Shown: positions 1 to 64,000 of the stretch, one piece after another
Layout of the letters: every line of letters starts with the position of its first letter
How positions within the stretch are numbered: the stretch's first letter is position 1
Origin: Rivularia sp. PCC 7116
GTDB taxonomy: Bacteria; Cyanobacteriota; Cyanobacteriia; Cyanobacteriales; Nostocaceae
Direction: 5' to 3'
DNA: 64,000 bases
Assembly: GCF_000316665.1 (NCBI RefSeq)
Contig: NC_019678.1
Coordinates: 6,915,001-6,979,000 of the forward strand
Translations under genes and position numbers: made by a program
The notes under the pieces: generated by a model
Seen by the model: the letters and a program-made list of their open reading frames with translations, nothing else
Told to the model about the DNA's origin: nothing
Database searches by the model: none

Positions 1-302
1 GTTCCACGGCTTACTTTAGCGATGTCAGAATCTTTCATTGCTGCATCACTACCGCCGAAATCAACGGTACCTTTTGTGAAGTTACGGATACCACAGCTAG
101 AACCACAAGCGGTGTAGTTTACTTGTAAGTTTTTGTGTGTCTTGCGAACTTCACGAGCATATCTCTGATACAAAGGAGCAGGGAAACTAGCACCTGCACC
201 TACTAATGTTTGAGCTTGAGCAGCAGCTCCACTTAATAGAAAAGCAGCAGCAGCAACGGAAGAAGTTACGATTCGATTCAATCCGGTAACTTTTAAATTC
301 AT
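1..302 (-). CDS. pstS: Phosphate ABC transporter substrate-binding protein PstS (5' part only)
   Basis: About 100 N-terminal residues are present; the gene runs off the left edge. Translation from the ATG at 302 gives a signal peptide (MNLKVTGLNR, then an Ala-rich core ending near AQA), then LVGAGASFPAPLYQ, a VNYTACGSS stretch, and GTVDFGGSDAAM. This order (GAGAsFPaPlY, then vnY.a.GSs.G, then gtvdFg.SDaam) is the classic PstS fold start and phosphate-binding loop set. By family knowledge it is the periplasmic phosphate receptor of the PstSCAB importer. The upstream region (minus strand over 371-387) holds two TTAAC half-sites 10 bp apart, loosely like a cyanobacterial Pho box, but the spacing is not the usual 11, so this is only suggestive. 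Confidence 0.9.
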   Translation of the reverse strand, partial: MNLKVTGLNRIVTSSVAAAAFLLSGAAAQAQTLVGAGASFPAPLYQRYAREVRKTHKNLQVNYTACGSSCGIRNFTKGTVDFGGSDAAMKDSDIAKVSRG

Positions 303-734
303 AGTGTCTCGATTTTTGGGGATAGAGTTCTACGCGAGATGCCTACCAGAAATACCCTACCCTTTTATCAGTTAAGAATTGTTAAAGAAGGCAGCAATAA
401 AACTTTAAAATGTGTTTAAAATTTGGTTTTTAGGTAATAGTAATTATTTCGTAGTTAGAATATATTTAAAATATTTGATTTATTCAATTTGTAATTTTAA
501 ATTCTATTATTAGAGTAGCGATTGTAAAACAAAAAAACAATATTTTTATCTGAAAATGCTACTATTGATATACAATATTCTATAATTTTGGACGAAAAAA
601 GTATAAAGTATGAAATTTTGTGCTTGATAATTCATGCTTTATGCTGCAAAATAATTATCTGGTTTCGCTCTGTGCATCTGTCTTATCTTGAGTTTTCTTG
701 GCATTGTGCAATCCAGATTCCCAGAGCCAAATAC

Positions 735-2495
735 ATGATTAAGTCATATCTTCTAAATAATTTGTTCGTTCCATTACGACAAATTTCTCCATCAATGTTG
801 CTAGCTTCAGCAGCTTTGCATAGTTTGTTATTTGCAGTACCAATACCTTCAAATTCGCAGAATACAGAATTATCAAAAGGCGGTAATACTCCAGAAAACG
901 ATACAGCAAAAGTATCAAAAGATGTTTGTGATGAAGATGGTTCTCTTGAAGGAGCAGGAGAAGATTCTTTAGATGAAGATACTTCTCTGGAAGGAGCAGG
1001 AGAAGATCCTTTAGGTGAAGATGGTTCTCTTGAAGGAGCAGGAGAAGATTCTTTAGGTGAAGATGGTTCTCTTGAAGGAGCAGGAGAAGATTCTTTAGGT
1101 GAAGATACTTCTCTGGAAGGAGCAGGAGAAGATTCTTTAGGTGAAGATGCTTCTCTTGAAGGAGCAGGAGAAGATTCTTTAGGTGAAGATACTTCTCTGG
1201 AAGGAGCAGGAGAAGATTCTTTAGGTGAAGATGAATCTTTTGCTGAAGAAATATTAGGTGACGAAAATACAGCGACATCTTCACAAGAAGAACTGTGCGA
1301 AGATGACACCTTACCGAAAGGAAAAGCGATAAAAGTACCCCAAGAAACACCTTTGCTAAGCGATTTGGAAAACGAAAGCAACAGTGAAGAAGCTGGGGAT
1401 AGTGAAGACGCAATTCCGGATTTGGCTAATGGTGAGCCTTTAGATGAGTCAGGCGATTCTATCGATGATGCACCAGTTGATAATATTTCTCTTGGCGGAG
1501 ATGATATCTCATCAGAGGAATTGCCTACTCCTGGCGAAAATTTATCTTTAGGTGAGCCCGAAATCGAACCTGAGATTGCTTTTACACCTTCCGAACCATC
1601 TGAAGAACCCATTGAAGATACACCATCAGAATCAGTAGAAGAACCTATCGACGATATAAGTTCTGAGCCAGTAGAAGAACCTATTGACGATACAAGTTCT
1701 GAGACAGTAGAAGAACCTATTGATGATACAAATTCTGAACCAACAGAACAACCTGAAGAAATAGCGGAACCAGAATCCTCTGATACAGAAACGGAGTTGA
1801 ATCCAGAAGAAACTACTCCTTCACAGACAGATACCCAAACCCGTCGAGTCGATCCATTTGCTGAATTTCCTAAATACAGCAGCGTAAGACCTAATTTTTG
1901 TGGAGTCAAAAGCGCAAAAATAGATAGACGCACTAGACTTACATCTGATTCTTTAGATTCAGTGCAAGCTTATTTCGACAAAAAGTTAGCAGGAACTGAT
2001 TTCCAGGTAGAAAAACTTACCGATCAAACCGATACAAAGGTTTATCAAGTTTCTAAAGGCAGTCTAACTCAATTTCTACAGCTATTCGCAGTTGAAGGGC
2101 AGGGTACGATGATTCTTTTATCTTCCCAGCGAGTTGATTGCTACAGATTAAGCAATGAAAGTCAGTTAGAAGAAACTAAAACCGAAGAACAAGCTTTTGA
2201 TGCAGCATTCCAAAATCTATACGCTCAACTAAGTTGGACGGAAGAAAAAGGTTTTGTTGCCAATTCTGAAGTGGAAAAAATATTCGGGAAAGATACAAAC
2301 AAAACCCCTGACGAATTAGCTTTGCTGGTTAAAACAAAGTTAGAGTCGGAAGGTTTTGCAGCATCTCAAGTTAGCCAAGAAAATTCCGGACTTTTGTATG
2401 AAGTCAAAAAAGGTGAATTTACAAAATATATTTCTTTTTTACCAACGAAAGAAGGTAAAGGAGCAATTATTTTGGCTTTGAAGAATTCTCCTTAA
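735..2495 (+). CDS. Secreted or membrane-anchored acidic repeat protein with a duplicated C-terminal domain
   Basis: I do not recognise a named family. I chose the ATG at 735 (586 residues) because it begins a plausible signal peptide or anchor (MIKSYLLNNLF, then a hydrophobic stretch ending near AVPIPSNS). A TTG at 588 would add 49 residues of unlikely sequence. Residues about 68-165 are seven perfect-length 14-residue repeats (consensus DxSLEGAGEDSLGE), encoded by 42-bp DNA repeats. After an acidic linker come about four 12-residue units of type VEEPIDDTSSEP. The last 180 residues hold two similar modules of about 55 residues: one starts VQAYFDKKL and ends GQGTMILL, the other starts LALLVKTKL and ends GKGAIILA. 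The architecture suggests an exported protein with a flexible, strongly negative stalk and a paired globular end. Function unknown. It stands alone between pstS and exbB. Confidence 0.75.
   Translation: MIKSYLLNNLFVPLRQISPSMLLASAALHSLLFAVPIPSNSQNTELSKGGNTPENDTAKVSKDVCDEDGSLEGAGEDSLDEDTSLEGAGEDPLGEDGSLEGAGEDSLGEDGSLEGAGEDSLGEDTSLEGAGEDSLGEDASLEGAGEDSLGEDTSLEGAGEDSLGEDESFAEEILGDENTATSSQEELCEDDTLPKGKAIKVPQETPLLSDLENESNSEEAGDSEDAIPDLANGEPLDESGDSIDDAPVDNISLGGDDISSEELPTPGENLSLGEPEIEPEIAFTPSEPSEEPIEDTPSESVEEPIDDISSEPVEEPIDDTSSETVEEPIDDTNSEPTEQPEEIAEPESSDTETELNPEETTPSQTDTQTRRVDPFAEFPKYSSVRPNFCGVKSAKIDRRTRLTSDSLDSVQAYFDKKLAGTDFQVEKLTDQTDTKVYQVSKGSLTQFLQLFAVEGQGTMILLSSQRVDCYRLSNESQLEETKTEEQAFDAAFQNLYAQLSWTEEKGFVANSEVEKIFGKDTNKTPDELALLVKTKLESEGFAASQVSQENSGLLYEVKKGEFTKYISFLPTKEGKGAIILALKNSP
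936..1229 (+). repeat. Seven 42-bp in-frame tandem repeats
   Basis: Seven consecutive 42-bp units, each encoding 14 residues with core SLEGAGEDSLGE. Units differ mainly at the second codon (GGT, ACT, GCT) and at the DE/GE and PL/SL positions. The high nucleotide identity between units suggests recent expansion and leaves long open frames on both strands. Confidence 0.95.
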
Positions 2496-3130
2496 TTTGT
2501 AACTAGTATTTTTTAACTTGTAATTCGTAATTCGTAACTTTGATTATGGATTACGATTTTTTTATATTGAATAGATATTTAGATCAAACTTAGCAAAACG
2601 CCACATTTTTTTGTAAGGTGAATGATTAGTATCGCTTCGCGGAATTAAGAAGTAATAAGTTTGATTTTATAGGCTTTTCAGGCATTTTTAATTGTTGCCT
2701 TATTTATGCCGCATTGTACTAGTGGTTCGCCAAGCGAACTTTGCTGGGTTTAGCGTGGAAATAAAAAGTTTTTTCTCCCCCTGCTCCCTCCGCTTCCCCT
2801 GCTCCCCCTGCCTGCCCTTACCCGGCAATTGTGGCTTGCCAGAGTACTAGGCTCTTGACTTTAATAGAATTTCTGTGCTTTTGATTCATACAATTTAATC
2901 TCACTCTTCCCCTCTCCCTTAATAAGGAGAGGGGTGCCCGTCATGGCGGGGTGAGGTTTCTAGTGTATTGGACTCAACTGAGATTCGCTACATATAACAG
3001 GAGAATCTTGCAAGATGCCTTAATAAAAAACGATAAAACTTTTAATGTCTATTAAATATAAAAAATCGTAACTCGCAACCAAAAATATTTTGATTACCAA
3101 TTACGATATATTAACCGATTAAAGCAATAA
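2496..3130. repeat. Repeat-rich intergenic region with a CTCTCCC palindromic element
   Basis: No coding signal seen. The stretch contains a short (gtaattc) tandem run near 2518, a C-rich run of ctccccctg-type units at about 2774-2818, and at 2901-2957 a dispersed palindromic element: a CCCTCTCCCTT-type arm, a short AT loop and its complement, followed by gtgcccgtcatggcggggtgagg. A relative of this element lies inside the gene at 16821-16867. Confidence 0.6.
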
Positions 3131-3781
3131 CTAATTAATACTTAAATCTTGAACAGATTCATTCCAAATATGCAAATAAATTAACTCTAATTGATTGCTA
3201 ACAGTGGCAAAATAGTCCACGCGACGCGCACGTAATACAATAAAAAGCCGAAAACAAGTATATGCAAGAATCGCTACTGCTATTCCTGCTGCACTACTAA
3301 TTAAGGCTTGCAGAATTAAATTTGCTACCCCGCTACTATCTGCACTATCTGCACCACCGTTTCTCAAAGTTAGAAAAGTAGTAATTAAACCACCAGCAGT
3401 ACCCAAAATACCTAACAAAGGTGCAATTACAACTACACTTTCTAACAGCTTATTGCTTCCCCCAATATCAATCAATTCTTTGTCAGCCGCTGCTTGTAGT
3501 GCTAAACGAAAATTCTCCGGAGTTGGATTATTTAGTTTTAACGGTGCAGCAAGAAAACGCCCAATCGCCAAATCTTCAGCAGCAGTCGCAATTTCTCCTG
3601 CTTTCTCCCAATCATATTGTGCTACTGTCAGCACATCCTGCACTACCTGTCTTTCCTGAACTACCAACTTTAACCAAAACCAAACGCGCTGTATCGCGTA
3701 AGCCAAAGTTACAACAGACAAAACTAGCAGAGGAAACATCATGAAGCCCCCTGCTAAAAAGATATCAAATAGTCTGGTCAT
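3131..3781 (-). CDS. exbB: MotA/TolQ/ExbB proton channel family protein
   Basis: 216 residues. A hydrophobic segment at about 11-33 (after MTRLFDIFLAGG) is followed by a cytoplasmic loop, then two more membrane segments around 115-140 (LLGILGTAGGLITTF) and 160-182 (SSAAGIAVAILAYTCF). The pattern LLGILGTaxGLIttF, then GIa.Ai...A, is the ExbB/TolQ signature. By family knowledge it forms a proton-driven stator pentamer with ExbD/TolR that energises outer-membrane transport through TonB, or envelope maintenance. No exbD or tonB gene adjoins it here, so its partner must be elsewhere. The start ATG at 3781 fits the family N-terminus. ExbB rather than TolQ is inferred mainly from its small size. Confidence 0.85.
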   Translation of the reverse strand: MTRLFDIFLAGGFMMFPLLVLSVVTLAYAIQRVWFWLKLVVQERQVVQDVLTVAQYDWEKAGEIATAAEDLAIGRFLAAPLKLNNPTPENFRLALQAAADKELIDIGGSNKLLESVVVIAPLLGILGTAGGLITTFLTLRNGGADSADSSGVANLILQALISSAAGIAVAILAYTCFRLFIVLRARRVDYFATVSNQLELIYLHIWNESVQDLSIN

Positions 3782-4152
3782 TTTTACTCAGGTAAGCGCC
3801 TAGCGTAACAAATGATTCGTCGTATTAAGTAGAATACCTGATTTAAAGCGTTGTTTTGGTTAAGACAAGTTTCGTTAAAGGATAAGCTGTAATTAAAGCA
3901 AACAAACTGAAGATTAGGAATTGCGATCGCGTAGAGGGGGTAGAGGGGGTAGAGGGGGTAGATAGGGATTACTCCTTCCCAGTAAAAGATTACCTAAAAA
4001 ATTGAGGGAGAGAGGGAGAGAGGGAGAGAGGGAGAGAGGGAGAGAGGGAGAGAGGGAGGGAAAATTTTTATAGGAAATCTTACAGCGTAACGGGATTAAT
4101 ACGCAATTACCAATTACCAATGCCCAATGCCCAATGCCCCATTCCCAATTAT
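3782..4152. repeat. Intergenic low-complexity repeats (tagaggggg)n and (gagggaga)n
   Basis: At 3931-3960 there are three units of the 9-mer tagaggggg. At about 4003-4060 there are about seven units of the 8-mer gagggaga. A GCGATCGC octamer (HIP1) sits at 3923-3930. Near 4100-4150 are degenerate accaatt/gcccaat heptamers. These purine-rich arrays leave spurious open frames (3914-4120 on the minus strand) that I do not call as genes. Confidence 0.8.
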
Positions 4153-4545
4153 TTATTTCCCTTTCAAAATATGAATTGCCGCACCCGCAGCAGCACCATT
4201 AATAGTGTTACTAACAGTATTATCGCGGTTGGTAATTTCACCTAAGACAGTACCACCAGCAGCACCTGCTCCTAAATCCTGAAGAAGATTGCGGTCTTTT
4301 TTGTTTCTTCTACCGCTATTAGCAGCATTAACAGCAGCACCGGCAGCAGCGCCATTTGCAGCATTGGTAAGAACAGAATCGTTGTTGGTAATGATTCCGG
4401 TGATAGCACCAGCAGCAGCACCAATTGCTGCATCTTCTAATAAATCTTCGTCAGCCCTAGCTGGTTGTGCTGGAATTAAAGTAGCGCTAAATATACCTGT
4501 AGCTAATAAGCTAGGTAAGAATGCACGTTTGATAAATTTATTCAT
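4153..4545 (-). CDS. Exported glycine-zipper protein
   Basis: 130 residues from the ATG at 4545, preceded on the minus strand by an AGGTG Shine-Dalgarno-like motif; a longer open frame upstream lacks this and would bury the signal peptide. MNKFIKRAFLPSLL and a hydrophobic core end in ARA, a typical signal peptidase I site near residue 30. The mature part contains three Ala/Gly-rich glycine-zipper stretches (AAIGAAAGAITGII, ANGAAAGAAVN, GAAAGAAIH) alternating with short polar stretches (NNDSVLTN, NRDNTVSN), a duplicated pattern. Glycine zippers mediate membrane insertion or oligomerisation, so a periplasmic or outer-membrane role is likely; no specific function can be given. Confidence 0.75.
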   Translation of the reverse strand: MNKFIKRAFLPSLLATGIFSATLIPAQPARADEDLLEDAAIGAAAGAITGIITNNDSVLTNAANGAAAGAAVNAANSGRRNKKDRNLLQDLGAGAAGGTVLGEITNRDNTVSNTINGAAAGAAIHILKGK

Positions 4546-4806
4546 TTCTACACCTATTATTGATAACTTGTTGGGAATTCGTTTTTGATATCCTGCATTT
4601 CCCACGTGAGATATTTTTCTAGCCAAGGAACTAAATTGGAATATAAAAGTTGCTTGAGGAACTAATGCAAGATACAAAGTTTTTCAATCTTCTTAGACCT
4701 ATATTTCTATTTTAGGAGAAAATACTTTTAGATCGCACGAGTAGTATATTGAATAATCTATTTTTATTACTTTGGTCATAATTTAAGTCTAAAACTGTGT
4801 ATAAAA

Positions 4807-4968
4807 TTATTCTTTAACAGGATTCACAAAAGTTAGCACACCATCCTTAATAGGGCTATGACGAATCATTTTCTTATCTAATGCGTAGTTTTGTGGGCTT
4901 ATCCAAGGTTCGCGGTTGCCCTGTTTTGGTAACAAATGCATTACGCGCTGTATGTAGCCATTTACATC
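4807..4968 (-). pseudogene. C-terminal relic of a flavin-containing monooxygenase
   Basis: A 53-codon open stretch on the minus strand, with an in-frame TAG just upstream (4969-4971) and no start codon, reads ...YIQRVMHLLPKQGNREPW, then ISPQNYALDKKMIRHSPIKD, then GVLTFVNPVKE and a TAA. The pattern LPKQG.R.PW...QNY..D....R...I.DGVL.F matches, from memory, the C-terminal tail of FMO/Baeyer-Villiger-type NAD(P)/FAD monooxygenases. Nothing of the FAD- or NADP-binding part is present upstream, where the hicB-like gene lies. I infer a gene remnant. A small unrelated peptide gene is the alternative but has no start. Confidence 0.55.
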
Positions 4969-4992
4969 CTAACGAAATGTTGTTGCAATTTA

Positions 4993-5211
4993 TCATTCAG
5001 CAGCTTTATTAATAGTTGGTTCGGGAAGAGATTCACCAGTTGATTGAAAAGCTATTACTAAAGATTTATTAGCTTCGGTTCCGTTATCAACTGCTTCCTC
5101 ACAAGTGTCGCCATGAGTCCGCCATTTTTGTCCGGGAAAGCCAGGAAAACCAACTAAAAAACAATTATCTTCTTCCGACCATTCAATTATCATTTTATAC
5201 TTAAGTTTCAT
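4993..5211 (-). CDS. HicB-like antitoxin-type protein (solitary)
   Basis: 72 residues starting MKLKYKMIIEWSEEDNCFLV, with GFPG.PGQKWRTHGDTCEEA and VDNGTEANKSLVIAFQSTG. This is the HicB N-terminal RNase-H-like fold pattern: a beta strand with Y..iiewseED..fl, GFPG, and THGdT.EEA. The longer open frame begins in a dispersed repeat (complement of cctctgcg...) and is not credible. HicB proteins normally neutralise HicA mRNA interferases. No HicA gene is visible on either side and no DNA-binding C-terminus is present, so this is an orphan, common in cyanobacteria. ATG 5214 is an equally possible start. Confidence 0.75.
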   Translation of the reverse strand: MKLKYKMIIEWSEEDNCFLVGFPGFPGQKWRTHGDTCEEAVDNGTEANKSLVIAFQSTGESLPEPTINKAAE

Positions 5212-5308
5212 CATAATTAATATTATCTTATATTTAATTCTCTCTTCACTTCTTTCCTCTGCGTCCTCTGCGCCCTCTGCGGTTTGAATCACTTATATTT
5301 TACTCTTT

Positions 5309-7639
5309 TCACATCCCCGCAAAATGTTCTTGTAACTTATCGTGAATAAACGTAAAACGTCCGCCAACTTGGTTGATTAATTTGCGCTCGTCTGCGTATT
5401 TTAAAAAGCGGGTATAGTTCCAGGGGATTGAGCGACTTTTCCAGAATACTATGTGTACAGAGAAGTGCTTAATTATGGGAACAACACTTAATGATGCTGT
5501 TGCAATCCACGTCCAGTAAATACTAGATGCTAAGATTCTTTCAATAGGTTGACTTTCCCCTACGATCGCAGCAAATATTGCCGCAAATAACATACAACAT
5601 AACATTATAAATATAGAAAATATAATGTTATTATGTAATGATTTGATAACCGTTTGGTTAGGAATATTATAGGTTTTCAATCTATCATCATTTGCTCTAT
5701 ATCTGACTCCAGAAAGTAAGACACCAAGGATTCCAAAAAGAGTTCCGTAAAAAGAAACATACATCAAGATACTGCGATTTTTCTGAATAGCTAAACCTAT
5801 TCCAATTACTAACCCAGCAATGATTCCAATTATGCCGTTTTTGAATGATAATCTGAATTTAAAGCTTATTTTTTTAAAAAAATAAATATTCTTATTTTTA
5901 CTAAAAATTTCCTCTACTATATAATATATAGTTCCGAAAAAAGCATAGAAAACACCTAATAATAAGATTGTCAAAAGTTCAAGTTTTAATTTGCGGATAA
6001 AATCTAAAATCAGATCAACAAAATAACTAATAATTAAATCAATACTTAATGTGTAAAATTGATACGTAATAAAAAAATTAAATCCATAAAATAATAAATA
6101 AATCAAACCAGTAATAAAGCCCAAGCCTATCAACCCTACTAAAATCCACATCAATCCATAAATCAAACCTATAGTTGAACCATAAATTAATAAGTAAGTT
6201 AGTCGTTGTACTCGATTTTCCAAATAACTCGGTTGCATATCCTCAATATAAAACTCCTTTAAATTATGCTCATTCATCTTTTTCGCTAACCATATCAACC
6301 ACCGCTTAATATCCTCAGCTTTATAACCTTTTCTATCGTGATGTTCTTCTAATTTTCTTTCTATATATTTATCAAACAATTTCTGCCGACATTTATCTTG
6401 ATATTCTTTCCTTTCATCCTCAGAATTAAATCTTTTACTTTTACTCACCAAACCATCTGGATAAGCAACGGGAATCAAGTTTAAAAATAAAGGCGTTTTT
6501 GCTAATTCTCCCAAACCATCAGCATCGTTTTTGATTCCTTGCCACAAATGCTGACATTTCAATTCTCGTAAATAACTTTTAATTTGTTGTTCGCTCAACG
6601 GTTGCAAACAAACAGCACCGCGTAAATTATTTAATATCGCTTCTCCTTGTTGATATTCTTCCTCGCGACAGCAGACTACTAATTGCAACAAACTAGAATT
6701 ACTTTGCAAAAATTCGTTGATTTTATCAATACATTTTTTTTGTCGAGTTAAACCTAATTCATCCAAACCATCTAGTAAAGGTACAAGTTTTTCCGTACTC
6801 AACCACTCGCGGGTTACTTTTTCGGGAATATTGTAACGAAATTTTAAGTCAGCTTGTAACCAATTACTGATAATTTGTTTATCGTCACGCCAGTTTGTCA
6901 ACTCAAACAACACCGGAATCGGATAGTTTGAATTATTTTGGGCACGTGTAATTAAATCTCTGGCTAATTCAAGCAATAAAGTGGTTTTCCCGGCACCGGG
7001 ATTACCTAAAATTAATAATCTTCCTGCAATATCGGATTCTTCAAAAACTTTGATTATCGGTTTTCCTGGTTCTAATTGCGTCTTACCACCCCTAAATACT
7101 TCTAAAATTCGCAACGGTTGAAGTAATTTATCTTTTAAAGAAGGTTGCTTGTTAATTGTAGAAGCATTTACAGAAGTTCTTCCAATTTCTTTATTTCTAT
7201 CTTCTGTTGCAATACGAATTATCTGATGATCGTAAAGCGAGTCATTTAACCGAGTTTCGACTTCAATCTTCATAACTTTCAATAATTCTCGCCGCCAATC
7301 GTCCGGGGATTTTAATTCTGTTGTAGTATTATCAGTGCTGTTGTTGTCGGTTTTTGTTTTTCGCAGCATCCAAATTAATTTGAATGTATGCCAAATTAAA
7401 AACACCAAAGCTATACCGCCGACGGTTACAAGCAAAACCTGTAATTCATGACTTTTTTCTTCTGCCGTATTCCATAAGCTGTAAATTCCTACTAAAATAA
7501 TGGCTTCAATTGTCAGCTTGACAACTAAAATGTTTTTACCGGGAAATTGTTTAATTGCAGGTAACTGATTGATTAAATATCCAACAGCAGCAGCTAGTAA
7601 TGCACCGCATAAAGCTTGAAAAAAGGGATGATTAAACAT
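5309..7639 (-). CDS. Membrane NACHT-family NTPase (STAND type)
   Basis: 776 residues. Two hydrophobic segments lie in the N-terminal 90 residues, then a linker and a NACHT NTPase domain: Walker A at 212-220 (GNPGAGKTT), Walker B at about 285-295 (LVPLLDGLDELG), and the following helical region with VVCCREEEY. Residues about 450-720 contain roughly seven membrane segments, and the C-terminus ends in FLKYADERKLINQVGG..FTFIHDKLQEHF, a tail found on many cyanobacterial NACHT proteins. STAND NTPases switch from ADP-bound to ATP-bound oligomers on sensing a ligand, and bacterial NACHT proteins include antiphage sensors. No separate effector domain is visible; the membrane part could be the effector. 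Only the HicB-like gene is adjacent downstream. Confidence 0.85.
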   Translation of the reverse strand: MFNHPFFQALCGALLAAAVGYLINQLPAIKQFPGKNILVVKLTIEAIILVGIYSLWNTAEEKSHELQVLLVTVGGIALVFLIWHTFKLIWMLRKTKTDNNSTDNTTTELKSPDDWRRELLKVMKIEVETRLNDSLYDHQIIRIATEDRNKEIGRTSVNASTINKQPSLKDKLLQPLRILEVFRGGKTQLEPGKPIIKVFEESDIAGRLLILGNPGAGKTTLLLELARDLITRAQNNSNYPIPVLFELTNWRDDKQIISNWLQADLKFRYNIPEKVTREWLSTEKLVPLLDGLDELGLTRQKKCIDKINEFLQSNSSLLQLVVCCREEEYQQGEAILNNLRGAVCLQPLSEQQIKSYLRELKCQHLWQGIKNDADGLGELAKTPLFLNLIPVAYPDGLVSKSKRFNSEDERKEYQDKCRQKLFDKYIERKLEEHHDRKGYKAEDIKRWLIWLAKKMNEHNLKEFYIEDMQPSYLENRVQRLTYLLIYGSTIGLIYGLMWILVGLIGLGFITGLIYLLFYGFNFFITYQFYTLSIDLIISYFVDLILDFIRKLKLELLTILLLGVFYAFFGTIYYIVEEIFSKNKNIYFFKKISFKFRLSFKNGIIGIIAGLVIGIGLAIQKNRSILMYVSFYGTLFGILGVLLSGVRYRANDDRLKTYNIPNQTVIKSLHNNIIFSIFIMLCCMLFAAIFAAIVGESQPIERILASSIYWTWIATASLSVVPIIKHFSVHIVFWKSRSIPWNYTRFLKYADERKLINQVGGRFTFIHDKLQEHFAGM

Positions 7640-7852
7640 ATCAACGGTGAAAAAAACAAAATTATTTCAAAAAATCAGCTTTTTTTAAGATACATAAATA
7701 TTTCCGTATTTCCAGGGTGGTGCTAATATCCTTTGTTAAATAAACGTCTACTTCTCATGTATTGTGTGTTTCAATAATTTCTAATTCCCTAACTCTAATG
7801 GGTCTTTCACTGGTACACTTGAACTTTCAACCCTCTGCATTAACCAGCGCCT

Positions 7853-10800
7853 ATGGTTCATATTAAGCGCGTGGAACTCACCAATTTTAAGTCTTTCGGT
7901 GGTACTACTTCGGTGCCGTTACTGCCGGAGTTTACGGTGATTTCTGGCCCTAACGGTTCGGGAAAGTCTAATATTCTTGATGCGCTGCTATTTTGTTTAG
8001 GGCTTTCGAGTTCTAAAGGTATGCGTGCTGGTAGGCTTCCGGATTTGGTCAACACAAGTCAAATAAGTAAGTCTCGCGCTACTGTGGAAGCTAGCGTCAC
8101 GGTGACGTTTGATTTATCGGATTATGATTCTGATGAGTTTGATGACGAGCCAATTGTTTCAAATGTAGTGGTTGATGAGGTTGAAGAAAGTTCCACAACT
8201 GAGGAAGAATCTGTAGAGGAAACGGAAGAATCTGTAGAAGAAACTCAAGAGCAAGCAGAAGATAAAGCCCTCAAGGAGCAGGAAGAAGAGGAAATAAAAA
8301 ATCGTCGGGAGCAAATTCGAGCTAAACCTGGCATTCCCGATTGGAGCGTTACCCGTAGATTAAGGGTGACTAAGCAAGGTACTTATTCATCAAGTTATTA
8401 CATTAATGGAATTTCTTCTAATGCAACTGAGGTACACGAAGAGTTAAGCAATATCCGTATAAACCCTGAAGGATATAACGTTGTTCTGCAAGGGGACGTT
8501 ACTGATATTATTTCGATGAAACCTCGGGAGCGACGAGAAATTGTTGATGAGTTAGCAGGGGTTGCAGCGTTTGATAGGAAAATTAATCAAGCAAAGAAGA
8601 CTTTAGAAGAAGTTAAAGAAAAAGAAGATAGCTGTCGGATTATTGAAACGGAATTAACTACGCAGTGCGAAAGGCTTTCTCAAGATAAAGCGAAGGCGGA
8701 AAAATATCAAAGATTGCGAATTGATTTTCTAGAAAAGCAGAAGTGGGAAGTTGTGCTGTCTTGGCGCACTTTACAAAGGCATCAAGAACAATTATCTAAG
8801 CAAATTCAAGACGGCGATCGCACTCTTGCGGAGAATAATCGGCAGTTGGGTGAGGTGAATGAAAATATTCAGGCAAAGCAAAAAGAACTTGAGGAGTTAA
8901 ATATTCGCGTCAAGGCTTTGGGTGAAGATGAACTGTTAAAAGTACAATCGCAGTTGGCGACTCAAGAAGCAGAATACAAGCAAGTTCAACGTCGTCAAAG
9001 TGAATTAGAAGCAGCGCGGGCTGAAGCTGGGATAAAAGTGACGCAAACCCAGCAGGAAATTCAGCAGAATCAAAGTTATTTGACTGAGTTGGCAGGGCAA
9101 AAAGAAGCAGAAACGCGGAATTCTGCCGCTTTACAAAGTCAGCGCGAGTCAATCCATGAAACTTTAGAAAAATCTCGGGAAACTGCTGCCGAAATTGCTT
9201 CGGCTTCGGAAGCTTGGGTAGTGCAGCAAACGAATTTAAACCATCAGGTTGAAGCTGTATTGCAAACTTTGGAACCACAGCGCACGGAAAGGGCGCAGTT
9301 AAGGGAAAGAAATAGCCAGTTACAGCAACAAATTCAAGAACAAACCGAATTAGTTCAAAGTTTAGAGCCGCAGTTAGCTGAAAAACAAAGCCAGCTAGAG
9401 CAATTTCAAGTTGGATTTAATTCTACCGTTGCGCCAATTCAAGATTTAGCTGAGAATTTAGCCGCAACCGAACAAGAATTACAAATTCAACAGCAAACTC
9501 AAAAGCGGTTGTTGCAGGAACAAAGAGACAAACAGCGGCAGCTTGATAAATTGGAAGCTCAAGCCCAAGCACAGCAAGAAGCTCAAGGAACCCACGCTAG
9601 TAAAATTATTTTGCAATCTGGTTTACCTGGTGTTTGCGGTTTGGTTGCGGAATTGGGAAGGGTAGAACCAAATTTTCAGCTAGCTTTGGAAACTGCTGCG
9701 GGTGGACGTTTGGGACAAATTGTTGTAGAAGATGACAGCGTTGGTGCTGCCGGAATTCAATTACTCAAGCAAAGGAGAGCCGGAAGGGCAACTTTTCTAC
9801 CTTTAAATAAAATTAGAGCGCCCCGTATTAATGAATCTGGTAATCTACGATATGCCAATGGTTTTATTGATTATGCGGTGAATTTAATCGGTTGCGAACC
9901 CCGTTACGATGATGTATTCGCTTATGTTTTTGGGAATACGGTTGTATTTGAAAATATTAATTTAGCTAGAAATCATTTAGGAAAAGTCCGCATAGTAACT
10001 TTAGAAGGGGAATTATTAGAAACCAGCGGTGCAATGACTGGTGGTAGCGTTACTCAACGTTCGACTTTACGATTTGGTACCGTTGAAGCAACCGAATCGG
10101 AAGAAGTCAAGGGTTTGAGAAATCGTTTGGTAGAAATTGAAAGAGTTTTAGGGCGTTGTAATGAAGCAATTATTACTCTTTCTGAAAGAACCAAAGAATT
10201 ATCTACCCAGCTTACCGAAACTCGTCAGGGGAAAAGAGAACAGCAGTTACGAGCCGAACAATTACAAAAAGAAGTTCAAGGTTTAACTAAGCGAGTAGAA
10301 GATGCTAAAAGTCAACTTACACAAAATACAGAAAAATTAAACACCGCTCAATCCCGTTTGGAAGTATTAGAAAAAGAATTACCGTCACAAGAGCAACAAT
10401 TACAGCAGCTACGTAACGAATTATCCGAATTAGAAGCTTCGCAAACCCCAAGCGAATGGCAGCAAATTCAAGCCAAAATCAAAAGTCAAGAGCAGCAATT
10501 ACAGCAGCAAGATACAGCTTTACTAGAGCAAACAGAAAAATTAAAGAATATTGAAGTTCAACAACAAGTATTGCAAGAGAAAATTCAAGAAGGGGTACGA
10601 CGAGTTGAAGAATATCAGCAAGAGCAATTAAACCAAGAAAATCAAATTAATAGCCTCAAGCAACAAGAAGCCAACTTAACAGCAACTCTAGCCGAAACTC
10701 GCCAGCGGATGCAGGAAATGGAAGCGAATTTAGGCGAAGAAAAACAAAGACGCGATGCTGTGGAAGCCCAGCTGCGCCAACTATTGCTACGCCAACAACA

Positions 10801-11596
10801 GTTGGAATGGGAAGTACAAAAGCTGCAAGAAAGCCAGCAAAATCGCCGCGAAGAATTGGATAGAGTGCTAGCAGAATTACAAACCATTTCTGGGGAATTA
10901 CCGAACCCCTTACCTGAAGTACCCGAAAAAGTAAATTTAGAAGAGCTACAAAAGGAATTAAAGTCTCTTTCCAAACGCTTACAAGCGATGGAACCAGTTA
11001 ATATGTTAGCTCTCGAACAATACGATCGCACCCAACAACGTTTAGAAGAACTTAGCGAAAAACTAGAGACATTAGAAGCAGAGCGAACTGAATTATTATT
11101 AAGAATTGAAAATTTTACTACTCTACGACAAAGAGCTTTTAAAGAAGCATTTGACGCTGTAAACGAAAACTTTAAATCAATTTTTGCCACCCTTTCCGAC
11201 GGCGATGGCTACTTACAATTAGATAATCAAGAAGATCCATTTAACAGCGGTTTAAACTTAGTCGCGCATCCCAAAGGAAAGCCAGTACAGCGCTTAGCAT
11301 CTATGTCAGGAGGAGAAAAATCACTAACAGCATTAAGCTTTATTTTTGCTCTACAAAGATATCGCCCATCGCCATTTTACGCATTTGATGAAGTCGATAT
11401 GTTTTTAGACGGGGCAAACGTAGAACGATTAGCTAAAATGATTAAGCAACAGGCACAACTCGCACAATTTATAGTTGTAAGCTTGCGCCGCCCAATGATA
11501 GAATCAGCCGAACGTACAATCGGAGTAACTCAAGCCCGAGGAGCTTATACACAAGTTTTAGGGATTAAGTTAAAAACCGACAATACTTCTGCTTGA
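7853..11596 (+). CDS. smc: Chromosome segregation ATPase SMC
   Basis: 1247 residues, the usual bacterial SMC size plus an insertion. Walker A at 32-39 (GPNGSGKS), two long coiled-coil arms rich in Gln/Glu, a hinge around 580-700 (GVCGLVAELGRVEPNF, AAGGRLGQIVVEDD, RRAGRATFLPL), an ABC signature (SMSGGEKSLTALS) and Walker B (FYAFDEVDMFLD) near the C-terminus. With ScpA and ScpB (not in this window) it forms the condensin that organises and segregates chromosomes. Between the N-terminal beta strands, residues about 92-150 form a very acidic insertion (repeated EESVEET), longer than in most SMCs. The start ATG at 7853 gives the standard MVHIKRVELTNFKSF N-terminus. The PRC-barrel gene follows 58 bp later, probably co-transcribed. 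Confidence 0.97.
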   Translation: MVHIKRVELTNFKSFGGTTSVPLLPEFTVISGPNGSGKSNILDALLFCLGLSSSKGMRAGRLPDLVNTSQISKSRATVEASVTVTFDLSDYDSDEFDDEPIVSNVVVDEVEESSTTEEESVEETEESVEETQEQAEDKALKEQEEEEIKNRREQIRAKPGIPDWSVTRRLRVTKQGTYSSSYYINGISSNATEVHEELSNIRINPEGYNVVLQGDVTDIISMKPRERREIVDELAGVAAFDRKINQAKKTLEEVKEKEDSCRIIETELTTQCERLSQDKAKAEKYQRLRIDFLEKQKWEVVLSWRTLQRHQEQLSKQIQDGDRTLAENNRQLGEVNENIQAKQKELEELNIRVKALGEDELLKVQSQLATQEAEYKQVQRRQSELEAARAEAGIKVTQTQQEIQQNQSYLTELAGQKEAETRNSAALQSQRESIHETLEKSRETAAEIASASEAWVVQQTNLNHQVEAVLQTLEPQRTERAQLRERNSQLQQQIQEQTELVQSLEPQLAEKQSQLEQFQVGFNSTVAPIQDLAENLAATEQELQIQQQTQKRLLQEQRDKQRQLDKLEAQAQAQQEAQGTHASKIILQSGLPGVCGLVAELGRVEPNFQLALETAAGGRLGQIVVEDDSVGAAGIQLLKQRRAGRATFLPLNKIRAPRINESGNLRYANGFIDYAVNLIGCEPRYDDVFAYVFGNTVVFENINLARNHLGKVRIVTLEGELLETSGAMTGGSVTQRSTLRFGTVEATESEEVKGLRNRLVEIERVLGRCNEAIITLSERTKELSTQLTETRQGKREQQLRAEQLQKEVQGLTKRVEDAKSQLTQNTEKLNTAQSRLEVLEKELPSQEQQLQQLRNELSELEASQTPSEWQQIQAKIKSQEQQLQQQDTALLEQTEKLKNIEVQQQVLQEKIQEGVRRVEEYQQEQLNQENQINSLKQQEANLTATLAETRQRMQEMEANLGEEKQRRDAVEAQLRQLLLRQQQLEWEVQKLQESQQNRREELDRVLAELQTISGELPNPLPEVPEKVNLEELQKELKSLSKRLQAMEPVNMLALEQYDRTQQRLEELSEKLETLEAERTELLLRIENFTTLRQRAFKEAFDAVNENFKSIFATLSDGDGYLQLDNQEDPFNSGLNLVAHPKGKPVQRLASMSGGEKSLTALSFIFALQRYRPSPFYAFDEVDMFLDGANVERLAKMIKQQAQLAQFIVVSLRRPMIESAERTIGVTQARGAYTQVLGIKLKTDNTSA

Positions 11597-11654
11597 GTAT
11601 CTGTTAATAATAGTGTATAGATAAACCGGATTCGAGATCGGGACTCGGTAAATA

Positions 11655-12638
11655 ATGACCTCTGAACAAATTATTAGACGCTCGGATATTTTAAACACCC
11701 AAGTAATCACCCGCGATAACGGGAGAAGGCTCGGCATCGTCAACCAACTGTGGGTAGATATTGATAGACGAGAGGTTGTGGCACTTGGCTTACGAGACAG
11801 CCTGATCTCCGTTTCTGGAATACCGCGCTATATGTATTTGAGTAGTATTGACCAAATCGGCGACGTGATTTTGGTTGATAACGAAGACGTGATTGAAGAC
11901 GTAGATACCGAAATCTACAGCAATTTAGTTAATTGGGAAGTAATTACAGAAGCCGGAGACGTATTAGGAAGAGTACGCGGTTTCAAATTTGACGGTATCA
12001 GCGGTAGAATTACATCTATAGTAATTGCTTCTTTAGGGCTGCCACAAATACCAGACCAAGTTCTTAGTACCTATGAACTATCAATGGACGAAGTAGTCAG
12101 CGTTGGTCCCAACCGGCTGATAGTATTTGAAGGAGCAGAAGAAAGGGTTACTCAATTAAGTGTTGGTGTATTAGAACGTTTAGGTATTGGTAAAGCTCCT
12201 TGGGAGCGCGAAGACGAATACTACAATGCGACTCCTAAAACCATAGCACCAGAAAATCAACTGCCAACGGGAGTACCCTTAGAAGCACCCCAGCCTAGAG
12301 TACGCCGCCCAGAACCTGTAGCAGAAGAAGTTTGGACGGAAGACGACGCTTACGAAGAAGCCCCCCGTCGTCGAGTAATGGAAGCACGCCCATACGAAGA
12401 AGAAACTATCCGCTACGAAGAAGAAGAAGCTGATAACTGGAGCGAGGCAACCGGTAAAGATAAGTATCAAGCATCACCCCAGCCTTTCCCAACTAAAGCA
12501 TATAAAGAAGACTACGACACCTACGACGACGACTTAGAAAAAGACGCTTGGGAAGACGAAGAAGCACCAAAACCAATTAACATTCCCAAGAAAGTCAAAG
12601 AAAAGCAGCCAGAATACGAAGAAGAAGGCGGATATTAA
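11655..12638 (+). CDS. PRC-barrel domain protein
   Basis: 327 residues. Two successive PRC-barrel-like units occupy about residues 5-85 (RRSDILNTQVIT, GRRLGIVNQLWVDIDRREVV) and 88-170 (NWEVITEAGDVLGRVRGFKF, GRITSIVIA). The remaining 150 residues are acidic, Glu/Asp/Tyr-rich and probably disordered, ending EYEEEGGY. PRC-barrel folds occur in the photosynthetic reaction-centre H subunit and in RimM. In cyanobacteria this stand-alone type lies next to smc and its role is not known. A terminator-like hairpin follows at 12687-12721, suggesting the end of an smc operon. Confidence 0.85.
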   Translation: MTSEQIIRRSDILNTQVITRDNGRRLGIVNQLWVDIDRREVVALGLRDSLISVSGIPRYMYLSSIDQIGDVILVDNEDVIEDVDTEIYSNLVNWEVITEAGDVLGRVRGFKFDGISGRITSIVIASLGLPQIPDQVLSTYELSMDEVVSVGPNRLIVFEGAEERVTQLSVGVLERLGIGKAPWEREDEYYNATPKTIAPENQLPTGVPLEAPQPRVRRPEPVAEEVWTEDDAYEEAPRRRVMEARPYEEETIRYEEEEADNWSEATGKDKYQASPQPFPTKAYKEDYDTYDDDLEKDAWEDEEAPKPINIPKKVKEKQPEYEEEGGY

Positions 12639-12686
12639 GTTTGGTTAAAAATTAGATTTAGAGACGTAGCAGTGCTACTTCTTTAG

Positions 12687-12721
12687 GGGAGTTAGGAATT
12701 AGTTTCTAGCTCCTATTTTTT
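12687..12721 (+). terminator. Intrinsic terminator after smc and the PRC-barrel gene
   Basis: Imperfect hairpin: arm GGGAGTTAGGAA (12687-12698), short loop, arm TTTCTAGCTCCT (12703-12714), G-U pairs allowed, followed by a T run (12716-12721). Placed 50 bp after the PRC-barrel stop. Confidence 0.6.
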
Positions 12722-12989
12722 GAGAATGGGTAATTGAGAATGGGTAATAGGGAAAAATTGTTACTCCTATGCCGCTCCTGATTGTTATCTCCATGAAACT
12801 TCTTTTTTCCTGCCCTGCGCCGTGGTGAGCTTTCGAGTTTATTAGAGGAGGGTGGTCAAACTACTATAGTCAATATCAACTGATTTTAGTACTAAACGCT
12901 ACTAAGGGTTAAAGTCAAATATAATACTTGATAACTGAATAAAATTAAGTAATTATAGCAGGAAACAATCTCGATAATTACAAAAAAGA

Positions 12990-13277
12990 ATGTCACAATT
13001 CTCATTAGAGCAGAAAATATTAACCGCACCAAATGTATTGGCTCAAGACTTGGCAGGGGAGTCAGTATTGCTTAATATCAAAACCGAACAGTATTTTAGC
13101 TTGGATGACATTGGTACTCGGATGTGGCAAACCCTGATAGAGAAAGACTCCATCCAGAGCGCCATCGATGCCTTGCAAGTTGAGTATCAAGTAGAGCCAG
13201 AATTGTTACAGAAAGATGTAAAAAACCTCATTGAAGAATTATTAGCAAATGAATTGGTTGAAGTTAGTAATTCGTAA
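12990..13277 (+). CDS. PqqD-family peptide chaperone / RiPP recognition element (lasso B1-like)
   Basis: 95 residues with the PqqD winged-helix pattern: an N-terminal strand pair (ILTAPNVLAQDLAGESVLLN), the diagnostic IKTEQYFSLDDIGTRMWQ strand-turn-helix (the Y.LD..G..iW signature), and a helical C-terminus with DVKNLIEELLANELV. In lasso-peptide pathways this domain (B1/E) binds the precursor leader through the conserved Tyr-Pro-Leu motif and delivers it to the B2 protease. It overlaps the B2 gene by 29 bp, so translation is probably coupled. It faces the cyclase and precursor genes, which lie on the opposite strand several kb away. ATG 12990 is the first start after an AT-rich leader. Confidence 0.85.
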   Translation: MSQFSLEQKILTAPNVLAQDLAGESVLLNIKTEQYFSLDDIGTRMWQTLIEKDSIQSAIDALQVEYQVEPELLQKDVKNLIEELLANELVEVSNS

Positions 13278-13722
13278 ATGTCGCAGAATTTGGGGGCTAG
13301 ACGGCAATTCGCGTTGGTTGTTGCTGCAAGCGTTTCTGTTGCTGCCCCTAGTAGCTATATCCTTAAAATTTTGGGGATTAAAGCGTACTCAAACTGGTTT
13401 AGCACAACTGTTAGCAAGTGCAAAAAATCCGGTTGAAAATAGCCTTCGCCACTCCCAAATTATTAAAACAATTGCCATGGTGCGCTTGGCAGCAAGATAT
13501 TACCAACCTTGGGCTAACTGTCTGAAAAAATCCTTAGTGTTGTGGGGTTTGTTAGCTCACCAGGGAATTGAGTCCGAATTGCGGATAGGGGTGCAACGAG
13601 AAGCAATGAAATTTGAAGCCCACGCTTGGGTGGAATGTGAAGGATTTGTTCTTAATGATACTCCAGACGTGCGCGATCGCTATGCGATGTTTGAACGTGC
13701 AATAGAAGTCAATCTTTCCTAA
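13249..13722 (+). CDS. Lasso-peptide biosynthesis B2 protein (transglutaminase-like leader protease)
   Basis: 157 residues. The N-terminal half is hydrophobic (WLLLQAFLLLPLVAISL), as in other B2 proteins. The cysteine-protease triad is visible: Cys91 in ANCLKKSLVLWGLL, His125 in FEAHAWVE, and Asp137 in FVLNDTPDV. Arg112-Ile-Gly-Val (LRIGV) is the usual preceding strand. By family knowledge B2 cuts the leader peptide after the residue following the conserved Thr. All catalytic residues are present, so it should be active. It overlaps the PqqD-like gene and is followed 12 bp later by a Nif11 gene, giving a three-gene plus-strand operon. Confidence 0.9.
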   Translation: MNWLKLVIRKCRRIWGLDGNSRWLLLQAFLLLPLVAISLKFWGLKRTQTGLAQLLASAKNPVENSLRHSQIIKTIAMVRLAARYYQPWANCLKKSLVLWGLLAHQGIESELRIGVQREAMKFEAHAWVECEGFVLNDTPDVRDRYAMFERAIEVNLS

Positions 13723-13734
13723 ATAAGAAAACTA

Positions 13735-13941
13735 ATGTCTGTGCAAACTGCTTTACAATTTATCGAAAAATTACGGGTGGATGAAGAGTTAAAAAAAAGA
13801 CTTTTAATTAAAAGTAATACCCCTGAGTTAGAAAGCTTCGTTAAACTTGGGGCTGAAGTTGGTTTAAGATTCACGGTTGAACAACTCAAAGCAGCGCATA
13901 AGCAGGATTGGGCTATGCGCTGGTTGGTTTATAATTCTTAA
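13735..13941 (+). CDS. Nif11-domain small protein
   Basis: 68 residues: MSVQTALQFIEKLRVDEEL, an acidic/Leu helix, then FVKLGAEVGLRFTVEQLKAAH and a DWAMRWLVYNS end. This is the Nif11 helical domain, which in cyanobacteria serves as the leader of N11P-type RiPP precursors but also occurs alone. Here there is no Gly-Gly cleavage site and no extra C-terminal core, so it is probably not a precursor itself; a short WLVYNS tail is all that follows the domain. Its position 12 bp after the B2 gene suggests an accessory or regulatory role, or a relic of a second precursor. Confidence 0.8.
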   Translation: MSVQTALQFIEKLRVDEELKKRLLIKSNTPELESFVKLGAEVGLRFTVEQLKAAHKQDWAMRWLVYNS

Positions 13942-13966
13942 GTTTTTCTGATATAGCAGATTAATT

Positions 13967-13994
13967 TGAAAAAAATGATGGGCAGGCTGCCCAT
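13967..13994 (-). terminator. Terminator of the minus-strand RiPP operon
   Basis: Arms ATGGGCAG and CTGCCCAT (13978-13994) form a compact hairpin. Read on the minus strand it is followed by CATTTTTTTC, a good T run, just beyond the P450 stop. It marks the end of the operon that starts with the cyclase gene. Confidence 0.6.
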
Positions 13995-14027
13995 TACGTA
14001 TTTGGCTCAACCGAAAAACGCTATAAA

Positions 14028-15275
14028 TTAAAAAATAACTGGCAAAGATTTCAAACCGCGTCCAAGAAAAGAATCGTCCCATTCAAAAGATTCGGTTGCT
14101 ATGGATAACTCAGGTAAACGTTTTACTACGGTACCAACAGCAATTTCTGCGACTAATCTACCTAAGTGTTTACCGATGCAATTATGAATTCCTTGACCAA
14201 AAGAAAGGTAAGGATTGGGTTTCCTTCTAATATCAAATTTGTTGGGTTCGAGAAATTTTGCGGGGTCTCGATTTGCAGCAGCGATGATACAATTGACTAC
14301 TTCACCTCGATGAATTGTTTGATTTGATAATTGAATATCAGATAGTGCTGTGCGGGAGATACCTTGAACCGGACTTTCATAGCGTAATACTTCTGAGATG
14401 GTTGTTTCAATCAAGGATGGATCTGCTTGTAACAGATATAGTTGTTGCGGATGATTGAGTAATGTCAGTATGGTGTTACCAATTAAATTTGCTGTTGAAG
14501 AGTGTCCCACAGCAAACATAAAGATGCAGGTGCCTAAGAGTTCTTCTTCGCTAATTTCACCATTAGCTTCTGCTTCAATTAGCGAGCCTATCAAGTTATC
14601 TTGCGGTTGAGAACAACTGCGGCATTTAGCAATCCAACTGCGGAAATATTCAGCCAAACCAGCTATTGTCAACAAACCTTGTTCGTTAGCGATGGGAGTC
14701 ACATCCACATCTGCAATAATCGATAAATTATCCGACCACTGTTTGAAACGGGGATGCCATTCTTGTTCTGGAATTCCCAAAATCTTACAGTTGACACCCA
14801 GGGCAAGGGGATATGCTAAATCCTTAATTATATCTACCTTTCCCGAGTTTTTCACCCCATCGATGAAATTGTTCACATTTGCACTGATGTGCGATCGCAA
14901 TGTTTGAATCCGCGATGGAGTAAAGGGATTACGCAACAAGTGACGGATTCTAGTATGATCGGGAGGATTGAGTAGTACTAACCACAGCTTCATCAGTTGT
15001 TGACTTTCCTGACGTAGAGACAAGAAGTGGTTTATTGGTTGTTGGTTTGCAGTTTGTAGTTTTGGTTTTTGCTGCGAACGACCAAAGCTAGGGTTTCTAA
15101 AGACTTCTACAATATCATCATAACGCGTCAGCACCCAATCGTTTCGTTCGGATCGATAGTAAATTGGGTGATGAGTTCGCAAATAATCATAAGTGGGATA
15201 GGGGTTAGCGCGAAATTGTGGCGAGCGCGGATTAAATTCTAAAGGCGCAGTTTGGTTATTAGCTAATTTACTCAT
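14028..15275 (-). CDS. Cytochrome P450 (cluster tailoring enzyme)
   Basis: 415 residues from the ATG at 15275, preceded by a GAGGGAAGA Shine-Dalgarno; ten extra codons upstream are possible but less likely. Class I bacterial P450 landmarks are present: PPDHTRIRHLL, an I-helix oxygen-binding stretch FAVGHSSTANL (the canonical acidic/Gly-x-x-Thr-Thr reads GHSST), the K-helix EVLRYESP, and a heme loop FGQGIHNCIGKHLG with the Cys ligand. It would use electrons from a ferredoxin and hydroxylate or oxidatively crosslink a substrate. Ten bases separate it from the methyltransferase, so it is co-transcribed with the precursor, kinase and cyclase genes. By context the substrate is the peptide, for instance its Phe/Tyr or Asn residues; that is inference. 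Confidence 0.92.
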   Translation of the reverse strand: MSKLANNQTAPLEFNPRSPQFRANPYPTYDYLRTHHPIYYRSERNDWVLTRYDDIVEVFRNPSFGRSQQKPKLQTANQQPINHFLSLRQESQQLMKLWLVLLNPPDHTRIRHLLRNPFTPSRIQTLRSHISANVNNFIDGVKNSGKVDIIKDLAYPLALGVNCKILGIPEQEWHPRFKQWSDNLSIIADVDVTPIANEQGLLTIAGLAEYFRSWIAKCRSCSQPQDNLIGSLIEAEANGEISEEELLGTCIFMFAVGHSSTANLIGNTILTLLNHPQQLYLLQADPSLIETTISEVLRYESPVQGISRTALSDIQLSNQTIHRGEVVNCIIAAANRDPAKFLEPNKFDIRRKPNPYLSFGQGIHNCIGKHLGRLVAEIAVGTVVKRLPELSIATESFEWDDSFLGRGLKSLPVIF

Positions 15276-15285
15276 TCTTCTTCCC

Positions 15286-16065
15286 TCATTCTGCCACAAT
15301 ATCAATTAGCGGAAATAACTGACACCACCTCAAAGGCGATTGCAAGGCGATATCAACTAAACTGCGAAGGGTACCTAATTGCCCTGGAGGTTGAGCATCA
15401 CCATAAACGCGATCTAGATTTTGCTTCCATAGCGCTATAGTTCGTAGGGATTGAAATCGTCTATCTTGCATAAACTTTATTTTCCAACCTGCTGATTCCA
15501 AATCCCGAACTAGTTCGGAAACCTTGCAAAGAACTATAGAACCACCAAAGGTTAATCTTTCTCCTGAATAGCTATCCGCAGCGCAACTTTCTGACAAAAT
15601 TAAGCGTGATGCACGAGAACGCATTTGCCGTAACAGCTGAGCTTTGTTGCGAATATGGGAAATCATTTCTAAGGAGAAGACTATATCATATTCGTCAGGT
15701 AATTCATCTATATCTTGGTCTAAATCTTGTTGCAGCACATTTAAACCCAGGCTCCGGCAATATTCTACCTGTGCAGCGCTACATGAAATCCCTGTCACAG
15801 AACAATTACGCTCTGCAATTAACATCTTAGCTCGTCCACCCCAACCACAGCCGATGTCTAAAACCCGCGAACCAGTCGGAATATAAGGATAAAAATTTCT
15901 AACTGTTTGTTTTAAACCAGTTTCTAAATCTTCAGAACCGCTAAAATAACCAAAATGGTAATGTAAATCTTCGCCGATAATCTGCTTCCATTCACTAATA
16001 GAATCCTGAGAATAAAAGTTATCTAAATCGAATTTTGCTTCCGAATTAACCGTCATTTCATTCAT
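15286..16065 (-). CDS. SAM-dependent methyltransferase (cluster tailoring enzyme)
   Basis: About 259 residues from the ATG at 16065, which lies directly after the upstream stop; an earlier ATG at 16098 overlaps that gene. Rossmann-fold class I methyltransferase: motif I VLDIGCGWGGRAKML, an acidic strand (VTGISCSAAQVEYC), then YDIVFSLEMISHI (motif II/III). The GISCSAAQVEYCR pattern resembles the cyclopropane-fatty-acid-synthase/sarcosine methyltransferase group rather than protein isoaspartyl methyltransferases. In a RiPP cluster it may methylate a side chain, the N-terminus or the C-terminal carboxylate (inference). Confidence 0.85.
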   Translation of the reverse strand: MNEMTVNSEAKFDLDNFYSQDSISEWKQIIGEDLHYHFGYFSGSEDLETGLKQTVRNFYPYIPTGSRVLDIGCGWGGRAKMLIAERNCSVTGISCSAAQVEYCRSLGLNVLQQDLDQDIDELPDEYDIVFSLEMISHIRNKAQLLRQMRSRASRLILSESCAADSYSGERLTFGGSIVLCKVSELVRDLESAGWKIKFMQDRRFQSLRTIALWKQNLDRVYGDAQPPGQLGTLRSLVDIALQSPLRWCQLFPLIDIVAE

Positions 16066-16066
16066 G

Positions 16067-17272
16067 TTAAATTTTTCCAGATAACCATTGATGTTCAAAC
16101 CAAAGATAAGCTTTAGCTGAAAGCTGACCTTGCTTACGCCAAGATATTTTAATATGGCTTAATCGGCGTTCAAATACGCTAAAACGTTCCCTTGGCTGCA
16201 AAAGGGAATCAACAATTAAATTATTTGGCCAAGGTGCTTGAGCGTTAATCGGATTAGTAAAACCCGACCATTTTAACAATGCATCTCGTTTTTGTGGTTC
16301 GCACAAACCTTGTTCTACTAAATAATTGAAGAAGGTATTCCAGCGAGATTCAGAATCCGGTTGATTGAGGAAAATACATTCTAAACCAATCTGCGGATAA
16401 ATTTGCTTCCCTACATCCAAACAAACTGTAATTCTATCCACTAAACCAAACAACTGCTTCATCAACGCTTCTAGTTCATTTGTTTCATGCTGCCAGCCAA
16501 TTTTTTGTAAATAGGGAATCAGCAATTGTGGTTGCAAACGTTTGACATTGACTCGCAAAGCTGGTGCATTTCGGGATAACATCGCACCAATGTGACTGAT
16601 AAATACTCTATCAGGACAAGATTTAAAACAGCGATAGAGTTTTTCTTTCCACTCACACCAACCCGAATCTCCTAAAAGTAAATCCAGGGATTTTGTGGCG
16701 ATGGGATAGGTTTCAACTGCTGGTGATACATCTTGCTGCAAACCGAAAAAAATCGCAGGAATGGGTAGAGAAGCTGATGATATCAAGTCGGGATGATTGG
16801 TTATCATTGCATCCGGGAGCAACCCTCCCCTTGATAAGGGGAGGGTGCCCTTTAGGGCGGGTGGGGTATTTCCGGATTTACAAGTAATTAAGTTGATTGG
16901 ATATGATTTATCAATATCAAATTCTAACCAAATTTCCGTTATGCTGTTATGGAGTGGGGATAATGATGATGACCACTCAGTTAAGAAATCATTTAATCGA
17001 AACCAACCTGGATGTGCAGATTCTCCACCCTCTGAGGTAGCAGTTGCAATCAACTCCCGCAATAACACTAACTCGCTTTCGCTTCCTACAATGCACTGCT
17101 GTAAATCTACCTCCGGAGCATTGACATTGAGACGACATTCAAAACCACCCCGCAGAATCGGCGCTAAATTACCAACCAATGCTTTTAAACCCAATACTGC
17201 ATCAGGTGTAGCTAATGTTGGCTCCAGATTCGGTAAAAGTACATCAAGGGATTCTGTTAGGGTTGAGTGCAT
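16067..17272 (-). CDS. Unknown protein of the RiPP cluster
   Basis: 401 residues from the ATG at 17272 (MHSTLTESLDVLLPNLEP), overlapping the kinase stop by 16 bp; the longer frame is less likely. I do not recognise a family. It is not visibly membrane-bound and has no nucleotide-binding loop. Segments include ILRGGFECRLNVNAPEVDLQ, WFRLNDFLTEWSSSL, TEIWLEFDI, and a C-terminal half with VDRITVCLDVG and ERRLSHIKISWR. An in-frame palindromic repeat is read as TPPALKGTLPLSRGGLLP (DNA 16821-16867), so that surface loop is an insertion. Tight packing between the kinase and methyltransferase suggests it takes part in the same pathway, perhaps as a scaffold or second enzyme. Confidence 0.7.
   Translation of the reverse strand: MHSTLTESLDVLLPNLEPTLATPDAVLGLKALVGNLAPILRGGFECRLNVNAPEVDLQQCIVGSESELVLLRELIATATSEGGESAHPGWFRLNDFLTEWSSSLSPLHNSITEIWLEFDIDKSYPINLITCKSGNTPPALKGTLPLSRGGLLPDAMITNHPDLISSASLPIPAIFFGLQQDVSPAVETYPIATKSLDLLLGDSGWCEWKEKLYRCFKSCPDRVFISHIGAMLSRNAPALRVNVKRLQPQLLIPYLQKIGWQHETNELEALMKQLFGLVDRITVCLDVGKQIYPQIGLECIFLNQPDSESRWNTFFNYLVEQGLCEPQKRDALLKWSGFTNPINAQAPWPNNLIVDSLLQPRERFSVFERRLSHIKISWRKQGQLSAKAYLWFEHQWLSGKI
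16821..16867. repeat. Dispersed palindromic element inside a coding sequence
   Basis: Perfect 10-bp arms CCCTCCCCTT and AAGGGGAGGG (16823-16845) with a 3-bp loop, then GCCCTTTAGGGC and ggtgggg. It resembles the intergenic element at 2901-2957. It lies within the 401-residue cluster gene and keeps the frame. Confidence 0.85.
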
Positions 17273-18231
17273 TTCTCTGGCGTAATTATATTGCTCGCGT
17301 CTTCCACAATCGCCTCGCATAATTGTGGTAAAGCCTCCAAATTATCGCTGCGAATAACTTTTCTCACGGGCACCTTCCCAGCCAAGCTACTTAAACCAGC
17401 AAACTCCTGGGCTTGTTTATCCGCAGCTAACTTTAAATGGCTTACTGAGCGGTGTGTCATCAAATTCATCACCGCTGTCATTGGGGGAATCGGTTCAATT
17501 TTCGGTGTAGTAAATTCGGATTGCCTTTCTCCCAAAACGTAGATAGCTGCTAAGGGGAGGGGTTTGTTATAAAACTGCGATTCACTATTGTTTGTTAAAT
17601 CTACAAAGCGTTTCTCAGAAAAGCTGAAAATTCTATCTAAAGCATCTTGTGAGCCGTAGAGAGCATTAACAGATTTTGGCCACAATCTCAGACGCGGATA
17701 ACCGGGTTGTACTAACCAATCTCTAGCGCTATAGTTTATTGCGGCAATATCATCGGAGAGAATAGAGTATCCCCGTTTAACAAGAGCCGCTGCTGTGGTT
17801 GATTTACCCGCTCCACTTTGACCTACAATTGCAATAGCCTGCTGACCAATTCTGACCACACAAGCATGAAGACAAAGAGTACCTCGTAACCGCAAAGTGC
17901 AACCCAAAACCTGTCCCAACAGCAGCGCACTCACTTGTTCTAGAACTGAATAAGTCCAAGTTGCCCAAATGCGATCGCCTTGAGGGTTAATCTCAAAATC
18001 AAGTTGTCCCTCACCGCGGAACCACAAATTTAAGTAGTTGCCATCATCTCTGGAAATTACCTTGATTCCAGAGCTAATACTTTCTACTTCTGCTGAGGAA
18101 GGTTGGGATTCCCCAATTAAATCAACCCAGACATCAACCGGAGCATTAGCTTGAGCAGGAATTAAACCAGGTATTGGTCGGTTAGATTGTAGCGTTAAGC
18201 CATAAACTTTATATTTAAAGGAATTATTCAT
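17257..18231 (-). CDS. HPr-kinase-like protein (lasso peptide kinase type)
   Basis: 324 residues. Walker A at 137-144 (GQSGAGKS) followed by TTAAALVKRGYSILSDDIAAI, with the Asp-Asp pair at 160-161 and an upstream LHACVV strand: this is the HprK C-terminal kinase fold without the N-terminal HprK domain. By family knowledge, kinases of this type in lasso clusters phosphorylate the hydroxyl of a C-terminal Ser of the precursor. The cluster's precursor does end in Ser, which fits. It follows the precursor gene after about 400 bp containing a MITE-like element, and overlaps the next gene by 16 bp. Confidence 0.88.
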   Translation of the reverse strand: MNNSFKYKVYGLTLQSNRPIPGLIPAQANAPVDVWVDLIGESQPSSAEVESISSGIKVISRDDGNYLNLWFRGEGQLDFEINPQGDRIWATWTYSVLEQVSALLLGQVLGCTLRLRGTLCLHACVVRIGQQAIAIVGQSGAGKSTTAAALVKRGYSILSDDIAAINYSARDWLVQPGYPRLRLWPKSVNALYGSQDALDRIFSFSEKRFVDLTNNSESQFYNKPLPLAAIYVLGERQSEFTTPKIEPIPPMTAVMNLMTHRSVSHLKLAADKQAQEFAGLSSLAGKVPVRKVIRSDNLEALPQLCEAIVEDASNIITPEKCTQP

Positions 18232-18296
18232 TCAATCTAAAATACTTTGTTGTAAGTAATACAGCATATTAAGCAGGGGTGTACACACATCTAGTA

Positions 18297-18502
18297 AGAT
18301 CCCCCTAAATCCCCCTTTAAAAGGGGGACTTTAAATCCATTATTCTCGTTCCAAGGCTCAGCCTGGGAACGCAATTCATGAGGCTCTGCCTCGCAATTAA
18401 TGAAGCCAGAGCATTCAACTGTGTGTTCCTTGCCGTCTTACAAGGAACAAGTGACTCGACGAAATCCAATCCCCCCTAAAAAAAGGGGGGTTAGGGGGGA
18501 TC
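18297..18502. mobile_element. MITE-like element with inverted ends
   Basis: The left end reads agatccccctaaatccccc (18297-18315) and the right end is its near-complement, ggggggttaggggggatct (18484-18502), about 206 bp in all. The interior contains two further hairpins (ccaaggctcagcctggg and aggctctgcct types) and no open frame with a start. Such elements are dispersed in Nostocales genomes. It separates the precursor gene from the kinase gene. Confidence 0.6.
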
Positions 18503-18627
18503 TAAACGGTGTAACTTATCTAGAAGATTTATGTTTACACCGCAGCCTTAATAGTGAGACAGCTTTAACTCAAATTCCCCCAAAACGTTCTTCAAGACTA
18601 GCTAAAGCCAAAAATGATTCGTTTTAA

Positions 18628-18783
18628 TTACGAAGCATAATTATTAGGTGAGGAACCGCCATCGAAGCCATTAAACGGAAAGTTAGGGGCATTGGCTTGT
18701 GTCACTTCACTAACATTACCAAGTTTCTTCAGTTGAGGACTGTGGTATGCCTTGGTAACTTCGTTTTGATTCATTTGAGACAT
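18628..18783 (-). CDS. Lasso-type RiPP precursor peptide
   Basis: 51 residues. A strong Shine-Dalgarno (AAGGAG, 8 nt before the ATG at 18783) supports the start. Leader: MSQMNQNEVTKA, then YHSPQLKKLGNVSEVTQ. It has Tyr, Pro+3, Leu+5, Gly+9 and Thr+15, exactly the YxxPxLxxxGxxxxxT spacing of lasso leaders read by the PqqD-like protein. Cleavage two residues on would leave a 22-residue core beginning ANAPNFPFNGFD and ending GGSSPNNYAS. The single acidic residue is Asp at core position 12, so a canonical 7- to 9-residue ring cannot form from that N-terminus. The C-terminal Ser matches the adjacent kinase. It starts 25 bp after the cyclase stop. Confidence 0.85.
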   Translation of the reverse strand: MSQMNQNEVTKAYHSPQLKKLGNVSEVTQANAPNFPFNGFDGGSSPNNYAS

Positions 18784-18807
18784 GATAAAGACTCCTTAAT
18801 TTCAATT

Positions 18808-20664
18808 TCAAATTAGAGATAAACTCGGTCTAGTCTTGATTTGCGGACGCTGTTGATGATGCAGCCAGTATGCCAATTGCAGGGCTGGAATAGCCTGATG
18901 GTAAGTGGCAGGAGTCAATTCTGCAACGGCTTGCAGTTTTTGCAACAGCCTGTCATTGCTGACATAAGGACTCAACAGGGGTGTTGCAGTCAATTCCTGC
19001 ATCCAGGGCTGAATACCTCGCTGCTGCATTAAGTTGTAATGTGCAAACCCTTGCAGAGGTGTTTTAGACCGCAGCCGCACCGAATCAGGCAACAGTCCTT
19101 TCATCGATTTCCGTAGCAGGAATTTATCTTCCAACCAGGGGAATGACGGCACCGACAACAAATATTCCACTAACCGTACATCGAAAAACGGAAAGCGAAC
19201 TTTAACCGGAAAGCCAGTAAAGCCCGGATCTGACCAGGCAAAGATATTCGACCATAAGGGAGAAGTGGTCATCCCGTAGCGGTCTTTCTGTGGTGATACA
19301 GTAAATCTTTCTTGCAGTCGGGCTTTCAAGTTCGCTCGTTCTGCGAAGTCTGGGTTCAACCAATCGGGCAAATCAATTTCCTGTTGCCCTCTTTTAAGCC
19401 ATCGACGCAATTGGGTTCTCAACCCCAAAGGCGGTAGACGGCCAAAAGAGCGGAGATAACCCACTCCATCAAGAATAACATATTTCAGTTGGTCATTAAG
19501 TACTAAATTACACCAGTAGTCTCGTGATGGATAAAGTGCCGGGTCGCCACCAAAACCAGCAAACAGCACCCGACTGTACCCAGCTACGCGCCGCGTAATC
19601 TCTACTTCAGCGACTTGACTAGGAATCAATAAAGGTTCGGGATAGATGTATTCTGGGTGTTCTTGAGGAGCTTGCCCGATGAAGTCTTCCGCTACAAGGT
19701 ACTCAAGAGGAAAGCCAGCTTTTTCAGCGACTTGTGTGGCATAGTCTCCTTCTTTGTCGGGTATCAAGTGTTTATAAATAATTGAATAAGGCCGAAAATC
19801 TACGGAGGAGCTAGTTGCCGTCATTAATTTATAAGCAGTAGCTGCAATACTTGTAGAGTCCATGCCTCCGCTTAGGTGAGTTGCAGCCGAATCAGTTCGC
19901 AATCGGTCAGCAACAGACCTTTCAAACAACTCCTGAAACTGCTCTACATAGTCTTCCGAGCGCTTGTAACGTAAATATTCAACCTCTTTGGGCAACTGCC
20001 AATAACGCCGAACGCGCACCTCACCCTCCGACCAAATCAGCGTGTGTGCAGGAGGTAACTTTTGGATATCGGCAAAAGTGGTGGTGGCAAAATTCATGTT
20101 CATGCCCAAAACGAGAAAATCGGCGATCGCATCTTCGTTGAGCCTATCCGACACCTGTGGATGGAGTTGCAGACACTTGATGTGATTGCTAAAAATTAGA
20201 CCACTACCAACTTTTGCATAGTAAAAAGGCACAACGCCAAACTGGTCTCTAGCACAGAACAAACGCTGCTCGGTGCTATCCCAAATAGCAAAAGCAAAAT
20301 CCCCACTAAATCTTTCTAAACAAGTCTCTCCCCAAGTCTGATAGGCATGTAAAACGAGGTCAACATCCGTTGCCTCATTCCCTAAATTACATCCAGAAGC
20401 ACGCAACCGTTCAATCAAATCATTACGCCGATCCAAACGAATATCCCCAGTAATCCAAACCTTTCGATTCAAACTGTAGGGTTGCCGTTCTTTTTGTGAT
20501 TCCCAAGTTGTCTGCAATAGAGCGTGTGCGAAACCGATATGTTTGTCACTCCAAATATCCTGAGCATCAGGAGCTTGAGGTGCCATCACATCAGTCATTT
20601 GCCGTAATAGAGTTGGATCAACAGGTTTACCGTCGCCATTGATAATACCGAAAATACCGCTCAT
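18808..20664 (-). CDS. Asparagine-synthetase-like macrolactam synthetase (lasso cyclase C)
   Basis: 618 residues with the AsnB two-domain layout. The N-terminus is MSGIFGIING: the catalytic Cys2 of glutamine-using asparagine synthetases is replaced by Ser, so the glutaminase half should be inactive, as expected for lasso cyclases. The ATP-pyrophosphatase domain keeps the PP-loop SGGMDSTSIAATAY (about residue 265). Other landmarks are FAGFGGDPALYPSRDYW and a C-terminal FLLRKSMKGLLPDSVRLRSKTP. By family knowledge it adenylates an Asp or Glu side chain and joins it to the free N-terminus. It is the first gene of the minus-strand operon; the precursor follows 25 bp later. Confidence 0.92.
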   Translation of the reverse strand: MSGIFGIINGDGKPVDPTLLRQMTDVMAPQAPDAQDIWSDKHIGFAHALLQTTWESQKERQPYSLNRKVWITGDIRLDRRNDLIERLRASGCNLGNEATDVDLVLHAYQTWGETCLERFSGDFAFAIWDSTEQRLFCARDQFGVVPFYYAKVGSGLIFSNHIKCLQLHPQVSDRLNEDAIADFLVLGMNMNFATTTFADIQKLPPAHTLIWSEGEVRVRRYWQLPKEVEYLRYKRSEDYVEQFQELFERSVADRLRTDSAATHLSGGMDSTSIAATAYKLMTATSSSVDFRPYSIIYKHLIPDKEGDYATQVAEKAGFPLEYLVAEDFIGQAPQEHPEYIYPEPLLIPSQVAEVEITRRVAGYSRVLFAGFGGDPALYPSRDYWCNLVLNDQLKYVILDGVGYLRSFGRLPPLGLRTQLRRWLKRGQQEIDLPDWLNPDFAERANLKARLQERFTVSPQKDRYGMTTSPLWSNIFAWSDPGFTGFPVKVRFPFFDVRLVEYLLSVPSFPWLEDKFLLRKSMKGLLPDSVRLRSKTPLQGFAHYNLMQQRGIQPWMQELTATPLLSPYVSNDRLLQKLQAVAELTPATYHQAIPALQLAYWLHHQQRPQIKTRPSLSLI

Positions 20665-20879
20665 ATAAGTTTATATAACAAGATTACTTGTTTAATTTAT
20701 ATCTTAGTCTCTAAGTATAAACCCCTTATCGACATTTCTGGGTCTTAAATTATACAATCATTATGATGCTTTTGTGAAGTAATTAACTCCGATATAAAGT
20801 AATTAATAATACTTATTTGATGTATTGTTAAAGGAGCTTTGCGTAGAATTAGGAATTTAACATTGATAATTGATAACTA

Positions 20880-22547
20880 TCAAAAATCCAACACATCAAG
20901 CGATTCTTCAATTTCCAAATCTAAAATCTTTTCTTTAGTATCCTTATGTTCGTGCACCTTACCCGCTTTCTGATATAAATCTGCCGCGATTTGAAAATCA
21001 GCGATCGCCCCTTGGGTATCTCCTAATTCATCCCGCACCTTACCGCGATTGATATAAGCATCTGCATCGTTAGGATTTATTTGTATTGCTTGAGTGTAAT
21101 CTTCAATTGCTTCGGGTTTGTTTCCCAGCTCGTAAAAACTATTTCCCCGATAAAAATAAGCATCACCATCATAAGGGTTTATCCCGATTGCCTTTGTAAA
21201 ATCTTCAATGGCTGGTAAGTAATCGCCCAAATCGCAACGTGCATTGCCACGCTTTTTGTAACCAACTGCATCATCGGGACTTATTTCGATGACTTGCGTG
21301 AAAACTTCAATGGCTCGCTGATGATTCTCGCGCTCTAAATTATCTTTATTGTTATCTGTTGTAGAATTATGAGAATTTTCTTCGATATTGAGATTCTTTT
21401 GCTGCGATTCTAATCTTTGTGTTTCTAATAAATGAGGATTAATTTTCCCGGCTTGAGTGTAATCTTCAATTGCACCTTGACTATCTCCAATCATAGAGCG
21501 CGCATCAGCACGGTTCTGAAAAGCTACCGCATCGTAAGAATTAATTCTAATTGCTTGAGTATAATCTTCAATTGCTCCGTAATAATCTGCTAATTCATAT
21601 CGAGTCAACCCGCTTTTTATATAAGCCTTAGCGAAATTAGGATTTATATTTACTGCTTGAGTAAAATCAGCAATTGCTTGACTATAATTTTTCAAACAGT
21701 AAAAAGCATTACCGCGTTTGTAATAAGAATTGGCATCGCTTTTATGAATTTCTAAAGCTTGACTATAATTTTCAATCGCAGCATCATAAAGTTTTTTGTT
21801 GAAGCATTCATCACCTTGCTGAATATAAAGCTGATTTAAATTTTCTTGAGTTTCAACAGGTGTCACAATAGGTGTAGCGATTTGATTTAGCGATGTTTTC
21901 AATAATTGCTGCTGGGGAGAAATATTTGCAGGAATATAACTTGTAGAAGCCTGTAAGTATTCTAAATAAGAACGTAACCCACCAGCATAAAATAATTGTT
22001 CGATTCCAAAAGAAATTTTACCAGTTCTCAACTTAATCATTTCAGTTGGTAAAAACCCAGCCAAAACCATATTATATTTAGATTGCGCTTCATTTACTTC
22101 TTCCTGAATTAAAACGCAAACAATAACCGCATTTTTTTGTACTTCATCAACAGAAACTGACCATCTAACCTTATTAAAATAACCGTGGCGAGATTTAACT
22201 TCAATCCCAATTAAAGGATTGTTAGTTAACATAAAATCTACATTACCATCTCCACCGAATCGCTTTTCATAATCGACTTCAGTAATAAAATCAGCCAACC
22301 TTTCTTTTACTACTTCCTCACCCAACTTTCCCTTGAGATAGCTAATAAAAACATCGCGCACCGAAGAAACGCGCTTGTACTTCTCTGCCATCACCCAGCA
22401 AAAATCGCGTAACTGTTTTAACCTCTCACCAGAGATAGTACTTAGTTCGCTATGTTGACCAACACTTTGACAATGCAGCAAACAACCATCAGCCAAACGT
22501 CTGATAAAGTCAGATTGTAAACTTCGCAGCAAGCTACTCCAATCCAT
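20880..22547 (-). CDS. PD-(D/E)XK nuclease-like domain fused to TPR repeats
   Basis: 555 residues. The N-terminal 200 residues contain a likely PD-(D/E)XK core: a helix with LGEEVVKERL (Glu77/78), Asp104 in GNVDFML, and Glu116-Val-Lys118 in IGIEVKSRHG, the usual E...D...ExK pattern of restriction-endonuclease-like folds. From about residue 230 there are roughly eight TPR units (motifs such as A..NYSQALEI, A..DFTQAVNINPNFAKAYI, A..DYTQAIQINPNDADAY) with a short low-complexity break near 385-400. TPRs bind proteins, so it may be a nuclease or DNA-binding protein recruited to a partner. No methyltransferase or other defence gene is adjacent. Neighbour comM is transcribed the same way. Confidence 0.75.
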   Translation of the reverse strand: MDWSSLLRSLQSDFIRRLADGCLLHCQSVGQHSELSTISGERLKQLRDFCWVMAEKYKRVSSVRDVFISYLKGKLGEEVVKERLADFITEVDYEKRFGGDGNVDFMLTNNPLIGIEVKSRHGYFNKVRWSVSVDEVQKNAVIVCVLIQEEVNEAQSKYNMVLAGFLPTEMIKLRTGKISFGIEQLFYAGGLRSYLEYLQASTSYIPANISPQQQLLKTSLNQIATPIVTPVETQENLNQLYIQQGDECFNKKLYDAAIENYSQALEIHKSDANSYYKRGNAFYCLKNYSQAIADFTQAVNINPNFAKAYIKSGLTRYELADYYGAIEDYTQAIRINSYDAVAFQNRADARSMIGDSQGAIEDYTQAGKINPHLLETQRLESQQKNLNIEENSHNSTTDNNKDNLERENHQRAIEVFTQVIEISPDDAVGYKKRGNARCDLGDYLPAIEDFTKAIGINPYDGDAYFYRGNSFYELGNKPEAIEDYTQAIQINPNDADAYINRGKVRDELGDTQGAIADFQIAADLYQKAGKVHEHKDTKEKILDLEIEESLDVLDF

Positions 22548-22616
22548 CTACAGTTGTGCATCTTCAGGGTTTATTTATTTTAGATGAGTATCAACTATTG
22601 GTAAAGATGAAAGTAA

Positions 22617-22721
22617 TTATACTTAAGAAGAGAGAGGGTAGAGGGGGAAGAGGGGGAGTAATTACCAATTACCAATTACCTATTACCCATTCCCAATGCC
22701 CAATGCCCCATGCCCATTTGA
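22617..22721. repeat. Short tandem repeats between two genes
   Basis: Purine-rich (gtagaggggg/aagaggggg) units followed by (accaatt), (cccattc) and (gcccaat/gccccat) heptamers. This is the same repeat vocabulary as at 45559, 54501 and 62200. Confidence 0.8.
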
Positions 22722-24260
22722 TTATTGCATTCTATCTATTGTCCGATATTGAACGGCTTCAGCTACATGATGGGGCTGTAAATTTTCATCGCCAGCTAAA
22801 TCTGCTATAGTTCTCGCTACTTTTAATATACGGTCGCTAGCTCTTGCTGATAAACTTAATTTTCTAATAGCCATTTCTAATAAATTGCGTGATGCATCGT
22901 CTAGCTTGCACCATTTCTGGAGATGACTGCTTTGCATTTGGGCATTGCAGCGAACAATTTTTTCCTTTGCAAATCGTTTGGATGCTCTTTCCCGTGCAAC
23001 TAAAACTCTTTCTCTAACGGTTGCCGATGTTTCTCCGTTGGGTTGCTGGGTAATTTCTTCAGGTTTTAAACGATTTACTGCAACTTGTAAATCAATTCTA
23101 TCCATCAACGGCCCTGATAGCTTACCCCAATATTGTTCTCTCTTATTCGGGGAACAGGTACACTGCTCGATGGTATCGCCATAAAAGCCGCAAGGACAAG
23201 GATTAGTACTCGCTACCAAGGTAAACTGTGCGGGAAACATTACAGATTGTTTGGTACGAGAAATAGTTACTTGCCCATCTTCTAAAGGTTGACGCAGAAA
23301 TTCTAAAACATCTCTTTTAAATTCTGTTAACTCATCTAGGAAAAGTACGCCTCGATGTGATAAAGAAATTTCACCAGGGCGGGGATAGCTGCCACCACCT
23401 ACTAAAGAAGGACCACTCGCCGAATGGTGGGGACTTCTGAAAGGGCGATCGCGTATTAATGTACCGCGATTTTTGAGTAAACCAGCGACGGAATAGATGC
23501 GGGTAACTTCCAAAGATTCGTCAAAAACCAACGGCGGCAAAATATCGGGTAAACGCCTTGCCAGCATAGTTTTACCGCTTCCGGGAGGACCAACAAATAT
23601 CAAATTATGCCCTCCTGCGGCAGCTATTTCTAAAGCCCGACGTGCGTGGGCTTGTCCTTTAACATCTTTTAAATCTAGATGATGAGTAAATGCTGTGTCT
23701 TCATGGCACTCTTCTACAGTTTCATCAAGCTCTACGGGTTTATAACCTGTAGGGTTATTTAAAAAATCAGCAACATCAGAGATATTTTCAAAACCATAAA
23801 CATCTAATCCTTTAACAACTGCCGCCTCCTGAGCATTATCAGCAGGTACAACCAAAGCCGTAATTCCCATATTTTGCGCCGCAGCAGCGATTGGTAATAC
23901 ACCAGCTACTGGGCGCAAACTACCATCTAACGAAACTTCACCCAGGAATAAAAAATCACCTAGTAAATCGGGATTAACTTGGTCGGAAGCCGCTAAAATA
24001 CCCACACTAATAGGTAAATCAAAACAAGGACCTTCCTTACGTAAGTCGGCAGGAGTCAAGTTAATTACAATCTTACGCATCGGGAAGGCAAAACCCGCAT
24101 TTTTTAAAGTTGCTTTTACCCTTTCTTTTGATTCTTGAACCGCACTATCGGGTAAACCCAACATCACAATTGCCGGTAAACCACCCGAAACATCAACTTC
24201 CACACCTACCTTAATCGCATCGATACCGACAATTGATGCACTCCAAACTCTAGCAAGCAT
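22722..24260 (-). CDS. comM: YifB/ComM family Mg-chelatase-like AAA+ ATPase
   Basis: 512 residues of standard length, starting MLARVWSASIVGIDAIKV. The N-terminal Lon-protease-like fold (GLPAIVMLGLPDSAVQESKERV, FPMRKIVINLTPADLRKEG) is followed by the AAA+ module with Walker A VGPPGSGKTMLARRLP, the RSPHHSASGPSLVGGG loop, a Walker B-type LFLDELTEF, and a CPCGFYGD...CTCSP cysteine pair region. In other bacteria ComM is a hexameric helicase that extends branch migration during natural transformation. Co-directional with the nuclease-TPR gene, separated by repeats, so probably not the same operon. Confidence 0.93.
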   Translation of the reverse strand: MLARVWSASIVGIDAIKVGVEVDVSGGLPAIVMLGLPDSAVQESKERVKATLKNAGFAFPMRKIVINLTPADLRKEGPCFDLPISVGILAASDQVNPDLLGDFLFLGEVSLDGSLRPVAGVLPIAAAAQNMGITALVVPADNAQEAAVVKGLDVYGFENISDVADFLNNPTGYKPVELDETVEECHEDTAFTHHLDLKDVKGQAHARRALEIAAAGGHNLIFVGPPGSGKTMLARRLPDILPPLVFDESLEVTRIYSVAGLLKNRGTLIRDRPFRSPHHSASGPSLVGGGSYPRPGEISLSHRGVLFLDELTEFKRDVLEFLRQPLEDGQVTISRTKQSVMFPAQFTLVASTNPCPCGFYGDTIEQCTCSPNKREQYWGKLSGPLMDRIDLQVAVNRLKPEEITQQPNGETSATVRERVLVARERASKRFAKEKIVRCNAQMQSSHLQKWCKLDDASRNLLEMAIRKLSLSARASDRILKVARTIADLAGDENLQPHHVAEAVQYRTIDRMQ

Positions 24261-24801
24261 ATTTATATAACCGATTAGTATAAAAACTTTTAACTCATCA
24301 GTTATAGCTGAAAATTATTTTATGTTGCTTGTTGTACTCGCGCTAGTTCTACGCTTGCTACTAATCTCTATAAAACCTCTTTCCTCGGCGTACTCTGCGT
24401 CTCTGCGGTTTTTTATCAGTTCGTAGGTTGAGTCAAGCGCACGAGGAAATTAGGTATTATAAAAAATCTATAATAATGCTTAACCCAACATAATTTTTAC
24501 AAGCAATTGCGATGTTGGCTTACGACACGATTTAAAGATTTTCGTTACAAATCCAGTTTTGTTTTCGTGTCTAACCCAACCTACTGATTAGGAGAAATTC
24601 TGTAATGCAAACCCAAACTTTCTGCCTAATTCTCAACGAAACCAAAAGTGGTTCGTTAATTTAACTAGCTTATTTTCGCTATAAATCAAATTTTTTTTGC
24701 TTCCAATACCAGTTTTAGAAATAGCTTGTATTAGTACTAGTTCTCAACTACTGTCTTTAAAGGTGATTATACGGTTGGACTTCCGCATAGTTAGAACTTA
24801 A
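24261..24801. other. Gene-free interval upstream of the desaturase
   Basis: No coding sequence seen. It includes a copy of the dispersed ctctgcgtctctgcggtttttt repeat (about 24365-24415), a related copy of which adjoins the hicB-like gene at 5255-5285. A long AT-rich leader precedes the desaturase ATG. Confidence 0.5.
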
Positions 24802-25749
24802 ATGGCTTCCTTCTCAATACTTTCAGGACAGTACGAACAAATGAGGCAGTATTCCCCACTTACGATTGTTGCTTATGTAATCGGCCCGATATTGATTATC
24901 TTCAGTCATTTCGGGTCGTTGCTCGTTTTAATGACTGGTTTGTCATGGGGCGCTGCTGCGTGGATTGTATTTTTATACTTAATCCGAATGTTAGGAACAA
25001 CCGCTATCTACCACAGGTTACTTACCCACAAAAGCTATCAAGCTCCAACCCCAGTTCTATGGATTGGCAGTTTTATAACGGCATCAGCAGGACAGATGGG
25101 ACCTAGCTGGTGGAAAGCGCATCATATGACTCATCATCAACATGCAGATAAAGAACTAGATCCTCATTCACCAAATACATGGGTTAATAAAATTAAAGGA
25201 TTTTATTGGTCGCAAGGTGGTTGGTTGCTATCACCTAACTTTTTTCCAGATAAGTTACCTAAAGATGTTGAAAACGACATTGTCTTAAAGGTTATTGACC
25301 GTTTGCATTTCGTTCCTGTATTAGCACTTGCCGCACTTTCATATTTCATCGGTGGTGTTGAATATCTTGGTGCATTTTTTCTCAGCACAACCTTGTTATT
25401 CCACGGCGTACAAACCGTCAACTCCCTTTCTCATATTGTCGGCGATCGCCCGTTTATTACCAACGAATTCAGTCGAAATAATCTTTTTGTCGCAGTATTA
25501 ACCTTGGGGGAAGGCTGGCACAATCTTCATCATGCCTTTCAATCATCCAGTCGGCACGGGATAACGATTCGTTCTGGACGTGTTGCCTATCTTCCAGATC
25601 CTACCTATAGCTTTATTAAAATGCTTGAATATCTTAATTTAGCATCAAAGCTGAGAATTCCTAGCGAAAACAATCTTTTAGCACGTTCGAGGCACAAAAA
25701 CGTTCAAAATCTAAAACTTTCACCAGTATTAGAAACATCAGTGGATTAG
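24802..25749 (+). CDS. Fatty-acid (delta-9 type) desaturase
   Basis: 315 residues with the three histidine clusters of membrane di-iron desaturases: HRLLTHKSY, HHMTHHQHAD and WHNLHHAF. Hydrophobic segments flank the first (FSHFGSLLVLMTGLSWGAAAWIVF region) and second (VLALAALSYFIGGVEYLGAFF region). Spacing and the EGWHNLHHAF motif fit the DesC/OLE1-type acyl-CoA or acyl-lipid delta-9 desaturases, which introduce the first double bond in membrane lipids. Exact regiospecificity cannot be read from sequence. The C-terminal 30 residues, with RSRHKNVQNLK, are unusual-looking but in frame. Transcribed alone. Confidence 0.9.
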   Translation: MASFSILSGQYEQMRQYSPLTIVAYVIGPILIIFSHFGSLLVLMTGLSWGAAAWIVFLYLIRMLGTTAIYHRLLTHKSYQAPTPVLWIGSFITASAGQMGPSWWKAHHMTHHQHADKELDPHSPNTWVNKIKGFYWSQGGWLLSPNFFPDKLPKDVENDIVLKVIDRLHFVPVLALAALSYFIGGVEYLGAFFLSTTLLFHGVQTVNSLSHIVGDRPFITNEFSRNNLFVAVLTLGEGWHNLHHAFQSSSRHGITIRSGRVAYLPDPTYSFIKMLEYLNLASKLRIPSENNLLARSRHKNVQNLKLSPVLETSVD

Positions 25750-25814
25750 ATGACAAACCGTTGAACTCTCTGTCCTATCATTAACAATTGATGCCCTGCG
25801 ATCGCAATAAATAA

Positions 25815-26165
<351 letters not shown>

Positions 26166-26231
26166 GAAGATTGGGCATTGGGCATTGGACATTGAGGATT
26201 GAGCATGAAAATAGGAAATAGGCAGAACTTG

Positions 26232-26343
26232 TTCACTGCTCACTGCTCACTGTTCACTGCTCACTGTTCACTGCTCACTGCTCACTGCTCACTGCTCACT
26301 GCTCACTGTTCACTGTTCACTGTTCACTGTTCACTGCTCACTG
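26232..26343. repeat. Sixteen heptamers of the ttcactg/ctcactg type
   Basis: Exactly 16 consecutive 7-bp units (ttcactg or ctcactg) between hinT and psbA. The array ends about 150 bp upstream of the psbA start. Confidence 0.95.
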
Positions 26344-26402
26344 AATTGTTCGCTGATAACAGAAATTAATATGTTGTATAAAACAAACTTAATTAAAATT
26401 CC

Positions 26403-26440
26403 TTTACAAAACGTAAACTTTCCTTTAAGGTATATATAGG
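26403..26440 (+). promoter_or_regulatory. Likely psbA promoter
   Basis: TTTACA at 26403-26408 could serve as a -35 box, with TAAGGT (26426) at 17 bp or TATATA (26431) at 22 bp as -10 candidates. This lies 50-90 bp before the psbA ATG, within the usual distance. The assignment of the -10 is uncertain. Confidence 0.45.
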
Positions 26441-26491
26441 TGAGCAAAAAGACTTACCGCTTTATAAAAGACAAACGCAATTATCCGAACC

Positions 26492-27574
26492 ATGACAACC
26501 ACATTACAAAGACGCGAAAGCGCTTCAGCGTGGGAGCAGTTCTGTGGATGGATCACCAGCACCAATAACCGTTTATACATCGGTTGGTTTGGTGTCTTGA
26601 TGATTCCTACCCTACTCTCTGCAATCACTTGTTTCATCATCGCATTCGTAGCAGCACCTCCTGTTGACATCGATGGTATCCGCGAGCCTGTTGCAGGTTC
26701 CTTGATTTACGGAAACAACATCATCTCTGGTGCAGTTGTTCCTTCTTCTAACGCTATCGGTTTACACTTCTACCCAATCTGGGAAGCAGCTTCTCTAGAT
26801 GAGTGGTTGTATAACGGTGGTCCTTACCAATTGGTATGTTTCCACTTCCTAATTGGCGTATTTTGCTACTTAGGTCGTGAGTGGGAATTATCTTACCGCT
26901 TGGGTATGCGTCCTTGGATCTGTGTTGCTTTCTCTGCTCCAGTAGCAGCAGCAACCGCAGTATTCTTGATCTACCCCATCGGACAAGGTTCTTTCTCTGA
27001 CGGTATGCCTTTAGGTATCTCCGGTACCTTCAACTTCATGTTCGTGTTCCAAGCTGAGCACAACATTTTGATGCACCCCTTCCACCAATTAGGTGTAGCT
27101 GGTGTATTTGGTGGTTCTTTGTTCAGTGCTATGCACGGTTCTTTGGTAACCTCCTCTTTGGTACGTGAAACAACCGAAACCGAATCTCAGAACTACGGTT
27201 ACAAATTCGGTCAAGAAGAAGAAACCTACAACATCGTAGCTGCTCATGGTTACTTTGGTCGTTTAATCTTCCAATACGCTTCCTTCAACAACAGCCGTAG
27301 CTTGCACTTCTTCTTAGCTGCATGGCCTGTAGTCGGAATCTGGTTCACCGCTTTGGGAATCAGCACCATGGCGTTCAACTTGAACGGTTTCAACTTCAAC
27401 CAGTCTGTAATCGATTCTAGCGGTAGAGTTGTAAACACCTGGGCTGATGTATTGAACAGAGCTAACTTGGGTATGGAAGTAATGCACGAAAGAAATGCAC
27501 ACAACTTCCCACTTGATTTAGCTGCTGGTGAAACTGCTCCTGTTGCAGTAAGCGCTCCCGCAATCAACGGTTAA
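26492..27574 (+). CDS. psbA: Photosystem II D1 protein
   Basis: 360 residues, the standard D1 length. Full set of landmarks: [44 protein letters not shown], the pheophytin-contacting residue 130 ([15 protein letters not shown], where 130 is Glu), the QB region and [13 protein letters not shown] near the end. The C-terminus ends after a processing site ([20 protein letters not shown]). Glu130 is the form usually found in high-light D1 copies, whereas low-light copies tend to have Gln. D1 binds the primary electron donors and the manganese cluster. Single cistron: strong hairpins follow immediately. Confidence 0.99.
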
Positions 27575-27590
27575 TAATTAAATAATGTAG

Positions 27591-27657
27591 AGACGTAAAA
27601 TTTTACGTCTTTACAATAAATAAAAATGCCTTCCAAGCAATCGGGAGGCATTTTTTG
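27591..27657 (+). terminator. Double hairpin terminator after psbA
   Basis: A perfect 20-bp palindrome (AGACGTAAAA/TTTTACGTCT, 27591-27610) is followed by a second stem with arms AATGCCTTCC and GGGAGGCATT (27624-27652) and a T run (27651-27656). Confidence 0.85.
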
Positions 27658-27689
27658 TTGTGTAATTTTTTATAGTTTGTAGTTTGTAG

Positions 27690-27754
27690 GGTGTGTGACG
27701 GTTACGTTAATTTATAAAGCGCAAAGAAACAATTAGGAATTACCGTCACGCACC
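27690..27754. mobile_element. Small inverted-repeat element truncating a pentapeptide-repeat gene
   Basis: Ends GGTGTGTGACGGT (27690-27702) and ACCGTCACGCACC (27742-27754) match at 12 of 13 positions, with a 39-bp interior. The left flank gtagg resembles the larger element at 62700-62780. Confidence 0.6.
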
Positions 27755-27842
27755 AACTTATTAAAATACGTTTACTCAAATCAATACCAACAAAATCTTT
27801 TTCACCTTTAGCTATTCTTTCAAGTAATTCCTTAATATCCAT
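27702..27842 (-). pseudogene. Truncated pentapeptide-repeat protein, N-terminus only
   Basis: 46 codons starting MDIKELLERIAKGEKDFVGIDL, the usual N-terminus of cyanobacterial pentapeptide-repeat proteins (mdikeLLerya.GerdF.gi.L). No A(D/N)LXX pentapeptides follow: after SKRI the reading continues into the inverted-repeat element and ends at TAA (27702-27704). The gene is evidently broken by that element. Confidence 0.6.
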
Positions 27843-27934
27843 AATAAAATTGAGCTAAAAACATACTTTTAAAACATCTTTATGGAAGACTTGAGCTATT
27901 AACTCCCTTCCCGCTCTAAGATTACCGAAAAACT

Positions 27935-27999
27935 GTAGGCTGGGTTTAGGAACGAAACCCAGAGCAATGTTGGGTTTCACTCCGTTCAACCCAACCTAC
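27935..27999. repeat. Palindromic dispersed repeat (gtaggctgggtt family)
   Basis: Ends gtaggctgggtt and aacccaacctac pair with one mismatch; the interior contains tttaggaacgaaaccca. It lies just downstream of the SLH-FAD gene. Confidence 0.7.
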
Positions 28000-28038
28000 C
28001 CTATAGCTAATCTTCTACCGGGATAGGAGTATTATCAA

Positions 28039-30231
28039 TCAAGCAATCAAATTCTCAAAAACATCCAATTCCCGTGCTTGCTCGATATAACTAACTCCAT
28101 ATATCTTCGGTAAACGCTGCGTATTTACTAAAACTTCCCGCACCTCTAAATTAGAAATTTCTGCCAAATTACGATTTTCTGAAAGCGCTATTCCTATCCC
28201 AATACCCACACCTTGCCCAACACCACAGTTAAATTCAACGATTCTGCCAGCAGAGGAAGCATAACCTTTAAACCCAGAAGCAGGGCTGATAACAGCGAGA
28301 TTGGGAACATCTTTAACTAAGGCGTGTTGGACACCAAAATTAAATAAAGGTGGTAAATGTAAACTCGGTTTTTGTAAGCCTTTTTCCGAGCTTCTATCAA
28401 TTAAACCTGCAACACCTCCACGAATATCAAAATGATAGCCAAAAGTTCCTAAAGCTTGATTTTCTGGAACTCCCCCAGCTAGCATTTCTGCTCCCGTCAA
28501 AGGTTTTACTGCTCCGAGAATATTACCTGCGTGGCGGATGTATAATTCGGAAGCTGGTACTACTTCCAGAGCGCCAATATTTTTAAACCATTTAGCAACA
28601 GATTCCATTTCTTGAAGCATTCCGGCTGTCGGCAACGCCTTTTTTCTTGCTAAAGTTTCTGCTTTATCTGCATTCACATCGAACAGCAAAGCATTCCAAG
28701 ACAATGTATTGTTATCTAAAATAGCGATATTACCATTATCTAAAACACTTCCGCTTACCTGTAGAGATAGAGGAGTACCCCGGAAACTATGATAAGCAAT
28801 TGATAAAGCCTTAGAACGAACATCGATGTAATCTTTTCCAGCGTACATCGTTTTCAAGTTTCCATTTCCATCTATCAAACCTTGTCTGAGATAATCGGCA
28901 AATTCTGAATTATTACCGGCAGCAATATTTAATAAGTTTTGAAACTGCATATTAGCTGGGTTAGTAAAGCCTTCTAAATATTCGTATTCTATACGCTTGA
29001 GTTTTTCTACAGACAACCCTTTAGTTTGAAAAGTCAAAGTTACCGATAGTTCAGAATCTGGTAAACCAAATGTTGCAAACCCTTTAAGTTTTTTGACACC
29101 AGCAAATTGAGCTAATTCGGCATTGACAGTACAGTCAATAAAATGCTTTGCTGTATAAACTTCATCTCTAACTAATTCAATAGCAGCTATTTTTTTATCG
29201 TATTTAACTACCGATTTAATTTCTGCATTGCTGAGAATATTCGCTTTCACTTCTTGCAACATTTGACGTAAAGTCAGATTAGCATTCTGCGGATTTAAAG
29301 CGATTTGATAAACTCCTGAACGTTGCAAAAACTCGTCATAGATTGCCGGTGAATCTCCAAAAGTATCTAAATCTAAATCCCGACGGATTGAAATTGGAAC
29401 AGCCGAACGGTCAAGATAAGACAATCCTCCTCTTACTAAATGACCGCCAATTCCTAATTGAGAGTTTCCTTTAAATAATAATAAGCTGCGGGGATATTTT
29501 CCAGTACGACGATTATATTCTCGCGATGCACATACCAAACTCAAAACACCAGGAACTTCATCACCAAAACAAATAATGTCATATTTCCGAGCTTTGTCTA
29601 AATCAGGATTTATAGATAGTTGGGATGAAATTAAATACTCAGATTCAATTTTTTCAGCTTGCTCCAAATAAACTAAAGCTTGATAAACAAAAGCAGAAAT
29701 ATCGGCGCGAGTTGCGGCTAAAGTGGGATTGAGTAATTTGATATCTGGAAAACTTGCAACCAAACCAGCTTTTGTAGAGATTGCCATTGCTATTTTGGCG
29801 TATTCAGGAATTTGATTGTAATCCTGATAAATTTGCGGCAAAAAGCTTAATAAATCGCTATCGACGCTGCTAGTAAATCCTAAACCGCTAATAATTGAAA
29901 CTAAAGCATTTGCCCTTGTAATACGGTTGGCAGGACGAAATTCACGGTTAGGAAACCCGCTAATAAAAACTGTTTCGTAAGACTTTTTGATTGCCGAGAA
30001 TGCCCAATGACTTGCAGGAACATCAACGAAAGGTATATATTCTCGTTTCTTAGGAATTTGGTAAAAAGTAGATGTAATAATGGCTGCGAACTCAGCCCTT
30101 GTGACTGAGTAATTTGGACGAAAACTACCGTCGGGATAACCATTTAAAATCCTTCGAGTTGCTAGAGCTTCAATGAATTTTCTTGCCCAGTGATTTTTAA
30201 TATCTGGAAAACTTGTAGAGGTATTTACCAT
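28039..30231 (-). CDS. SLH-domain protein fused to an FAD-dependent oxidoreductase
   Basis: 730 residues. The N-terminal 195 residues contain three S-layer homology units: FPDIKNHWARKFIEAL..RILNGYPDGSFRP, FVDVPASHWAFSAIKKSY..FISGFPNREFRP, and a third divergent unit (AKIAMAISTKAGLVASFPD...TRADISAFV). From about 225 an FAD_oxidored-type domain follows: YDIICFGDEVPGVLSLVCASREY, GGHLVRGGLSYLDRS, VYTAKHFIDCTVNAELAQFAG and a C-terminal GGVAGLIDRSSEKGLQ/INSPASGFKG-like region. The expected GxGxxG dinucleotide loop reads GDEVPG, which departs from consensus. No signal peptide is visible, which is odd for an SLH protein. Such fusions may anchor a redox enzyme at the cell wall or outer membrane; the substrate is unknown. 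Confidence 0.75.
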   Translation of the reverse strand: MVNTSTSFPDIKNHWARKFIEALATRRILNGYPDGSFRPNYSVTRAEFAAIITSTFYQIPKKREYIPFVDVPASHWAFSAIKKSYETVFISGFPNREFRPANRITRANALVSIISGLGFTSSVDSDLLSFLPQIYQDYNQIPEYAKIAMAISTKAGLVASFPDIKLLNPTLAATRADISAFVYQALVYLEQAEKIESEYLISSQLSINPDLDKARKYDIICFGDEVPGVLSLVCASREYNRRTGKYPRSLLLFKGNSQLGIGGHLVRGGLSYLDRSAVPISIRRDLDLDTFGDSPAIYDEFLQRSGVYQIALNPQNANLTLRQMLQEVKANILSNAEIKSVVKYDKKIAAIELVRDEVYTAKHFIDCTVNAELAQFAGVKKLKGFATFGLPDSELSVTLTFQTKGLSVEKLKRIEYEYLEGFTNPANMQFQNLLNIAAGNNSEFADYLRQGLIDGNGNLKTMYAGKDYIDVRSKALSIAYHSFRGTPLSLQVSGSVLDNGNIAILDNNTLSWNALLFDVNADKAETLARKKALPTAGMLQEMESVAKWFKNIGALEVVPASELYIRHAGNILGAVKPLTGAEMLAGGVPENQALGTFGYHFDIRGGVAGLIDRSSEKGLQKPSLHLPPLFNFGVQHALVKDVPNLAVISPASGFKGYASSAGRIVEFNCGVGQGVGIGIGIALSENRNLAEISNLEVREVLVNTQRLPKIYGVSYIEQARELDVFENLIA

Positions 30232-30349
30232 AATAATTCCAAAAAAATGTATTTAAATTGACGAGTCGTGGCAGACTTTGATTATGCTACCGCAATCCGT
30301 TGATTTTGAAATAATCATAGTTTTTGAGCTTCTTCAAGCAAATACATCT

Positions 30350-30823
30350 CTACCGTTCTATAGAGTAGCAAAGAGCATCGAAATTAAAATGTGTAGTTGT
30401 TTCTCGTATTTTAAGCCCGCTTTCTCCATAACTTTTCTTGAAGCTTGGTTTTCAGGGAAAGCCAGTGCAATAATTCTGTTTAAATTAGCTGTATCAAAAC
30501 CGTATAAAACCGATGCTTTCGCTGCTCGTGTTGCAATTCCTTTTCCCCAATATGTTTTAGCTAAGTCGTAGAGAAGTTCTACTTCATTTTATTCTTCTAA
30601 ATAACGAAGTCCTTGCGGAGCCAACCATTTTCGATGTTGCATCTTCTACAACTTTCCAAATTCCATATTCTTGTTGTTGACAATGTGCGACGAATGATGT
30701 GAGAGACTTTTCTACCTTTGCTTTGGGAATAGGAACGCCACGACTCGGAAGAAATCAAGTTACTTCTGGATCTGACCAGATAGCCGTAAGAGAATCCAAA
30801 TCGGACAACTTAAATGGCTGCAT
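30350..30823 (-). pseudogene. Decayed GNAT (RimJ/RimL-type) acetyltransferase
   Basis: Starting at the ATG at 30823 the minus strand reads MQPFKLSDLDSLTAIWSDPEVT, then an in-frame TGA, then FLPSRGVPIPKAKVEKSL and GIWKVVEDATSKMVG. A frameshift then leads into GLRYLEE-stop-NEVELLYDLAKTYWGKGIAT and AFPENQASRKVMEKAGLKYEK. These are the ordered motifs of a GNAT (the acetyl-CoA loop YWGKGIAT, and ENQASRKVMEKAG). Two stops and at least one frameshift make it a pseudogene. It lies between the SLH-FAD gene and recR. Confidence 0.8.
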
Positions 30824-30954
30824 TGTAAACCCGTCAATTGGTAGAATTTTTTTGGATATCATTCCCCTTTCACCTTAAATTAATCAAACTAACCAATCTA
30901 AAATTCTCTAAGAATGTCATTATATATAGGTACGCACATACTGGAGATAAGAAA

Positions 30955-31551
30955 ACGGTTTACGCACGTCCTTTAGCACGATTAATCGAGCAACTGCAAC
31001 GCTTACCCGGAGTTGGACCCAAAACCGCTCAAAGATTAGCGCTGCACATCTTGAAACGACCTGAAGCCGAAATAGAAGCTTTAGCACAGGCTTTAATTGA
31101 TGCCAAAAAACGAGTCGGCTTGTGTCGAGAATGCTTTCATTTATCTTCCGAAGCCGTTTGTGAAATCTGCCGCAATCCCAAGCGCGACAATGAAACTATA
31201 TGTGTTGTAGCAGATTCCCGCGATGTGATTGCTTTAGAAAAAACCAGGGAATACAAAGGTAAATATCATGTTCTTGGAGGAGTGATTTCTCCTATAGAAG
31301 GTATTGGCCCCGAACAGTTAAATATTCAACCTTTAGTACGACGAATAAGTCAAAGAAAACCTAAAGAAGTTATTCTAGCAATCAGCCCTAGTGTTGAAGG
31401 TGAAACCACTACATTATATATAGGACAATTAATTAAGCCATTCACCAAGGTAACGCGAATCGCCTTTGGTTTACCCGTAGGCGGTGACTTAGAGTATGCT
31501 GACGAAGTTACATTGGCAAGGGCTTTAGAAGGTCGCCGGGAATTAGATTAA
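30955..31551 (+). CDS. recR: Recombination mediator RecR, probable ACG start
   Basis: 198 codons including the start, the normal RecR size. Landmarks: helix-hairpin-helix [20 protein letters not shown], zinc finger [16 protein letters not shown], and Toprim strands [21 protein letters not shown] and [12 protein letters not shown], ending [11 protein letters not shown]. RecR with RecO loads RecA at gaps. Where homologues have MVY-(T/A)-RPLARLIEQ, this sequence has Thr (ACG) in place of Met. No ATG, GTG or TTG lies nearby in frame, but GGAG at 30943-30946 sits 8 nt before the ACG, so ACG is the likely initiator. The first in-frame ATG/GTG-type start is far upstream (30838) and would add 39 unlikely residues. 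Confidence 0.93.
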
Positions 31552-31865
31552 TATCGGTATGGGGAATCAGGTATTGGGCATTGAAGAAGAAATTAGTTAT
31601 TCCTAATTCCTAACTTTCAACCACTTGTATAATCATCAGATTCTAGCGATCGCGAACCTTGAGTGAAAGCTGTTGCAAGTAATAACGTAGGTCATCTTGA
31701 CAACATAAAACTCTAAAATCTAATAATATAAAGTTCGGCTTATTACTTACTATATCTTGAAGGTTTAGATAGTTGTTTATTACCAATGAGCCATTTTTAA
31801 TTACCTATTACCAACCCTCACAGATATAATAACTGTTTAACCGAACATGATACACCTCTTAATTC

Positions 31866-32870
31866 CTATACAGTAAAGGATGCCATTGTCTGCAATTCTT
31901 CAATTAGCCGCAAAGGATTTTTTTGATCCACAGAAAATTGCTGGCTCTGCACTAGCAAATATTCTAAAAAAGTACTGGCAGTAATAGAAAGTTGCTTTTT
32001 CTTAGGATACAAGACGTGCCACTGACGATATAAAGGAAAACCTTCAACATCTAATATCGCTAATTTTTTGATTGTTTCTGCGGAATTTAATGTATGAAGA
32101 GATAGAACTGAAAGTCCTAAACCATCAATTACAGCTTGCTGAATAGCTTCATTACTACCAAGTTCTAAATTTATTGGTACTGATATTTGGTTTTGAGCAA
32201 AAAATTGCTGAACCACCTTACGGGTTCCAGAACCCTGCTCGCGCATAATAAAAGGCTCGTTTATTAAGCTTTTCAATGGAATGTTACGTTTGAAAGCAAG
32301 TGGATGATCGTATGGTGCAACTAAGACTAGAGGGTTATCTAAAAATGCCTTTGTTTCCATGTCTTCCCTTTCTGGCGGACAACTGAGAATATATAGATCG
32401 TCGAGATTCTCATTCAGCCGAGATAGTAGTACATTATGATTCGTTATTTCTAAAGAAACGCTAACCCCAGGGTATAGCTTACAAAATGGCTTGAGTAACT
32501 TAGGAATAAAATATTTGGTTGTGGTAACTGCTGCTAGTCGCAGTCTCCCCTGCTTCATTCCTTTTAAATCGACAATGGTAGTTTCAAGTCTGTCAAGACA
32601 TTTGAAGATTTCTTTGCAGGTACCTAATACTTCTCTCCCTGCCTCAGTTAAGTAAATACGCTTCCCTACGTATTCAAAAAGAGGTACGCCTACCGCTTGC
32701 GTGAGGTGTTTCACCTGCATTGATACGGTTGGTTGGGTTACAAATAATTCTTCTGCTGCGCGAGTAAAACTAGAGTGTCTAGCAGCAGCTTCAAATACCT
32801 GAAGTTGGTCTAAAGTGATGGACTTTAAGAGAGTGTCCTTTTGTCTGACATCTCCTACATAACTTTTCAT
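31866..32870 (-). CDS. LysR-family regulator, CmpR/CbbR-like
   Basis: 334 residues. N-terminal winged helix: ITLDQLQVFEAAARHSSFTRAAEELFVTQPTVSMQVKHL, then LFEYVGKRIYLTEAGREVL. The effector domain contains LRLAAVTTTKYFIPKLLKPFC, NLDDLYILSCPPE, EPFIMREQGSGTRKV and LGSNEAIQQAVIDGLGLSVLS, very like CmpR/CbbR proteins that sense carbon status in cyanobacteria and control bicarbonate transport and some psbA genes. No bicarbonate transporter lies here; psbA is about 5 kb away. Regulator identity beyond the CmpR-like group is inference. Confidence 0.88.
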   Translation of the reverse strand: MKSYVGDVRQKDTLLKSITLDQLQVFEAAARHSSFTRAAEELFVTQPTVSMQVKHLTQAVGVPLFEYVGKRIYLTEAGREVLGTCKEIFKCLDRLETTIVDLKGMKQGRLRLAAVTTTKYFIPKLLKPFCKLYPGVSVSLEITNHNVLLSRLNENLDDLYILSCPPEREDMETKAFLDNPLVLVAPYDHPLAFKRNIPLKSLINEPFIMREQGSGTRKVVQQFFAQNQISVPINLELGSNEAIQQAVIDGLGLSVLSLHTLNSAETIKKLAILDVEGFPLYRQWHVLYPKKKQLSITASTFLEYLLVQSQQFSVDQKNPLRLIEELQTMASFTV

Positions 32871-34218
32871 ACTAATTATTAACTATTATTTTAGTTGCAT
32901 TTATAGTCAGCGATTCAAAAGCAATAACTTCTAACTTATGCTAGATGAAAGTTTTATTTCCATATGTGTAGAATTCGTGACTTTAGCAACATTTGTGTTG
33001 CTTAAACTCAATATACATTACTTTAACAACATTTACGTTGCTAAACTTTAAGTAACTTAATATTTGCGCTTGTTTTTACTCTTGCCTTTGCATCAAAATT
33101 TGAACAGCATAAGCGAAGAAATCCTTGTTAGTTTTTGAAAGCATACAATTTTAGATAAAAACTATTAAAAATATTTATCAATAATACTTATGTATATACA
33201 ACAACCGCAGAAGATGTTTATCTATATGCAGTGTTGAAATAACTCAAGAAATAATCTTCAACAAATTTACTTCGTTGCACACCTAACCCCTCACCCTCTT
33301 CTCTACGTTCGCGCCTAGTGAAGCGTACCGTAGGTATTGCGTGTGTCCTCTTAGGACATGGGAAGTGGGGGTGTAAAAGCCTCTCTCCCTGTGGGAAGAA
33401 GTTACTCTACTGCTCCGGTGACGCTTACACGAACGAGAAAGCGTTGAACCGCAATTCGTGAACGCGTTAATGGAAAGGGGTGTTTTTCTTTTTCGGAGAT
33501 ATCTATTGTGATAGAAGTTAGAGAAGCTCTACATGAATAAGCAAAAATCAACTACTTTGCAATTCTCTCTAATATATTTTGATGATTTTTGGTGATTAAA
33601 TATACTCTGGGTATCAAATTGGTCTTTCAAGAATGCTTTAGATAAAGTGCAAATTATTATCATTAGTATTGCTTTGACATATATTACGGACGCACTGCGT
33701 GAATTAAGTAGTGTTGTCTATAGTAAAAATAAGATTTAGTGATAGTTGTATATAAAATCGTTTATAGCTAAAAAATAATTAGAGTCATTTTAGAATGCCT
33801 AAATAACGAAAATGCTATTAACATATGATGGTAATATTGATTAGCAAAAAGCTTCTTTCTTTATATTTCTGAATATTCTTAGTTTTGTGAATCGAAGCAT
33901 TATCTTATTTGATTGGTTTTAAAAATTTAAATATAAATCTGATTTATGTAGTTTTGATGACATGAAGCAAACTGCTAATTTGAAATTCTATTTTCAAATT
34001 GAACTGAAGAATTATTAAAAAAATTATGGGATACTCGCTTGCTTCCTCAAGCTGGAATTTGCTCAAAGCCATATTCTACGAAGATTTGCGGTAATATGTA
34101 TCGCTTTGTAGATAAAACAGCCCAAAAATTATGTCAAGCAAATCCAGCGTTATATAAGCACGTTGGGCATAGTAGCAAGTTATAATTTTTTTGCGGATAA
34201 CCATAAAAAAAATTAATT
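32871..34218. other. 1.35 kb gene-poor region with decayed repeats
   Basis: AT-rich, without a convincing gene. Paired tttagcaacatttgtgttgct and tttaacaacatttacgttgct stretches (near 32980 and 33020) are direct repeats of about 20 bp. At 33280-33490 is a block of decayed dispersed repeats (acctaacccctcaccctc, acgttcgcgcc, gacgcttacacgaacgag). At 34003-34185 a 60-codon open stretch without an initial ATG ends in LYKHVGHSSKL; see findings. A promoter for the downstream gene probably lies at the right end. Confidence 0.5.
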
Positions 34219-34560
34219 ATGAGTAACCCCCTTGTGCAAGCATTTTTCGTTGGCAGAGCAGCAGCCGAAGTCATTAACGAACGGATGGAGGGCGCTTTTA
34301 CCGATGCTTTAAGCGAACTAGGTAAATTAGATGCCGAACTTAAAGAGCATATGCGCTCGTTTACTACAGAAGTTATGGAACGAGCCGAACGTTCTTCTGA
34401 AGCTGCTGGAACAGGAAGTGGAGGTTATTCTACGCCTGCCTCTGGTACTGGACAATCCAGTCCCGAACCTCTAGATGTACAGGCAATGATTGACGAACTA
34501 CGGGCAGAAATTGCTGTATTGCGTACTGAATTGCAACGCCATCGTAGCGGTTCAGTTTAA
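34219..34560 (+). CDS. DUF6825-type small conserved cyanobacterial protein
   Basis: 113 residues: MSNPLVQAFFVGRAAAEVINERMEGAFTDALSELGKLDAELKEHM, a Gly/Ser/Pro-rich linker (residues about 64-85), and a C-terminal helix (AMIDELRAEIAVLRTELQRHR) that probably forms a coiled coil. From memory it belongs to a cyanobacterial/plastid family of unknown function often found next to an ABC1 kinase, as here (gap about 80-130 bp). Soluble and helical; possibly membrane-peripheral. Confidence 0.75.
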   Translation: MSNPLVQAFFVGRAAAEVINERMEGAFTDALSELGKLDAELKEHMRSFTTEVMERAERSSEAAGTGSGGYSTPASGTGQSSPEPLDVQAMIDELRAEIAVLRTELQRHRSGSV

Positions 34561-34693
34561 AGCTAGGAAAACATCGAAACTGATAATAAAAGGAAATATA
34601 AAGGGGTATTTCCGTTGGTAAGAATGCCGAGTACTAGGAGATTTGAATCTCTTAGTTTATGCTCGGTTGAAAATCAACGGCTTTGCAAAAGCT

Positions 34694-36379
34694 ATGGAAA
34701 AGGGTTATTCAGATAACGCATACCGTTGGAACCGCAAAAATTATTCTAGCAGGCGACGCTTCGTTGACATTTGGTCATTCGTACTGACTTTAATGTTAAG
34801 GCTTTGGCTATACAATAAATCCTGGAGCTATCGCGGCGGAGCCACCGAAACCAAAAAAGCTGCCAGAAGAAAATGGCAGGCAATTTGGATTCGTAATACT
34901 CTGCTGGATTTAGGACCTACTTTTATCAAAGTAGGTCAGTTATTTTCTACTCGTGCCGATATATTTCCCAGCGAATATGTAGAGGAACTAGCTAAACTTC
35001 AAGATAAAGTTCCGGCGTTTAGTTACGAGCAAGTAGAAGAAATTATTGAATACGAATTGGGAAAGAAAATTCCCGAGTTGTTTGCGAGTTTTGAGCCTGT
35101 GCCTTTAGCTGCTGCGAGCTTGGGACAAGTTCATAAAGCCGTTCTGCATTCTGGAGAAGCGGTTGTTGTTAAAATACAGCGTCCGGGATTAAAACAACTT
35201 TTTGAAATTGATTTAAAAATCCTTAAAGGTATTACAAAATACTTTCAAAATCATCCTAAATGGGGAAGAGGACGAGATTGGGTTGGCATCTATGAAGAAT
35301 GTTGTCGGATACTTTGGGAAGAAATTGATTATCTGAACGAAGGTCGAAATGCCGATACTTTCCGCCGTAACTTCCGCGCTCAAGAGTGGGTTAAGGTTCC
35401 TCGCGTTTACTGGCGCTATGCTTCACCAAGAGTATTGACGTTAGAATACGTTCCTGGTATTAAAATTAGTCAGTACGAAGCTTTAGAAGCAGCAGGTTTA
35501 GATAGAAAGGTTCTTGCTCGTCAAGGAGCCGAAGCTTACCTGCATCAATTGCTGAATAATGGCTTCTTCCATGCCGATCCACACCCCGGTAACATTGCCG
35601 TTAGTCCAGATGGTGCGTTAATATTTTATGACTTTGGCATGATGGGACGAATCCAGTCCAATGTGCGCGAAGGATTAATGGATACACTTTTTGGTGTTGC
35701 TTCTAAAGACGGCGAACGAGTTGTTAATTCGTTAGTTAATTTAGGAGCATTGGCTCCAACCGATGATATGGGACCAGTGCGGCGATCGGTTCAGTATATG
35801 CTGGATCACTTCATGGACAAACCCTTTGAGAAACAGTCGGTAGCAAGTATCAGTGAGGATTTGTACGAAATAGCTTACGATCAGCCGTTTAGATTTCCGG
35901 CTACGTTCACTTTTGTGATGAGAGCTTTTTCTACTCTTGAAGGAGTCGGTAAGGGGCTAGATCCAGAATTTAGCTTTATGGAAGTCGCAAAACCATACGC
36001 AATGGAGCTTATGAGTGATATGAATGGTTCCGAGGGGAACAGTATAATTAACGAACTTAGTCGTCAAGCAGTTCAAGTAAGTACTAGTGCATTTGGTCTA
36101 CCACGGAGACTAGAGGATACACTAGAAAAGCTTGAACGGGGAGATGTGCGAGTGCGTGTCCGGTCTATTGAAACAGAGCGTCTGCTACGAAGACAAACAA
36201 ATATTCAGCTTGGGGGAACTTATGCACTAATTATCAGTGGATTTACCCTTTCAGCTACGATATTGTTGGTTCATGATTATGTATGGTTCGCACTGGTTGC
36301 GGGTTTGATTGCGGCAGCTGTATCGTGGATGCTAATTAGATTACTTTTGCGCCTCGACCGTTATGACCGTATGTATTAG
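34694..36379 (+). CDS. ABC1/UbiB/AarF-family atypical kinase
   Basis: 561 residues from the ATG at 34694 (MEKGYSDNAYRWNRKNYS); a TTG at 34643 with a GGAG only 2 bp away would add 17. Signature motifs: LGPTFIKVGQLFSTRADIFP (the KxGQ motif), AAASLGQVHKAVL (the Ala-rich loop replacing the glycine loop), VVVKIQRPG, EIDYLNEGRNAD, FFHADPHPGNIAV and YDFGMMG, with two hydrophobic C-terminal helices (GTYALIISGFTLSATILL; VWFALVAGLIAAAVSWML). The family acts in plastoquinone/prenyl-lipid metabolism and stress responses in cyanobacteria and plastids. The PP2C phosphatase gene starts 17 bp after it, so the two are probably co-transcribed. Confidence 0.92.
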   Translation: MEKGYSDNAYRWNRKNYSSRRRFVDIWSFVLTLMLRLWLYNKSWSYRGGATETKKAARRKWQAIWIRNTLLDLGPTFIKVGQLFSTRADIFPSEYVEELAKLQDKVPAFSYEQVEEIIEYELGKKIPELFASFEPVPLAAASLGQVHKAVLHSGEAVVVKIQRPGLKQLFEIDLKILKGITKYFQNHPKWGRGRDWVGIYEECCRILWEEIDYLNEGRNADTFRRNFRAQEWVKVPRVYWRYASPRVLTLEYVPGIKISQYEALEAAGLDRKVLARQGAEAYLHQLLNNGFFHADPHPGNIAVSPDGALIFYDFGMMGRIQSNVREGLMDTLFGVASKDGERVVNSLVNLGALAPTDDMGPVRRSVQYMLDHFMDKPFEKQSVASISEDLYEIAYDQPFRFPATFTFVMRAFSTLEGVGKGLDPEFSFMEVAKPYAMELMSDMNGSEGNSIINELSRQAVQVSTSAFGLPRRLEDTLEKLERGDVRVRVRSIETERLLRRQTNIQLGGTYALIISGFTLSATILLVHDYVWFALVAGLIAAAVSWMLIRLLLRLDRYDRMY

Positions 36380-36395
36380 TTAAATATGAAACTAT

Positions 36396-37124
36396 ATGAA
36401 ACTTAAATTCACGGGTTTTAGCGATCCGGGACTTATTCGTTCTAATAATCAGGATGCTTACTATATTGACCCAGAAGGTCGATTTTTCATTGTTGCTGAT
36501 GGTATGGGTGGTCATGCTGGCGGCGAAGAGGCAAGTCGAATTGCCAACGTGGAAATTCAAAAGTACCTGGTATCAAATTGGGATAGTTCTAAGTCTTCGG
36601 AAGAATTATTAAAGTCCGCTTTATGGGAGGCTAATGAAGCTATTCTGCGAGATCAGCAGGAACATTCCGAACGGGCGGATATGGGTACTACCGTAGTCGC
36701 GGTTGTGTTTCGTCCTGGTGAGTCTCCCTATGTTGCTCATGTTGGAGATTCGCGCCTGTATCGCTGGCGTTCGTCTTTATTGGAGTTAATCACTCAAGAT
36801 CATACTTGGGTTGCACGTGCTTTAAAAATGGGTGATATCAATATTGAAGAAGCCAGGAATCATCCTTTCCGTCATGTTTTATCCCGCTGTCTCGGACGCG
36901 ATGATTTACATGAAGTTGACGTACAGCCTCTTGATATAAGCAGTGGCGATCGCCTTTTGCTATGTAGCGACGGTTTGACGGAGGAACTTGCAGATGAAAA
37001 AATTGCCTGCTATCTACAAGAAAATACAGCACTTGAAAAAACTGCTTTGTCTTTAATCGAAGGAGCTAAGGATCAAGGCGGACACGATAATATTACTGTT
37101 GTAATTGTAGAACTTGAAGATTAG
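36396..37124 (+). CDS. PP2C-type serine/threonine phosphatase
   Basis: 242 residues. All PP2C metal and core motifs are in order: SNNQDAYY, FFIVADGMGGHAGGEEAS, ADMGTTVVAVVF, VAHVGDSRLYRWR, LLLCSDGLTEEL and GGHDNITVVIVE. This small, regulator-free type (PrpC/Stp1 class) dephosphorylates targets of Ser/Thr kinases. A Ser/Thr kinase lies 1.5 kb downstream on the opposite strand, and the ABC1 kinase gene is directly upstream. Confidence 0.93.
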   Translation: MKLKFTGFSDPGLIRSNNQDAYYIDPEGRFFIVADGMGGHAGGEEASRIANVEIQKYLVSNWDSSKSSEELLKSALWEANEAILRDQQEHSERADMGTTVVAVVFRPGESPYVAHVGDSRLYRWRSSLLELITQDHTWVARALKMGDINIEEARNHPFRHVLSRCLGRDDLHEVDVQPLDISSGDRLLLCSDGLTEELADEKIACYLQENTALEKTALSLIEGAKDQGGHDNITVVIVELED

Positions 37125-38037
37125 GTCTTATAAGATTATTACACGCCCAAATGTTAGAGCCACTGAAAACTGACTATTGTTGATAGTGGGATGATGTTTG
37201 TTTGTATTTTTTTGGGTTTCCACTAAAACCCGATTAATTCTCTTCTTGAAAGAAGAAATTTTCATATTCCAAATTTTGAGCAGCAAAATTAATAAGTCAT
37301 GAGTTTCAAATTTTAAGTAGTCATGCAAAATTAATTTAACATTCTAAAAGCTTCGAGTTACTAGAATTGCTTCGTTCCATTCTCTAAGAGCGAACATTAA
37401 GCCCTTCGGGCATACTTCGTTAACGTTAACGCAATGACATAAATAATTTGGCATTTCTACTCTTCAACAGATTAATCTATTGCAGAGCAGAAATGCCAAA
37501 TATTTTTCAATCGGTAGTTTCTAATACAAAATAAAAATTTTCCCCGCGAAGAGTAAAAATACTCATTAATTTGTTCAGTCTGAGCTTTTTTTTTGATTAC
37601 AACTTGATACAAATAACTTAACCTCCGAAATTATTTTTGGAGGTTAAATTTTCGTATTTGCTAAATCGACTACTTGCACTTATGAAGCTAAGGAGAATAT
37701 AATTCACCCTTAACTAGCCCTCTTACCAAGCTTCAAAAGCATTTTTGCTGACAGCTTGTTTAGTTTAATTTACTTAAGTAAACCTAATGAAGCCTAAATT
37801 CTACCGGAATATAGCTGTCTTAACTTGAGGTTTATACCATTGGGAAGAGGCATAAGACGCATCTAATTCAAAAATAGTCATTATGGGTGTGGGCAATATG
37901 TCAAACAATTGTTATCTTTCTTTATATAGGGGTCACAATTGCAATATAAATCTACCGTATACTTAGAGCTTAACGGTTCTGTAGTATCGATATAGATTTA
38001 ACTAGCTATTTCCTAAACGTTTTTTGGAGTTTGAACA
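37125..38037. promoter_or_regulatory. Long non-coding interval upstream of nblA with two hairpins
   Basis: No gene seen in 900 bp. A strong inverted repeat (ATTTGGCATTTCT at 37446-37458 and AGAAATGCCAAAT at 37489-37501, followed by atttttc) and a second hairpin (AACCTCC...GGAGGTT near 37619-37645, then aaatttt) look like factor-independent terminators. They may end the PP2C transcript or a small RNA. The last 150 bp before nblA presumably carry its stress promoter; I could not find a clean NtcA site (GTAN8TAC). Confidence 0.5.
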
Positions 38038-38235
38038 ATGGACAAATCAATCGAACTTTCCTTGGAGCAGCAATTTAGTATCCGCTCCTTTGCTAGCCAA
38101 GTAAAAGGTATGAGTCACGAGCAAGCTCAAGACTTTTTAGTCAAACTTTACGAGCAAATGGTCGTTAGAGAAGCTACTTATCAAGAACTTCTCAAACATC
38201 AGTGGGGCTTGGATTCGGGTTCCACTTGGGCATAG
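38038..38235 (+). CDS. nblA: Phycobilisome degradation adaptor NblA
   Basis: 65 residues: MDKSIELSLEQQFSIRSFASQVKGMSHEQAQDFLVKLYEQMVVREATYQELLKHQWG. The pattern LSLEQQFsir.F...v..ms.EQaq..L..Ly.qMm.rE..Yq.LlK is unmistakable NblA. The small helical dimer binds phycobiliprotein alpha subunits and targets phycobilisomes to the Clp protease during nitrogen or sulfur starvation. GGAG about 9 nt before the ATG supports the start. Monocistronic, with long non-coding flanks on both sides. Confidence 0.97.
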   Translation: MDKSIELSLEQQFSIRSFASQVKGMSHEQAQDFLVKLYEQMVVREATYQELLKHQWGLDSGSTWA

Positions 38236-38391
38236 ACAATATAGTGTCGAAGTGGACGACCTCCTTCTCTTGCTAGGTTCCCACTAAAACGGAAAAAAGC
38301 TGGGGATGCCGGGGCGTCAACTATAAATTTATCTTGGGTCAAACCATATTTTATGGTTTAAATATAGCTTGATTTTAAATATGCTAATCAT

Positions 38392-38409
38392 TACCTATAC
38401 GTATAGGTA
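38392..38409. promoter_or_regulatory. Perfect 18-bp palindrome downstream of nblA
   Basis: tacctatacgtataggta is its own reverse complement. It lies in the 400-bp space between nblA and the convergent kinase gene, too AT-rich to be a terminator and without a T run. It could be a protein-binding site; nothing else supports a role. Confidence 0.3.
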
Positions 38410-38651
38410 TGGAAACTTGCAATTATAAGTTATAGTCTAGACTAACTTCAAAATTCTTATTTGGGATAATCTACATAAAAATTATTCCACAAAAATAAGT
38501 TTTAGCCTAACATTCGACTAGTGCAAGTCTCTAAATTAGAAATTATCTATTATTTTTATAACTGTATTTTAAGTCTTTACACGCATTTTCTTAAGAAAAA
38601 TTAATATATATTGAGTAAATACCGCAGTATTTATAAAAGTAAGGGAGTTAT

Positions 38652-40235
38652 TCACGCAGAAAGGTCAAACGGGGAATCGGTATTCATTCCCTGCAATTTG
38701 GCTAAAATTTGCGGTTTAATCTTGTGGTATTCAGCTTTGAGTAAATTTTTGCTGAATTGGGCTTTAGCCGAAGATGGTAGTGTATGACTCATATTGACCC
38801 AATCAAGAAGTCGCTGGCGTTGGGCGGGTGCAATACTCGAAATTAGGATATGACTGCACTTCGAGGGAGTTTCTCGTCCAAAAAAGACTAAACGGTAATA
38901 ACCAGTTTTGCCCAATAAAGTCGCGATGTCTTTACCTGTATTAGTTTTTAAGTCCAGGTAATGAGGCAGCCACTTCGCGCCGAATCTACGATGGTAAATA
39001 ACCGTAATCCACAGCAACATGGGGTGGGGTGCAGTGATAAATAAAAATTGATTATAGCGGGTGGAGACTAAGCGCTTTTGAATTTCGACCTGCGGCAACA
39101 TAATCCATAAAGCAGGTGTAAAACAACCTTTTACCTGAATATTTTGGGGAAAAACAATATCAGCAATAGGTTTATCTTTAGGCCAAACTGCTTGCTTTAA
39201 AATTTCTTCGTTACAAGCTGATGTATTGACATCAATCTTAGTGTTTTGATTAAAATCAGCTTTAATAGTAGGAGCTTGAGCAGCGGCTTCTGCATTGAGA
39301 CTAATGTCAGCATCAGCATCGATATTAGCTCTGGCTTGTGAGTTTTGGTAAATTTGCTCTATGGATGCTAACTCTTTAAGAATTTCATTAATACTTTGAG
39401 GGCGCTTGTTAGCTTCTTTTGCCAAACATTTCATTACCAAGTTTTCTACCTCTATAGGTAGTTGTAGCCGTGGGTTCGCTTCAGAAAAAAGCCGAGGTTC
39501 TTTGTAATGATGTACTTTATACCATCCTCCAAAAGAAGGGTTTTCTGGAATTAACGGCATCTTACCAGTCAACATCTCGAACATCATAACTCCCAAACTG
39601 TAAATGTCCGAGCGGTTATCAAGCTCTTTACCTTCCATCTGTTCGGGAGAAGAATAAGCTAAAGTACCCAAATAATAATTGGTTTGCTGAGTATCTGAAA
39701 GTAGTAACTTTGCAATACCGAAATCAAGAACTTTAACCAATTCCCCGAAACTCGCATCTTGAATTGCGAGCATATTGCTTGGCTTTATATCGCGATGGAT
39801 GATTGGGCAAATTTTACCATCAACAGAAATTCCATCATGAGCACATTGCAAACCCAGACATATTTGGCGTGCCAGATTCAAGAATCTTAGTAAAGATAGT
39901 TGTTCGTCGCGAATAATATGGCTAAGACTTTTACCATGCAAATACTCCATCACATAAAACGGAGTAGACTTTTCGTCTACGCCATAGTCCATAACTCGGA
40001 CAATATGGATGCTTTTTTGACCTAACAAAGCACAAGTTTTGGCTTCTCGCTCAAAACGCTCCCTTAATCGCATTTTTTTGTTTTGTACTGAGAGAGCCAA
40101 GAACTTAACCGCTACAGGCACGCCTCCTAACAGAACATCTTTAGCGCGATAAACTCGACCCATAGCTCCAGTACCAATTATTTCCTGAAGCCGGTAGCGT
40201 TTGCCGAGTAAGCGACCAACGTTGGGGTCTGACAT
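38652..40235 (-). CDS. Serine/threonine protein kinase (Spk type)
   Basis: 527 residues from the ATG at 40235, chosen because TGGAG lies 6 nt upstream. Kinase domain at residues about 10-290: GTGAMGRVYRAKD (Gly loop), VAVKFL (Lys), IIHRDIKPSNML (catalytic loop), VLDFGIAK (DFG), and YSSPEQMEG with NRSDIYSLGVMMFEMLTG. After a linker with a low-complexity Ala/Asp stretch (about 305-350), the last 170 residues form a separate domain that I do not recognise (FTPALWIMLPQVEIQKRLVSTRYNQF; LDLKTNTGKDIATLLGKTGYYRLVFF). Soluble: no membrane segment, unlike PknB-type kinases. Convergent with nblA. Confidence 0.9.
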   Translation of the reverse strand: MSDPNVGRLLGKRYRLQEIIGTGAMGRVYRAKDVLLGGVPVAVKFLALSVQNKKMRLRERFEREAKTCALLGQKSIHIVRVMDYGVDEKSTPFYVMEYLHGKSLSHIIRDEQLSLLRFLNLARQICLGLQCAHDGISVDGKICPIIHRDIKPSNMLAIQDASFGELVKVLDFGIAKLLLSDTQQTNYYLGTLAYSSPEQMEGKELDNRSDIYSLGVMMFEMLTGKMPLIPENPSFGGWYKVHHYKEPRLFSEANPRLQLPIEVENLVMKCLAKEANKRPQSINEILKELASIEQIYQNSQARANIDADADISLNAEAAAQAPTIKADFNQNTKIDVNTSACNEEILKQAVWPKDKPIADIVFPQNIQVKGCFTPALWIMLPQVEIQKRLVSTRYNQFLFITAPHPMLLWITVIYHRRFGAKWLPHYLDLKTNTGKDIATLLGKTGYYRLVFFGRETPSKCSHILISSIAPAQRQRLLDWVNMSHTLPSSAKAQFSKNLLKAEYHKIKPQILAKLQGMNTDSPFDLSA

Positions 40236-40277
40236 AGAAACTCCAATCTGCAACAATAATATAAAACACCAGTCCAA

Positions 40278-40621
40278 AACACTGGTTTTGAATGTAAATT
40301 TAAAAATTAAAAATTGACTGACAATAAAAGATGGTAGATATATCCGGTAGATTTTTACAATTGTTAACTTTATCCCAATTTTATAATGCCCACGATTGAC
40401 TCAAAAACTTTACTTACCGGGGAAAAAAAATATGTTTATGAGTTAGAAACAGCCTGTCAAGGGTATTTAACAGTCAAAGCTTAAAAGTTAAAAACACCCT
40501 AGCTGAGAATAAAACGAACAGTCCTCTATTTAGAAAACTGGTTTTTTCAGGAGTTTCGGCTCTAATTTATTGAAAGTAAAAAATCACATATTTAATACTA
40601 ACAACTGGTAACTGGTAACTA
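40278..40621. other. Gene-free interval
   Basis: Between the kinase and a small hypothetical gene, both on minus. I see only AT-rich sequence with a short aactggtaactggtaact repeat at about 40602-40620; no gene or RNA is evident. Confidence 0.5.
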
Positions 40622-41068
40622 TTAACTGACTTGTCGTTCTACATTTGCTTCCATTGTGCTAGTTAGAAAATGACCTTCCATGATGCCGCTGGTGAGATGA
40701 TAAGTATTATTTGAAACGCGATGCAAAGTTTCAAAACCACTGCGACGTTGGCGATCGCCCAATACCCAGTAACGCTGAACAATTGTTTCCGGGCCAATCC
40801 AGCCTTCTCCCTCTACTTGCCCTAATATATTGTGCTGTAATAAAAAAGTATACTGACGTTCTCCATCATCTAAGCGTCCTTTATACTGCAAAGCAATTTC
40901 GGGATGTTCGGATGAGGGAAAAATTAGTTTAGTTACCATAGTGAACCAGTTATCTCGATTCCAGGCAACCAAGGTCATTCCTTTTACGCCAATTGGCATA
41001 CCATTACGTTCTAACCAATTCCCTTGTAATGTCCAGCGTCCTGGTTCGAGTAAAAAACTGTGAGCCAC
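40622..41068 (-). CDS. Conserved hypothetical protein, possible beta-barrel fold
   Basis: 148 residues starting MAHSFLLEPGRWTLQGNW. Alternating strands (RWTLQGNWLE, WFTMVTKLIF, EIALQYKGRL, RQYTFLLQHN, VEGEGWIG, TIVQRYWVLG, RSGFETLHRV, TYHLTSGIMEG) suggest a small all-beta barrel like that of lipocalin/FABP-type domains. No catalytic motif or signal peptide. I recognise the type as a cyanobacterial conserved protein but no function. 110 bp downstream of the anmK-side intergenic region, same strand as anmK's neighbours. Confidence 0.65.
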   Translation of the reverse strand: MAHSFLLEPGRWTLQGNWLERNGMPIGVKGMTLVAWNRDNWFTMVTKLIFPSSEHPEIALQYKGRLDDGERQYTFLLQHNILGQVEGEGWIGPETIVQRYWVLGDRQRRSGFETLHRVSNNTYHLTSGIMEGHFLTSTMEANVERQVS

Positions 41069-41178
41069 CTGTGGATAATTCCCTATATTTTTGCAGTATC
41101 GCGAAGCTAGTTCAGTATAGCCTACGGAAAATTATCAGCTAGTCGCGAGCAGTAACCACTTGTCAAATATTAATTATT

Positions 41179-42327
41179 TTATACAGTGTAAACGTTTCCT
41201 AGAAGCACTTCCTTGTTAGCTCCAGTAGCTGCTGGTAGGTTGCCTGGGTAATCGAAATTTCTCCAATAGGCTAACACTGCGAAGGCTATTGCTTCTTTAA
41301 AATCCGCGCTTAAACCAGCTTCATCTGTAGTTGAAACAGGTACCGACACTAATAATTGTTGTAAGCGCTGTTTTAGATAAAGATTGCGACTACCACCACC
41401 ACATAAAAGTACTCTTTGTGGCATTTGTGGTAGAAAGTGACGGTAGCTAGCGGCAATAGAGGCAGCTGTTAACTCTGTAAGAGTTGCTAAAAAATCTGCT
41501 GGACTTAATTGAAAGCTTTGGGCATCTTTAATAGATTGATGCAAATAGTCAACCCCAAATAATTCTCTACCGGTAGATTTAGGTGGTGGCATGTGGAAGT
41601 ACTCTTGATTTAGCCATTGTGCGACTAAATCGGAGCAGACGGTACCGGTTGCTGCCCATTTGCCATCTTCGTCGTAGCTTTTTGCTCCATCAGTTAAATG
41701 TTCCACTGCTAAATCTAACAAGCTATTTCCCGGTCCGGTATCCCAACCGCGAATCTTGTCAAGCCAATCGCCTCCACGGACGGGAATATAAGTCACGTTT
41801 CCAATTCCGCCAATATTTTGAATACAGCGAGCCTCCGAAGAATGACTTAATAAAGCTGCATCTACACGAGGTACTAATGGAGCACCTTGCCCTCCTACAG
41901 TGATATCGGCAGCGCGAAAATTATTTATGGTAGTTATGCCTGTTAAATGATTAATTAATGTACCGCGACCAATTTGTAAGCTGTAACCAAGTTTTCCTTG
42001 ACCAAATTTCCCCGTTTGCGGTCGATGATAAACTGTTTGACCGTGAGAACCTATTAAAGTTGCTGCTTTGTGACCCTTTTGAATATTGATTGCTGCTTCG
42101 GCAAAAGCAACGGCTATAGCATCGTCTAATTCTGCGAGTTCTAACATTGAAATCGCTTTACCAGCACAACAGGCTAAAATACGTTCTCTTATTTGCGCTG
42201 GGTAAGGATATGTTTCCCCTGCGAGCAATTCTAATTTGATATTTAAACCCGTACCAGCAATATCAACTAAAGCAGCATCAATACCGTCTACTGACGTACC
42301 ACTCATTAAACCGATTACGCGAGTCAT
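41179..42327 (-). CDS. anmK: Anhydro-N-acetylmuramic acid kinase
   Basis: 382 residues starting [23 protein letters not shown], the family hallmark (GlMSGTS.DGiD). Further motifs: [54 protein letters not shown]-like [11 protein letters not shown] and [11 protein letters not shown]. It opens and phosphorylates 1,6-anhydroMurNAc to MurNAc-6-phosphate in peptidoglycan recycling. Complete and alone on the minus strand. Confidence 0.97.
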
Positions 42328-42392
42328 AAAATTTTAGATTTTAGTTAATAGATTTTGGTTGTTTATTTAAGTAAGTGAACAAAAATATTTAC

Positions 42393-42513
42393 CGTCATTG
42401 TTCGCTGCACGAAGCATTCAGCTCAGCTGCGGATCATCCCAGCCCTTGCGATGAGCCGCACATAAAGGTGAACGCGCTCATGCTTCGTTTCACTTCGTTT
42501 AACTCGCAATGAC
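42393..42513. repeat. Dispersed palindromic element between anmK and kdpC
   Basis: The sequence is bounded by gtcattgttcgctgcacg and cttcgtttaactcgcaatgacaatg, inverted at GTCATTG/CAATGAC, with further stems inside (gctgcggatcatcc, cgatgagccgcac). A fragment of the same family lies at about 37400-37440 (cccttcgggcatacttcgttaacgttaacgcaatgac). Confidence 0.55.
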
Positions 42514-42549
42514 AATGTGTAATTAATTATGTTTAACTACTTATAGTGC

Positions 42550-43152
42550 TTAATTTTGTCTGCGACTTATTTCTTTAAGATCGAGAGCGTAGTTTAATTT
42601 CAGGACGTTGACTCCAGGTTCGCCAAATATATTCAAAAATCTGCCTTGAGTATTTTCGATAATGATGGGATAAATTTCGTCAGGTCTTAAATTACGAGCA
42701 TTCGCAACTCTATCTAACTGCTGCATAGCCGATTTAAAGGTAATATGGGGGTCTAAGCCGGAACCGGAAGTATAAATTAAATCGGCACGTGGTTCTATGC
42801 TTTCTTCTTGAAGTTCGTTGGTTGTTTCTAATATTCGGTTAAGTAATTTTGGATTGCTAGGAGCAAGATTGCTTGAACCCGATATTCCTGTAGGTTTAGC
42901 TTTTTCTCCTTGGCTGTATAACACGCTACTCAATCTACCATGAAAATAGTCTTCAGAAGTAAATGTTTGACCGATTAAAGCAGAACCAATTGGTTCGTTG
43001 TATAGGTCAACTCTTATACTGCCTTTGGCTTGATATTGAAACAGGGGAATTTGAGCAATTAAAAGTATAAATAATGGATAAATAATCGCAGTAATCAACC
43101 ATAATATCAAGCTAACGCGAACCGCTCTAGCAATCGATCTAAGTTTCAACAT
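42550..43152 (-). CDS. kdpC: Potassium-transporting ATPase subunit C
   Basis: 200 residues: an N-terminal membrane helix (LILWLITAIIYPLFILLIAQI) and then the KdpC soluble domain with SALIGQTFTSEDYFHGRLSSV, GISGSSNLAPSNPKLL, YTSGSGLDPHITFKSAMQQLDRVANAR and GVNVLKLNYAL. KdpC helps couple the KdpB pump to the KdpA channel. Third gene of kdpABC on minus. The 241 bp before it contain a dispersed repeat (aacgcaaaggagcgg...), not a kdpG or kdpF gene. Confidence 0.95.
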   Translation of the reverse strand: MLKLRSIARAVRVSLILWLITAIIYPLFILLIAQIPLFQYQAKGSIRVDLYNEPIGSALIGQTFTSEDYFHGRLSSVLYSQGEKAKPTGISGSSNLAPSNPKLLNRILETTNELQEESIEPRADLIYTSGSGLDPHITFKSAMQQLDRVANARNLRPDEIYPIIIENTQGRFLNIFGEPGVNVLKLNYALDLKEISRRQN

Positions 43153-43393
43153 GGTACGATTTCAAATTTTAGATTTTTAATTAAAGCAGTTGGGAGCAAG
43201 TAGTGATATCAAATCAGTTGACATCGGAATTATATTTTTTTTAACGCAAAGGAGCGGAAATTTAAGCGCAGAGGAACACGGAGTTTTGTCTGAGTTATGT
43301 TTTATATAATTCCAATGTAAGCGGAAAAGATATGAGTGATTAGTTATGAGTTAATAATGTAAATTGTGCTTGTTTCCCATCTCCTAATTTCTA

Positions 43394-45505
43394 TTAGGCT
43401 AAAACTGTTAGAGAAATTATTAGGTCTATTAATTTAATGGTAATAAATGGAATAATTAATCCTGCCGAACCATAAATCAAAAAATTACGCTGTAGAAGTT
43501 GATTGGGTGTCATTACTTGAAATGGTACACCCCTAAGCGCTAAAGGAATTAATGCCGGAATAATTAATGCGTTGTAAATCAGTACTGACAGCACGGCAGA
43601 ATTAATGCTTGTCAAGTTCATGACGTTTAGTTTGTTGATACTGCTCGAAGCAAATACTAATGGAATAATTGCAAAATACTTAGCTATATTGTTTGCGACT
43701 GAAAAGGTTATTAAAGCACCACGAGTCATCAGTACTTGTTTGCCGATGCCAATAATATCGATTAGTTTCGTGGGATCGGAGTCCAAGTCGATGATATTTG
43801 CTGCTTCTTTTGCTGCTTGGGTTCCGTTGTTCATGGCAACCGCAACATTTGCTTGGGCTAAAGCTGCTGCATCATTTGTACCATCCCCTGTCATTGCGAC
43901 CAGTTTACCTTCTGCTTGTTCTCGTTGAACCACAGCAATTTTATTTTCGGGGGTTGCTTCAGCGATAAATTCTTTAACCCCAGCTTCTTTAGCAATTACA
44001 GAAGTAGTGATGTGATTGTCACCAGTAATCATGATGGTACGCACCCCGAGTCTTCGTAATTGTCCGAAACGCTCGCGTATACCTGGTTTTAGGTTATCTT
44101 TCAAATAAATAATGCCGTAAATTTCCTCATTCATACATACAGCTAACGGTGTACCTCCTTGTTTAGATACCATTTCGTAAGCTGAATTTAGTTCTGATGA
44201 AACTTCCCCACCTTGCAATTGCACAAAGTTTTTGATTGCATCTACAGCACCTTTACGAACCATCGAACCATTAGGTAAATCGGTACCGCCTATTCTGCTT
44301 CTGGCGCTGAATTTTATAGATAAAGCTGCTTCATAATCGAAATCAATTCTTGCTCCTAGTTTTTGCGCTAAACGGACTATTGATTTTCCTTCTGAAGTAT
44401 CATCATATATACTTGCTGCTAGAGCTACATAAGCAATTTCACCCATTGTGTGACCGTTAATTGGAATAAAACCATCTGCTAAACGGTTTCCTCTGGTTAC
44501 AGTTCCTGTTTTATCGAGAATTAAAGTGTTGACATCTCCACAGGCTTCTATGGCTCTAGCGGAGGTGGCAATTAAGTTTAATTGAGCAACCCGATCCATA
44601 CCTCCAATAGTGGTAGCACTGAGCAAGCTGCCAACAGTTGTGGGAATTAATGCCACAAAAATTGCCACCAAAATAGTGACGCTAATAGGAGTTTTAACGT
44701 AATACGCCAGTGCCGGAAAAGTGGCGATCGTTGATAAAAAGATTAAGCTAATTAAAGCTAGTAAAACTGTCAGAGTCGCTTCATTTGGTGTTTTTTTGCG
44801 TTCTCTCCTCTCAATAATATGAATCATCCGGTTGATAAACCCTTTATCTGGATCGACTGTAATTCTGACTATCAATTCATCAGAAATAATACGGCTACCA
44901 CCGGTAACATAACTAGCAACATCGGAACCAGCTTCTTTAAGTACTGGCGCTGTTTCTCCAGTGATAGCACCTTCGTCAACGCTGGCAGCACCCATAATTA
45001 CTTCGCCGTCGGTAGGAATAATATCACCAGCTACAACATATACTGTGTCGCCACGTTGCAAATTTGTAGCGGGAACTTCGGCAATGGTACCGTCGGCAAA
45101 GAGTTGTTTGGCATTAATATCGGATTTAATCGAACGCAACACATCAGCCTGTGCTTTACCACGACTTTGAGCAAAAGCTTCGGCAAAATTAGCCAGCAGT
45201 AGTGTTAAGAATAAAACTGCTGTAACTGTGCCGTTAAAAATTTGGGTATTGGCAGTTGCTTTTGAGCCAAATAATGTGGGAAAAATTGTCGTAATTAAGG
45301 TGATAATCGTGCTTACCCAAACTACTACTAAGACTGGATTTCTAATAGTATATTTAGGATTTAATTTAATAAAAGAGTCTTTTATGGCTCTACGATAAAG
45401 ACCTTTTTTATTTGCCTTTACTTTTTTACGTAAAGAACGAAGTTCTTTAGGATTAGAAGTGGCAAGTGTAGATTTGGAAGTAGTCGCGACTGGATTCATA
45501 GGCAT
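43394..45505 (-). CDS. kdpB: Potassium-transporting P-type ATPase subunit B
   Basis: 703 residues, standard for KdpB. Key motifs: TGETAPV (actuator), the phosphorylation site DKTGTVTRG, MVRKGAVDAI, MITGDN and GDGTNDAAALAQANVAVAM, with membrane segments at about 50-70, 75-95, 245-270, 275-300 and three at the C-terminus. It hydrolyses ATP to drive K+ uptake through KdpA. A second start two codons on (45499) is possible. Confidence 0.97.
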   Translation of the reverse strand: MPMNPVATTSKSTLATSNPKELRSLRKKVKANKKGLYRRAIKDSFIKLNPKYTIRNPVLVVVWVSTIITLITTIFPTLFGSKATANTQIFNGTVTAVLFLTLLLANFAEAFAQSRGKAQADVLRSIKSDINAKQLFADGTIAEVPATNLQRGDTVYVVAGDIIPTDGEVIMGAASVDEGAITGETAPVLKEAGSDVASYVTGGSRIISDELIVRITVDPDKGFINRMIHIIERRERKKTPNEATLTVLLALISLIFLSTIATFPALAYYVKTPISVTILVAIFVALIPTTVGSLLSATTIGGMDRVAQLNLIATSARAIEACGDVNTLILDKTGTVTRGNRLADGFIPINGHTMGEIAYVALAASIYDDTSEGKSIVRLAQKLGARIDFDYEAALSIKFSARSRIGGTDLPNGSMVRKGAVDAIKNFVQLQGGEVSSELNSAYEMVSKQGGTPLAVCMNEEIYGIIYLKDNLKPGIRERFGQLRRLGVRTIMITGDNHITTSVIAKEAGVKEFIAEATPENKIAVVQREQAEGKLVAMTGDGTNDAAALAQANVAVAMNNGTQAAKEAANIIDLDSDPTKLIDIIGIGKQVLMTRGALITFSVANNIAKYFAIIPLVFASSSINKLNVMNLTSINSAVLSVLIYNALIIPALIPLALRGVPFQVMTPNQLLQRNFLIYGSAGLIIPFITIKLIDLIISLTVLA

Positions 45506-45558
45506 TGGCAGGAGAATGGGGGAGATGAGGAGAATTAGGGAGAAATATTAATTTTAAA

Positions 45559-45660
45559 TTGGTAATTGGTAATTGGTAATTGGGCATTGGGCATTGGGCA
45601 TTGGGCATTGGTAACTCGCTACTCATAACTGCTCACTGCTCACTGGTAACTGTTCACTGT
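45559..45660. repeat. Heptamer tandem repeats between kdpA and kdpB
   Basis: Three ggtaatt units, four gggcatt units, then gctcact/ttcactg heptamers. The kdpA stop codon (complement of tca at 45654-45656) falls inside the last heptamers. Confidence 0.9.
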
Positions 45661-47336
45661 GCTGCGAGTCTCAAACCTTCGGCTAAGGGACCATTGACTA
45701 AAATAGGGAAGAAAATTAGAAAGCTTAAAATAAAAATTACTCCGGCACTGAGACTGGTAAATAAAAGTGTGTCGGTTTTTAGGGTAGCAGGAATCTCAGG
45801 TACTGGTTTTGTATGTACCATAATGTCTGCTAAAAGTAAGACGGCGAATAGAAAAACGTATCGTCCCACTAACATACTGGCTGAAGTACTTAAATTCCAC
45901 CAAAATGTTCCGTCTATCAAGCCTTCAAATCCGGAACCATTATTAGCGCTGGCTGATATATATTCGTATACAACTTGGGATACACCGTGAAAGCCGGGAT
46001 TGCTGATTCCCGACAAGGATATGGGATAAGCTAAAGCTATAGCGCTGGGAATCAATACAGCAATGGGATGAATTAAAATTACTAAACTTGCTAAAACTAT
46101 TGAAGTTCTTGTGATTTTACGTCCGAAAAATTCCGGAGTCCTACCTATCATTAATCCTGCCCAAAATGCGGTTAAATATTGATAAATTAATAAGTAAATA
46201 ATTCCGGTTCCGATTCCACCCCAAATTACGTGCAAAAACATACTTAATAAGGTAGAAAAACCTGCAGCAGGCATTAATGAATCGTGCATTCCGTTAACTG
46301 CACCATTCATAGTTGCGGTAGTTACAACCGCCCACAATGCCGTTTGTGCCCACCCAAATCGAACCTCTTTTCCTTCTAAATTGGGTTGGTCAAATCCTAA
46401 ATTAGAATTTACTAAAGGATTGCCTTGAAATTCTCCAACTGCGGTTATCCAAAGTAAAGCTAGGAAGATGAGAAATATCATCCAAAACAGCCGCCATGCT
46501 TGTTTAATATTGTGAGAAAATTCGCCATAAACAAAAATCATCGCTGCTGGAATAGATATCATTGCGATAATTTCGACTAAGTTGGTAAAACTATTAGGAT
46601 TTTCAAAGGGATGAGCGGAATTTGCACCAAAAAAACCGCCGCCATTTGTACCTAATAGTTTGATAATTTCAAAAGATGCTACAGGACCAGTGGCAATATA
46701 CTGAGTCCTTCCCTCCAAGGTTTCTACTGCTACAGATGCTGCTAAGGTTTGCGGTACTCCCTGAGCCAGCAACAGGATGGCTCCCACAATAGAAATTGGC
46801 AGCAATATGCGGGTTATTGCTTTAATTAGATCCGCATAATAATTTCCTAAAGGTTTGCCCGTCAAGCCACGAATAAAAGCGATACCAATTGCTAAACCCG
46901 TGCCTGCTGAAACAAACATCAAAAAGGTTAAACCAGCCATGGTGCTGAAATGGCTGAGGGTTTTTTCTCCTAAGTAATGTTGCTGCCCCGTATTGGTTAA
47001 AAATGAAATTGTCGTGTGTAGTGTTAAGTCCCAACGAGGCGCACCCAGATTACTCGGATTCCACGGCAAAAACTTTTGAAAACTAATGAATAAATACACT
47101 AAAAGACCGATAAACAAGTTGCTTTGCAAAACGCAATAGGCATACTCTTTACCTCTCATATTTTCTTGAGGATTTACGTCTGCTAGCTTGTAAATCAGTA
47201 GTTCTAATGGATTCATTACTCTATCAAGTAATGTTGTTCTACCCATAAAGACCTTGGCTATGTATTTGCCAAAAGTTGGCGTAACTATTAGCACTAAAAG
47301 TAGGGTTAAACCTATCTGCAAAAAACCTTGTCCCAT
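45654..47336 (-). CDS. kdpA: Potassium-transporting ATPase subunit A
   Basis: 560 residues, about the family length. Four pore-loop regions can be seen, for example [41 protein letters not shown] and [13 protein letters not shown]. First gene of kdpABC; KdpD/KdpE-type regulators are absent nearby. The protein ends LRLAAQ, with the stop supplied by a tandem repeat. Confidence 0.97.
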
Positions 47337-47923
47337 CTATTTTCTGCCCGTGTACAGTTTTTTAAGGATTACTACTATCGCATCTCGTAATCGGGGTTGC
47401 GGCTAATTTTTTGTAATATAATTTACCATTGTTAGGTAAAAATTTTATTAGAGTAAATTATGTATTTTTTTTAGCCCGGTAGTAAATTTACTTATGGCTA
47501 TCTAATATTGACATATTCCTAATATTGTGTGTTTACGATTCTATTTACCTATTATTGATTAACAATAGTTTATTAGCACCATAAACGGCATCCTATATTC
47601 TCCTTTAAATAAAATTAAGATTTGCTTGTGTTTCCTGTTTTTCGGAATAGAAACTCAATATTTAGTAACTTTCACCGATATAACAGATATTAAGGGAGAC
47701 TAGTGTATAATAAAAGACTATTGACTTAATTATTTTAAAATAAAAATAAATCTTTTGGCTTGGCATAGCTTTGATTTTATTTGTTGCAAAAATCATTAAT
47801 ATACAAATTCGGGTTTTATCAACACGAACCTGGTATGTCAAAATAGAGTATATAGACTAAATAATTAAATTGCCGTAGTGTCGGAATATTTAAAACATAA
47901 AAATATCAACGCTGTTTACCAAG
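47337..47923. promoter_or_regulatory. Divergent upstream region of kdpA and the PAS kinase gene
   Basis: 587 AT-rich bases with no gene. It must hold promoters for kdpABC (leftward) and for the PAS histidine kinase (rightward), but I could not assign -35/-10 boxes with confidence. Confidence 0.4.
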
Positions 47924-49060
47924 ATGATAGCGCGCAGAAGATATGAAGTTGAGGAACCATTGCTTAATAGCGCAGAATTATTTCGTTTAGCTTTTAATGA
48001 TGCTGCAATTGGTATGGCACTTGTAGCTCCTGATGGACAATGGTTGAAAGTTAATCGTGCTTTGTGCGAAATTGTTGGCTATTCTGAAATAGATTTACTC
48101 AAAAAGACGTTTCAGGAAATTACCCACCCGGAAGATTTAGAAGTAGATTTGAGCTACTTACATCAAGTGCTTGCAGGTGAAATTCGCACTTATCAAATGG
48201 AAAAGCGGTACTTTCATTCTAGCGGGCATATTGTGTGGATTTTACTGAATGTTTCTTTAGTACGCGATCGCGAAGCACAACCGCTCTACTTTATTGCTCA
48301 AATTCAAGATATTACTCCCCGCAAACAAGCTGAAGCCAGATTAAAAAGTTTACTTGCAGAATTAGAACGTAGCAATAGCGATTTAGAAGAATTTGCTAGT
48401 GTTGTGTCTCACGATTTAATCTCACCACTGCACAGAATTCAAATTCTTTCAGAATATCTTCAGGAAGATTACAATCAGGTTTTGGGCGAACAAGGAAATG
48501 ACTATGTCCAACGCATTGTGGGAATTAGAAATAGAATGCAAACTTTGGTTGAGGGTTTGCTTCAGTTTTCCTTAGTTACGATTCAAGGGCAACCTTTTAC
48601 AGAGGTGGATTTAGGTAAAGTTGTACGAGGGGTAATATCAGATTTACAAGCTGATTACTTGGCAGATGTTGTTTTAGAAGTAGGCGATTTACCTACTCTT
48701 TTGGCTGACTCTGCTCAGATGTATCAGTTATTTCAAAACCTTGTCAGCAATTCTTTAAAATATCGCCAGCCAGAAATCGGATTATTTATTAAAATTTATC
48801 AAACTCGCAGAAGCCAAAATCACGAATTAAACGGGCAGTACGAAATAGTTGTGGCAGATAACGGCATTGGTTTTGATGAAGTATACCTAGAACAAATATT
48901 TGAACCTTGTCAGCGATTACATAACTCTAGCGAATATGAAGGTACGGGTTTGGGTTTAGCAATTTGCCGCCGAATTATTGAAAGGCACGGAGGGAAAATT
49001 TCTGCTCAAAGTAAGCCCAATGAAGGTGCTAAGTTTATAATCACTTTACCATTTGTTTAA
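47924..49060 (+). CDS. PAS-domain sensor histidine kinase
   Basis: 378 residues. One PAS/PAC unit at about 14-140 (FNDAAIGMALVAPDGQWLKVNRALCEIVGYS; YFIAQIQDITPRKQAE), a HisKA region with the phosphoacceptor VVSHDLISPLHRI (about 165), and HATPase_c with N-box NLVSNSLKYR, G1 VADNGIGF, F-box FEPCQRLH and G2 GTGLGLAICRRIIERHGG. Soluble, no membrane segment, resembling the output halves of phytochrome-like kinases. It stands 392 bp upstream of the receiver-KaiA gene, same strand, so it may signal to or from the clock proteins. Confidence 0.9.
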   Translation: MIARRRYEVEEPLLNSAELFRLAFNDAAIGMALVAPDGQWLKVNRALCEIVGYSEIDLLKKTFQEITHPEDLEVDLSYLHQVLAGEIRTYQMEKRYFHSSGHIVWILLNVSLVRDREAQPLYFIAQIQDITPRKQAEARLKSLLAELERSNSDLEEFASVVSHDLISPLHRIQILSEYLQEDYNQVLGEQGNDYVQRIVGIRNRMQTLVEGLLQFSLVTIQGQPFTEVDLGKVVRGVISDLQADYLADVVLEVGDLPTLLADSAQMYQLFQNLVSNSLKYRQPEIGLFIKIYQTRRSQNHELNGQYEIVVADNGIGFDEVYLEQIFEPCQRLHNSSEYEGTGLGLAICRRIIERHGGKISAQSKPNEGAKFIITLPFV

Positions 49061-49452
49061 GTTCTATAACTCCTCACTATTCACTTGTGAAGTATTCCTT
49101 CTGATAGTTGTAATCAAGTATTGCAAGCAAAAAATCACCTTATAACTCATACTTAAGATGTGTTATTAGAAGTCATAAACTTTTAAAGTTAATAGAAGAT
49201 TATATGGAAGTAGCTGCATTACATCCGAAAGTATATTGTAGTTATGACGCCATCCTGTAGACTTATAAAGGTATTGAAGATGTCTAATTTATCATTTTTG
49301 TTAAGCAAATAAGACAACTCCACGGCTAATATATAGCAGCATCTACTAATAATTTATGAACTGCACCCTCCGAGTAAAAACTGTTAACTAATAAGCTGCA
49401 CTCTCCGGGCAAACATGTCTTAGCCGTTTACCAATCCTCAAAAACAAAGCTT
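49061..49452. promoter_or_regulatory. Upstream region of the accessory kai genes with a direct repeat
   Basis: Between the PAS kinase and the receiver-KaiA gene. Two related blocks, actaataa...ctgcaccctccgagtaaa (49344-49378) and actaataagctgcactctccgggcaaa (49387-49413), lie 40-100 bp before the ATG at 49453. They could be paired operator sites for the kai operon. Confidence 0.4.
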
Positions 49453-50319
49453 ATGCTCCATAACCGCTGCCAAATTCTTTTAATTGAAGATGAATTGGAA
49501 GAGATAGAATATTTTTGCAGACTACTATCTAAAGCAAAATCTCCTTCATTCAAGCAAGGTTTTGAGACAATTGTCGCTCAATCTCTAGAAAAAGGATTGC
49601 AGAAGTTAGCAGTAAATAAAATTGATGTTATTTTCTTGGACTTGATGCTTACTGATAGTCGCGGAATAAAAACGTTGTCGGCAATGCTAGAAGCCGCTCC
49701 GACTCTACCTATTATTGTTTACACCATTTTAGATGAAGCTGCTGGTGTTAAAGCGTTGGAATTAGGTGCCATCGGATATTTACACAAAACTGAAATTGAT
49801 ACTAATCTACTGGTTTATGCGATTCGTTCGGCTATAGAGCGTCAGCAGCATTTAAATATTTTAAAGCAGCAGCAAACAGAACAACAGCAGGCAGAATTTG
49901 AACAACTTGAAGCTTTTGGTGCGTCTGCTTCCTCAAATGCAAATCTGCCTGGTTTGGAATCTTTACGAGAAAGTCAACCAGATATTTTTGCAGAATTAGT
50001 CCACAGCTATAGCGAAGTGATGGATTTATCTTTGGAAGAAAAAGCCTACAAAGTGGAGCATAATATTTCCGATAAGCTTAGCGCTTTGGCAAGGCAATTA
50101 GGATTTATGCAAGCTACACCCAGAGACGTAATTGAAATTCATACCACTGTCATTAAAGATAAAACTAATCATTCTCGAAAATCCCAAGCCTATGCCAAAG
50201 AAGCACGTTTAATAATATTGCAGTTAATGGGTTATTTAACAGCTTATTACCGAAAATATTTTATCGGATTAAATCAAATTAATATTGATAATACTAATCG
50301 AAAATTAGATACAGATTAA
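49453..50319 (+). CDS. Response-regulator receiver with KaiA-like C-terminal domain (KaiA3-type)
   Basis: 288 residues. Receiver domain at residues 5-130: ILLIEDELEE (acidic pair), VIFLDLMLTDSRG (phosphoacceptor Asp), PIIVYTILDE and LGAIGYLHKTEID. A Gln-rich linker (140-165) leads to a helical C-terminal domain, LGFMQATPRDVIEIHTTVIKDK and YAKEARLIILQLMGYLTAYYRKYF, which resembles the KaiC-binding dimer domain of KaiA (...VSQIVEIHMELMDEF..., ...HLCEMYRR...). Standard KaiA has a pseudo-receiver without the phosphoacceptor; here Asp appears intact. Such chimeras (KaiA3) are found beside kaiB3-kaiC3 in some cyanobacteria, exactly the arrangement here. Confidence 0.8.
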   Translation: MLHNRCQILLIEDELEEIEYFCRLLSKAKSPSFKQGFETIVAQSLEKGLQKLAVNKIDVIFLDLMLTDSRGIKTLSAMLEAAPTLPIIVYTILDEAAGVKALELGAIGYLHKTEIDTNLLVYAIRSAIERQQHLNILKQQQTEQQQAEFEQLEAFGASASSNANLPGLESLRESQPDIFAELVHSYSEVMDLSLEEKAYKVEHNISDKLSALARQLGFMQATPRDVIEIHTTVIKDKTNHSRKSQAYAKEARLIILQLMGYLTAYYRKYFIGLNQINIDNTNRKLDTD

Positions 50320-50366
50320 ATAATGTTAGTAAATTTAAAATAATCTTAAATAAAGTCAGTTTAATA

Positions 50367-50681
50367 ATGTGTAAAAGTAGTTTAAATAATAAATATGTAT
50401 TGAAATTATATGTAACAGGAGATACCTCTAGGTCGGATAGGGCAATATCGAATCTTAAAGAATTATCTGTAGAACATTTTCCTGATAATTATCACATTAC
50501 TATCATTAATGTATTAAAAAATCCCGAGATTGCAGAGAAAGAAAAAATTATCGTGACACCGACTTTAATTAGAGAATATCCTTTACCGCAAGTGAGAATT
50601 ATTGGAGATTTATCTGATATTCAGACAGTTCTGAACGGTCTGGGAATTAGTAGTAAAAAACATGATATATTGAGCGAGTAA
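50367..50681 (+). CDS. KaiB-like clock protein
   Basis: 104 residues: KYVLKLYVTGDTSRSDRAISNLKEL, YHITIINVLKNPEIAEKEKIIVTPTLIREYPLPQVRIIGDL. This is the KaiB thioredoxin-like fold with the invariant LYV.G.......i.nL, i.Vl..P..A....i.aTPTLi....P..r.iGDLs. KaiB binds phosphorylated KaiC, sequesters KaiA and resets the clock. The N-terminal MCKSSLNN is unlike standard KaiB, in keeping with a KaiB2/KaiB3 member. It lies 47 bp after the KaiA-like gene and 44 bp before kaiC. Confidence 0.93.
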   Translation: MCKSSLNNKYVLKLYVTGDTSRSDRAISNLKELSVEHFPDNYHITIINVLKNPEIAEKEKIIVTPTLIREYPLPQVRIIGDLSDIQTVLNGLGISSKKHDILSE

Positions 50682-50725
50682 ATATAAAAAAATTGCTTAG
50701 ATAAGCGTCTAATATAAATTTTGAA

Positions 50726-52246
50726 ATGCCTGAAGAGAGTTTTGAAAACGTCGAAAAGTTAGAAACAGGAATTCCGGGTTTCGATTTGATATCTGAAGGC
50801 GGTTTACCTATTGGGCGTACTACTTTGGTTGTTGGTAGTGCGGGTAGCGGTAAAACTGTATTTTCTTGTCAATTTTTAATTGAAGGAATTAAGCGGGGAG
50901 AAACGGGGGTGTATGTTTCTTTTGAAGAATCCCCAAAAAATATTCGCAGGAACATGCGCGGTTTCGGCTGGGATATTGCCAAGTGGGAAAGAGAAGGTAA
51001 ATGGATTTTTGTTGATGCTTCTCCCGAGCCAGGTAATAATCCTTATGTTAGTGGAGATTACGATTTAAGCCCTTTGTTGGCTCGAATTCATTATGCTAGC
51101 AGTAAAGTTAAAGCTAGCAGAATTTCGATGGATTCTTTGGGGGCACTTTTTAGCTATATACCCGATAAGTCTCAAATTCGGGATGATTTATTTATTATGG
51201 CTTCGGCATTGCGAGATGTTAACGCGACAGCAATTCTGACATCGGAGCGCAATCATGAATACGGCGATATTAGCACTCATGGAGTGGAAGAATATGTTGC
51301 TGATAACGTGATTATTTTAAGAAATGTGTTGATTGAAGAAAAGCGTCGTCGTACTTTAGAAATTCTTAAGTATCGCGGTAGTTCCCATCAGCAAGGAGAG
51401 TTTCCGTTTACTATTATTTCCGATAAAGGGTTTGTGATTATTCCTCTTTCAGCGATGGCTACAGAAGATAGGGGCTCATCTACAACTCGTATTTGCAGCG
51501 GCAGTTCGGAATTAGATCGAATGTGTGGTGGTGGCTTTTACCGAGATTCAATTATTTTAGCTAGTGGCGCTACCGGTACCGGTAAAACCTTGCTCTGCAC
51601 TCAGTTTATTTCCTCTGGAATCAAAAACGGCGATCGCTGTATTTATTTTGCGTTTGAAGAAAATCGACATCAGTTAATTAGAAATGCCAGGGGGTGGGGG
51701 ATGGATTTTCTCAAAGCAGAAGCAGAGGGAAAATTAAAAATTCTCTTCCGCTATCCAGAATCAACACGATTAGAGAATCATCTAATTAGAATGCAGGAAG
51801 TCGTACAAAACTTTCAACCCCAGCGAGTAGTGATTGATAGTTTGACAGCTTTAGAAAAAGTCGCAACACTTAATGGATTTCGAGAATTTATTGCTAGCTT
51901 GAATGCCACAGTTAGAGGTAAAGGAATAACTGGGGTTTATACCGCTACGGCTCCGACTTTGCTTGGTGGCAGTTCGATTACAGAATCTCATATTTCTACA
52001 ACTACCGATTCGATTATCCTACTGCGATATGTGGAAGTTTATGGGGAAATAAAAAGAGGTTTAGCGGTGATTAAAATGCGAGGTTCAATGCACGATAAGC
52101 AAATTCGCGAATTTAATATTAATGATAGGGGAATGCATATTGGTAAAAGCTTCCGCAACGTCACAGGCATTTTATCAGGAAACCCGACCTACGTAGATGA
52201 AGATGAAGTAAACCGGTTAAACGAACTGTTTCAAGATGAAGAATAA
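50726..52246 (+). CDS. kaiC: Circadian clock ATPase KaiC (KaiC3-type by context)
   Basis: 506 residues, slightly shorter than canonical KaiC. Two RecA-like domains: CI with Walker A GSAGSGKT (37-44) and catalytic Glu pair FEES (67-68); CII with Walker A GATGTGKT (281-288) and FEEN (310-312). All three autophosphorylation positions are kept: Thr419, Ser424 and Thr425 in SITESHIST (equivalent to Thr426, Ser431 and Thr432 of the standard protein), followed by TTDSIILLRYVEVYGE and MRGSMHDKQIREF. It should therefore be able to cycle between phosphorylated states with the neighbouring KaiA-like and KaiB proteins. A shorter, acidic C-terminus (NRLNELFQDEE) departs from the canonical A-loop/tail. Confidence 0.95.
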   Translation: MPEESFENVEKLETGIPGFDLISEGGLPIGRTTLVVGSAGSGKTVFSCQFLIEGIKRGETGVYVSFEESPKNIRRNMRGFGWDIAKWEREGKWIFVDASPEPGNNPYVSGDYDLSPLLARIHYASSKVKASRISMDSLGALFSYIPDKSQIRDDLFIMASALRDVNATAILTSERNHEYGDISTHGVEEYVADNVIILRNVLIEEKRRRTLEILKYRGSSHQQGEFPFTIISDKGFVIIPLSAMATEDRGSSTTRICSGSSELDRMCGGGFYRDSIILASGATGTGKTLLCTQFISSGIKNGDRCIYFAFEENRHQLIRNARGWGMDFLKAEAEGKLKILFRYPESTRLENHLIRMQEVVQNFQPQRVVIDSLTALEKVATLNGFREFIASLNATVRGKGITGVYTATAPTLLGGSSITESHISTTTDSIILLRYVEVYGEIKRGLAVIKMRGSMHDKQIREFNINDRGMHIGKSFRNVTGILSGNPTYVDEDEVNRLNELFQDEE

Positions 52247-52474
52247 TATCACAAACTTTTTGTACGGTTATATAACTCAATTTATAAATAATTCTTAAGT
52301 TTAACAAACTTTAATTGATATCGTGATGATTATCTTCAAGTATAGATAAAATTAAAATGACATATAGTTTACTGGTGCCTTGCACGGTAAACATTTAATC
52401 TGACCAGTTTAAAATAGATTTTACATGCTAGAGCTAGTTAGCAGTTAACATGAAATAGATTGTTGAATCATTAA

Positions 52475-54481
52475 GTGACATATATGGCAGTTCCAGTAAA
52501 TGTATTATTGCTATGTAATTCTGCCGAAGAAAGCGAAAAAACATTATCGCGATTATTAAGCGAAACCGAATTTAAGCTGGTAGTAAAAAAAATAGAACAC
52601 GAAGCAGACTATCTAGCTCACTTAAATCCGCAAGTGCAAATAATATTAGTAGATTATCAACATTCAAAATTAGATTTTTTACAAGCTCGACAAATATTAC
52701 GAGAAAAAAAAATAGATATTCCATTTGTAGTTGTAAACGGTGCCGATAATGCACTCGACGCTGTACGCTGCATTAAAGCAGGAGCAAGCGAATATTTAAG
52801 TAAAAATGACTTACAGCTACTACCCCTAGTTTTTAGAAAAGCGCTTGACATAAGTAAAATATTAAAGTGTCAAGATGTTGAGATAGACAAATGTAATGCT
52901 TATTTAAACGAATTACAGCAACGTTTATTTTATCAATCAATAGAATTAAAAAAACAGCGTCAGCAAAGACAAGTAGAAGTTGCCCGCAGGGAAAAAGTAG
53001 AAGCTGCGCTGAAAAAGAGCGAAAAGCAGTTACAGATGTTGATTGTTAAAAACCCTGATGGGATAGTGGTGGTTGACAAACAAGGAATAGTAAGATTTAT
53101 TAATCCCGCAGCATTGAGGCTATTTAATCGTAAAGAAGAAGAACTTTTAGGAGAAGTATTTGGATTCCCCGTTGCCGATGAAGATAAAACCGAAGTTGAT
53201 ATTTCTACTGGATTAGAAAAGGAACTGATAGCGCAAATGCGGGTAGTAAAAATAGATTGGCAAGGTAAACCCGCTAATCTAATTACTTTAAGAGATATTA
53301 CCGAAGCCAAGCAAGCCGAACTAGAAAGAATTAGATTACTAGCTAAAGCTGAAGCTGCAAACCGGGTGAAAGATGAATTTTTAGCGGTACTTTCTCACGA
53401 ATTGCGAACTCCTCTAAATCCAATTTTGGGATGGACTCAACTTTTACGTTCTCATAGAATACCTGCTAATAGAATCGATAAGGCATTAGAAACAATTGAA
53501 CGTAATGCTTCTTTGCAAGCAGAAATGATTAAAGATTTGCTGGATGTTTCGCGAATATTGCGCGGTAAATTACAGCTTAACCCTGTTAGCGTTGACTTAA
53601 TAAATATTATTAAAGCTTCTATTGAAACCGTGCGTTTAGCTGCTAACGCTAAATCTCTGGAGATAATTACCAATTTTCCTGTAGAAAACGTATTTGTAGA
53701 AGGAGATGCCAATCGTTTGCAGCAAATTTTTTGGAATTTGTTTTCTAACGCAGTCAAATTTACCCCCTCGGGAGGAAAAGTAAATATAGAGTTAGGATTA
53801 CATAATAACTGCGCTCAAGTAAAAGTTAGGGATACGGGTAAAGGAATCAATTCTGAGTTTTTACCTTATGTATTTGATTACTTTCGTCAGGAAAACAGTT
53901 CCAGCACTAGAAATACTGGTGGATTGGGATTGGGATTGGCGATTGTCAGACATTTAGTAGAACTTCACGGTGGTAACATTCAAGTAGAAAGTCCTGGAAT
54001 TGACAAAGGTACAAAATTTACAGTCGAGATACCTTTGTCTATTGTGGGAATCCCTAAAAAAACTGAAGATAGCAGCAGTCTAGATTTAGATTTTGCCGGT
54101 ATAAATATTCTTATAGTAGATGACGAGCCAGACAATTTAGATTTTTTGCAGTTTGTTCTCGAAAATCACGGAGCTTCCGTACAAGCCGCTACATCCGCAC
54201 CGGAAGCCTTTAAATTATTCTTACAAAAAACACCCGACTTACTTATTAGCGATATAGCGATGCCGGAAGTCAATGGACATACGCTGATGCGTCAAATTCG
54301 AGCGCTACCTTCGCAACAAGCTTCAAAAATACCTGCTATTGCCTTAACTGCTTATGCAGGAGAAACAAATCAAAGAGAATCTTTACAATCTGGTTTTACA
54401 TTACATTTATCCAAGCCAATTGAAGCTAGTAAATTAGCAAAAAAAGTTGCGGAATTGACAGTTAATATTGTGTCCGGTTAA
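52475..54481 (+). CDS. Hybrid histidine kinase with pseudo-receiver, PAS and receiver domains
   Basis: 668 residues; translation could start at GTG 52475 or ATG 52484. An N-terminal receiver-like domain (VLLLCNSAEESEKTL; IILVDYQHSKLDF; AGASEYLSKNDL) lacks the full acidic pocket. Then a coiled coil (about 130-190, LQQRLFYQSIELKKQRQQRQ), PAS (LIVKNPDGIVVVDKQGIVRFIN), HisKA with VLSHELRTPLNPILGWTQLL, HATPase_c (NLFSNAVKFTPSGG; VRDTGKGI; GGLGLGLAIVRHLVELHGG) and a C-terminal receiver (ILIVDDEPDN; DLLISDIAMPEVNG; IALTAYAG; LHLSKPIE). It follows kaiC by 228 bp and may be an output or input kinase of that module. Confidence 0.93.
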   Translation: MTYMAVPVNVLLLCNSAEESEKTLSRLLSETEFKLVVKKIEHEADYLAHLNPQVQIILVDYQHSKLDFLQARQILREKKIDIPFVVVNGADNALDAVRCIKAGASEYLSKNDLQLLPLVFRKALDISKILKCQDVEIDKCNAYLNELQQRLFYQSIELKKQRQQRQVEVARREKVEAALKKSEKQLQMLIVKNPDGIVVVDKQGIVRFINPAALRLFNRKEEELLGEVFGFPVADEDKTEVDISTGLEKELIAQMRVVKIDWQGKPANLITLRDITEAKQAELERIRLLAKAEAANRVKDEFLAVLSHELRTPLNPILGWTQLLRSHRIPANRIDKALETIERNASLQAEMIKDLLDVSRILRGKLQLNPVSVDLINIIKASIETVRLAANAKSLEIITNFPVENVFVEGDANRLQQIFWNLFSNAVKFTPSGGKVNIELGLHNNCAQVKVRDTGKGINSEFLPYVFDYFRQENSSSTRNTGGLGLGLAIVRHLVELHGGNIQVESPGIDKGTKFTVEIPLSIVGIPKKTEDSSSLDLDFAGINILIVDDEPDNLDFLQFVLENHGASVQAATSAPEAFKLFLQKTPDLLISDIAMPEVNGHTLMRQIRALPSQQASKIPAIALTAYAGETNQRESLQSGFTLHLSKPIEASKLAKKVAELTVNIVSG

Positions 54482-54500
54482 ATATGTTTCATATATCTTG

Positions 54501-54601
54501 GGTAATTGGTAATTGGTAATTGGTAATTTGTAATTGGTAATTGGTAATTTAATCTTCCCCCTCTTCCCCCTCTTCCCCCTCTTCCCTCTCTTCCCCCTCT
54601 T
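54501..54601. repeat. ggtaatt heptamers and ctcttcccc nonamers between convergent genes
   Basis: (ggtaatt)n at 54501-54549, followed by about five ctcttcccc units to 54601, just inside the 3' side of priA. The same repeat vocabulary is found inside the priA coding region at 55695-55765. Confidence 0.9.
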
Positions 54602-54607
54602 CACTTC

Positions 54608-57178
54608 TTACATGATATTTAAGGGATCGATGTCAATTGTTAAACTAACGGAATCCCGGCAAAGCTGACGTATTTCTTCCCAGTTTGGTAATTTTGGTAA
54701 ATCTTCGGCAGTGAATTTTAATAATATTTGCCAGCGATAACGATTTGCTACTCTTAATATACTTGCTGGTGCTGGCCCTAATACATCGATTTCCGATTGT
54801 TGCTGGAGCTTTTCAGCGATTGCTGCGGCAGTGTTTTCTACTTGTACGTCATCTAAACTGCTCAAACGCAATAAAATTAATCTCCCTAATGGCGGGTAAT
54901 TTAATGCTTCTCGCTGATCTAATTCGTCTGCAATAAAAGTTTGATAATCGTGTTGCCGTACAGCTTCGATTACTGGATGCTCTGTAGTGTAAGTTTGAAT
55001 TATAACTCTTCCGGGGTCTTCACCTCTACCGGCACGTCCGGCAACTTGGGTTAAAGTCTGGAAAGCGCGTTCGCTGGCACGGTAATCGGATAAATGTAGC
55101 AATCCATCGGCGCTAACTACCCCTACTAAGGTGACTTGCGGTAAATCTAAACCCTTGGTGAGCATTTGGGTTCCAATCAATAAATGCGCTTCACCTTTAG
55201 CAAATCTAGTTAATAAAGTGCGATGCGCTCCTTTGTTGCGCGTGGTGTCGCTGTCGAAACGAATAAAGCGCAAATCGGGAAACTGTTTGGTTAACTCTTG
55301 CGCTACCTTTTGAGTGCCGCTACCAAAGAATTTTAGATAAGGCGAGCAACAATCCGGACAATTTTTAGGATGAGGAGTCGCATAATTGCAATAATGACAG
55401 CGTAAAACCTGTGCCGCTCCGGCTTCGGTTTGGTGATAGGATAACGACACATCACAATAAGGACATTCCATTACATAGCCGCAGCTACGACAAGATACAA
55501 AAGTGCTGTGTCCCCGGCGATGAATAAATAAAATTCCTTGCTGCCCGGTTTCAACAAGTTCTTGCAAACCTTGCTGTAAAGACTTACTAAATATTGAACG
55601 ATTTCCCTGCTGTAATTCCGAGCGCATATCTACTATTTCTACTGGCGGTAAAGGGCGAGAATTGACGCGCTCTGGTAAAGAGAGATAGTAGGATTTTGGG
55701 AATTGGGCATTGGGTAATAATTCTTCCCCCTCTTCCCCTTCTCCCCCCTCTCCTCTTCTCCCCGCAGCTACCCAGCTTTCCAAAGAAGGAGTTGCCGAAC
55801 CTAAAATTAGGGGGCAATTCTGTAATTCTGCTCGCCAAGCTGCAACTTTACGGGCGTGGTAGGTGGGAATGGGTGAATCTTGTTTGAATGAGGAATCGTG
55901 TTCTTCGTCTAAGACGATTAAACCGAGATTTGGCAGTGGTGCAAAAATAGCACTACGGGTGCCGATGACTACTTGGGCTTCCCCTGCTAGCATTTGTCGC
56001 CAAGTATCGTAACGTTCGCCATCGGAAAGAGCGCTATGATAAACCCTAACTTTACTGCCGAATCTAGCACGAAAGCGGTCGGTTAGTTGTGGTGTTAATC
56101 CAATTTCAGGAACTAATACTAATGCCGATCTACCTGCTGTTAATAAAGGTGCGATCGCCTGCAAATATACTTCTGTTTTACCCGATCCCGTAACTCCATG
56201 TAATAAAATTGATGCATATCCATTAATATTATTTATAGTTTCTAAAGCTATTTGTTGGGCTGATGTCAGGTTTTTTGCTAGCCCTCCTGTAAATGTTTCG
56301 TCTACATTATCTTGAGCATCAGTTCGCAATATTTCTTTTTCTTCTACGACAACATAACCTTTTTTTTCTAAGGTTTTGATAACTGAGGAACTGGTGCTGC
56401 AAGCCTGTAATAATTCAGTTTGCCACATTTCGCCACCGCGTCGGCGTAACACTTCTAAAATTTCTGTTTGACGAGCGGTCAAATCTTGTTTAAAACTATT
56501 TTTGATTAATATTACTGCTTTTTGTAATTTTGGCTTAGTTAGACGTGGCGCTTCTAAATAAGTTTCGATTAATCCCAATCTTCTTAATTCTCTGACTGCA
56601 CGATAAGCACCCCGAACTTGTCGGCTTAGATAAACAAAACTATAATTTCCTTCTTGCTGAGCTTGAAGCAAGTCGAGTATTTTTCTTGCTGCCGGAGACA
56701 GCGAAAATGACAGTGAAGAAGAAGATAAATATTGGGGAGTATTTTGATGAGCAATAAGCTGAATTCGCCGTTGAGATTTTCCCAGCAAACCGGGGGGTAA
56801 AGCAACGCGAATTACTTGAATTAAAGGCGTGTAATAGTATCTGGCAATTCTATTCAATAATTCCCAGTAAAAATCGGGGAAAAAGCCAGAGCTGACAACA
56901 TCTTCTACATTTTTTATCTTTTGTATTGGTATATCCTTCGGAGGCTGCGATAATTTACGAATCGCTATCCCACCAATAGTTTGCGTATTTAATGGCACGC
57001 TTAAAATATCTCCGGGTTGTACTTCTAACCCCGGAGGCAATCCGTAAGTTAATAATCCTGTCATTCTCGGACAGTCTACTAATACTTCAACCCATTGATG
57101 TTGGGGAATTGTATAGCTATATTCGACCCTTGCTGAAGCCGCGATCGCAGTTGATAGAGCAGCGTTAGTTGTATACAT
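54608..57178 (-). CDS. priA: Primosomal protein N' (replication-restart helicase PriA)
   Basis: 856 residues from the ATG at 57178 (MYTTNAALSTAIAA); an ATG at 57199 would add seven. Landmarks: N-terminal 3'-binding domain (VEVLVDCPRMTGLLTYGLPPG), Walker A LHGVTGSGKTEVYLQ, GLIVLDEEHDSSFKQ, ILGSATPSLESW, the zinc-finger cysteines (CRSCGYVMECPYC...CHYCN...CPDCC) and motif V/VI QVTLVGVVSADGLL, TQVAGRAGRG. Within it, after SLESWVAAG, about 20 residues (GRRGEGGEGEEGEELLPN) come from an in-frame short tandem repeat at DNA 55695-55765, ahead of YLSLPERV. It restarts stalled forks and loads DnaB. Confidence 0.96.
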   Translation of the reverse strand: MYTTNAALSTAIAASARVEYSYTIPQHQWVEVLVDCPRMTGLLTYGLPPGLEVQPGDILSVPLNTQTIGGIAIRKLSQPPKDIPIQKIKNVEDVVSSGFFPDFYWELLNRIARYYYTPLIQVIRVALPPGLLGKSQRRIQLIAHQNTPQYLSSSSLSFSLSPAARKILDLLQAQQEGNYSFVYLSRQVRGAYRAVRELRRLGLIETYLEAPRLTKPKLQKAVILIKNSFKQDLTARQTEILEVLRRRGGEMWQTELLQACSTSSSVIKTLEKKGYVVVEEKEILRTDAQDNVDETFTGGLAKNLTSAQQIALETINNINGYASILLHGVTGSGKTEVYLQAIAPLLTAGRSALVLVPEIGLTPQLTDRFRARFGSKVRVYHSALSDGERYDTWRQMLAGEAQVVIGTRSAIFAPLPNLGLIVLDEEHDSSFKQDSPIPTYHARKVAAWRAELQNCPLILGSATPSLESWVAAGRRGEGGEGEEGEELLPNAQFPKSYYLSLPERVNSRPLPPVEIVDMRSELQQGNRSIFSKSLQQGLQELVETGQQGILFIHRRGHSTFVSCRSCGYVMECPYCDVSLSYHQTEAGAAQVLRCHYCNYATPHPKNCPDCCSPYLKFFGSGTQKVAQELTKQFPDLRFIRFDSDTTRNKGAHRTLLTRFAKGEAHLLIGTQMLTKGLDLPQVTLVGVVSADGLLHLSDYRASERAFQTLTQVAGRAGRGEDPGRVIIQTYTTEHPVIEAVRQHDYQTFIADELDQREALNYPPLGRLILLRLSSLDDVQVENTAAAIAEKLQQQSEIDVLGPAPASILRVANRYRWQILLKFTAEDLPKLPNWEEIRQLCRDSVSLTIDIDPLNIM
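55695..55765. repeat. Short tandem repeat inside the priA coding sequence
   Basis: ttttgggaattgggcattgg followed by cttcccc/cttcccctt/ctccccc units, the same types found in intergenic space at 54501-54601 and 45559-45660. On the coding strand it is translated as Gly/Glu/Arg-rich GEGGEGEEGEE and leaves the frame intact. Confidence 0.85.
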
Positions 57179-58027
57179 ATTTTTTCTTTTAGCGATCAAT
57201 AATTACCAATATCGGTCTTGCAAAATTTACTCGGCTTATCCAAGTATTAAGACCCGGACTATAGGAATAGATAAAATGTATTTCGCAATACTTTCAATCG
57301 ACATAATACTTGATAAATTTCCTAGATATGTTATCTCACAAACAAACCTTACAGAAACTATCAAAGAATGACTTTTTGATACCTGATATACTATCTCCAA
57401 TAGGTTTACTGACTAATAGTCAATTATTGCTCCTGTTTACCATTTAGGGAATAGGGCTAATCTCTCTATTGATAGATATTCAGCTTTGGCAGTATATGAG
57501 ATGCTTTAACATAGGGAATAATTCCCTAGAGTTTCACCTGCAATATTTCAAACGATAAGCCATCTGACACTGTTAAAAGTTACATATTGATAAATCAAAA
57601 GATAGAATTCTCTATGGATAGTTAAGCAAGATAAAAATCCAAAAGTATTAAGCTAAACATAGAAAAAGTTAAAATATTAGTGAGAAGTGATTATTTTTAA
57701 ATATTTATTGAGTAAATAAAAAATCGGAGGTGATAAGAAGACTATTCTGTTAGAGAAAAAAAATCAAGAATATATTTACAACGGTTAATCAAGTTTATAT
57801 TTGTAGGTGAAAAGTATAACTACGTCATATAAGTGGGTAATAGCATCAAATATTTCAAAACTTTCTTTGATTCTTGAAAGTCAAGCTATGAAACCACAAG
57901 GGATTTTATTAGTTCGAGTGCCAAGCATATTAGGAGCAGCAAAATTATGAGCGCTCTAAATGCTCGCTACAGTAGCTGTCACTTACGTTATTTACCGTAT
58001 TAAGCAACAATCCCCATTAAAAAAACT
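57179..58027. promoter_or_regulatory. Long leader region between priA and the sigma-factor gene
   Basis: About 850 bp between divergent genes. At 57726-57734 lies GGAGGTGAT, a perfect match to the anti-Shine-Dalgarno, but no ATG, GTG or TTG with a continuing frame follows within range. Two overlapping peptides of 20 and 18 codons (from 57888 and 57948) end well before the sigma-factor ATG. A long 5' untranslated leader or several promoters for the sigma gene are possible. Confidence 0.4.
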
Positions 58028-59164
58028 ATGAATATTGCACAACTGGGAACAATGGAAAGTATGCAGAAAGTTGCTGATAAGAATCAATCAGAAGCAGTTA
58101 ACGTTTTAGAAGTAGTGACAGACGAGGAAGCTTTAATTGCTCAAAATATTGATACGCAAGCAAGCAATGGGGATGATTTAGCAGCAGCGCAACCTACAGG
58201 ATATAACAAAACTGAGTACGATGATGCTGTAGGGGCATTTTTTAAAGAAATGGCGCGTTACCCCTTGCTAAAGCCCGACGAAGAAGTTGAATTAGCTAGA
58301 AGAGTACGTATCCTCGAAGAAGTTAGGCAAGCACAAGCCGCAGCCCAAGAAAAATTAGGATATTTCCCCGATAAAGCCGCTATTGCCAAAGAGATGGGGA
58401 TTGTCCAAAAGCAATTAGAACATCGCTTATACCAAGGAAAAGTAGCGAAGCGGAAAATGATTCGTTCTAATTTGCGTCTTGTGGTTTCCATCGCTAAGCG
58501 ATATCTCAATCGTGGAGTTCCCTTTTTAGATTTGATTCAAGAAGGGGCAATGGGTTTAAACCGCGCTACTGAAAAATTCGATCCAGATAAGGGATATAAA
58601 TTTTCAACCTATGCTTATTGGTGGATTCGTCAAGCAATCACCAGAGCGATCGCTAATGATGCGAGAACGATTCGTTTACCCATACATATTGTAGAAAAAC
58701 TTAACAAACTCAAAAAAGCTCAAAGAGAATTAAAACAAAAATTAGCGCGGAATCCCACTGAAGAAGAATTGGCTGAAGTTTTAGATATTCCAGCCAACCA
58801 GTTGCGTCAATTACAGCAATTGCGTCGTCAAGCGCTTTCATTGAATCATCGCGTCGGTAAAGAAGAAGACACCGAGCTAATGGATTTACTGGAAGATGAA
58901 GACAACCAATCTCCAGAAGCAAGAATGAACGAAAGCATGATGCGTCAAGAGATTTGGGAAGTTTTAGGAGACGTATTAACTCCACGGGAGAAAGACGTAA
59001 TTTCCTTACGCTATGGCTTAACAAGTAGCGAGCCTTGTACTTTGGAGGAAGTTGGCAATATGTTCAATCTTTCTCGCGAGAGGGTAAGACAAATTCAAAG
59101 TAAAGCAATGCGAAAATTGCGTCGCCCTCATATTGCCAAGCGTTTAAAAGGTTGGTTGATATAG
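58028..59164 (+). CDS. RpoD-family group 2 sigma factor (SigC-like)
   Basis: 378 residues. Region 1.2: DAVGAFFKEMARYPLLKPDEEVELARRV. Region 2: RSNLRLVVSIAKRYLNRGVPFLDLIQEGAMGLNRATEKFDPDKGYKFSTYAYWWIRQAITRAI (split here only for reference; core promoter-melting residues conserved). Region 3: IVEKLNKLKKAQRELKQKL. Region 4: LTPREKDVISLRYG, then CTLEEVGNMFNLSRERVRQIQSKAMRKL. There is no long region 1.1 as in the principal SigA, and the end RRPHIAKRLKGWLI differs from the SigA-type tail, so a non-essential group 2 factor, possibly SigC, is favoured. Confidence 0.9.
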   Translation: MNIAQLGTMESMQKVADKNQSEAVNVLEVVTDEEALIAQNIDTQASNGDDLAAAQPTGYNKTEYDDAVGAFFKEMARYPLLKPDEEVELARRVRILEEVRQAQAAAQEKLGYFPDKAAIAKEMGIVQKQLEHRLYQGKVAKRKMIRSNLRLVVSIAKRYLNRGVPFLDLIQEGAMGLNRATEKFDPDKGYKFSTYAYWWIRQAITRAIANDARTIRLPIHIVEKLNKLKKAQRELKQKLARNPTEEELAEVLDIPANQLRQLQQLRRQALSLNHRVGKEEDTELMDLLEDEDNQSPEARMNESMMRQEIWEVLGDVLTPREKDVISLRYGLTSSEPCTLEEVGNMFNLSRERVRQIQSKAMRKLRRPHIAKRLKGWLI

Positions 59165-59769
59165 TCAGTTAACAGTGAGCAGTTAACAGTTATCACTTTT
59201 TTTGACGTTGCTGATTAAAAGTATAAATTGTCCCCGCGAGCCCACAACTATGAGGGAACAAGATAATTAAAAGTCCCCCATTTTGGGGGGAATTTAGGGG
59301 GCATGAATATGAAGGAAAAAATAAATTCATACCAGGGTTGAGCAACGCCCTTTTTTTTGATTCTCTTGAAAGGAGTTTAGCTATTAGCCAGGGATTTATA
59401 ATCCCTGGTGGATGGTTATATAGTTGAGAAATATTCTTGTACAATCTTCAATACTGGGGAGAATAGCATTTCTAGTTTTGAAGCAATATTCACCTCTTTA
59501 AATTTTTTTAAAGGCGGTATTGACAGCGTGCAAGATATGAATTTAAACTAACGTCTGGCATTATTTTTAACACAATCTAGTAATGTAATTCTGCATACAA
59601 TAGCAAAACTCGTATTCAGATAAGTCAATTTATAAATACAGCAGTTAATATATTTTTATTTAAAAATACTTAAATTAAGTATTTAAAATTTGCTTGTTTT
59701 TAATTATCTCTGGTGAGAGAAAATTAATTTATCAATTAAATATCAACTAAAAATTAGGGAATTGTATCT
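59165..59769. repeat. Intergenic region with CCCCC and CCAGGGATT palindromes
   Basis: gcagttaacag heptamer-like start at 59172, an agtcccccattttggggggaatttaggggg element at 59271-59302 (related to the MITE ends at 18297), and a perfect hairpin CCAGGGATT-tat-AATCCCTGG at 59388-59408. No gene seen; the rest is AT-rich upstream sequence of the next gene. Confidence 0.7.
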
Positions 59770-60000
59770 ATGCAAGAAATTCAAGACTTTGGAGTTACCG
59801 TAGAAGAATACTTAGAAGGCTTAGAAGCAGGCATTGATATTTTGGAACTAAAGCGTCTGGAGGCATGGGGAATTCCTACAGATTTGGCTTTGGAATTAAT
59901 GAATATCATGCCGAAAGTTGCAAATGGAACGGCAACCCATGAAGAAATTGCCAGGGGATTAAAGATAATTTCGCCATCGCGTAGAGGAACAATTCGATAA
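59770..60000 (+). CDS. Small hypothetical protein
   Basis: 76 residues: MQEIQDFGVTVEEYLEGLEAGIDILELKRLEAWGIPTDLALELMNIMPKVAN, ending ISPSRRGTIR. Predominantly helical and acidic, no membrane segment, no recognised family. It has a good-looking frame, an ATG after a long AT-rich leader, and is followed 80 bp later by a GNAT gene on the same strand. A regulatory or adaptor role is possible but not shown. Confidence 0.6.
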   Translation: MQEIQDFGVTVEEYLEGLEAGIDILELKRLEAWGIPTDLALELMNIMPKVANGTATHEEIARGLKIISPSRRGTIR

Positions 60001-60080
60001 AAAGTTTTGTAAAGCTGCCCGGTGTTTAGGATAGGTTTGCCTCATACTAAACACTTCATCCTTGATATTTTAAATAACCA

Positions 60081-60578
60081 ATGACGACCGATAACGATTT
60101 AATTTTACGTTTAGCTCAACCAGAAGACTGCGACGTATTATTTGAATTAATCAAAGGGTTGGCAGAGTATGAAAAACTTAGTGATGCGGTAACCGGCAGT
60201 GCTGCAAAACTAAAAGAGCATTTATTTGGTTCTAAGAAATATGCCGAAGCTATATTAGCGGAAGTAAACGGGCATGGTGTGGGTTTCGCCTTATTTTTTC
60301 ATAATTATTCAACTTTTCTGACTCAGCCGGGAATTTATTTAGAAGATTTATTTATTTTGCCAGAATACCGTCAAAAGGGAATTGGAAAAGCGCTTTTACG
60401 CAAAATTGCCAGCATCGCAGTTGAAAGAAATTGCGGCAGATTAGAATGGAGCGTTTTAGATTGGAACGAACCCGCAAAAGTATTTTATCGCCACATGGGA
60501 GCAGATATTCTAGAAGATTGGCAAATTTGCCGCGTTACCGGAAAGGAGTTGAAAAAGTTGGGAATTGGGAATGGGTGA
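60081..60578 (+). CDS. GNAT-family N-acetyltransferase
   Basis: 165 residues. N-terminal LRLAQPEDCDVLFELIKGLAEYEKLS (alpha1), then GIYLEDLFILPEYRQKGIGKALL with the acetyl-CoA-binding Q/R-x-x-G-x-G/A loop, and VLDWNEPAKVFYRHMGADILEDW. The E..LS...TG pattern and YLEDLFV.PE motif resemble the spermidine/spermine (SAT1/diamine) acetyltransferase branch, so a polyamine or other small amine is the likely substrate; the exact substrate is not determined. Unlike the pseudogene at 30.5 kb, this copy is intact. Confidence 0.9.
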   Translation: MTTDNDLILRLAQPEDCDVLFELIKGLAEYEKLSDAVTGSAAKLKEHLFGSKKYAEAILAEVNGHGVGFALFFHNYSTFLTQPGIYLEDLFILPEYRQKGIGKALLRKIASIAVERNCGRLEWSVLDWNEPAKVFYRHMGADILEDWQICRVTGKELKKLGIGNG

Positions 60579-60718
60579 TATACGCGGCTAAACCTAAACC
60601 AAATAACTTTACAACTCCTATCTTCCTTCACATAGCTTCATAAAACTTAAAAAACAGAGGTACTTGATGCCCAATGCCCTATGCTCTATGCCCTATGCCC
60701 TATAGCCTGTGCCCAAGT

Positions 60719-60739
60719 ATGACAGCCTGTCATTTGACG
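60719..60739 (+). promoter_or_regulatory. Dyad and -35-like box in the petJ promoter
   Basis: A perfect dyad ATGACAG-C-CTGTCAT (60719-60733) abuts TTGACG (60734-60739), a good -35 match, about 75 bp before the petJ ATG. In other cyanobacteria petJ is repressed by a copper-responsive BlaI-type regulator, so the dyad is a plausible operator; this is inference. Confidence 0.4.
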
Positions 60740-60809
60740 TTGTTAGTAGCTCATGGGGAAAATATTGGCATTGTACTGGATAATCCTTAAATCCTAGAGA
60801 GAACACAGA

Positions 60810-61139
60810 ATGAAGAAGATTTTGTCAATATTGCTGCTGGGTGTAGCAATTTTCAGTTTTGCTTTTAATCGTCCTGCTTTAGCTGATGCAGCTGCTGGTG
60901 GCGCTGTATTTAACGCTAACTGCGCTTCTTGTCACGCAGGCGGTAGAAATTTGGTTAACGCTCAAAAAACACTTAGCAAAGCTGACTTGGAAAAGTATGA
61001 CATGTATTCCATAGAAGCTATCACAAATCAAGTTACCAATGGTAAAAATGCAATGCCTGCTTTCAAAGGGCGTTTAAGCGATGCACAAATCCAAGATGTA
61101 GCTGCTTACGTTTTGTCGAAAGCTGAAGCAGGTTGGTAA
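60810..61139 (+). CDS. petJ: Cytochrome c6
   Basis: 109 residues. A lysine-led signal peptide ([25 protein letters not shown]) ends in an ALA-A cleavage site, then [23 protein letters not shown] with the heme motif [29 protein letters not shown] with the Met ligand, and the C-terminal helix with AGW. It is a soluble thylakoid-lumen electron carrier between cytochrome b6f and photosystem I, replacing plastocyanin under copper limitation. Monocistronic with a clear terminator. Confidence 0.97.
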
Positions 61140-61168
61140 GAATTGAATCGTAATTTAATTATTTTTAA

Positions 61169-61206
61169 ATAGTAGGGAAAGTCTGACTTGCCCTACTATT
61201 TTCTTT
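61169..61206 (+). terminator. Intrinsic terminator after petJ
   Basis: Arms ATAGTAGGG and CCCTACTAT with a 15-nt loop (aaagtctgacttg), followed by TTTTCTTT. Confidence 0.8.
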
Positions 61207-61234
61207 ATACCAACAATTCGCGGAAATACTGTTT

Positions 61235-62182
61235 ATGAATTGCTGCTACAAGTTGACGATCAATCTTATTTTGATTGCAGTTATTAACTGTTTTTTAATT
61301 ATTTCTCCTGCATTTTCATCACCATCTTCTCAAGAATTTAAATCGGGTGATTTTTTACAAATGGGAGTAAAGAATATTCAGTTAGGTCATTATATACAAG
61401 CTATTGAAGACTTTACCGATGCAATTGAGTTAAATAGTAATTCTGGCGTAGCTTATAGCAATCGTTGTTTGACCTACCTTCAATTAGAAGAATACCATAA
61501 TGCTGTTGCCGATTGCACGATAGCAATAAATTTTGTACCCAATAATACTGAAGCTTACTTAAATAGAGGACTTGCAGAATATAGATTGGGAAATTATCAA
61601 GCAGCAGTTTTAGACAATAATGAAGCTATTAAACTCAAGCCTCATGATTTCCGAGCATATTACAATCGAGGCATAGCTAATGCTGCTTTAAAAAATCATC
61701 AACAAGCAATTGCAGATTATAATTTGGCATTAACTCAAACTCCTGACTTAACAACTTCTTTGTTGGGAGATATTTATAACGATAGGGGTTTGGTTAATTT
61801 TGAATTGCAAAATTTATCTGCGGCGTTGCTAGATTTTTCAAGAGCAATTCGTTTGAATTCGGCAGATGATAGAGCATATTTTAATCGGGGTTGCGCTTGC
61901 GTTCAAAGTCACGATAATTGGGGAGCATTGCGCGATTTTAGTGAAGTTGTTAAGCTCGATCCCGACAATGCGATCGCTTATGTAAATCGGGGTGTCGCTT
62001 ACCACAATCTTGGTTACGAACAAGCCGCTATCAAGGATTTACAAACAGCAGCAAATCATTTTGTAAATCGAGGTGAGAAAATAGCTTATCAAAGAACGGT
62101 AAAATTAATCGAAACCGTACAACAGAAAATGACTGGGAAAGTGGAAATTGCCAATAAATTGGGAGTTGGAAATTGGGTATAG
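61235..62182 (+). CDS. Exported TPR-repeat protein
   Basis: 315 residues. A hydrophobic start ([26 protein letters not shown]) looks like a signal peptide or signal anchor. From about 38 there are seven TPR units: [98 protein letters not shown], and a last [10 protein letters not shown]. It should be a protein-interaction scaffold in the periplasm or at the membrane. The final residues (NKLGVGNWV) are encoded by the first heptamers of the downstream tandem repeat. Confidence 0.85.
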
Positions 62183-62325
62183 GGAATTGGGCATGGGGCA
62201 TGGGGGATTGGGAATTGGTAATTGGTAATTGGTAATTGGTAATTGGTAATGGGTAACTGTTCACTGTTCACTGCTCACTGCTCACTGCTCACTGCTCACT
62301 GTTCACTGATAACTGTTCACTGTAA
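62160..62325. repeat. Tandem heptamers (gggcat, ggtaatt, ttcactg types)
   Basis: gggaattgggcat units from about 62160, then five ggtaatt units (62216-62250), then ttcactg/ctcactg heptamers to 62325. It overlaps the stop of the TPR gene and ends just before the next ATG. Confidence 0.9.
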
Positions 62326-62327
62326 AT

Positions 62328-62621
62328 ATGAAAGCCAGAATTGAAGATGATTTATTGTATATAAGCCACGAAGATATACCGGAGTATAAAAAAGGTGGTT
62401 CGGTGGTGAGAAATAGTTATTTCTGGGCTTTGCGTTCGATTGCTGGTAAAGCTGGGCGTTATGGTGATTGGGAGTATGAAAGTGAAGTTTGGTTTGCTTT
62501 AGGAAGGATGTTAATGTCTTTTACTGAATCGGGATATTTGGGTGTTAGAGAAACTGTATTAGAATTTCCCCAATCGACAGAAATTCCTCAAGTATTTCGA
62601 GATGTGGCTACTTGGGAATAG
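62328..62621 (+). CDS. Small hypothetical protein
   Basis: 97 residues: MKARIEDDLLYISHEDIPEYKKGGSVVRNSYFWALRSIAGKAGRYGDWEYESEVWFALGRMLMSFTESG, ending DVATWE (split only for reading). Mixed alpha/beta, no signal peptide or membrane segment. No recognised family. The ATG directly follows a tandem repeat array, so promoter elements must overlap repeats. Frame and codon use look like a real gene. Confidence 0.6.
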   Translation: MKARIEDDLLYISHEDIPEYKKGGSVVRNSYFWALRSIAGKAGRYGDWEYESEVWFALGRMLMSFTESGYLGVRETVLEFPQSTEIPQVFRDVATWE

Positions 62622-62699
62622 GAAATTCTGAATTACTCAATGATGCCAAATTTGAATATATAGGAATCCGGTTTGATTTCTGAATAAAATTAGGTATTT

Positions 62700-62780
62700 G
62701 TAGGGTGTGTTACGGCTTTAGCCTAACGCACCGGAACCAATACCCGATGGTGCGTTGCGCTCCGCGACAACACACCCTAC
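62700..62780. mobile_element. MITE-like element with perfect 12-bp terminal inverted repeats
   Basis: Ends gtagggtgtgtt (62700-62711) and aacacaccctac (62769-62780) are perfectly complementary. The interior forms stems such as ggctttagcc and gtgcgttgcgc. A related shorter element is at 27690-27754. Confidence 0.7.
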
Positions 62781-62936
62781 GTATTTTTCAATAATCAAAT
62801 AGTAGTCCTATAGATAGGTTCAAGTCGATTCATAAGTGATTATTTGTGTAAAATAGCTACATAACCATGGGGTATTTTTGCTGATTAATACTTTAGAGAC
62901 TATAGTGCTTAATGTACAGTTATCAGCAGCACTCCC

Positions 62937-64000
62937 ATGTCAAATATTAACGGTACGATAATGCAGTATTTCCATTGGTACATTCCCGGCGATGGAATGC
63001 TGTGGGATAAAGTGAAGACAAGAGCGGAAGAATTAGCCCAAGCGGGTTTTACGGCGATGTGGCTTCCACCTGCTTATAAGGGAATGGGTGGAACTTACGA
63101 TGTGGGATATGCTGTTTACGATATGTATGATTTGGGTGAGTTTGAGCAAAAGGGAACTGTTCGCACTAAGTACGGTACCCGTCAACAATATGTAGATGCT
63201 GTTCATTCTCTCCAAGGTGCGGGAATTGAAGTTTATGCGGATACGGTATTAAATCACCGCATTGGTGCAGATGATACAGAAATCGCCAAAGCGACTCCTT
63301 TTTCTCAGAGCGATCGCTTAAATCCTAAAGGTGAGATGCGCGATATTAAATGCTATACCCATTACAAATTTCCCGGCAGAAAAGGTAAATATTCAAAATT
63401 TGAGTGGCATTGGTGGCATTTTGATGCGGTAGATTACGACGAATACACTCAGGATTCTTCAAATATATATTTACTCGAAGGTAAGGTGTTTGACGATTAT
63501 GTTGCTTTAGAAAACGGCAACTTTTCTTATTTAATGGGAAGCGATTGCGATTTTCAAAATAAGGAAGTGCAAGACGAAGCAATTAATTGGGGTAAATGGT
63601 ATCTGGATACAACCGGTGTGAATGGTTTCCGCTTAGACGCTATCAAACATATTTCATCGTGGTTTTTCCCGATATGGTTGGATGAAATGGAGCGCCATGC
63701 TGGTAAAGAATTATTTTCGGTAGGCGAATATTGGTATAACGATATCGGTACTTTACACTGGTTTGCTGATGCAGTGGGTGGAAGAATGTCACTTTTTGAT
63801 GTTCCCTTACACTACAATTTCCACTACGCCAGCAAATCCGGTGAAAGTTACGATATGCGGCGTATTTTCGATAATACATTTGTACAGCAACGTCCGACTC
63901 ATGCCGTTACTTTTGTCGAAAATCATGATTCGCAGCCGTTGCAAGCTTTGGAAGCTCCCGTAGAACCGTGGTTTAAACCTTTAGCATATGCTTTAATTTT
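62937..64000 (+). CDS. Alpha-amylase (GH13), 5' part
   Basis: About 354 residues present; the gene continues beyond the window. It starts MSNINGTIMQYFHWYIPGDG. Conserved GH13 regions are in order: YADTVLNHRIG (region I), GFRLDAIKHI with the nucleophile Asp (region II), SVGEYWYND with the acid/base Glu (region III) and TFVENHDSQP with the transition-state Asp (region IV). This arrangement matches bacterial cytoplasmic-type alpha-amylases that hydrolyse internal alpha-1,4 bonds of starch or glycogen; no signal peptide is visible, so an intracellular role in glycogen turnover is likely. Confidence 0.93.
   Translation, partial: MSNINGTIMQYFHWYIPGDGMLWDKVKTRAEELAQAGFTAMWLPPAYKGMGGTYDVGYAVYDMYDLGEFEQKGTVRTKYGTRQQYVDAVHSLQGAGIEVYADTVLNHRIGADDTEIAKATPFSQSDRLNPKGEMRDIKCYTHYKFPGRKGKYSKFEWHWWHFDAVDYDEYTQDSSNIYLLEGKVFDDYVALENGNFSYLMGSDCDFQNKEVQDEAINWGKWYLDTTGVNGFRLDAIKHISSWFFPIWLDEMERHAGKELFSVGEYWYNDIGTLHWFADAVGGRMSLFDVPLHYNFHYASKSGESYDMRRIFDNTFVQQRPTHAVTFVENHDSQPLQALEAPVEPWFKPLAYALI

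What the first reader, a model, noticed from the sequence alone, without database searches (positions are those of the whole stretch)
12990..20664. Lasso-type RiPP cluster with an unusual composition and a two-strand layout
The sequence shows, in 7.7 kb: PqqD-like recognition protein, B2 protease with an intact Cys-His-Asp triad, Nif11 protein, P450, methyltransferase, an unknown 401-residue protein, HPr-kinase-like enzyme, precursor, and an Asn-synthetase-like cyclase with Ser in place of the glutaminase Cys. The lasso core set is present (recognition element, protease, cyclase, precursor). P450, methyltransferase and Nif11 together are not part of the classic set, so the product is likely new. 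The core machinery is split between two convergent operons.
Basis: partly seen in the sequence, partly recalled or inferred. Interest (0 to 1): 0.9.

Follow-up and report, generated by a model that had tools for sequence, protein, structure and literature searches.

The report
Prenyltransferase-equipped lasso-type peptide cluster
This cyanobacterial gene cluster encodes a small ribosomal peptide and the enzymes that would close it into a ring and decorate it, including a prenyl (lipid)-attaching enzyme apparently borrowed, together with a guide protein, from a different peptide family; its product is unknown and may be unusual.

Summary
The nine genes are real and lie as described: PqqD-B2-Nif11 on +, and cyclase-precursor-kinase-unknown-methyltransferase-P450 on -, converging near 14.0 kb. 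I found seven further distinct clusters of this type in cyanobacteria of five families. P450, methyltransferase, unknown-protein and Nif11 homologues were seen in 0 of 58 other B2 neighbourhoods examined, so they form a co-inherited module. The kinase is ordinary: 43 of 45 such loci with a cyclase have one.

The Nif11 protein here has no core peptide. I propose a detached leader or adaptor for the prenyltransferase.

The product cannot simply be called a lasso. From the usual cleavage site the only acidic core residue is Asp12, not 7-9; five of eight family precursors lack a canonical acceptor. DGG, Tyr and a C-terminal Ser are kept in 8 of 8.

The parts
12990..13277 (+). PqqD-like RiPP recognition element (B1)
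   Evidence: PF05402 58.1 bits; seen in 5 of 8 family clusters
13249..13722 (+). B2 transglutaminase-like leader peptidase
   Evidence: NF033537 99.6 bits, cut-off 33; Cys/His/Asp motifs present
13735..13941 (+). Free-standing Nif11-domain protein without core peptide; proposed detached leader/adaptor for the prenyltransferase
   Evidence: PF07862 27.6 bits; 8 of 8 family clusters, conserved AH(K/R)xDWxMR tail; 0 of 58 other B2 loci
14028..15305 (-). Cytochrome P450
   Evidence: PF00067 80.6 bits; haem motif FGQGIHNCIG, I-helix stretch AVGHSST
15286..16098 (-). SAM methyltransferase (MetW/CMAS-like)
   Evidence: PF07021 and others; 6 of 388 genomes of the order at E<=1e-40
16067..17272 (-). 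ABBA-fold prenyltransferase (the 'unknown 401-residue protein'; frame open to 17320)
   Evidence: AlphaFold2 pLDDT 86.2, pTM 0.85; Foldseek and VIA-align; 32% to the presumed MppC homologue in L228
17257..18231 (-). HprK-like kinase (paeninodin-type candidate)
   Evidence: PF07475 35.7 bits, TIGR04352 partial; P-loop GQSGAGKS
18297..18503 (.). Dispersed repeat with inverted ends between precursor and kinase genes
   Evidence: inverted repeat; 49 matches in own genome, itself included, to the stretch 18290-18520
18628..18783 (-). Precursor peptide, 51 aa; leader motif YHSPQLKKLGNVSEVTQ, predicted core ANAPNFPFNGFDGGSSPNNYAS
   Evidence: NF033521 20.9 bits, cut-off 19; aligned with 7 relatives
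18808..20664 (-). Asn-synthetase-like macrolactam cyclase, no glutaminase Cys (Ser2)
   Evidence: PF00733, NF033535 E 1.7e-113 but below cut-off; 63-73% to five named relatives

Best explanation
This is a lasso-type RiPP cluster of a distinct, co-inherited subtype. The PqqD protein holds the leader (YxxPxLxxxGxxxxxT-x), B2 cuts so that the fixed Thr is at -2, and the Asn-synthetase-like cyclase joins the new N-terminus to the only invariant acidic residue, Asp of the DGG motif, giving a macrolactam. The HprK-like kinase phosphorylates the C-terminal Ser. The 401-residue protein is an ABBA prenyltransferase that attaches an isoprenoid to an aromatic side chain, most likely the invariant Tyr near the C-terminus. 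P450 and methyltransferase add further oxidation and methylation at undetermined sites. The prenyltransferase was captured once from Nif11-leader RiPP systems; the core-less Nif11 protein, encoded here next to PqqD and B2, is retained as a detached leader that docks or activates it. Shown: gene content, conservation, predicted fold and relationships of the prenyltransferase, motif invariance. Inferred: every catalytic step, the Tyr acceptor, the Nif11 role, the order of steps.
For: Same gene set in 8 distinct clusters. P450, MT, prenyltransferase and Nif11 homologues in 0 of 58 other B2 loci. Prenyltransferase: fold; 21 of 29 non-lasso homologue loci have Nif11 peptides or LanM in the stretch (17 of 29 at the stricter threshold) versus 0 of 58 B2 loci; lasso members one clade, SH-aLRT 100; 32% identity, E 2e-57, to the single prenyltransferase-family ORF found in L228, a locus with an MppE-like peptide; MppC is a Nif11-leader-dependent geranyltransferase (PMC12715784, section 3 read; PMC11791876, passages). 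Thr28, Asp41-Gly-Gly, Tyr49 invariant in 8 of 8 precursors, C-terminal Ser in 8 of 8. Where a Nif11 peptide lies within about 1.5 kb of such a prenyltransferase and no LanM was detected, 8 of 14 peptides end in Tyr or Trp (7 Tyr, 1 Trp; the others Phe, Gln, Arg, Pro, Lys, Leu; counted by eye). Paeninodin precedent for C-terminal Ser phosphorylation (PMC9266682, passages).
Against: [quoted passage not shown] The predicted ring would be 12 residues here and 9-12 across the family; rings named in the passages I saw are of 7, 8 and 9 (PMC13352647). 8 of 29 non-lasso homologue loci show no Nif11 or LanM. The methyltransferase is truncated in one relative (L234). The window lacks the exporter found beside the other seven clusters. 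The cyclase is below its family cut-off. No product, transcript or activity has been seen.
Confidence: 0.65

Rival explanations
1. An ordinary lasso peptide: cleavage lies a few residues later than assumed, so the ring is the usual 7-9 residues and the product threads; extra enzymes are plain tailoring, and Nif11 is an unrelated small protein.
For: Shifting the cut by two residues gives rings of 7-9 in seven of eight precursors and 10 in the window (by eye from the cores). L064 and L234 also have an Asp at position 8 and L034 has DGG Asp at 9. Core enzymes are of lasso families.
Against: With Thr at the same distance from the leader Pro, 38 of 48 other precursors fit the usual register (these were selected for that distance). 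A cut shifted by two would put Pro at position 1 in four of eight. Nif11 is in 8 of 8 clusters and tied to the prenyltransferase family, so not incidental.
Confidence: 0.25
2. The free Nif11 protein is itself a second precursor and the prenyltransferase acts on its C-terminal Trp/Tyr, making a two-component product.
For: Nif11 proteins are RiPP precursors elsewhere; its tail holds conserved DWxMR and usually a Tyr.
Against: No Gly-Gly site or variable core in 8 of 8; the tail is conserved in a way a core would not be expected to be; the Tyr is His in L234.
Confidence: 0.12
3. The Nif11 protein and prenyltransferase serve a separate Nif11-leader RiPP and only happen to sit inside a lasso cluster.
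For: G000 has other homologues of this prenyltransferase, one near Nif11 precursors and LanM (L032).
Against: Same composition in 8 clusters with rearranged orders; the prenyltransferase frame overlaps kinase and methyltransferase frames in the window; lasso prenyltransferases are one clade.
Confidence: 0.04
4. The DGG Asp is not the ring acceptor but the methyltransferase target (aspartimide type); the cyclase uses another carboxylate or makes an open product.
For: Asp-Gly is prone to aspartimide (recalled); aspartimide-forming methyltransferases are known in lasso clusters (PMC9266682, PMC13352647, passages).
Against: No PIMT family is among the Pfam hits of this methyltransferase; in window, L063, L067, L034, L179 and L181 DGG Asp is the only acidic core residue.
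Confidence: 0.12

Closest known systems
Class II lasso peptide clusters with HprK-like kinase (paeninodin type)
   Same: PqqD/B1, B2, cyclase, leader motif, kinase, C-terminal Ser of the precursor
   Different: Adds P450, methyltransferase, ABBA prenyltransferase and Nif11; acceptor position outside 7-9 in five of eight precursors
mpp lanthipeptide cluster of Moorena (MppE/MppC)
   Same: Prenyltransferase homologous (32%) to the presumed MppC homologue in L228, and a Nif11 domain
   Different: There Nif11 is the leader fused to the core and LanM makes the ring; here Nif11 is free and the core belongs to a lasso-type precursor
Prenylated lasso peptides (Trp prenylation; collinodin)
   Same: Lasso-type peptide plus prenylation, with oxidation in collinodin (known to me only from passages and a reference title in PMC13352647)
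   Different: Those prenyltransferases were not compared here; no Nif11 mentioned in what I read; the window core has no Trp
Cyanobactin prenyltransferases (PagF, PatF, LimF)
   Different: The window protein has no Pfam or NCBIfam match; its family is tied to Nif11

Membership tests
Lasso peptide (product and pathway) | RRE plus B2 peptidase plus Asn-synthetase-like cyclase plus precursor | tested here: met
   cyclase below the NF033535 cut-off (380.5 of 525 bits)
Lasso peptide (product and pathway) | Leader YxxP motif and Thr at -2 | tested here: met
   NF033521 20.9 bits; Thr invariant, 8 of 8
Lasso peptide (product and pathway) | Asp/Glu acceptor at core position 7-9 | tested here: not met
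   window Asp12 only; 3 of 8 in the family versus 38 of 48 elsewhere, Fisher p 0.026, rows not independent. Depends on the assumed cut
Lasso peptide (product and pathway) | Threaded macrolactam | not testable with these tools
   needs MS/NMR
ABBA prenyltransferase | Alpha-beta-beta-alpha barrel | tested here: met
ABBA prenyltransferase | Homology to a biochemically shown peptide prenyltransferase | tested here: inconclusive
   32%, E 2e-57, to the prenyltransferase-family ORF 0.4 kb from a Nif11 peptide that has the published MppE features (77+ACWRWSG, L66, L71, W80, W82); that this ORF is MppC's orthologue is inferred, I did not have the MppC sequence
ABBA prenyltransferase | Diphosphate-binding basic residues | tested here: inconclusive
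   H373, K387 invariant and K375, Y389, R234, R240 nearly so in 27 rows, most on strands; not superposed on a solved active site
Nif11-leader precursor | Nif11 domain | tested here: met
   PF07862 27.6 over 23.8; TIGR03798 24.5 below 32.3
Nif11-leader precursor | Gly-Gly type cleavage site and core after the domain | tested here: not met
   absent in 8 of 8 (by eye)
Lasso C-terminal Ser kinase | HprK-like P-loop kinase with C-terminal Ser on the precursor | tested here: met
   P-loop in window and in the 7 relatives; C-terminal Ser 8 of 8; activity untested

The most novel reading that the evidence does not exclude
A lasso-type pathway has captured a Nif11-dependent prenyltransferase together with a detached Nif11 leader that works in trans as an adaptor between the RRE-bound precursor and the prenyltransferase; the product is a macrolactam of 9-12 residues, wider than the 7-9 of known lasso rings, kept threaded by a prenylated Tyr acting as an oversized plug and capped by a phosphorylated C-terminal Ser.
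Probability: 0.17. Interest if true: 0.85.

Novelty: new variant of a known kind. Interest (0 to 1): 0.6.

Why it matters
RiPP pathways normally carry the recognition leader fused to the core. A leader domain that became a separate protein and moved with its enzyme into another RiPP class would be a natural example of the module swapping that peptide engineers try to build, and it is directly testable by deleting one small gene. It also points to a family of cyanobacterial prenyltransferases (52 of 388 genomes of the order) whose prenyltransferase part matched no Pfam family above cut-off in the seven members scanned, and it offers a lasso-type cyclase whose natural substrates seem to place the acceptor at 9-12.

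Tried and rejected
Sequence search of the unknown protein: no Pfam or NCBIfam hit; a profile against PDB sequences gave only a ferritin at E 0.26, taken as chance; the fold comparison settled it. Plasmid search with the cyclase gave 364 records, all under 60% identity, and added nothing. I considered the kinase as a novelty and rejected it. I considered a constant distance from DGG to the C-terminus as a sign of a different ring and dropped it: 10 in five, 11, 12 and 13 in the others. I looked for the MppC Nif11-contact residues: position 340 is Phe in the L228 ORF as published, position 336 is Leu instead of Trp, and the window residue aligned with Phe340 is Leu (by eye), so this is only weak support. 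Ring-size deviation is not unique to this family: 10 of 48 other precursors also lack an acceptor at 7-9. The 48 were filtered by leader regex with Thr at a fixed distance preceded by L/I/M/V/F, and within 3 kb of a cyclase; looser matches were dropped. The 58 control loci are 58 of the 76 match rows; left out were 5 rows in the family clusters or their immediate neighbours, 1 second row of a fetched locus, and 12 of the weakest rows. Literature: the listings (25 of 127 papers shown; 20 of 242; 20 of 23; 12 of 12; 12 of 28; 18 of 18; 3 of 3; 10 of 15) showed me no paper on a lasso cluster with Nif11 or this prenyltransferase family; I saw titles and abstract starts only, the library is open access only, and Tietz 2017 and Harris 2024 were not read (the latter not held; the former not looked up). 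PMC9967302 (passages) reports a Roseofilum lasso cluster with RRE, B2 and cyclase flanked by ABC genes, and PMC8225149 (passages) lassopeptide clusters in almost all Leptothoe genomes, Heron Island J among those studied; neither, in what I saw, describes this set.
Full report
WHAT IS THERE. The window lies at 6,915,001-6,979,000 of contig C1 of an 8.73-Mb genome in 3 contigs that is cyanobacterial by its relatives. On the plus strand PqqD overlaps B2, which is followed by Nif11; on the minus strand cyclase, precursor, kinase, unknown protein, methyltransferase and P450 follow each other, the frames of the last four overlapping. The two sets converge with 86 bases between Nif11 and P450. The precursor gene has a plausible ribosome site and a lasso-type leader that passes the NCBIfam cut-off.

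RELATIVES. A scan with the cyclase in named genomes gave 12 loci: five full relatives, Oscillatoria sp. PCC 10802 (L063), UBA2566 (L064), Adonisia turfae (L065), Leptolyngbya sp. Heron Island J (L066) and Roseofilum acuticapitatum (L067); a fragment in Oscillatoria princeps (L069); and six distant, non-cyanobacterial hits without the set. Counting the near-identical L034/L035/L065/L066 as one, there are eight distinct clusters, in five families by the labels. Cyclase, precursor, kinase, prenyltransferase, P450 and Nif11 are in 8 of 8. The methyltransferase is intact in 7 and truncated in L234, which is why the methyltransferase search of the order (6 of 388 genomes) missed that genome. An ABC exporter lies beside 7 and none was found in the window, whose genome has homologues elsewhere, one near a second lasso cluster. 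PqqD and B2 of this type are in the same stretch in 5 of 8 (in L063 with a second lasso set in between); in the three clusters of one genus (L064, L067, L179) no such pair was seen in the stretches fetched, but B2 proteins 51-55% identical to the window's lie elsewhere in those genomes. Gene order varies; P450 is next to Nif11 in 7 of 8.

CONTROL. In 58 other B2 neighbourhoods of the class (58 of 76 match rows; DNA; stretches of at most 16 kb, some cut by contig ends), P450, methyltransferase, prenyltransferase and Nif11 homologues of the window were found in 0 of 58, the kinase in 49 of 58 and in 43 of the 45 with a cyclase. The four extras are therefore a specific module; the kinase is standard equipment.

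LINK TO MppC. One of the second set, L228, looks like the published mpp cluster: its Nif11 peptide has a 77-residue leader and the core ACWRWSG, with Leu66, Leu71, Trp80 and Trp82 as reported, and a LanM gene lies nearby (PMC11791876, passages; PMC12715784, section 3). The only prenyltransferase-family ORF found in L228 starts 0.4 kb after that peptide and is 32% identical to the window protein. I did not have the MppC sequence or the published gene order, so that this ORF is MppC's orthologue is inferred. [quoted passage not shown] On a tree of 58 homologues the eight lasso members are one clade with support 100 (quick method, root not known).

THE NIF11 PROTEIN. It is 68 aa, a Nif11 domain followed by a conserved tail AH(K/R)xDWxMR and no Gly-Gly site or core, in all eight clusters. 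My account is that the prenyltransferase family evolved with Nif11 leaders and that on capture by a lasso pathway the leader was kept as a separate protein. The trans result for MppC argues against a simple activator in that enzyme, so a docking role with PqqD or B2, whose genes it neighbours here, is equally possible. This is inference.

THE PRECURSOR. Thr28, Asp41-Gly42-Gly43 and Tyr49 are invariant, and all eight end in Ser. With the cut that puts this Thr at -2, DGG Asp is at 12, 11, 11, 11, 9, 10, 10 and 11 in window, L063, L064, L067, L034, L179, L181 and L234; L064 and L234 also have Asp8. Of 48 other cyanobacterial precursors near a cyclase, 38 have an acceptor at 7-9; in this family 3 of 8 do (Fisher p 0.026, rows not independent). 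So either the rings are wider, or the cut is shifted, or the chemistry differs. Passages of PMC13352647 mention rings of 7, 8 and 9 and that altering ring size by one residue strongly reduces production in tested systems. Ten of the other 48 also deviate, so this is a broader cyanobacterial oddity.

MECHANISM. Leader binding by PqqD, cleavage by B2, macrolactam formation by the cyclase, Ser phosphorylation by the kinase and prenylation of Tyr are the most economical roles. Tyr is favoured because it is the only invariant aromatic core residue and because Nif11 peptides next to such prenyltransferases without a detected LanM end in Tyr or Trp in 8 of 14 cases (by eye). The P450 and methyltransferase targets are open. 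None of these reactions was tested.

VERDICT. New variant of a known kind.

Noticed in passing
L112, L113, L118, L161: PqqD, B2, HprK-like kinase (E 5e-63 to 7e-72 to the window kinase) with precursors like YSEPELKAHGKISGLTQQVGGSGGFGTT... (first Asp/Glu at core position 17 or later, or none) but no Asn-synthetase cyclase detected in the stretches of about 16 kb; glycosyltransferase- and ABC-like ORFs nearby by eye. Possibly a cyclase-less lasso-like RiPP.
   Followed up: partly
L119, L131, L140, L146, L159: Other cyanobacterial lasso-type precursors whose Asp nearest after position 9 is at 11-15, often in a GxGD context, with no acceptor at 7-9.
   Followed up: partly
window 16067-17272 (residues 125-166 of 401): In-frame insertion of about 42 residues in the prenyltransferase gene, absent from the other 26 rows of the alignment and disordered in the model; the DNA holds a GC-rich palindrome-like stretch.
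   Followed up: partly
window 18297-18503: Dispersed repeat with inverted ends between precursor and kinase genes; 49 matches to the stretch in the genome, itself included.
   Followed up: partly
L217, L218, L220, L226: Pairs of a short Nif11 peptide ending in Tyr or Trp and a prenyltransferase of this family, no LanM detected: candidate prenylated RiPPs.
   Followed up: no
L047, L052: Homologues of about 600 aa with a C-terminal 2OG-Fe(II) oxygenase domain; further homologues of similar length were not examined.
   Followed up: no
L063 16759-20906: Second, canonical lasso set (cyclase, kinase, two precursors with TQ|A/G...Asp8, a B2 fragment) between Nif11 and PqqD/B2 in Oscillatoria sp. PCC 10802.
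   Followed up: no
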